A stretch of 23,837 bases of DNA from a virus: IMG/VR virus record IMGVR_UViG_3300008113_000378, positions 1-23,837 of that record, one strand, 5' to 3'. Below, in pieces: positions 1-23,837 of this stretch. Made by a program: the position numbers and the translations under genes. The notes beneath the pieces were generated by a model, which saw only the letters and a list, made by a program, of their open reading frames with translations, was not told where the DNA came from and searched no databases. Each line of letters starts with the position of its first letter. Positions within the stretch are counted from its first letter, which is position 1.

Positions 1-76
1 AATGTGACAGATGCAGCAGCAATGCTTCCTCGATTACGCCTCCCATCCATAATTGCCACCCTCAGGGGACCCCGAT

Positions 77-207
77 TCTCTGAGGACTCCCTTTTGTAGT
101 AATTGCCACTTTAAGGAAACCGACGAGGCTGGAATCTCCCCCGGCGAGGTGGGGGGCATGGCAAGCGACCCCCTAGGAGTGGCAATTTTTTTGGGGGGAC
201 TCAGAGA
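77..207. repeat. Nested inverted repeats with competing arms
   Basis: Two perfect inverted repeats are nested: 77-84 (TCTCTGAG) with 200-207, and 101-110 (AATTGCCACT) with 178-187. Between the outer and inner arms, C-rich 87-91 faces the G run 193-198. Inside, CCCCC at 138-142 and CCCCC at 169-173 can each pair with GGGGGG at 151-156, so two inner hairpins are mutually exclusive. A second copy of the arm, AATTGCCAC at 51-59, could also pair with 179-187, and CCTCAG 60-65 can pair with CTGAGG 80-85, which would release the outer stem. Seven T residues (186-192) include and follow the right inner arm, as in an intrinsic terminator, but the loop is 67 bases. Function is unknown: terminator, switch-like RNA or a DNA recognition site. 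Confidence 0.5.
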
Positions 208-281
208 CCCAAATTTCACTCCCACATAAATTACTTTCTCCCTCCGGAGAAATAAAAATGCTAGTCACCACTACGAACAGA

Positions 282-310
282 TTGGACTATTGTATGATGA
301 TAGGTATAAG
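282..310 (+). promoter_or_regulatory. Candidate promoter for the DUF5872-dut operon
   Basis: TTGGAC at 282-287 and TATAAG at 305-310 are separated by 17 bases. The predicted start is near 317, giving a leader of about 7 bases. A GAGG at 312-315 sits 8 bases before the ATG at 324 but would lie upstream of that start, so either the start is earlier or the mRNA is nearly leaderless. The -35 match is only partial. Confidence 0.35.
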
Positions 311-323
311 CGAGGTATAGGCA

Positions 324-710
324 ATGGCGAGTGCAAAGAAGACTAACCCTGAAAAATGGAACCGTATTGTGGCAAGCGTTAAGGCTGGTACCAAAGGTGG
401 AGACCCCGGTGAGTGGTCTGCACGTAAAGCACAACTTGCTACGCAACAGTACAAGTCCTCTGGTGGAGGCTATGTAGGTCCTAAAAGCAGTGATAACAGC
501 CTAGCAAAGTGGACGGACCAGAAGTGGCGTACGAGTGACGGCAAGCCTAGTGAAGGTAAGAAGCGTTATCTACCTGACAAGGCTTGGAGCGCACTTTCTC
601 CTGCGGAGAAGGTAAGTACTAACCGTGCTAAGGCTGCTGGTAACAAGGCTGGAAAACAATTTGTGGCACAACCAAAGACAATTGCTGCAAAAACCAAGGG
701 ATTTAGATGA
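324..710 (+). CDS. DUF5872-like small basic phage protein
   Basis: This 128-residue, Lys/Arg-rich protein has no signal peptide or membrane segment. It matches, from memory, the DUF5872 family of environmental phages and cyanophages: an N-terminal K-x-W-x-R-I-V-A-S-V-K-A-G-T-K-G-G segment, then W-S-A-R-K-A-Q-L-A followed by G-G-G-Y-V-G near residues 31-52, a K-W-T-D-Q-K-W core, an R-Y-L-P-D-K-A-W segment near residues 80-87, and a C-terminal G-K-Q-F-V-A-Q-P-K-T tail. The family's biochemical function is not known to me. The ATG follows GAGG by 8 bases. Its stop overlaps the dUTPase start by 4 bases (ATGA), so the two are translationally coupled. Together with the DUF6321-like gene at 4303 it places the phage among aquatic types. 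Confidence 0.75.
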   Translation: MASAKKTNPEKWNRIVASVKAGTKGGDPGEWSARKAQLATQQYKSSGGGYVGPKSSDNSLAKWTDQKWRTSDGKPSEGKKRYLPDKAWSALSPAEKVSTNRAKAAGNKAGKQFVAQPKTIAAKTKGFR

Positions 711-1126
711 TTACAAAAGACACGTTTGTTGTATTGGATGGAGCCAAACAGCCTACGCTTGCTACGGAGCATAGTGCTGGTTTTGACCTTCATGCTTTTG
801 ATGACTATGAAATTCAAATTGGTCAGACCGTTATTTTAGAAACAGGCGTTAGCCTAAAAATGCCATATGGTTACTACGCTATGGTTTGCAGCAGGTCAGG
901 GATGGCTGCCAAGAGTAGTACATTTGTTCTCAATGCACCGGGAATTATCGATGCCGACTATACAGACACTATAAAGGTAATCTTGCATAACACTGGGCAT
1001 CGTCCATTCAACTGCAAGAAGGGTGACCGTATTGCACAACTTGTATTTGTGCCTGTAGTGCAGGTTGCAACAGCATTAAAAACTTCTACAGAACGTATTG
1101 GTGGACTTGGCTCTACTGGAAAGTAG
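707..1126 (+). CDS. dut: Trimeric dUTPase (dUTP diphosphatase)
   Basis: Hydrolyses dUTP to dUMP and pyrophosphate in the cytoplasm, keeping uracil out of phage DNA and feeding dTMP synthesis. All five motifs of the homotrimeric family are visible in 139 residues: motif 1 A-G-F-D-L-H-A (24-30), motif 2 C-S-R-S-G-M-A (61-67), motif 3 N-A-P-G-I-I-D-A-D-Y (76-85, with the catalytic Asp in I-D-A-D-Y), motif 4 G-D-R-I-A-Q (106-111) and motif 5 R-I-G-G-L-G-S-T-G (130-138), which closes over the nucleotide. Motif 5 is one residue shorter than the common R-G-x-G-G-F-G-S-T-G, and motif 3 ends in D-T instead of the usual R-G. Length is typical. The start overlaps the preceding stop by 4 bases. Confidence 0.96.
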   Translation: MITKDTFVVLDGAKQPTLATEHSAGFDLHAFDDYEIQIGQTVILETGVSLKMPYGYYAMVCSRSGMAAKSSTFVLNAPGIIDADYTDTIKVILHNTGHRPFNCKKGDRIAQLVFVPVVQVATALKTSTERIGGLGSTGK

Positions 1127-1135
1127 TTGTATAAT
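1107..1135 (+). promoter_or_regulatory. Candidate promoter at the end of dut
   Basis: TTGGCT at 1107-1112 and a perfect TATAAT at 1130-1135 are separated by 17 bases. The element lies over the last codons and stop of dut. The predicted start is about 1142, so the transcript would run only about 88 bases to the terminator at 1188-1229, with no coding capacity. This is one of the best -10 matches in the window. Confidence 0.5.
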
Positions 1136-1141
1136 CACCTT

Positions 1142-1229
1142 GAAAGGCAACTTTCAAGAAAACCAATAACAAACAACTAACCAACAGAAAACCCTCTCAG
1201 AGAAGTCGTACGCTCTAAGAGGGTTTTTT
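1142..1229 (+). ncRNA. Candidate phage small RNA
   Basis: This is inferred from architecture only. Downstream of TTGGCT-N17-TATAAT there is a perfect 8-bp hairpin, 1139-1146 with 1151-1158, closed by a GCAA (GNRA) tetraloop; its base falls at or just before the predicted start. Then comes a roughly 30-base linker of almost only A and C (about 1159-1187) with no ATG or GTG start, and then a strong intrinsic terminator (1188-1229). Hairpin, unstructured linker and terminator is a typical bacterial small-RNA layout. The linker is also what an evolved single-stranded pairing or translation-enhancer region looks like. The alternative is an untranslated 3' tail of dut plus a shared terminator. Confidence 0.4.
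1188..1229. terminator. Bidirectional intrinsic terminator
   Basis: AAAACCCTCT at 1188-1197 pairs perfectly with AGAGGGTTTT at 1218-1227 (10 bp), and inner GAG/CTC bases (1200-1202 with 1213-1215) can extend the stem. On the plus strand six T residues (1224-1229) follow the G run. On the minus strand the A run at 1188-1191 supplies a T tract. It lies between the converging dut operon and the minus-strand block, so it should serve both. Confidence 0.85.
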
Positions 1230-1247
1230 GGTCGGTGGCAACCGTGG

Positions 1248-1472
1248 TTACTTTTTACCACGCATACGATGCTCTTTCATTTCGCCACGCATCATGGCTG
1301 CTTTGGACGCAGGGCGCTTGCCGTATTCTTTGGCTTCAGCCTTCATTACGGCTTCGCTATTCTTCATCTTTTTGCCATGCTCGGCAGATTCCATTCCCAT
1401 CATTTTGGACAACGATGGCTTTCCCTTTTGCATCGCCATCTTACCGGCTGGATAGGGCATTCCCATTGGCAT
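1248..1472 (-). CDS. Small Met/Lys-rich protein with three E-x-x-E-H/Y repeats
   Basis: A 74-residue, strongly basic, methionine-rich protein with no recognised family. After a Met/Pro-rich start it holds three helical units of 18 residues, marked by E-S-A-E-H-G (28-33), E-A-K-E-Y-G (46-51) and E-M-K-E-H-R (64-69). The plus-strand gene at 5041-5274 carries the same three-unit plan, so the two look paralogous although they lie on opposite strands about 4 kb apart. The ATG is preceded by AGGAG with 7 bases spacing, a strong ribosome site. It is the last gene of the minus-strand block, ending just before the terminator at 1188-1229. Function is unknown. A nucleic-acid- or virion-associated role is only a guess from charge. 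Confidence 0.7.
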   Translation of the reverse strand: MPMGMPYPAGKMAMQKGKPSLSKMMGMESAEHGKKMKNSEAVMKAEAKEYGKRPASKAAMMRGEMKEHRMRGKK

Positions 1473-1492
1473 AACAGTTCTCCTTATACACC

Positions 1493-1771
1493 CTACTTTT
1501 TGCGAGTGTTATTGGATTTTACGCTACCATCACTGTTTCTGGTAAAACTTCTGTTTGTGCTAGGTGATACGAGGCGTAAATTACTACTAGCATTCGTACC
1601 ACCCTTGCTCAATGGGCGCTTATGGTCAATGTCTTTACCTGCTCGGTCAACACCCTTAGCATCCATCGCCCTACGGGCTTTCTGGCGCTCCATCCGGGCT
1701 GGGTGTTCCTCCCTCGCTACCTGCTGCTGGTATTCCTTCTTGTAGGGTCTCGTCTTGTTTATGTAGGGCAT
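1493..1771 (-). CDS. HNH endonuclease
   Basis: A 92-residue protein with a compact HNH nuclease core: D-I-D-H (47-50) supplies the metal-binding and general-base His, followed by P-L-S-K-G-G-T (53-59), the structural Asn at N64 in N-L-R-L-V, and N73 in S-P-S-T-N-R-S-F at the last position, where many HNH enzymes have His or Asn. The N-terminal half is basic and Gln-rich. Free-standing phage HNH proteins act as DNA nicking or cutting enzymes in packaging, homing or host-DNA attack; which applies here is unknown. The start has a good GGAG seven bases upstream. It overlaps the 3' end of the upstream gene by 101 bases in another frame. Confidence 0.85.
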   Translation of the reverse strand: MPYINKTRPYKKEYQQQVAREEHPARMERQKARRAMDAKGVDRAGKDIDHKRPLSKGGTNASSNLRLVSPSTNRSFTRNSDGSVKSNNTRKK

Positions 1772-2078
1772 ATCTGTTCTCCATACTCATAATGACCGGA
1801 GTGTTGGCACCATACCAGAACCCCGAAATATTGAAGTCAACATACTCCATAGCAGCGGTAAATACATCCTCCATACCCTCATAGGTATTGTTTTCTTTCA
1901 TGTTATGCATGGTAATTGCTACCAAGCGCTCATAAGAATAGAGGGCTACTACACGTGGTGGAGCATCGGCATCACCTTCAGTGGAGTTCATATGTACCAT
2001 ACCTACTATGGCAGCATCGTAGTCATCAAACAAAATAGCATCGGGGTTCAACTCACGGAGAAGGTTAATCCAGTCCAT
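1671..2078 (-). CDS. Conserved phage hypothetical (F-N-I-x-G-x-W-x-G-x-x-T-P-V family)
   Basis: The 135-residue product resembles a small phage family of unknown function in which a Tyr/Asp-rich middle is followed by a helix E-G-M-E-D-V-F-T-A-A-M-E-Y (68-80) and an F-N-I-S-G-F-W-Y-G-A-N-T-P-V motif (82-95). Relatives I recall end at or soon after T-P-V. Here another 40 residues follow, low in complexity and ending in a Ser/Pro/Gly-rich run, and the last 33 codons overlap the HNH gene. The extension may simply be read-through to the next stop. AGGAG lies 5 bases before the ATG. It is first behind the palindromic regulatory region at 2094-2138, so it may have its own promoter. Confidence 0.7.
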   Translation of the reverse strand: MDWINLLRELNPDAILFDDYDAAIVGMVHMNSTEGDADAPPRVVALYSYERLVAITMHNMKENNTYEGMEDVFTAAMEYVDFNISGFWYGANTPVIMSMENRYALHKQDETLQEGIPAAGSEGGTPSPDGAPESP

Positions 2079-2093
2079 TGGTACTCCTAAAAT

Positions 2094-2138
2094 TTTTACG
2101 GGTGAGGGGTAAAAGATTTACCCCTAACTATAACTATA
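2094..2138 (-). promoter_or_regulatory. Palindromic operator or leader hairpin ahead of the 2078 gene
   Basis: A perfect 9-bp inverted repeat, AGGGGTAAA (2105-2113) and TTTACCCCT (2117-2125), has a 3-base centre. On the minus strand two adjoining TATAGT hexamers (2138-2133 and 2132-2127) lie immediately upstream, so the palindrome would sit at the start point, a classic repressor position next to the XRE gene. A competing pairing exists: TTTTAC 2094-2099 with GTAAAA 2109-2114. No T tract follows the hairpin on the minus strand, which argues against a simple intrinsic terminator for the XRE gene. No good -35 hexamer was found. Confidence 0.4.
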
Positions 2139-2429
2139 TTAACTAATCTCTTTATTAGTTATATCTTTGGCAAGGATGACGTAATAGCACTCAGACAGAG
2201 CAGTCATAAACGTGTACATATCCACATCTAATCCATTGATAATCTTGGTAATAACACCAATGCCTACAGACCTACGTCCTAGTTCGATGTCAGTCATATA
2301 CGTTCGGTTGATTCCTGACATATGAGCAAGAGTCTCTTGCCCAATACCTTTTTTTGCTCGAAAGTACTTGACCGTTCTACCAAGTGCTAATTCAATGGTT
2401 CCGGCTACTGCTTTAGGGTCTCGTCTCAT
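2139..2429 (-). CDS. XRE-family (Cro/CI-type) transcriptional regulator
   Basis: A 96-residue protein with a lambda-repressor-like helix-turn-helix at about residues 17-72: the scaffold helix K-Y-F-R-A-K-K-G, then Q-E-T-L-A-H-M-S-G-I and the recognition helix N-R-T-Y-M-T-D-I-E-L-G-R-R, the last a family signature. A short C-terminal tail (about 75-96) is too small for a CI-type dimerisation or cleavage domain, so it is closer to Cro or a stand-alone XRE protein. It starts directly after the stop of the upstream gene (TAA-ATG), so it is probably coupled to it. The palindrome at 2105-2125, just beyond its 3' end, is a candidate target. Confidence 0.9.
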   Translation of the reverse strand: MRRDPKAVAGTIELALGRTVKYFRAKKGIGQETLAHMSGINRTYMTDIELGRRSVGIGVITKIINGLDVDMYTFMTALSECYYVILAKDITNKEIS

Positions 2430-2684
2430 TTAGTCTTTACCTACCTTCACTGTTCTGTCTTTTGTCTTAATTACATGGCGTTGCACAATCCACTCAAGTT
2501 GCTCGTACATCCCTCGTAGTTTTGGATTAACTACAGTTCCAATGACCTCAGATTCACCTTGTTTATTTGTGTAAATAAGGTCAAGTTTCAATTCATCAGG
2601 ATACGTAACAAAGTAAGAAGTAACTTCCATTGCGAGTTCTTCAACTTCCGTCATCTGGGTATGAGGTTTCAATGATAATTTCAC
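2430..2684 (-). CDS. Hypothetical protein of the early minus-strand operon
   Basis: An 84-residue protein that I do not recognise. It has an acidic helix T-E-V-E-E-L-A-M-E-V, a beta-like middle (L-K-L-D-L-I-Y near residues 33-39) and a basic C-terminus with K-T-K-D-R-T-V-K. No membrane segment or metal site is visible. The start shown is GTG, chosen because AGGAG lies 9 bases upstream; an ATG 30 bases further in (2654) would cut the overlap with the upstream HTH gene from 44 to 14 bases and is the main alternative. The next gene, the XRE regulator, starts immediately after its stop. Position between two DNA-binding proteins suggests early expression, nothing more. Confidence 0.6.
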   Translation of the reverse strand: MKLSLKPHTQMTEVEELAMEVTSYFVTYPDELKLDLIYTNKQGESEVIGTVVNPKLRGMYEQLEWIVQRHVIKTKDRTVKVGKD

Positions 2685-2856
2685 TTGATTCTTCTCCTAT
2701 AGGGACATCTTTTGTCCACCGTTGCCTTCGTACGATTTTCCTAGTCTGCTCATAACTTATCTTAAAAAGTGCTGACAATGAGCGGATATTCATTCCTATG
2801 TTGTAGAGACCCCGTAGTATAACTACATCTTTAGGAGTCAATTTTGTCTTAGGCAT
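2641..2856 (-). CDS. Small helix-turn-helix protein
   Basis: The 71-residue product begins K-T-K-L-T-P-K-D-V-V-I-L-R-G-L-Y-N-I-G and continues R-S-L-S-A-L-F-K-I-S-Y-E-Q-T-R-K-I-V-R-R-x-x-W. This is the homeodomain-like pattern seen in short phage HTH proteins (L-T-x-x-x-V-x-x-I-R-x-L-Y-x-x-G, then LA-x-x-F-x-V-S-x-x-T-V-x-x-I-V and W). The C-terminal 20 residues are acidic and probably flexible. It overlaps the preceding DUF2829-like gene by 8 bases and the next gene by up to 44 bases, as expected in a compact operon. The role could be transcription control or DNA binding in replication. No Shine-Dalgarno is obvious, so it probably relies on translational coupling. Confidence 0.75.
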   Translation of the reverse strand: MPKTKLTPKDVVILRGLYNIGMNIRSLSALFKISYEQTRKIVRRQRWTKDVPIGEESSEIIIETSYPDDGS

Positions 2857-3064
2857 CAGTCTTTACGACTTCCCAGTCATTTGCCATTAAGTCAAATCCA
2901 CTGATTTCTAACTTACCTTCGACCCAAGTTTTACGGTCTAACAGCCTCCGAACAATAACTAACTCACGCCCGTTTTTTGCCAGCCTGTACTTAGTCATCT
3001 CGGCACTATGCCGTCGAATCTCTGAGCCATCTTGAAGAAATTTATATACAATATCAAAAGTCAT
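2849..3064 (-). CDS. DUF2829/Tad2-like protein (possible Thoeris anti-defence)
   Basis: A 71-residue protein whose layout matches DUF2829: an N-terminal F-x-x-x-x-x-F-L-Q-D-G-S-E-I-R-R segment (positions 3-18), beta strands with K-Y-R-L and T-W-V-E-G, and a C-terminal D-L-M-A-N-D-W-E-V-V (58-67), equivalent to the family's D-x-L-A-x-D-W-x-V. Tad2, a member of that superfamily, sequesters the cyclic ADP-ribose-type signal made by bacterial Thoeris defence. Other DUF2829 proteins have no known role. The Trp usually following the early Arg is absent, so activity is uncertain. I start the gene at the internal ATG (3064), not the ATG at 3079, because TATACT lies exactly six bases upstream and the mRNA is predicted to be leaderless. 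It heads the minus-strand early operon. Confidence 0.6.
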   Translation of the reverse strand: MTFDIVYKFLQDGSEIRRHSAEMTKYRLAKNGRELVIVRRLLDRKTWVEGKLEISGFDLMANDWEVVKTDA

Positions 3065-3070
3065 GTATAT

Positions 3071-3099
3071 AGTATACATTGCACACTACTTAGAATCAA
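3071..3099 (-). promoter_or_regulatory. Leaderless promoter of the minus-strand early operon
   Basis: On the minus strand TTGATT (3099-3094), a 17-base spacer and TATACT (3076-3071) are followed after exactly six bases by the ATG at 3064. The predicted transcription start is the A of that ATG. There is no Shine-Dalgarno. It overlaps the ssb promoter on the other strand, so the two may compete. Confidence 0.6.
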
Positions 3100-3108
3100 T
3101 GGTAGTAT
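3079..3108 (+). promoter_or_regulatory. Candidate leaderless promoter of ssb
   Basis: TTGCAC (3079-3084), an 18-base spacer and TAGTAT (3103-3108) are followed after six bases by the ssb ATG at 3115. No Shine-Dalgarno precedes ssb. Spacing is the same as for the divergent gene. Confidence 0.45.
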
Positions 3109-3114
3109 GGCGTC

Positions 3115-3501
3115 ATGTTAAACACAGTTTCATTAATTGGCAGGCTTGCTGCTGACCCTACCGTACGTCAAACGCAGGCTGGAGTTGTTGTATCGTTTCG
3201 ATTGGCTGTGCAGCGTCCAACAAAAGACAAGACGGCTGACTTCTTCAATGTCACGGCATTTGGAAAGACTGCTGAGTATATCCAGAACTATGTTACCAAG
3301 GGACGCCTTGTAGTAGTGAATGGTAGGCTGGAAGTCAATGCGTACACAAACAAAGAAGGCGTTAATGTTCAGGCTGTACAGGTCGTTGCAAATACAGTTA
3401 ATGCATTGGAGCGTGGTGATGATGCACCTCAAGGCAATCGTGCTGCTCCTGCGTCAACCAAAGGGCAACTAGATGACATTGCAGACCCATTCGGCGATTA
3501 A
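3115..3501 (+). CDS. ssb: Single-stranded DNA-binding protein
   Basis: A 128-residue SSB that coats single-stranded DNA at replication forks and recruits partner proteins. The OB fold is clear: N-T-V-S-L-I-G-R-L-A-A-D-P-x-x-R (3-18), V-V-V-S-F-R-L-A-V-Q-R (24-34), D-F-F-N-V-T-A-F-G-K-T-A-E (41-53), V-T-K-G-R-L-V-V-V-N-G-R-L (about 59-71). A short linker leads to an acidic tip ending D-D-I-A-D-P-F-G-D, which keeps the P-F of the bacterial D-D-D-I-P-F tip but adds G-D after it. The gene is shorter than host SSBs (about 170), as usual for phages. The start has a -10-like TAGTAT six bases upstream and no Shine-Dalgarno. The last nine codons overlap the next gene. Confidence 0.95.
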   Translation: MLNTVSLIGRLAADPTVRQTQAGVVVSFRLAVQRPTKDKTADFFNVTAFGKTAEYIQNYVTKGRLVVVNGRLEVNAYTNKEGVNVQAVQVVANTVNALERGDDAPQGNRAAPASTKGQLDDIADPFGD

Positions 3502-3739
3502 ACTACTGCATGAAATCCGTGCTATCCCTGTCCCAAAAGACGGGGATACTCTGCTTGTGCCAGTGAATATTGGTAGGAATACTAATACTACTATTCAGAA
3601 CTTAGCGGAGAGTCTTGGGTGTGACCGTACGAAACTGTTGCGTTATCTGATTGTGCAAGGTCTCCTAACCTTGCAGCCCACTGATAGTAGCGACCAACAA
3701 GCGCAGCATGACTACGTTGTTGAGGGTCGTTCGGAATAA
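3473..3739 (+). CDS. Small DNA-binding protein, possibly ribbon-helix-helix
   Basis: An 88-residue protein. A strand L-L-V-P-V-N-I (27-33) is followed by a helix T-T-I-Q-N-L-A-E-S-L-G (39-49) and a second helix D-R-T-K-L-L-R-Y-L-I-V-Q-G-L (51-64), which fits a ribbon-helix-helix or short HTH fold. The last 20 residues are polar and poorly structured. The ATG lies inside the ssb tail (29-base overlap) and has AGGG with 8 bases spacing, supporting this start and coupling to ssb. Its last 149 bases overlap the LuxR-type gene on the opposite strand; the conserved cores of the two proteins share only some 25 bases, so both can be real. Confidence 0.6.
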   Translation: MTLQTHSAIKLLHEIRAIPVPKDGDTLLVPVNIGRNTNTTIQNLAESLGCDRTKLLRYLIVQGLLTLQPTDSSDQQAQHDYVVEGRSE

Positions 3740-3875
3740 GTTTCCTATACATACTATCTACGTGTTTGTATACCGTGCGTCTTGATATGCCAAGTTGTGT
3801 TGCAATAACTTTAGGTGAATCCCCGCAACACAGGTGTATCAAGACTTGGTATTCACGGGGACTCAGCGTATTCAT
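3591..3875 (-). CDS. LuxR/GerE-type helix-turn-helix protein (DNA-binding domain only)
   Basis: A 94-residue protein whose first 65 residues match the LuxR C-terminal HTH: L-S-P-R-E-Y-Q-V-L (4-12), C-C-G-D-S-P-K-V-I-A-T-Q-L-G-I (16-30), recognition helix S-R-R-T-V-Y-K-H-V-D-S-M-Y-R-K-L (31-46). There is no receiver or autoinducer domain, so it should act constitutively, by abundance. Phages use such solos to redirect host or phage promoters. The target here is unknown. The C-terminal 20 residues are Ser/Asp-rich and overlap the convergent gene at 3473. It begins 6 bases after the stop of the upstream minus gene (3882); GGAG lies 13 bases upstream, longer than ideal. Confidence 0.82.
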   Translation of the reverse strand: MNTLSPREYQVLIHLCCGDSPKVIATQLGISRRTVYKHVDSMYRKLIPNDPQQRSHAALVGRYYQWAARLGDLAQSDNATVSYGHTQDSPLSSE

Positions 3876-3881
3876 ATTTGC

Positions 3882-4316
3882 TTACGCACTCCGTCCACGT
3901 TTACGGAGAACTTCTGTCTGTAAATCGGCTTTTGCCTCTTCTTCATAGAAATACAGGACAGCACGGTTAGTGCCATTGCTATAGGACTCATAGTGATAAA
4001 CACAATGCTTCCAAGCAGGATGTTTACTAATGCTTCCTTTGTTGACAATGAGGGCGTGTCCCATACATCGTCCATTGATGCATCCTTCATCACAGAATAT
4101 CTTTCCGGTCCATTTATCAGACCACTTAACTGTCGTTCCCAGCACTGTTCCTACCGTTCGTACCTCTGCCATATCTGCCAGCGTGACTATACTGTTGACG
4201 TATAGCGGGTCATCCGTAGAGGTAATAAGTCTAGCAGCCATACTGAATATTACCACTATGCAGTCTATGTCGGGGTGTATATACTCGTGTTGAGGTACTG
4301 CAATGGGCGTAGTCAA
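3882..4316 (-). CDS. Unknown Cys/His-rich protein
   Basis: Not recognised. The reading frame shown begins at TTG 4316; an ATG at 4241 (residue 26) is an equally good start and would remove the overlap with the divergent gene at 4303. The middle holds a tight C-D-E-G-C-I-N-G-R-C-M-G-H cluster (75-87) and, after it, H99 and H-C-V-Y-H (104-108), a likely metal-binding arrangement. The C-terminus is helical and charged (Y-E-E-E-A-K-A-D-L-Q-T-E) and ends K-R-G-R-S-A. It is followed after 6 bases by the LuxR-type gene, so the two form a minus-strand pair. A zinc-binding regulatory or nuclease-like role is possible but not shown. Confidence 0.6.
   Translation of the reverse strand: MTTPIAVPQHEYIHPDIDCIVVIFSMAARLITSTDDPLYVNSIVTLADMAEVRTVGTVLGTTVKWSDKWTGKIFCDEGCINGRCMGHALIVNKGSISKHPAWKHCVYHYESYSNGTNRAVLYFYEEEAKADLQTEVLRKRGRSA
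4257..4285 (+). promoter_or_regulatory. Candidate promoter of the small-protein cassette
   Basis: TATACT at 4280-4285 gives a predicted start near 4292 and an 11-base leader before the ATG at 4303. The -35 position (4257-4262, TATGCA) is a weak match with 17-base spacing. GAGG at 4292-4295 is the ribosome site. Confidence 0.35.
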
Positions 4317-4551
4317 GAAGTATCAGAATCCGGCTGGTGGATTGAACTCTGCTGGTCGTGCGCATTTTAAGAAGACTACAGGAGCCAATCTTAAACCTCC
4401 TGCACCTAATCCTAAGACTCCTAAGGATGCAGCACGGCGTAAGTCGTTCTGCGCCCGTATGGAGGGTATGAAAAAGGTAAACACATCGGCTAAGACGGCA
4501 CGTGACCCTAATAGCCGTATCAACAAATCTCTGAGAGCGTGGGACTGTTAA
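4303..4551 (+). CDS. DUF6321-like small basic protein
   Basis: An 82-residue Lys/Arg-rich protein matching, from memory, the DUF6321 family of marine and freshwater phages: G-G-L-N-S-A-G-R-A-H-F (12-22), a Pro-rich stretch (K-P-P-A-P-N-P-K-T-P), R-R-K-S-F-C-A-R-M-E-G-M-K (45-57) and a C-terminal L-R-A-W-D-C (77-82), where relatives end in W-[ND]-C. Two conserved cysteines (C50, C82) are typical. Function is unknown; relatives are often found close to structural genes. A GAGG 7 bases before the ATG fixes the start. The next gene begins directly after its stop. It heads a five-gene cassette of small, mostly basic proteins. Confidence 0.8.
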   Translation: MGVVKKYQNPAGGLNSAGRAHFKKTTGANLKPPAPNPKTPKDAARRKSFCARMEGMKKVNTSAKTARDPNSRINKSLRAWDC

Positions 4552-5034
4552 ATGGCAAAAAGACCTGATGTTGGAATGGCTGGTTCGTCTGGATATGACA
4601 GCGAATTTTATACTCGCAATTTTGAAGGCAATGTAGTTCCTAATAAACGGACGATGCGTTTGCAGGGCATGGACCCTAAACGGCAAATTGAAGATTCAGT
4701 AAAGCAGGAACGCCGTGTTCAGGGTCGTGCTGCTGCCGGTCTACCTATGACCGATAGAGATAAAGCACGTATGAAAGCCGTAGGTGGCGATGCTAAGTCA
4801 TGGGGCAGGTTTAGTCCAGAGACTTATGATGAAACAGATTTTCAAGATTCTGTTCGTCAGCGAGACGAAGATTTGCGTCAAAAAACTTTTGACCGAGACA
4901 TGGCTACGCAGGACAAAATTGCCGACCAAAAAAGGAAATTTGCTGCGCAACAACAGTATGGCGATAACTCATTCAAACAGGCTGCACCATTGACCAAAGC
5001 AATGATGGCTGAATACAAGAAAAAGAATAAGTAG
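4552..5034 (+). CDS. Hypothetical charged protein of the small-protein cassette
   Basis: A 160-residue hydrophilic protein I do not recognise. It is Arg/Asp/Gln-rich with no membrane segment. The first third is Gly/Ser-rich and contains E-F-Y-T-R-N-F-E-G-N. Residues 85-140 look like a long helix or coiled coil (R-Q-R-D-E-D-L-R-Q-K-T-F-D-R-D-M-A-T-Q-D). The C-terminus is Lys-rich. It starts immediately after the DUF6321 stop (TAA-ATG) and ends 6 bases before the next gene, so it is translated from the same mRNA. The composition resembles neither enzymes nor regulators. A virion-internal or nucleic-acid-associated role is conceivable. Confidence 0.7.
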   Translation: MAKRPDVGMAGSSGYDSEFYTRNFEGNVVPNKRTMRLQGMDPKRQIEDSVKQERRVQGRAAAGLPMTDRDKARMKAVGGDAKSWGRFSPETYDETDFQDSVRQRDEDLRQKTFDRDMATQDKIADQKRKFAAQQQYGDNSFKQAAPLTKAMMAEYKKKNK

Positions 5035-5040
5035 GTTTCC

Positions 5041-5274
5041 ATGCTTAATCGTATGAACAAGCGAATGGGACAGACGTTTAATCTGCGCTCTTTGCTTAGT
5101 GTTGAATCAAAAGAACATGGTCGTAATCTTTCACCGGCTGAACTCCTTACGGCTGAACAAAAAGAACATGGGCTTAAAAAGAAACCAACACTTAACCGAG
5201 TTATGAGAGTGGAGTACGTTGAGCATAAAGGTGCTGGACGTGCTAAAGCCACTGAAATGTATAGAGGTAAATAA
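5041..5274 (+). CDS. Small basic protein with three E-x-x-E-H repeats
   Basis: A 77-residue basic protein made largely of three helical units: E-S-K-E-H-G (22-27), E-Q-K-E-H-G (39-44) and E-Y-V-E-H-K (58-63), spaced 17 and 19 residues, each preceded by a Leu/Met/Val-rich turn (L-L-S-V, L-L-T-A, V-M-R-V). The same pattern occurs in the minus-strand protein at 1248-1472, so the pair are likely diverged copies. The ATG follows the previous stop by 6 bases; no strong Shine-Dalgarno is seen. Its stop overlaps the next start by one base (TAATG). No function is known. Confidence 0.75.
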   Translation: MLNRMNKRMGQTFNLRSLLSVESKEHGRNLSPAELLTAEQKEHGLKKKPTLNRVMRVEYVEHKGAGRAKATEMYRGK

Positions 5275-5666
5275 TGCCACAAACAGCACAACAAATGTCA
5301 ACAGCACTCCGTGGTGTAGCACAAGATAAACGTATGAGGGGTGCATCTGCTAATGCAAGCGCCGACTCTATGGCATCTGGTGTAACCGCAGCACGAACTG
5401 CTGGAGCAGCAAAACGCCGTGTCAAACAAGCAGCAGACTATAATCGAGAAGCCGGTGATATCAATCAGGCTGCATCGTTTCTCGATGAAGCCAATCCTGA
5501 CGCAGCAATGAAACGCCGTAACACAGCGTTTGCCGAAGCAGTTAGTGGTACTACCGTTAAGAACTCTGCAGACAAGATGCGTATGTTTGGTCAGACTGCT
5601 GTACCCGGTATGCCCGGTGTACGTAAAGGCGGACTTACCGATTTGATGACAAGAGGTAAACGCTAA
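5274..5666 (+). CDS. Hypothetical Ala-rich basic protein
   Basis: A 130-residue protein, very rich in Ala, Arg and Lys, with no hydrophobic segment. Residues 20-60 look like an uninterrupted Ala-rich amphipathic helix (A-S-A-D-S-M-A-S-G-V-T-A-A-R-T-A). The tail contains P-G-M-P-G-V-R-K-G-G and ends in R-G-K-R. It overlaps both neighbours by a single base through TAATG junctions, so it is translated by termination-reinitiation. I recognise no family. The composition resembles DNA-condensing or scaffold-like internal proteins, but that is only an impression. Confidence 0.68.
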   Translation: MPQTAQQMSTALRGVAQDKRMRGASANASADSMASGVTAARTAGAAKRRVKQAADYNREAGDINQAASFLDEANPDAAMKRRNTAFAEAVSGTTVKNSADKMRMFGQTAVPGMPGVRKGGLTDLMTRGKR

Positions 5667-6193
5667 TGGCAGAATCTAATTTTAACGCCCTTTTGGCTTT
5701 ATCAGAAAAAAATCCTAAACCTGCAGCAAAGCCTGTACCTATGACTGGCAATGGTATGGGAAAAGGCATGACTAATAAAGGTATGAAGTCTGGAAATGCT
5801 ATGAAACCGCCAGAAGTAACTCCAGTCGGAGATTACATGGGATTGGCATTTGATGCTTCAGTACGCAAAGGTAAGGATGCTGCTCGTGCGTATTTGTTGG
5901 CAAAAATGAAACGTGATGGTCGTAGTGAAACCGTTATCCAAGACCAATTAAAACAATTTGATTTGACTATTGGAAAGCAAGAATCCCTTAAATCAGACCA
6001 AGGTCTAGGAGAAGGTGTGGTAAACGCTTATCGAGATAAAAGCGCACGAAAAGGGATGACACCAAGTAAAGCGCAAGATTATGCATTGAATCAAAAACGA
6101 ATTTCTGAAACTAATGCATCAATTGGACGAGCCAAGGAAAAAGTAGGAAATGCACTTAATGTTATGGGCAGGCAAGGAAATATTCCGTTTTAA
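5666..6193 (+). CDS. Hypothetical basic protein, last of the small-protein cassette
   Basis: A 175-residue basic protein that I do not recognise. A Gly/Met/Lys-rich low-complexity stretch (about 27-47, with repeated G-M-G-K-G-M and N-K-G-M-K) separates a short N-terminal helix from a more regular C-terminal part. That part contains A-R-A-Y-L-L-A-K-M-K-R-D-G-R (about 73-86) and several charged helices. The start overlaps the previous stop by one base. The stop codon overlaps the stop of the convergent DUF3310 gene (6190-6193), with no terminator visible between them, so antisense read-through into that gene is likely. Confidence 0.7.
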   Translation: MAESNFNALLALSEKNPKPAAKPVPMTGNGMGKGMTNKGMKSGNAMKPPEVTPVGDYMGLAFDASVRKGKDAARAYLLAKMKRDGRSETVIQDQLKQFDLTIGKQESLKSDQGLGEGVVNAYRDKSARKGMTPSKAQDYALNQKRISETNASIGRAKEKVGNALNVMGRQGNIPF

Positions 6194-6417
6194 CGCTGCT
6201 CGTTAGCAATGTCTACCATTGCATCGGCGAACTCTGCATCTTCATAAAGTTCGTAACACAGATACCAAAGTGCCTTGATGAGGTCTTCCTCATAGGAGGC
6301 ACTTTTCTTTTTGCCAGCACGGCTAATATATTTAAGAACGTTGCCCAGAGCAAAGTTCATGCCCCATTCTTTGATAACGTCAATAGCCTGAAGTCTGGAT
6401 GTTCTATAATGATGCAT
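6190..6417 (-). CDS. DUF3310-family phage protein
   Basis: A 75-residue protein that is almost entirely a DUF3310 domain: H-H-Y-R near the N-terminus, A-I-D-V-I-K-E-W-G-M-N-F-A-L-G-N-V-L-K-Y-I-x-R-A-G-K-K (11-37), then D-L-I-K-A-L-W-Y-L (45-53). The family is widespread in phages, sometimes annotated as nucleotide kinase because of fusions, but its own activity is unsettled. I choose the ATG at 6417, since TATACT lies exactly six bases upstream and homology begins there; the in-frame ATG at 6432 overlaps the promoter. It is a lone minus-strand gene between two plus-strand operons, and its stop overlaps that of the 5666 gene. Confidence 0.88.
   Translation of the reverse strand: MHHYRTSRLQAIDVIKEWGMNFALGNVLKYISRAGKKKSASYEEDLIKALWYLCYELYEDAEFADAMVDIANEQR
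6405..6410 (+). promoter_or_regulatory. Candidate -10 of the late (packaging and virion) operon
   Basis: A perfect TATAAT at 6405-6410 lies inside the DUF3310 gene and predicts a start near 6417, 15 bases before the ATG at 6432. No acceptable -35 is seen at 17 bases, so it would need an activator or a phage factor. Confidence 0.35.
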
Positions 6418-6423
6418 GGTAAA

Positions 6424-6429
6424 AGTATA
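6424..6429 (-). promoter_or_regulatory. Leaderless -10 of the DUF3310 gene
   Basis: TATACT on the minus strand (6429-6424) stands six bases before the ATG at 6417, as for the gene at 3064. No clear -35 is present. It faces the TATAAT at 6405-6410, and both predict a start at about 6417. Confidence 0.45.
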
Positions 6430-6431
6430 CA

Positions 6432-7181
6432 ATGAATGAATTAGTAGTGGTAGACGGCATTCGGTGGGTGGATAGTCCTACCGGACGTAAACGACTATGT
6501 TCTGCAGTACTTTCACATGGCGAACAATGCAAACGTGTAGTGCCTGCAGACCAAGCATATTGTAAAAGCCATAGCCGTATGCTTGAACGCACAACTAATA
6601 CGTTGCAGTTTAAGCATGGACTGCAAAGCAAGTTCCGCAAGCGATTCTCTGGAGTTGGTCGGAATCTGCTTGCACGTATTGATGAGTTACGTGAAGACCC
6701 ATCCCTGTGGAGCCTAAAAGACGATGCTGCGTACATTACAGCGCTCATGGATACAAGAGCCGAGGCAGCGGGTGAAGGCGTCTCCTACGAGCAAATAAAG
6801 ACCATACAACGTCTATATGAACAGGCGTTTAAAGAATACAACAAAGGTGAGCCTACATTTGAACGCACTCTTGTCGAGTTGGGAACTGCTATTAACAACC
6901 GTATTGACGAATTCGCAGCGTCACGTGATGTGCTTGACCTTATTGAACGCCGGACGGCAATTGTAGAAACAGAGCAACGACTACAACACGCAAAGGCATA
7001 TACCCTAGAAGTTGACCAAGCATTCTCACTTGTCATGCAAGTTCTTGACGTAGTTAAGGCTGCAGTCAAAGACGTTGATGAAATGCAGGCTATTAAGACT
7101 GGTGTTACACGACTATTGCGGGTGTACGAAGAGCAGGCGCAAGACATTATTGATGCGGAGATAGTCGATGAAGAAGAGTAA
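6432..7181 (+). CDS. terS: Terminase small subunit-like protein with zinc finger
   Basis: A 249-residue protein placed directly before the large terminase and overlapping it by 14 bases. The N-terminus has a probable zinc finger, C23-x9-C33-x10-C44-x2-H47, of the kind seen at the front of several phage small terminases. The rest is helical: an R-x-L-L-A-R-I-D-E-L-R-E-D segment, a middle with K-T-I-Q-R-L-Y-E-Q-A, and a C-terminal coiled coil with an acidic end (D-A-E-I-V-D-E-E-E). Small terminases recognise the packaging site and regulate the motor as oligomeric rings. The assignment rests on position and overall form. No strong Shine-Dalgarno precedes the ATG. Confidence 0.72.
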   Translation: MNELVVVDGIRWVDSPTGRKRLCSAVLSHGEQCKRVVPADQAYCKSHSRMLERTTNTLQFKHGLQSKFRKRFSGVGRNLLARIDELREDPSLWSLKDDAAYITALMDTRAEAAGEGVSYEQIKTIQRLYEQAFKEYNKGEPTFERTLVELGTAINNRIDEFAASRDVLDLIERRTAIVETEQRLQHAKAYTLEVDQAFSLVMQVLDVVKAAVKDVDEMQAIKTGVTRLLRVYEEQAQDIIDAEIVDEEE

Positions 7182-8916
7182 TGTAAATACTCGTATCACT
7201 CCAAAGGCTCTAAAGAAATTTACTAGACCCGATAAACCACTTAGTGTTGCCTTATTGGAGTCTATGATTGAGAGTATTGACACAATTATTGACACCGCTG
7301 ACCTAAATGGTGGTGGCTCCTACCCTATTGCCGGGGCAGAACTAGAGTATGAGAAATGGCTCAGGACATATGCTATCCATGCTGCATCATCTGACTTAGG
7401 TGAACATCACAAGAGAGCGTGGAGGTGGGCGGAAAACATTGAGCCAAATAATCCTCCGCCAGCGTTGATTGAATGTTGGTTCCGAGGTGGTGGCAAATCT
7501 ACTACAGTAGAACTTATTACCAGCCGTATTGCTGTTAAAGCCTCACGACGATTCTGTCTATACGTTTGCGCTACACAAGATGCAGCCGACCGTCACGTTA
7601 ATGACATTGCAAACACAATGGAGAAGTGCGGTATTGAACGTGCTATCAATAAGTACGGTTATTCAAAGGGATGGAATGCACAAAAACTGCGTACTGCCAA
7701 TGGATTTAACGTGCTTGCCTTTGGACTTGATACAGGCGCTCGTGGTGTTAAGTTAGACAACTTACGCCCAGACATGATTATCCTTGATGACATTGATGAA
7801 CTGGACGATAGCGTAAACCGTGTCGAACGTAAGATTCGCACAATTACGCAGACAATCCTTCCTGCAAAATCTGTCGATTGCGCAATTGTGTTTGTGCAGA
7901 ACAGAATTCATGCTAACGCTGTTATGAGCCAAGTTCTTAGCGGTGAGTTGGATATGCTCCAGAATCGTATACAAGCAGAGATTGTCCCTGCTATCTACGA
8001 TATGGAATATGAATCATACGAACGTGAGGACGGACGTATTGGTTACAAGATTACCAAAGGAACTGCAGCATGGGAGCATAAGAACCTAGAGATATGCCAA
8101 AGAGAAATTGATGACTTTGGCATCATTGCATTCCTGCGTGAATGTCAGCATGAAGTAGGTGTCGGTGGTCGCTTCTTCCCGGACTTCAAAGAATATTCTC
8201 CTACGGGAGAACAATGGCACGTTATTGATGGCGTTGAAGTGCAACCTTGGTGGAGAGTATGGGCGAGCCATGACTTTGGCACAGGTTCTCCTTGTGCATT
8301 CTATGTGTATGCCAGCGATGACAAAGAAAACATCTATGTCATTGATGAGGTGTATACAGCGGGGCTTGTAAGTAGTGCGCAAGCGGATGCTGCTTTGGCG
8401 TGTTTACAGAAACACGGTTTAGCAGCGCCATCATCTAAAGATAAACCGGATGGTAAATGGAATACAAAACTAGAAGCAATTGCTTTTGACTGGGCGAACA
8501 CATTCCCTCCTGCTGCATATCAGCAACGCATTGGTGAATACCCTGTAGAAATCTGGTGGAAAAAAGGCTTACCTGCAGTGATGGCAGTGAAGGACCGCAA
8601 GGCAGGATGGCGTCGAGTAAAAGAATGGCTAGTGGCAAGTCGTGCTGACACAGTCAATGGGTCTACGTTTGTAAAACCTCGTGTCCAAATTGTGCGTAGT
8701 AAATGCCCTAACCTTATTCGTGAATTGAGTAACACGATGGCTGACCCACGAGACCCAGAAGATATTGATGGTGGTACCAAATCCGACCACGCAATTGACT
8801 CCTTTAGATATGGTTTGATGTATCGGGAATATCCAGTTTCCTGTCCAGAAGTGGTTCCGGAACGAGACTACAAACCATCATGGCTGAAAGATAAGAACAA
8901 AGAGGATTACATTTAA
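7168..8916 (+). CDS. terL: Terminase large subunit (packaging ATPase/nuclease)
   Basis: A 582-residue motor protein that cuts concatemers and drives DNA into the prohead through the portal. The N-terminal ATPase has a Walker A of the form F-R-G-G-G-K-S-T (105-112), with Arg in place of the usual first Gly/Ala, and Walker B M-I-I-L-D-D (203-208), followed by a likely coupling motif near V-F-V-Q-N-R-I (241-247). The C-terminal RNase-H-like nuclease shows acidic residues at S-H-D-F-G (D369), A-F-D-W (D441) and K-S-D-H-A-I-D (D540, D544). Length is normal. The start overlaps terS by 14 bases, with GGAG a few bases upstream. Confidence 0.95.
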   Translation: MKKSNVNTRITPKALKKFTRPDKPLSVALLESMIESIDTIIDTADLNGGGSYPIAGAELEYEKWLRTYAIHAASSDLGEHHKRAWRWAENIEPNNPPPALIECWFRGGGKSTTVELITSRIAVKASRRFCLYVCATQDAADRHVNDIANTMEKCGIERAINKYGYSKGWNAQKLRTANGFNVLAFGLDTGARGVKLDNLRPDMIILDDIDELDDSVNRVERKIRTITQTILPAKSVDCAIVFVQNRIHANAVMSQVLSGELDMLQNRIQAEIVPAIYDMEYESYEREDGRIGYKITKGTAAWEHKNLEICQREIDDFGIIAFLRECQHEVGVGGRFFPDFKEYSPTGEQWHVIDGVEVQPWWRVWASHDFGTGSPCAFYVYASDDKENIYVIDEVYTAGLVSSAQADAALACLQKHGLAAPSSKDKPDGKWNTKLEAIAFDWANTFPPAAYQQRIGEYPVEIWWKKGLPAVMAVKDRKAGWRRVKEWLVASRADTVNGSTFVKPRVQIVRSKCPNLIRELSNTMADPRDPEDIDGGTKSDHAIDSFRYGLMYREYPVSCPEVVPERDYKPSWLKDKNKEDYI

Positions 8917-9066
8917 ATGAACACGACCGTACTTGTGTGTTTAATTATTGTTTTATTTTTGGTCTTTATCTGTGCGATTAGTTCGGTATATTGCGCTTAT
9001 GAATTACATTGTATAAGACGTGGTATTCCTGTAAAGAAACCAAAGTCTGAGAGTAGGTACGTCTAA
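8917..9066 (+). CDS. Small single-span membrane protein
   Basis: A 49-residue reading frame fills the gap between terL and the portal gene. It starts directly after the terL stop (TAA-ATG), has GAGG upstream, and its stop overlaps the portal start by one base (TAATG). The product has one hydrophobic helix (about residues 4-26, V-L-V-C-L-I-I-V-L-F-L-V-F-I-C-A), two further Cys (C26, C32), and a positively charged tail (I-R-R-G-I-P-V-K-K-P-K), which predicts an N-out, C-in inner-membrane topology. Exact junctions on both sides argue for a real gene. Possible roles are a lysis or superinfection-exclusion peptide or an assembly factor. None is shown. Confidence 0.7.
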   Translation: MNTTVLVCLIIVLFLVFICAISSVYCAYELHCIRRGIPVKKPKSESRYV

Positions 9067-11288
9067 TGTCCATTGAAGGTCCAAGTCCACTTAACGCATT
9101 GAGCAACCTGCTGCCAGCATTACAGCAGAGAATGCGCAATCAGGGGCGTCCAAAAATTGCAGCATTTGAGCAGAAAATGGTTGCAGGTATCCCCGGTTTT
9201 GAAAAACTTAGGGATGCTCGTGTCGATGACCCTAATGATTTTGGTATTGACCATGATGCCAATCAATGGACCAAGCCTGTCAATCTGACTAAAGAAGATG
9301 AGACACGTGTAGTTAACTACGTAGTAAAGCAATTTGACATTGTCCAACGTTCTAGGCAAGAGATGGAATTGGAATGGAAATTAGCCAATGCATTTTTTGA
9401 AGGGCGTCAATGGTTACGCATTAATTCGCAAGCGAGAAACCTTAAGAGTATCCAGAACCCAGATGAACCTACACGATATGTAACTATTCAAAAAATGCGT
9501 CCCCTAATTGATGGCGTAGTTGGAAAACTGTCGCAAGTTGGTCCTGACTCTAGGGCTGTTCCCCTTTCGGAGAATCCTAAAGACAGACTTGCTGCAGACG
9601 AAGCAAACATTATCTGTGCAAACTACAATCGCAAGTTTAAACGTGAGACGCAACTTAAAGAACGTATTCGCTGGGCGTGTGTGACTGGGACTGTTTACGT
9701 CAAAGTATGGTGGGACGCAAACCAAGAGCAGACGGTTCCTCTTTATGATGCAGAGACTGGTGAGATATCCGGTTTTGAAAAGATGAAAGTCGGAGACCTT
9801 TGCGAGGAAATTCTTCCTTGTTTTGATGTTTACCTTGACCCTACAGCAAAAACTGATGAACAAGTTCGTTGGTTGATTCATGCTGCTGTTAAACCAATGT
9901 CTTGGTTTACGGACAACTATGGTGAAAAAGGCAAAGCAGTCCAAGCCAATGCTACGACCAACACAAATGCGCAAAAGGTAGATGCTTATATTGATGGAGG
10001 CGCTGGTGACCTTGGAGGATACGTTCCGCCAAGTAGTGCCAGACTCCTAGATAAAGAAGCACGAAAAATGTCTGCAATTGTGTACGAATATTGGGAAAAA
10101 CCGTCACAACAATACCCTGAAGGGCGATTCATTGTATGTACAGACAAAGTTCTTCTGTACGCAGGTCCGTGGCTATACAAGAAGAAAGATGAGTTCCCAT
10201 TTATCCCACTTAGATGGCAACCTCGGTCCGGTACTCCTTACGGGTATAGCCTCGGATTTGACTTGGCTCCACTGCAGCAAACATACAATCGCATCTATTC
10301 ACGTATGCTGGAGCAGTTTGAGCAACAGCGTGATTATGCTATGGTGCAACGCCGGTCGGGTATTGGCGCTGATGCCTTTAATCACATGGGTGATGACCGT
10401 GAAGATGACAACCGTACAATCCGCAAAATCTATTATGAAATGGGTTCTGCGCCTCCACAGATTTATCGTTCTCCCGGCGTAGGCAACGAGTTAATCACGT
10501 TCCTGCAATTGCTGGAAAAAGATATGCAAATGATTGCAGGTATGCATGACGTTTCGCAGGGGCAAGCCCCAGCAGGTACGCCAGCAGAAGCAGTCATGAT
10601 GTTGCAGAAGAGTGACAATACGCAGCACAGTTACATTCGTGCTGACATGGAAATCTCTAGTGCCAAAATCAAGGAATGGGAAATCTCCCTCGTAGAACAG
10701 TTTGGCATTGTGCCATTTGTTGGTTCTACGGATGAAGAAAATAACCCCTCCGAAGATATGGCACAGGGTATCGTCAACTTTGAGCATATTCGTAATGGTG
10801 GCAATTATCGCATCGTCTATGTACCGGGGTCCACGCAACAAGACAGTCCAGAACAGAAGTTGCAGAAACTCATGGCGTTTAGACAGATGGGATTATTTGG
10901 TGACCCACAAGACCCAGCGACAAACCGATTAGTTGTCACGATGGTTAATATGCCTGAGACATCACGTATCTTGCAGCATCTTGATGAACAAGAACAGGCT
11001 ATGGCTGCTGCGCAACAGGCTATGGCTGAACAACAGGCTGCTATGGCTGAACAACAGCAAGCAACAACTCGCAAGTTTGACCCAGAGGCTATGCAAATGC
11101 AGACTGAACTTGACATTCAGAAGCAACAAGAAGCACAGTCTGGAAAACTTGAAGCAGATATTGCAAAGATGCGTGAACGGTCACGATTGTTGCAAGAAAA
11201 CGAGGCAGCAAAGTCAATTACCGAGGTGGGTCGTGAAAAACTCAAAGCGGAATTGGTGCCTCAGAGACCAAAAAACTCTAGCAGTTAG
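9066..11288 (+). CDS. Portal protein (P22-type)
   Basis: A 740-residue protein forming the dodecameric ring at one vertex through which DNA enters and leaves. Supporting features are its position after terL, its length in the P22-like range, and characteristic stretches such as Q-R-S-R-Q-E-M-E-L-E-W-K-L-A-N-A-F-F-E-G, R-P-L-I-D-G-V-V-G-K-L, P-C-F-D-V-Y-L-D-P-T-A and Q-Q-T-Y-N-R-I-Y-S-R. The C-terminal 100 residues (about 640-740) are Gln/Ala/Glu/Met-rich and predicted coiled coil, comparable to the barrel helices of P22-type portals. A very short intergenic gap leads to the scaffold gene. Confidence 0.92.
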   Translation: MSIEGPSPLNALSNLLPALQQRMRNQGRPKIAAFEQKMVAGIPGFEKLRDARVDDPNDFGIDHDANQWTKPVNLTKEDETRVVNYVVKQFDIVQRSRQEMELEWKLANAFFEGRQWLRINSQARNLKSIQNPDEPTRYVTIQKMRPLIDGVVGKLSQVGPDSRAVPLSENPKDRLAADEANIICANYNRKFKRETQLKERIRWACVTGTVYVKVWWDANQEQTVPLYDAETGEISGFEKMKVGDLCEEILPCFDVYLDPTAKTDEQVRWLIHAAVKPMSWFTDNYGEKGKAVQANATTNTNAQKVDAYIDGGAGDLGGYVPPSSARLLDKEARKMSAIVYEYWEKPSQQYPEGRFIVCTDKVLLYAGPWLYKKKDEFPFIPLRWQPRSGTPYGYSLGFDLAPLQQTYNRIYSRMLEQFEQQRDYAMVQRRSGIGADAFNHMGDDREDDNRTIRKIYYEMGSAPPQIYRSPGVGNELITFLQLLEKDMQMIAGMHDVSQGQAPAGTPAEAVMMLQKSDNTQHSYIRADMEISSAKIKEWEISLVEQFGIVPFVGSTDEENNPSEDMAQGIVNFEHIRNGGNYRIVYVPGSTQQDSPEQKLQKLMAFRQMGLFGDPQDPATNRLVVTMVNMPETSRILQHLDEQEQAMAAAQQAMAEQQAAMAEQQQATTRKFDPEAMQMQTELDIQKQQEAQSGKLEADIAKMRERSRLLQENEAAKSITEVGREKLKAELVPQRPKNSSS

Positions 11289-11311
11289 TTGAAAATGGGA
11301 GTATATATTAG

Positions 11312-12103
11312 ATGTCTGACGAGATGATGACACAAACACCGGACTCATCAGCCGGTGCGACAGACTTTGGAGGCGTTGCAGACGCCATTATGGACGAGGT
11401 TCGAACTGCCGCCGGGTTCGATACAGATGGCATCACGGGCGTAAATGATGATGCGTATTATGTCCAAGACGATGGGCAACCATCGCACATTCAGGGTGAA
11501 CCGGGTCCAATACCATACGACCGATTTCGTGAAGTAAACGAACGTGCTAGACAAGCACAATCGCAACTTGACAATTGGTCTGATGTGATTGCGGGTTTAC
11601 AGGCACAAGGTTATCGAAGTGCAGAGGATGTGCGACTTGCATTGCAGCAACAACAACTGCAAGCCCAAGAGAACGAAATCCGTACTCGCTACCAAGACTT
11701 GGAAAACCAAAATCTTGTGGATTCGACTACTGCTAACTTGCAGATGGAAGCCGAACTAGAAGCATTCCGCTATCGACAAGCGATTGCAGAGGCTCGGACG
11801 TACATGGTGCAGAACGAAAAGCAGAAGGCTTTTACTCAGTATCCAGCAGCACAACAAGCAACCCAAATGGTTGACACGCTGATTGAGCGAGGAATACAGC
11901 CAGCGGAAGCAATCAAGTTGGTGGCTTCACAAATTGAGCAACTTAGTAAGTCTCTCAAAAGTGAGGTCGCAAAACAGGTTACTACAAATCGTTCTATGCC
12001 AACCCCGGCAAGTGGCAACACAACAGCCCCGAATGTCAGCGCAGGAACCAACACAGGCGGTGGAAGGTCAACCTTAAGCCAACTGTTCGGTATCAATAGG
12101 TAA
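11312..12103 (+). CDS. Scaffolding protein
   Basis: A 263-residue acidic, Gln-rich, mostly helical protein between portal and capsid genes, the standard place for the internal scaffold. The N-terminus is disordered and acidic. I-P-Y-D-R-F-R-E-V-N-E-R-A-R (67-80) is a recurring motif in phage scaffolds. It is followed by a long coiled-coil region (L-Q-Q-Q-Q-L-Q-A-Q-E-N-E-I). The C-terminus is Ser/Thr/Gly-rich and ends L-S-Q-L-F-G-I-N-R, possibly the capsid-binding tip. GGGAG lies upstream of the ATG. Scaffolds direct coat assembly and leave the prohead; no protease domain is seen here. Confidence 0.88.
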   Translation: MSDEMMTQTPDSSAGATDFGGVADAIMDEVRTAAGFDTDGITGVNDDAYYVQDDGQPSHIQGEPGPIPYDRFREVNERARQAQSQLDNWSDVIAGLQAQGYRSAEDVRLALQQQQLQAQENEIRTRYQDLENQNLVDSTTANLQMEAELEAFRYRQAIAEARTYMVQNEKQKAFTQYPAAQQATQMVDTLIERGIQPAEAIKLVASQIEQLSKSLKSEVAKQVTTNRSMPTPASGNTTAPNVSAGTNTGGGRSTLSQLFGINR

Positions 12104-12114
12104 GGAGTCACTTA

Positions 12115-13128
12115 ATGGCTATCGACTTTAACGGTGCCTTGACGCTTGCGGACCAAGCAGCAATCAGCAATGACCCAATTGTCAAGGAAATTACGAAATC
12201 TCTCCATCAGACATGGAATGCTCTGAAGGATATTCCTCTCTATACGTCTCCATCTCTTAAGCAGATTGGTATGCGTTACCTGAACTCAGGTATCCCGTCT
12301 CCAAACTGGACTGGCGTTAACTCTGAGCCTGTCGCAGTAAAGGGACGTCCAAAGTCTTACGAAGAGCAGATGTATCTTGTCCGCAACAAAATTCTTGTTG
12401 ACAAGGTACTGATGTCCCAGCCAACCAATATCATTGACCCAATTGAAGCGCAGGTTCAAATCTTCCTTGAAGGTTTTGCATATGACTTCAATGATAAATT
12501 CATTAACAATTCGCCCACTACGGGCAACATTGATTGTTTTCCGGGTCTTGGTTATCGTCTGGACAACTTTAATGATTACGATATCCCATCTGAAATGGAT
12601 ATCTCGGTCCCAACAACTCAGGCAACTCTTAAGACCGGTTCTATTACTGCAGCACTGTCTAACGGACTTTTCTCTGCAGTGCAAGAACTTCTTGACAACA
12701 TGAACGCACCGGACGGAAACGGTGTAGTCTTGTACATGAACGAATTTGCAAAGCGACAGATTGAATTTGCAATTCGTACTATGGGTATTGGTGCAGGTTT
12801 CGATGTAACGATGGATAGTTTTGACCGCCCTGTTGAAAAATACAAGTCGGCTACTGTCCGTACTGTTGGTCGTAAGTCTGATGGTTCTACGCCAATTATC
12901 AGTAATACCCTTGCTGGTCCAGTTGCAAACAAGTCCACGCATATTTATGCCGTCCGTTATGGTACGGGTTATGTGCAGGGATGGCAGAGCGGACCATTCA
13001 AGCCGGAATACCTTGGTCTGTCCAAGGAAAATGGCATCATGCATAACGTTGTATTCGATTGGGGCGTTGGTCTTTGGGTACCTCATACCCGTGCCATTGG
13101 ACGCTTGAAGATTGAAGCAATCGCTTAA
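12115..13128 (+). CDS. Major capsid protein
   Basis: A 337-residue protein assigned as the HK97-fold coat by its place after the scaffold, its strong ribosome site (AGGAGT, 7 bases) and family-like segments: an N-terminal helix, I-E-A-Q-V-Q-I-F-L-E-G-F-A-Y-D-F-N-D-K-F (103-122, the spine-helix region), G-L-G-Y-R-L (145-150), V-L-Y-M-N (205-209) and Y-A-V-R-Y-G-T-G-Y-V-Q-G-W-Q (280-293). No delta-domain or protease-cleavage site is obvious, consistent with a separate scaffold. Codon use is clean, with no strong signs of transfer. It is probably the most abundant protein of the window. Confidence 0.9.
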   Translation: MAIDFNGALTLADQAAISNDPIVKEITKSLHQTWNALKDIPLYTSPSLKQIGMRYLNSGIPSPNWTGVNSEPVAVKGRPKSYEEQMYLVRNKILVDKVLMSQPTNIIDPIEAQVQIFLEGFAYDFNDKFINNSPTTGNIDCFPGLGYRLDNFNDYDIPSEMDISVPTTQATLKTGSITAALSNGLFSAVQELLDNMNAPDGNGVVLYMNEFAKRQIEFAIRTMGIGAGFDVTMDSFDRPVEKYKSATVRTVGRKSDGSTPIISNTLAGPVANKSTHIYAVRYGTGYVQGWQSGPFKPEYLGLSKENGIMHNVVFDWGVGLWVPHTRAIGRLKIEAIA

Positions 13129-13148
13129 TTAGGGAAAGGAATAAGAAA

Positions 13149-13976
13149 ATGGCACGTGACCCTAAAGCCTCTTTTAAGTTTACAACTATCTCTCCGCTTA
13201 CAGCGTCTGCTGATAAGTTGTCCGCTGTATATGCAGTTCCAACAACGCTATCTGCTGGAGTTGCAGTCATCTCGGACGTATGGTGTAACTTCACTGAAAC
13301 CATTGGAGATGCTGTTCGGTTTGGCGCTCAGGCAGATGTTGCATCGGCTACAGCCCAACCACTGATTCTTGGTGGTAATGGACAGAATCAGTTGTCCTTC
13401 ATCAAAATGGTATCGAAGAACACAGCACTTGCTGGAACCGGTCTTACTGACTATAAGTTTCAGATTGTTGGTGATTCGCAACCAGCCGTTACATTTACTG
13501 CAGCGTCTGCCAACTGTGCAGGTACATACCTTGCAGCATTTGTATTGAACACACCTGTCCAGTTCATTTCTAGTGGTGTACTGCCTCCAGAAATTAACCC
13601 ATATACAGTGTATTACGTTGTGACTGGTGCAACGACATCGAACTTTACGGTTTCCGCAACTGTTGGCGGTACTGCAATTACGATGTCTGGCACTGGTTCC
13701 GGCGTACATCAGGTTGTTCAAGTTGGTGTACCGGCTGCTGCAACATCTCTTGCTGACCGCACACTCAAGAATGGAGTACCACTTACGCCTCTCGTAACGT
13801 GTCCATTCAGTGCAAATGGCGCTTGTTTTAAGTTTACGCCGATTCTGTCTAATAACCGTTCAATGCAGTTTCAGGTGACGTTCCCTGCTATCTCCGCTTT
13901 GGGTGCAGGTACTATCTCCTTTAACGCAGTTGCACTTCAAAATGGACGTGAAGGCGCAATGGGCGTTTCGTTCTAG
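13149..13976 (+). CDS. Capsid decoration or head-fibre-like protein with a beta module
   Basis: A 275-residue, beta-rich, Ser/Thr/Ala-rich protein placed next to the capsid gene. It has no signal peptide or membrane segment. Residues about 133-193 carry a small module L-P-P-E-I-N-P-Y-T-V-Y-Y-V-V, then N-F-T-V-S-A and G-G-T-A-I-x-x-x-G-T-G-S-G-V-H. This is a recurring structural-protein module in phages that also occurs in the large tail protein at 18968. The remainder looks like an Ig- or jelly-roll-type fold without catalytic residues. A decoration or cement role on the capsid is the simplest reading. A minor structural protein is the alternative. GGAAAGGA precedes the start. Confidence 0.62.
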   Translation: MARDPKASFKFTTISPLTASADKLSAVYAVPTTLSAGVAVISDVWCNFTETIGDAVRFGAQADVASATAQPLILGGNGQNQLSFIKMVSKNTALAGTGLTDYKFQIVGDSQPAVTFTAASANCAGTYLAAFVLNTPVQFISSGVLPPEINPYTVYYVVTGATTSNFTVSATVGGTAITMSGTGSGVHQVVQVGVPAAATSLADRTLKNGVPLTPLVTCPFSANGACFKFTPILSNNRSMQFQVTFPAISALGAGTISFNAVALQNGREGAMGVSF

Positions 13977-13990
13977 TTAGGTAGGTCTCA

Positions 13991-14632
13991 ATGACATTAG
14001 GCGATATCAAACAAAAAGTTAGAATGTTAGGATTGCACCATTTTGGTAGCAAAGCCGACCAAGACCCTTTTGGTTTGGAGTACATTGTCATTGAGACTGC
14101 TAACCAGATAGCAAGGAGAACTGACTGCCTATTTGGCAGGCGGTATCTTGACTTAGTTGCAAATCAATCAGAGTATTGCGCTCCTGATGTTTACCGCATC
14201 AGGGGCGTTTTCATGCTTGATAATGGTGATTACAAACGGCTTCCGTTAATTGACTTTTCGGATAGGCGAGTGGACGATTACCGTGAAACCAATGCTGTTG
14301 GCGTAGACGCTGCCATTCTATATGCAATGAATAAGGTTGGTATCAAGCCAGCACCAACAGACGCTGTGACGGACGGCATAATTATTGAGGGTTATTGCCA
14401 GCCCGGCAACATATGGCAATACGATATTAATGGCGCTCCAGTGGCACTTGTTGACACACATGAATGTCCTCTTCCAGAAGTAGCACATGACTGCCTAGTA
14501 TTTGGTACGTTATATATGCGAGCCTTGCAGATGAAAGACAGTGACATTGTTGCTGCATGGAAAGCAGAGTTTGAACAACGACTTGGTTTTGTAGAATCGT
14601 TTGCTGCAACCTATGGAAGGAGGGCAGTGTAA
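13991..14632 (+). CDS. Head-tail adaptor/connector protein 1
   Basis: A 213-residue protein fitting the helical connector that docks under the portal. It opens with a helix containing K-V-R-M-L-G-L-H-H-F, then I-V-I-E-T-A-N-Q-I-A-R-R-T (31-43), a beta-rich centre, and a C-terminal helical pair with H-D-C-L-V-F-G-T-L-Y-M-R-A-L-Q-M-K-D-S-D-I-V-A-A-W-K-A-E-F (about 165-193), the usual adaptor pattern of an Ala/Leu helix followed by W-x-x-x-F. Position after the capsid and decoration genes supports it. It overlaps the next gene by a single base. Confidence 0.68.
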   Translation: MTLGDIKQKVRMLGLHHFGSKADQDPFGLEYIVIETANQIARRTDCLFGRRYLDLVANQSEYCAPDVYRIRGVFMLDNGDYKRLPLIDFSDRRVDDYRETNAVGVDAAILYAMNKVGIKPAPTDAVTDGIIIEGYCQPGNIWQYDINGAPVALVDTHECPLPEVAHDCLVFGTLYMRALQMKDSDIVAAWKAEFEQRLGFVESFAATYGRRAV

Positions 14633-15372
14633 TGGCAACACTTACAGCCCTTATTGCTGAAACAAAACGACTACTCAACGAGGCTACCGATACATCTGTT
14701 GGTGAGGTAGGTAATGGTACCGGAACGGTCATTACACAGTCTGATGCAACCATTCAAGATTACATTAATGAGGCAGTTAATGAATGCTGCCGAACGTGCA
14801 TCTATGTGCCAGCAAAGGGCAATATTACACAAGCCTCAGGAATAATTAACCTTAATGACCTTGTGTTAGATACAGTTTACATACCGACACCGGGTGCGCA
14901 AATTACAGATGCTGGCAAGATGTGGTTTCCAATGTCTGTGTTTGTTGGCTCAACACCCCTTGTTCATTGTGCCGAACCTACACTCCGTGCATATAACCTG
15001 TCATTTGAAACATCTACAGGCACAGCAACTCATTGGTATCGTGCTGGTCAATACATAATTAAAACGTATCCAATGCCGACAACATCCACGGCGTTTACGG
15101 TTTACGGTGCAGGCACGGTAGTTAATTATGCTACCGGAACCGACAATATAACCATCATTCCAGATGACTTACAGTTGAAGTGCTGGGCTGCTTATGCAGC
15201 ATATAAATTGGCATTGAAGAATACTGATGACCCATCGTTAGCGCAACGTGCGTTCTGGGGCAATTGGTACAACGAAGTTAGAATGCGTTTGTGGGCAAGC
15301 CTCGACACGATGCTTAAGTTACCCGGAGCGCCGTTTGCGGTACCTCCTGTTACCGCTGCACAGACTGGTTAG
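14632..15372 (+). CDS. Head-tail adaptor/connector protein 2 (DUF6682-like)
   Basis: A 246-residue protein of the same design as its neighbour. It has an N-terminal helix L-I-A-E-T-K-R-L-L-N-E-A, then I-Q-D-Y-I-N-E-A-V-N-E-C-C-R (41-54), a beta-rich centre with Y-P-M-P-T-T-S, and P-D-D-L-Q-L-K-C-W-A-A-Y-A-A-Y-K-L-A-L-K then F-W-G-N-W-Y-N-E-V. From memory this resembles DUF6682-type phage adaptors. Having two successive adaptors would fit a connector stack of a short tail. A GGAGG sits upstream of the start. It ends just before the coiled-coil membrane gene. Confidence 0.7.
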   Translation: MATLTALIAETKRLLNEATDTSVGEVGNGTGTVITQSDATIQDYINEAVNECCRTCIYVPAKGNITQASGIINLNDLVLDTVYIPTPGAQITDAGKMWFPMSVFVGSTPLVHCAEPTLRAYNLSFETSTGTATHWYRAGQYIIKTYPMPTTSTAFTVYGAGTVVNYATGTDNITIIPDDLQLKCWAAYAAYKLALKNTDDPSLAQRAFWGNWYNEVRMRLWASLDTMLKLPGAPFAVPPVTAAQTG

Positions 15373-15388
15373 TGGTGGGGGTGGCAAC

Positions 15389-15631
15389 GTGCAAGTAACA
15401 TCAGATTGGATTGGATTAGCGTTTCAGGCAGTCGTGACCATTGGTGGATTTATGGCTGGCTATACTGCCTTGATGACAAAGTTAGAATCTCGATTGGTCA
15501 AGATTGAAACACAATTGACTAACATATCGGATAGCCTTACAACACAGGGTGGTGAGGTTCGTAGGATTGAAGAGCGTCTTGGGAAATTAGAAAGCCGTGT
15601 TGCAAAGATAGAAGGGAGCCTTGAACGATGA
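15389..15631 (+). CDS. Membrane-anchored coiled-coil protein (lysis-associated?)
   Basis: The start is GTG at 15389, chosen because the open frame upstream (back to 15248) lies inside the adaptor gene and is Cys/Arg-rich noise. A G-rich ribosome site (GGGGGTGG) lies just before this GTG. The 80-residue product has one hydrophobic helix (about 6-29, W-I-G-L-A-F-Q-A-V-V-T-I-G-G-F-M-A-G-Y) followed by a heptad-type coiled coil to the end (R-L-V-K-I-E, R-R-I-E-E-R-L-G-K-L-E-S-R-V-A-K-I-E). This plan resembles XhlA-like or i-spanin-like lysis proteins. It overlaps the holin-like gene by 4 bases (ATGA). No endolysin is in the window. Confidence 0.72.
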   Translation: MQVTSDWIGLAFQAVVTIGGFMAGYTALMTKLESRLVKIETQLTNISDSLTTQGGEVRRIEERLGKLESRVAKIEGSLER

Positions 15632-15879
15632 ACGCCATCAATTATTCCAGAGCAGTTGCTGTGGTCCTTATTGCTGCACTCGCAACAAGCCTTACGGTCC
15701 TTGCAGATGGAATCCGTACCGCCGAAATAAAAAACCTTGCCGAGTTTGGACCATTACTTGCCGTGTATGGAAGCAAGGCAATTGCTGCAGGGTTTTCTGC
15801 CGGGATTACATCATTTGTGGCATACCTTACAGTGCCATTTAAAGATGTAAACGCAAACGCCTTGAAACAGGATAATTAA
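15628..15879 (+). CDS. Putative holin
   Basis: An 83-residue protein with two hydrophobic helices (about 8-26, A-V-A-V-V-L-I-A-A-L-A-T-S-L-T-V-L; and 40-68, containing G-P-L-L-A-V-Y-G and A-G-I-T-S-F-V-A-Y) and a polar C-terminus with K-Q-D-N. Size and topology match small two-span phage holins, which permeabilise the inner membrane at lysis time. The start overlaps the upstream coiled-coil membrane gene by 4 bases, so the pair should be co-made in fixed ratio. The location inside the virion operon, away from an endolysin, is atypical. A structural or ejection-related membrane protein is an alternative. Confidence 0.58.
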   Translation: MNAINYSRAVAVVLIAALATSLTVLADGIRTAEIKNLAEFGPLLAVYGSKAIAAGFSAGITSFVAYLTVPFKDVNANALKQDN

Positions 15880-15881
15880 CA

Positions 15882-16139
15882 ATGCGAAATACATTGAAAA
15901 TTACAAACGTTATAGATAATCAGGACGGCACATTGACGTTTGAATTTGACGCTGGTCCGGCTATTACACGCACTACACAGGAGTGGCAGGATGAAGTTAA
16001 CACTTGTTACAACAACTACACAATCCCGATGCTAAGGGCATTGATAGTTGATGCGTATTTATCTAGTGGCATTGTCCCCGTCGAAGCGGTCATTGATACA
16101 ACTGCTCCGTCAAATATATGGATAGAAAAACGTGGCTAG
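15882..16139 (+). CDS. Hypothetical small protein
   Basis: An 85-residue protein I do not recognise. It has a beta-hairpin-like N-terminus (K-I-T-N-V-I-D-N-Q-D-G-T-L-T-F-E-F) and a helical middle (Q-E-W-Q-D-E-V-N-T-C-Y-N-N-Y). There is no membrane segment. AGGA lies upstream of its ATG, and the next gene's GTG start lies 8 bases inside its end. The neighbours suggest a minor virion or tail-fibre-associated component. Confidence 0.6.
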   Translation: MRNTLKITNVIDNQDGTLTFEFDAGPAITRTTQEWQDEVNTCYNNYTIPMLRALIVDAYLSSGIVPVEAVIDTTAPSNIWIEKRG

Positions 16140-17247
16140 GACAGACTTTGTTTTTCCGTATAACTTCCCACAGTCAACTTCTAGTGGAAATGCTGGCAAC
16201 CGGCAGATTCGTGCTATTGGTGACTATGTGGCATTTATACGTCAAGCGGAAAGTGCTGACACTATAACAGATGTTGGTTTTTACTTTGATGCTAGAGGAA
16301 CAAATGCTACGCCGGGTACGGCTCGTGTAGGTATCCAAACGGTCACGTCAAGCGGTGCAATTTCTGGAACGTGGTTGGGCTATACGGATTACACTGCGGA
16401 TGCTACAAACTTCCCTAACTTTACAGCCGTCACTTTAAGTATTACTGCTAACGGTACTGCATCTGTCACCAGAGGTCAGTTTTACGCTATCGTCGTTTAT
16501 TGCCAATCTGGTACGTGGGACGCAAGTAATAACTTACAGATTTCAACTATTAATACTAACGTAGGGCAAATAGCAAATACGTTTCCAACTATGAGGGCTG
16601 TAGTAGGTGGAGTACAAACTGATACTAACAACCCAGCGACACCAATGCATTGGGCAAAAAGTAGCACTCAATATTACGGCAATGCGTTTTATGGCTCTGG
16701 TAGTATTGCGTCATACAACTCGGCTGCTTCACCAGATGAGATTGGGATGAAGTTTGTGGTGCCATCTGGGTGGACTACGAACTTTAATGTGCTAGGCATA
16801 CAGGGCGTGTTGGGTCCAACAAACTCGGCTGCTACATTCAACATGAAGTTGTATGACTCAGCAAACAATGTGTTGCAGACTACGTCTTTTAATAGCCTAG
16901 ACATTTATGGTGGTAATAACGTTAACAGTCTACGCACCGTTTACTTTAACACTACTACGCTTAGTAATCTCATACCCGGAGATACATATCGGATAACTAT
17001 AGAGGCAACCGCTGCCACACTAGGTGCAATGTCAATGCAACGTATTACTTATCCTAGTGCTGCACACGTTGCAGCATTCGTAGGTAGCGGGACGTATATG
17101 CGTACGGAACGCACCAATGCAGGGGCGTGGACGGATACTGATACACAAGGGCTTTGTTGGAAGTTAATTATAAGCGCTGCTACCGCTACAGGTGGTGCAG
17201 GTGGAATGGTTGTTCATCCCGGTATGGCTGGTGGAATGAGAGGTTAG
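16132..17247 (+). CDS. Beta-rich structural protein, possible tail fibre or receptor-binding protein
   Basis: A 371-residue Ser/Thr/Asn/Gly-rich protein, almost certainly beta-sandwich, with no signal peptide. The start is GTG inside the previous gene. Two similar halves can be seen, each with strands and a Y-x-I-V or Y-R-I-T turn: R-G-Q-F-Y-A-I-V-V-Y (near residue 121) and P-G-D-T-Y-R-I-T-I-E (near 285), and each half opens with a segment on the theme D-V-G-F-Y-F or N-V-L-G-I-Q. The C-terminus is Gly/Met-rich (G-G-A-G-G-M-V-V, then G-M-A-G-G-M-R-G). This composition is common in host-contact proteins. No catalytic motif is visible. Confidence 0.55.
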   Translation: MARTDFVFPYNFPQSTSSGNAGNRQIRAIGDYVAFIRQAESADTITDVGFYFDARGTNATPGTARVGIQTVTSSGAISGTWLGYTDYTADATNFPNFTAVTLSITANGTASVTRGQFYAIVVYCQSGTWDASNNLQISTINTNVGQIANTFPTMRAVVGGVQTDTNNPATPMHWAKSSTQYYGNAFYGSGSIASYNSAASPDEIGMKFVVPSGWTTNFNVLGIQGVLGPTNSAATFNMKLYDSANNVLQTTSFNSLDIYGGNNVNSLRTVYFNTTTLSNLIPGDTYRITIEATAATLGAMSMQRITYPSAAHVAAFVGSGTYMRTERTNAGAWTDTDTQGLCWKLIISAATATGGAGGMVVHPGMAGGMRG

Positions 17248-17248
17248 T

Positions 17249-18706
17249 ATGCCAAAAGAAATACTTAAACGTGGAGCCACTAGCAATATCATACGTGTGT
17301 TCCTACAAGACTCAGCATCAACTACTGGCGCTGGCAAAACAGCACTTACCAGTACGTCTAGTGGACTAATCATCTCGACTATTGCTGACCTTGAGGCTAC
17401 AGCAACAACATACACGAGCGCAGCCACTAATGTTGAAACCATTACTACATTAGGCACGTTTGCAGCGCCTACGGCTAGTAAGTGTAGGTTCCGTGAAGTC
17501 GATGCTACAAACTTTCCGGGTGTGTACGAAATACAAATTGCGGACGCAAGATTTGCCGTTGCAAACTCAACGCAGTTGCTAATTAGTATTCAATGTACCG
17601 GCGTAGCACCTGTATTTGTTGAGTATCAACTTGTCGCTGTAGACCTGATGGATACAGTTCGTTTTGGGTTAACGGCTCTGCCAAATGTGGCTCAAGGTAC
17701 AGCAGGCGCATTATCTACAGGTAACGCATCTGGTCAAGTTACTGTTGCTACTAACAATGACAAAACTGGATATAGCCTTACACAAACATTCCCAGCAAAC
17801 TTTAACTTACTTGCCATAAATGGTAGTGGTGCAGTTACGGCAGGAACAGTGAGTGACAAAACTGGATATAGTCTCACACAAACATTCCCAACAAACTTTA
17901 ATTTACTTGCAATTAATGGCAGCGGTGCTGTAACCGCTGGGACGGTAAGTGACAAAACTGGTTACTCATTGTCTGTTGCTCCTCCTACGGCTGCACAAAT
18001 TTGGGCTACTGATGTTTCGGGATATACAACTGCAGGACAAGCAGGTACGTATCAGAATAAACTTGATGCTGCAATTACTACACGTATGGCTTCATTTACG
18101 TATACTGCTCCTCTCAATTCCGGACAAACTGCATCTGCTGTATGGGATGCATTACTTGCATCATATACAGTCAACAATTCGTTTGGTCAAAGGGTATTGC
18201 GCTCGACAACTTCACAATCTACCTGTGCTGTAACTGGGTCAAACCATATTGCTGCAGACATCCACGAACTTCAGGCAGGGGTAATAACATCGGCTGACTT
18301 TAGTGCTGGTGCCATTGATGCAAATGCTCTAGCCACTGATGCTGCTACTGAGATTGCAACTGCAACGTGGACAACAGATATTTCAGGCATAAGTATTGCT
18401 GGGCAGGCGGGTAGATATCTTACGGATTCGGCAGTATCTGCTTCCAATGCATCTGCATCAGCATCTATTATTGAGGCTACGGCTTACAAGGAATCAGTTG
18501 CAGATATCTTGCTAGGACGGAACGTTGCAGGTGGTTCTAATACTGGACGCTTGGTCAAAGAAGCACTCTACGCACTGCGTAATAAATCAGAGATTGTTGG
18601 TAATACATTGAATGTCTACAACAATGTAGACGGAGCCATTGCATGGACTGCTGCAGTATCTTCTAGTGCTACTGCCGACCCAGTAACAGGGATTGACCCT
18701 GCATAA
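17249..18706 (+). CDS. Tail fibre-like structural protein with 32-residue tandem repeats
   Basis: A 485-residue protein. The N-terminal 135 residues match a recurrent phage structural domain: K-R-G-A-T-S-N-I-I-R-V-F-L near the start, F-R-E-V-D-A-T-N-F-P-G-V-Y-E-I-Q-I-A-D (81-99) and P-V-F-V-E-Y-Q-L-V-A-V-D-L. The middle carries two near-perfect 32-residue copies (D-K-T-G-Y-S-L-T-Q-T-F-P, then N-F-N-L-L-A-I-N-G-S-G-A-V-T-A-G-T-V-S) and the start of a third. The C-terminal part has segments like A-Q-I-W-A-T-D-V-S-G-Y and A-V-W-D-A-L-L-A-S-Y, common in fibres. Function is probably virion attachment or fibre building. It overlaps the next gene by one base. Confidence 0.65.
   Translation: MPKEILKRGATSNIIRVFLQDSASTTGAGKTALTSTSSGLIISTIADLEATATTYTSAATNVETITTLGTFAAPTASKCRFREVDATNFPGVYEIQIADARFAVANSTQLLISIQCTGVAPVFVEYQLVAVDLMDTVRFGLTALPNVAQGTAGALSTGNASGQVTVATNNDKTGYSLTQTFPANFNLLAINGSGAVTAGTVSDKTGYSLTQTFPTNFNLLAINGSGAVTAGTVSDKTGYSLSVAPPTAAQIWATDVSGYTTAGQAGTYQNKLDAAITTRMASFTYTAPLNSGQTASAVWDALLASYTVNNSFGQRVLRSTTSQSTCAVTGSNHIAADIHELQAGVITSADFSAGAIDANALATDAATEIATATWTTDISGISIAGQAGRYLTDSAVSASNASASASIIEATAYKESVADILLGRNVAGGSNTGRLVKEALYALRNKSEIVGNTLNVYNNVDGAIAWTAAVSSSATADPVTGIDPA
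17759..17970 (+). repeat. 96-base tandem repeat inside the fibre-like gene
   Basis: Copies begin at 17759, 17855 and 17951 with GACAAAACTGG. The first two are complete and highly similar, the third is cut after about 20 bases. The period is 96 bases (32 codons), so changes in copy number would keep the frame. Third-position differences between copies show they are not a fresh duplication. Confidence 0.9.
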
Positions 18707-18975
18707 TGGCAGCAGGATTTAGGTCTGCATTTTTCTGGTGGTTCACTGGCTATGCTGGAGGAACTGCTCCTCCATCTGTGTTATGCCCATGTCCAGAATA
18801 TGGGCATGATGCTACTCTTGCCGATACATTTGTAAATGAAACAACTCTTGTAGATAATTTTACTAATGAGTCAACATTGAGTGACGCATTTACTAATGAG
18901 ACTACGCTGAGTGATGGATTTATTAATGAACTAACTTTAGCGTCAACATGGAAGCGAGGCACCTGTAATGGCTGA
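18706..18975 (+). CDS. Small protein with 10-residue T-L-x-D-x-F-x-N-E repeats
   Basis: An 89-residue protein. The N-terminus is aromatic (F-F-W-W-F-T-G-Y) and Gly/Pro-rich, with two Cys (C-P-C-P) near residue 27. Residues about 36-82 are a tandem array of a 10-residue unit on the theme T-T-L-x-D-x-F-x-N-E: T-L-A-D-T-F-V-N-E, T-L-V-D-N-F-T-N-E, T-L-S-D-A-F-T-N-E, T-L-S-D-G-F-I-N-E, with a degraded last unit L-A-S-T-W-K. This kind of short repeat occurs in some phage tail-region proteins and probably makes a regular beta or linker stack. The start overlaps the previous stop by one base. Function is unknown. Confidence 0.65.
   Translation: MAAGFRSAFFWWFTGYAGGTAPPSVLCPCPEYGHDATLADTFVNETTLVDNFTNESTLSDAFTNETTLSDGFINELTLASTWKRGTCNG
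18811..18950 (+). repeat. 30-base tandem repeat
   Basis: Four in-frame 30-base units at 18811, 18841, 18871 and 18901 with a degraded fifth from 18931, encoding the 10-residue units above. They share the theme ACT-CTT/TTG-x-GAT-x-TTT-x-AAT-GAA/GAG. Just before them an 8-base inverted repeat, ATGCCCAT (18783-18790) and ATGGGCAT (18800-18807), could form a hairpin. Confidence 0.85.
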
Positions 18976-21900
18976 TGATGTACGTATGGTTACTGGCGGT
19001 GTACAGCCGTATGTTATTGGTGACAACTCATTCCGTGGATTGAACACGTTTGTTGACGCTAATAAACTGGAAAGTGGACAACTACAAACCGCAACAAACG
19101 TTATTCTTGATGGTGGCTCACTAGTTGGTCGCAATGGTTTTGTTGGTCAATATGATGCAACTATAACTGTAACGACTCCAACGTTAGCCAACAGTGATGG
19201 CATATGGTCAATGACTGCATATAAACAAGCAGGTCAAACCGCAAAAATTCTTTATAGCCATCGTGGTCAATTTTACGTGTATGACACATCGGCAAATACG
19301 AGAACACTACTTGGAGATGCTACGTTTCAGTCGGCTATGACAGCAGGCGGACTTTATAGTCCCAATGTTCGAGCCGTTGTATTTGGAAAGTATGTGTATG
19401 CAGCACCGGGATTAAAATCGGATAACACGTCATCAACTATCGGTTTAATGAGATTTAATCTCACAACGTCTACTGCAGAAATTATTCCCCAGATTTCTGG
19501 TACCCCAAACGTCACACCATCAGTCAAGCCATATATTTTTGCAAAAAAGAGTGTGCCTGCAACTAACCCGCATTTGTATATTGATGAATCTGTTGGTCCA
19601 TTTTTGCGTACGGATGGCAGCAATAATCTACTCAATAACGGCTCGTTTGAAAGTGTGAATTACACTAACAATTACAATGCATGGACACTTGCAAATGGTG
19701 GTTGGCAAAAAGTTGGTTCTAGTGACCCAGTTGTTAAAACATTGCCACAAACCAATAGCAATAATAACTTTCCAGCCAGCGACCAAAACATATATCAGCC
19801 AACATCAACCATTACAAAGTGTGTTGAACTTGCTAACTCTACAACAACATTTGATGGAATTTATCAGGACTGTGTGTGGACTGGCGTTGGTGCAACACAG
19901 ATATTCCCAGATGAGAATTCAAACCTAATTGATTCACAAACACCTGTTGGCGCTACGCCTGTAGGAGCAACTACATTCTCATGTACAGTATCTAACACGC
20001 CGTCTAACGGAACAGTCACACGTGCAAATCACGGGCTTATACCCGGTCAAAAAATTATGTTCACAACCACCGTTGGTTATGGGACAGCAAATTATTATGC
20101 ATGGGTCGTATCAGTTACGGATGCAAATACGTTTATAGTCACAAAATACTTAGGTGCCGTTGCTGGCACTGCATTTACATCACTTGGTACTGGAGCGTAT
20201 CAAGTGATGCGTGGCATTGGACTATTCAACGTAATGTTGTGGGCGATGAATGTTGACCAGCAGTCATCCGTTCGTGGTCAAAGTGCAAAACTGACAATCG
20301 AAGGATATCGCAGTGATGGAGCCGGTGGGACAACCGCTATTGCTGGTGCAAAACTAGAAACTATTATTGCTCCGCCAATAGCAAGAACCGGTCGTGACTG
20401 GGTTAAGTACAACGTACTAGTAGATTTTAGGGCATTCCGCAATGAAATTGTAATTGTCCGATTTAAAATAGAAAACGTAAATGCATCTGATGGTTCAGGA
20501 AAAGGCATCTACATCACAGGCATGGAATGCTATGCATCTAGCCCACGTTTAAATACGGTTGCAACAGATGCCACTACTGTTATTGATGCGGAGACACTTG
20601 TCAAAATCAAGGCAATGCAAAACAATGCCAACGTAAAAGGTTACGCTGGTTACCTTGATGGGTGCTGCATAAAATTCACGCTTCCAACTACGTCTACTAC
20701 TGTGACATTTACCGGTGGTGGTAGTACGTCTATCAATGGAACATTTACTGGAGCAAATGCATTAACGGTAGGGCGAGCAGTTAGTTTTACTAACAGTGGT
20801 GGCGCATTACCAGTAGCACTGACAGCAGGTCAAGTCTATTACGTTGTAAGCGCTACGGCGTCTATTATTACCGTAGCGTCTGTTCCGGGCGGTACTGCAA
20901 TATCCTTGGCAACTGCTGGCACCGGTACGCATACATTGACGGCGTTAGAGGACTGGAAAGACTTTGATTCCGTTTCAATACGAGCGGTAATACCTGACCT
21001 TGTTGCGCAACAGAACCCACGATTTAGGATTGGATTGCAGGAGCCAAACTCAAGTATCGAATGGGGTGGCATTGCTCAGTATGACAGAGATACCGGATAT
21101 CTAACATGGAATATCAGAGGCTTAATCAATACACGTGTTGACGGCGTAGCCCGTATGTATCTACGTTGTGAGACAGACATCAAGAATCTGTTTGACGGCG
21201 ATTTAGTTATGAGTATTGGCGCCATTTCAATTAACGGTAATTTATCTGCAGGTGTAAAATATACCTATAGGTTTAGCCGTTGGTACCAAACAGGCACTAA
21301 TCCTCCGTATATTCCCGGCACCGGTACAGGCGCATCTACCATAAGCCCAGAAGGATTTGAGAGTGAGTTATCAGCACCTAGCAATGAGATAACTGCAACG
21401 GAAGCCTTAAGCGCTTGCAATATAGTTTTGAATCCAACTGGCAGTGATTTGTCGGCTACTAACTATACGCACCTTTTAATTTACCGAGGTAGCACTGCAT
21501 ATCCGGATGCAAAATATCGTTGTATTGGTTCCGTAAAGATGGACGGAACAGTTGCATACGGAAACAACATGACAGTCTCTAAGTCAGGGACTGTTTTTAC
21601 AATTGTTGATAATGTTGCTGAATCTGCTGTGATTGATGACGGCTACAAAGGCAGCCAAGGTGCAATTTATCGTTTTGGACAAGACAACTTCCCAGTTGGT
21701 GGAACCGCTCTTGCTGTGCATCAACAAAGATTGTGGATGGCAAAAGACAATACAGTTTATGCCTCATGGTTGATTGATAGAGAAAACGAATACACAGTTA
21801 ATACTACGCTCATCCCAAGTCCGGATGACCCTGAGTATTCTGTAAAGGGTATCTCGTTAGACGTTTCATCCGACAGCAACGCCGAACGTATTGTCAATAT

Positions 21901-23131
21901 GCAGGCGTATCACGGAGACATGATGTCTAAGAATAACAGTACTGTTGCAGTCCTGTTGATATATCGGGAAAACCATATCTATCCGATAACTGGATATGAC
22001 CCAACGAACTACGCTATACAGTCATTCGTAAATCAGCCCGGTCAAGGTTTGCTTGCGCCACTTGGCATGGCTATTGTCGATGGACAACCATGGCACATTA
22101 ACCTCAATGGTGTAGCACAATTTGCTGGCACTCAAGTAGTTCCACAGTCACTGCCATTAGAACGCCTGTTTAACGTCAAGCCATACAGTCGTGCTTACAA
22201 TGCATCGTCTATATCTGCATCGGCATACGCAAAATCATTCTTGATAGCCCATGACAAATACTGCTGGGTGTTTGCTCCAGTTGTTGGTGGCACAATGCCA
22301 TCTGTTGGGTATGTATATAACACCCTCATTAAGGGTTGGACATCCGTGACATTGCCTACTGATGTTACTCATGGCGTTAGTATTTCAAGTGGAAATGATG
22401 CATCCGATTTGTATGTTGGCTCATTCAATGGGCAGATATACAAATACCAGCAATATAACGACAGTGAATACAAATACACACCTACACCTACAGGTGGGGC
22501 TAGTGCTAACCTTACCTTTGCAACGGCAATTGCTCCATTCCAAAATGGAGTAGTTGGACTCACTGTAAATGCACCAATATTAATCACGTCAAATGGTGGG
22601 TGGACTCCATCGGTAGTTGCCACCAATAACTTGTACTACATCAAGACGGTTGTAGGTAACGTTATTACTTTGTCAACAAACGTTGGATTATCTGACACTG
22701 TTACATGGACTGGTTCTGGAACCAATCCAACAATGTACCTACAGAAAACGTACACATGGCGTGTCGTAACTCGTAAGTATGGGCAAGGATTTTCGGAAGG
22801 CGTAGCGTATTACGCAAAGAACAAGGTTAATCAACTTGACTTGCACTTCCGTGGAGATTCAACAGGCACTGATATATGTTGGGGCATTGCTGGAAGTTCT
22901 GGTGCTGTATTTGCTCAAGCAAATAAGTATTACAAGATAACAAACGAACAAGCACGTGCAATACGTGGTTTAAAAATGGACGCAGTAGATTACAACTGGG
23001 AGGTTAGATTGACTAACGATTTGTCTACTGTGCCGGGATATACGGCATCGTTTGTGCCGAAACGAGAGCAGTTAAAACTCTTTGGTGTTTCGTTGCACAT
23101 GATTGAATCCGGAATACAGAGGCACAGATAA
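18968..23131 (+). CDS. Very large tail or nozzle-type virion protein
   Basis: A 1387-residue virion protein without membrane segments. The N-terminus S-F-R-G-L-N-T-F-V-D-A-N-K-L (21-34) and then L-V-G-R-N-G-F resembles the beginning of large tail or stabilisation proteins that open with a G-G-L-N-type motif. Three small beta modules recur: about residues 334-412, 577-660 (L-P-V-A-L-T-A-G-Q-V-Y-Y-V-V with G-G-T-A-I-S-L and T-G-T-H-T-L) and 1177-1255. The second matches the module of the decoration-like protein at 13149. The region A-L-A-V-H-Q-Q-R-L-W-M-A-K (about 915-927) and its successors resemble propeller blades of T7-like nozzle proteins. It overlaps the previous gene by 8 bases and the next by one. 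Confidence 0.65.
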   Translation: MADDVRMVTGGVQPYVIGDNSFRGLNTFVDANKLESGQLQTATNVILDGGSLVGRNGFVGQYDATITVTTPTLANSDGIWSMTAYKQAGQTAKILYSHRGQFYVYDTSANTRTLLGDATFQSAMTAGGLYSPNVRAVVFGKYVYAAPGLKSDNTSSTIGLMRFNLTTSTAEIIPQISGTPNVTPSVKPYIFAKKSVPATNPHLYIDESVGPFLRTDGSNNLLNNGSFESVNYTNNYNAWTLANGGWQKVGSSDPVVKTLPQTNSNNNFPASDQNIYQPTSTITKCVELANSTTTFDGIYQDCVWTGVGATQIFPDENSNLIDSQTPVGATPVGATTFSCTVSNTPSNGTVTRANHGLIPGQKIMFTTTVGYGTANYYAWVVSVTDANTFIVTKYLGAVAGTAFTSLGTGAYQVMRGIGLFNVMLWAMNVDQQSSVRGQSAKLTIEGYRSDGAGGTTAIAGAKLETIIAPPIARTGRDWVKYNVLVDFRAFRNEIVIVRFKIENVNASDGSGKGIYITGMECYASSPRLNTVATDATTVIDAETLVKIKAMQNNANVKGYAGYLDGCCIKFTLPTTSTTVTFTGGGSTSINGTFTGANALTVGRAVSFTNSGGALPVALTAGQVYYVVSATASIITVASVPGGTAISLATAGTGTHTLTALEDWKDFDSVSIRAVIPDLVAQQNPRFRIGLQEPNSSIEWGGIAQYDRDTGYLTWNIRGLINTRVDGVARMYLRCETDIKNLFDGDLVMSIGAISINGNLSAGVKYTYRFSRWYQTGTNPPYIPGTGTGASTISPEGFESELSAPSNEITATEALSACNIVLNPTGSDLSATNYTHLLIYRGSTAYPDAKYRCIGSVKMDGTVAYGNNMTVSKSGTVFTIVDNVAESAVIDDGYKGSQGAIYRFGQDNFPVGGTALAVHQQRLWMAKDNTVYASWLIDRENEYTVNTTLIPSPDDPEYSVKGISLDVSSDSNAERIVNMQAYHGDMMSKNNSTVAVLLIYRENHIYPITGYDPTNYAIQSFVNQPGQGLLAPLGMAIVDGQPWHINLNGVAQFAGTQVVPQSLPLERLFNVKPYSRAYNASSISASAYAKSFLIAHDKYCWVFAPVVGGTMPSVGYVYNTLIKGWTSVTLPTDVTHGVSISSGNDASDLYVGSFNGQIYKYQQYNDSEYKYTPTPTGGASANLTFATAIAPFQNGVVGLTVNAPILITSNGGWTPSVVATNNLYYIKTVVGNVITLSTNVGLSDTVTWTGSGTNPTMYLQKTYTWRVVTRKYGQGFSEGVAYYAKNKVNQLDLHFRGDSTGTDICWGIAGSSGAVFAQANKYYKITNEQARAIRGLKMDAVDYNWEVRLTNDLSTVPGYTASFVPKREQLKLFGVSLHMIESGIQRHR

Positions 23132-23586
23132 TGCCAACGCCACCTGTAGTAAATACGCCTCCCCCTGCACCATCATCAACAGTTGGTGTAGAGGTTCGTC
23201 CTGTAATTCCGGCAGCAAGTACGGTTATCGTTGAACAGGACTTTAATACCTACAATGAACGACCTCGTGCTGTGCCTGCGGAAATTGCGTATATAAATGT
23301 AACAGCATCTACAACTTTGGAATATACTCCCATCATAGTAAGAGTAGATGCTTCCGCTGGAGCAGTTACAATTACGTTTCCGTTGTCTAGTTCGGCATAC
23401 GGACGGCAAATATGGATTGTCAAAACTGATGCCACGGCTAACGCCGTATCTATGGCAGTTCAATCTGGTGATAACTTGTGGAGACCTGCAGCAATCACCA
23501 CTATTACAGCGCAGTATGGATGCCAATCCTACCTGAGTACATTTGATGGTACTAATGCTGGTTGGCAATACGTAGGTGGAGGGTAG
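23131..23586 (+). CDS. Short fibre-like protein with C-terminal beta domain
   Basis: A 151-residue protein. It begins with a Pro-rich, probably flexible segment (P-T-P-P-V-V-N-T-P-P-P-A-P) and ends with a beta domain seen at the ends of many phage fibres: V-R-V-D-A-S-A-G-A-V-T-I-T-F-P-L (70-85), then W-I-V-K-T-D-A-T-A-N-A-V, and a final Q-S-Y-L-S-T-F-D-G-T-N-A-G-W-Q-Y-V-G-G-G. No catalytic residues are seen. It overlaps the large tail protein by one base. It may form the tip of a fibre or attach one to the tail. Confidence 0.62.
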   Translation: MPTPPVVNTPPPAPSSTVGVEVRPVIPAASTVIVEQDFNTYNERPRAVPAEIAYINVTASTTLEYTPIIVRVDASAGAVTITFPLSSSAYGRQIWIVKTDATANAVSMAVQSGDNLWRPAAITTITAQYGCQSYLSTFDGTNAGWQYVGGG

Positions 23587-23588
23587 TC

Positions 23589-23837
23589 ATGGCACGAATA
23601 AATTTTAGTAATCCATTTCGTAAAAAGCGCAAAACGACAGAAATGTATTATCCGACCGCAGCAAATCCTGACGGTACGTTTGATTACAATGCATACGCAA
23701 ATTCGTTCTCATCTTCACCGGGAAGTAAAGCAATTGACCCTAACGCAATCATGGGGCAACTTGGTAAATTTGCTGAAGAGTACGGACCAAGCCTGCAATA
23801 TATGCAAAAGAATCCCGGCACTCGTGGCATAGTCGAA
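23589..23837 (+). CDS. Hypothetical protein, cut by the right edge
   Basis: The ATG lies two bases after the previous stop, and the frame is open for 83 codons to the window end, so the gene is incomplete. The N-terminus is basic (F-R-K-K-R-K-T-T), followed by a Ser/Tyr/Asn-rich stretch and a helical segment with M-G-Q-L-G-K-F-A-E-E-Y-G. It is not recognised. In this position it may be an internal virion or tail-tip protein. Only the N-terminus can be judged. Confidence 0.7.
   Translation, partial: MARINFSNPFRKKRKTTEMYYPTAANPDGTFDYNAYANSFSSSPGSKAIDPNAIMGQLGKFAEEYGPSLQYMQKNPGTRGIVE

Follow-up and report, generated by a model that had tools for sequence, protein, structure and literature searches.

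A predicted small-RNA gene behind dut in an environmental phage, probably a divergent representative of an apparently undescribed family

The interval behind the dUTPase gene (dut) of an environmental phage probably holds a free-standing small-RNA gene whose product would act in trans. It would belong, as a divergent copy, to a family of sRNAs that occurs in uncultured environmental phages and has apparently not been described before. Sequence comparison predicts an RNA of ~85–88 nt that consists of a GNRA-capped hairpin, an unstructured AAC-rich segment and an intrinsic terminator. That a discrete short RNA is the product, as proposed in a preliminary description of the site, appears very probable from the spacing between the -10 element and the start site, the GNRA hairpin, the linker, the terminator and the recurrence of the unit elsewhere. 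The most likely interpretation is a trans-acting phage sRNA that works via its single-stranded AAC-rich segment.

Organisation of the site

The window, which is the whole stretch of DNA analysed (23,837 nucleotides), corresponds to one virus contig of 23.8 kb, on which terminase, portal and capsid-like genes are found. The dut gene (707–1126, plus strand; 139 aa), an open reading frame with tblastn matches to many phage dUTPases, lies 5' of the RNA. Between dut and the minus-strand gene cluster that comes next lie 121 non-coding bases; the convergent gene of this cluster at 1248–1472 (minus strand, 74 aa) has relatives in the contigs L033 and L037 and in distant phages. Since this gene faces the RNA, there is nothing downstream for the window RNA to lead.

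The elements listed in the preliminary description are all present on the plus strand, namely TTGGCT (1107–1112), a 17-nt spacer, TATAAT (1130–1135), a hairpin (1139–1158), a linker (1159–1187), a terminator stem (1188–1227) and a run of six T. As a promoter, TTGGCT and TATAAT match the consensus in 10 of 12 positions. The first 12 kb of the window contain 17 sigma-70-like sites, against 21 expected from shuffles, and the consensus match alone is thus no evidence for a promoter. The predicted start is G1142, the seventh base after TATAAT. In the DNA, the hairpin has the eight base pairs described (CTTGAAAG-GCAA-CTTTCAAG), but a start at 1142 removes the outer three (1139–1141/1156–1158), which lie upstream of +1, and the RNA would carry only the 5-bp core, GAAAG-GCAA-CUUUC with its GNRA loop (1142–1155). 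The single-stranded A/C-rich linker with AAC repeats (AATAACAAACAACTAACCAACAG) then extends over 1156–1187, up to the intrinsic terminator at 1188–1229 (stem 1188–1202/1213–1227, loop 1203–1212, T6 at 1224–1229), which can also serve the convergent minus-strand operon. Positions 1127–1232 fold with -33 kcal/mol (z -6.5 against dinucleotide shuffles) and the predicted RNA itself (1142–1229) with -24.2 kcal/mol (z -5.8), a signal that is partly just that of a terminator between convergent operons.

Three other observations concern the surroundings of the site. Positions 52–216 of the window are non-coding and conserved, being also found at 1–200 of L037, and contain a long-range stem (AATTGCCACT...AGTGGCAATT), then T7, and GGGGACCCC-type palindromes; with a fold z of only -1.4, they are another candidate RNA or terminus element. 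The 5' UTR of the gene at 2078–1671 (window 2090–2150, minus strand) carries a hairpin (GGGGTAAA...TTTACCCC) preceded by TATAGT, which is nearly identical in the window phage and its two closest relatives and has the same layout of a -10 element and a hairpin near +1 as the sRNA. Additionally, the gene preceding dut (MASAKKTNPEKW..., 128 aa; window 324–710) is found ~5 kb away in L037 (5057–5437), and phages that are more distant have it in inverted orientation.

Conservation in close relatives

Two sister phages in IMG/VR, L001/L034/L037 (dut 89%) and L002/L033 (dut 86%), have the same dut and neighbourhood as the window and form a trio with it. No further close relatives were found by dut and neighbour-protein alignments; the exact window hairpin had no match in IMG/VR, and patterns for the trio-specific -10/hairpin and terminator loop matched the two sisters only.

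Comparison of positions 1127–1229 shows that the -10 region, TTGTATAATCA, is identical across the trio. The -10 half of the proposed promoter and its spacing to +1 are therefore kept, here and in the wider family, but the -35 half did not hold up, as TTGGCT reads TAGGCT or TAGGTT in the two sisters. It is not conserved and sits within the codons of the invariant GGLGSTGK C-terminal end of dut, so that its resemblance to a functional -35 element is probably fortuitous. The start site fared better, since the conserved hairpin of the trio begins exactly at G1142, which supports its prediction. This hairpin has a 5-bp stem with one two-sided change and a GCAA or GUAA loop, while the outer three pairs of the 8-bp form are absent in both sisters and unique to the window phage. 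An objection that transcription from 1142 would destroy the hairpin was dropped, as the relatives conserve only the part behind +1. The lack of coding potential was likewise borne out: the one candidate, a 17-codon frame from a TTG at 1128, was rejected because an early stop interrupts it in L037, although the window and L033 keep it open.

In and behind the linker, 31 consecutive A/C-rich bases (1169–1199) are invariant, the linker being unchanged from 1169 onwards. Three-way invariance at fourfold sites amounts to 36% in dut, 37% in terL, and 55% and 62% in two minus-strand genes; against this background, an unbroken run of 31 bases points to strong constraint. The terminator stem is also kept, with one two-sided change, and its loop GAAGTCGTACGCT (1202–1214) is invariant, although conservation in the trio could partly serve the terminator of the convergent operon. 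With regard to covariation, the two two-sided pairs were equalled in 55 of 500 shuffles, and three sequences alone do not separate the signal from shuffles.

Relocation of the unit in distant relatives

More distant phages of the same lineage have TerL proteins 72–76% identical and dut 55–58% identical, with a different gene order. Their dut is followed by other stem-loops, which lack TATAAT and a GNRA hairpin. A different strong stem-loop stands after dut at L039:6220–6290 and L046:2156–2240, and in L054 such an element again precedes minus-strand ORFs.

A covariance model built from the trio nevertheless found matches in this lineage at L052:1780–1886 (E 0.0014), L054:492–587 (E 0.0076) and in L026 (E 0.013), and weaker ones in L048 and L039. 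Read by eye, these matches consist of a -10 element, 6 nt, a G, the hairpin GCCACC-GNRA-GGUG-A-GC, a AACAACAAC linker and a terminator; the L026 hairpin has GCAAG/CUUGC arms and a six-base loop. A further weak match, in L040, resembles coding sequence and was taken as chance. The covariance search suggested in the preliminary description thus does recover hairpin–linker–terminator units in related phages, but not after dut. The RNA lies away from dut in L039, L048, L052 and L054, and the assumption that its place behind this gene is a property of the family had to be given up. Phages that keep dut while lacking the hairpin and promoter had been named as evidence against the RNA; distant relatives are of this kind as far as the position after dut is concerned, but by sequence comparison the unit appears to have been relocated rather than to have vanished.

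The wider family

A pattern made from the diverged copies, CACCGNRAGGTGAG-N3..20-AACAACAAC, which describes the hairpin and the AAC motif only and is silent on promoter and terminator, matched 19 IMG/VR contigs, of which 18, corresponding to 12 distinct sequences, were accepted as family. In all 18 contigs a TANNNT stands 5–6 nt before the +1 G (background 3.3%; 0/3 among chance matches), and many have a TG before the -10 element; such an extended -10 could explain why a -35 is dispensable. By a simple rule, 15 of these contigs have a terminator; in the remaining three, one is revealed by folding. The nineteenth match (L087) and the only two matches in the GTDB genome collection (L088 and L089) lack both -10 and terminator and were regarded as chance.

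Nearly all members have a GNRA hairpin loop on the plus strand (GCAA, GUAA, GAGA, GAAA), and the arms differ between groups with pairing retained, the hairpin sequence GCCACCGNRAGGTGAG being strongly conserved within the main group. In L074, L076, L082 and L084, AACAACAAC is the loop sequence of an additional hairpin with variable arms that still pair (TTGCGA/TCGCAA, TTGCAA/TTGCAA, ATTGCA/TGCAAT, TTACC/GGTAA). Most records hold one strong copy. Directly behind the first unit, a second, non-identical one with a -10-like box, hairpin and terminator is found in L084 (2962–3060, minus strand), L082 (11348–11450, plus strand) and L076 (1870–1955, minus strand). The neighbours vary and include a putative nuclease-like gene of the SNase type (VVDGDTLEGDIDLGFG...) on either side, a DNA methyltransferase-like gene in convergent orientation, a tRNA-Asn and a small gene. 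The family therefore has the appearance of a self-contained promoter–RNA–terminator unit at varying genome positions.

The window site shares the features of this family: the TANNNT (TATAAT-CACCTT-G1142, as in the sisters), a 5'-terminal GNRA hairpin, with arms unlike the GCCACC...GGUG-A-GC of the main group, an AAC-rich linker and an intrinsic terminator, with the G and the hairpin in equivalent places. When the window linker was aligned with those of L052, L078 and L054, the score was reached by 4, 17 and 35 of 2000 dinucleotide shuffles, respectively, and by none of 2000 in any of the three cases for the linker of the sister L033; alignments to L074, L076 and L084 were not significant against shuffles. 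In the reverse direction, a core covariance model built without the trio ranks the RNA site first in the window (E 0.14) and in L033 (E 0.31), if weakly, and misses L037. The statistics of the link are thus moderate (E 0.0014 in one direction and 0.14 in the other); taking all features together, we consider with good confidence that the window RNA is a diverged member of the family.

Possible function and alternative explanations

In the proposed mechanism, host RNA polymerase with the housekeeping sigma factor would make the RNA during infection, and the 5' hairpin and 3' terminator would protect it. The AAC-rich single strand would be the working part, pairing in trans with U/G-rich mRNA segments, with the RNA perhaps docked on an Hfq-type chaperone. 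Base-pairing in trans is a tentative prediction. In target prediction, as proposed in the preliminary description, the top sites differ among the trio phages and no shared target emerged. The AAC repeats fit ARN or AAYAAYAA-type sites of the distal face of Hfq; the ARN-type motifs AATAACAA and AACAACAAC and the T6 tail can be read in the sequence, and are suggestive only with respect to Hfq dependence. Hfq is a candidate partner whose involvement seems rather unlikely. The host signals are mixed between actinophages and alphaproteobacterial phages, as portal and capsid resemble those of actinophages while TerL resembles that of a roseophage, a pelagiphage and a Rhizobium phage. A search for WhiB, an actinobacterial marker, found none, TerL was not found in GTDB genomes, and a search for a T7-type RNA polymerase gave no match, but neither did its control.

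Several other explanations were considered. The site might simply be the 3' end of the dut mRNA, with a bidirectional terminator and a stabilising hairpin, a coincidental TATAAT, and either no separate RNA or a processed 3'-UTR fragment. The position between convergent operons would suit this, as would the A/C linker, whose complement on the minus strand reads as the T-rich tail of a terminator in the reverse direction, the chance number of promoter matches and the unconserved -35. We nonetheless consider it unlikely, given that the -10/+1 spacing is kept in the trio and throughout the family, that the unit is also found after or before other genes, and that the invariant block exceeds the length that a U tract needs. 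A cis-acting 5' leader or attenuator controlling read-through into the next gene, of which the window copy would be a stand-alone remnant or variant, is less probable still as a general account, and is the main alternative for members with a gene directly after the terminator. The terminator immediately precedes a gene's ATG in L054, L039, L075, L048 and L026, and several linkers have CCAAATG at their end, together with a tiny open frame. However, different genes follow in different members, the tiny frames show no conservation, and in L072, L078, L083 and L084 the unit is followed, as first gene of substantial size, by a convergent methyltransferase; the trio has no co-directional gene downstream, and as the next gene in the window is convergent, a leader role cannot explain the window copy.

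The RNA could also be a decoy: rather than pairing with mRNAs, it would sequester a protein of the host that binds RNA (Hfq-like, cold-shock or ribosomal) via its AAC repeats or GNRA hairpin. The conserved AACAACAAC, sometimes displayed in a hairpin loop, the strong conservation of the hairpin in the main group and the lack of a common pairing target would agree with this, but the hairpin sequence of the trio is entirely different and decoys often occur in multiple copies, while these records mostly hold one strong copy; a decoy thus seems very unlikely. Finally, the palindrome just downstream of the -10 box could be a repressor site in the DNA rather than an RNA hairpin, which is highly improbable in view of the near-constant GNRA loop on the plus strand and of arms that vary between groups and still pair. 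The preferred reading remains that of a trans-acting sRNA. A broader version of it, more tentative than base-pairing itself, is that of a lineage-wide sRNA gene, sometimes in tandem non-identical units, which would reprogramme host or phage mRNAs via the AAC repeats or capture a host RNA chaperone, and which would be kept as an independent gene despite the reshuffling of gene order.

Relation to known RNAs and significance

Trans-acting sRNAs of phages include PreS of lambda (~88 nt), sar of P22 (68/69 nt) and VpdS (~50 nt) (Table 1, PMC12197685). The window RNA resembles these as a short non-coding phage RNA of similar size for which trans action is proposed, but no sequence or Rfam relation to them was found, and its family differs in the 5' GNRA hairpin and AAC-rich linker, in recurring at varied places and in belonging to phages of uncultured hosts. 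With Hfq-binding sRNAs it shares A-rich ARN-type repeats in a single strand and a terminator with U6, but here binding is predicted and the host may lack Hfq. Attenuator leaders also combine a promoter, a structured RNA and a terminator, and in some relatives a gene directly follows, but none does in the window and several relatives.

Type III toxin–antitoxin RNAs are identical tandem repeats followed by a terminator and then an endoribonuclease gene. These and the abiF RNA (RF03085) are likewise short phage- or defence-linked RNAs, sometimes with more than one unit. The family units, by contrast, are not identical repeats and have no toxin gene after them: the window has a single unit with convergent genes behind it, the second units in L076, L082 and L084 differ from the first, and no toxin-like gene was recognised by eye among the neighbouring ORFs. 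In two contigs the abiF RNA is present as an element of its own, on the strand opposite to the sRNA. It exceeds its gathering score at L084:2838–2874 and L079:636–671 (both plus strand), and in L084 it stands just behind the 3' end of a DNA methyltransferase-like gene.

No Rfam 15 family exceeded its gathering threshold in the window (the best, His_leader, had 22 bits against 49), and none matched over the RNA in at least six relatives. Furthermore, when two family RNAs were compared by blastn with 50,697 phage records, no match was obtained, and no description of the family RNA was found in the open literature searched. The kind, a phage-encoded sRNA, is known (PMC12197685), and the family appears to be new.

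Here, comparative genomics yields a family that spans many contigs of environmental viruses and shows a clear promoter, a fold and a conserved single-stranded motif. Phage sRNAs known so far have mostly been discovered one at a time and in phages whose hosts can be cultured. Metatranscriptomes or a plasmid construct now offer a way to test the expression, partner and targets of this predicted family.
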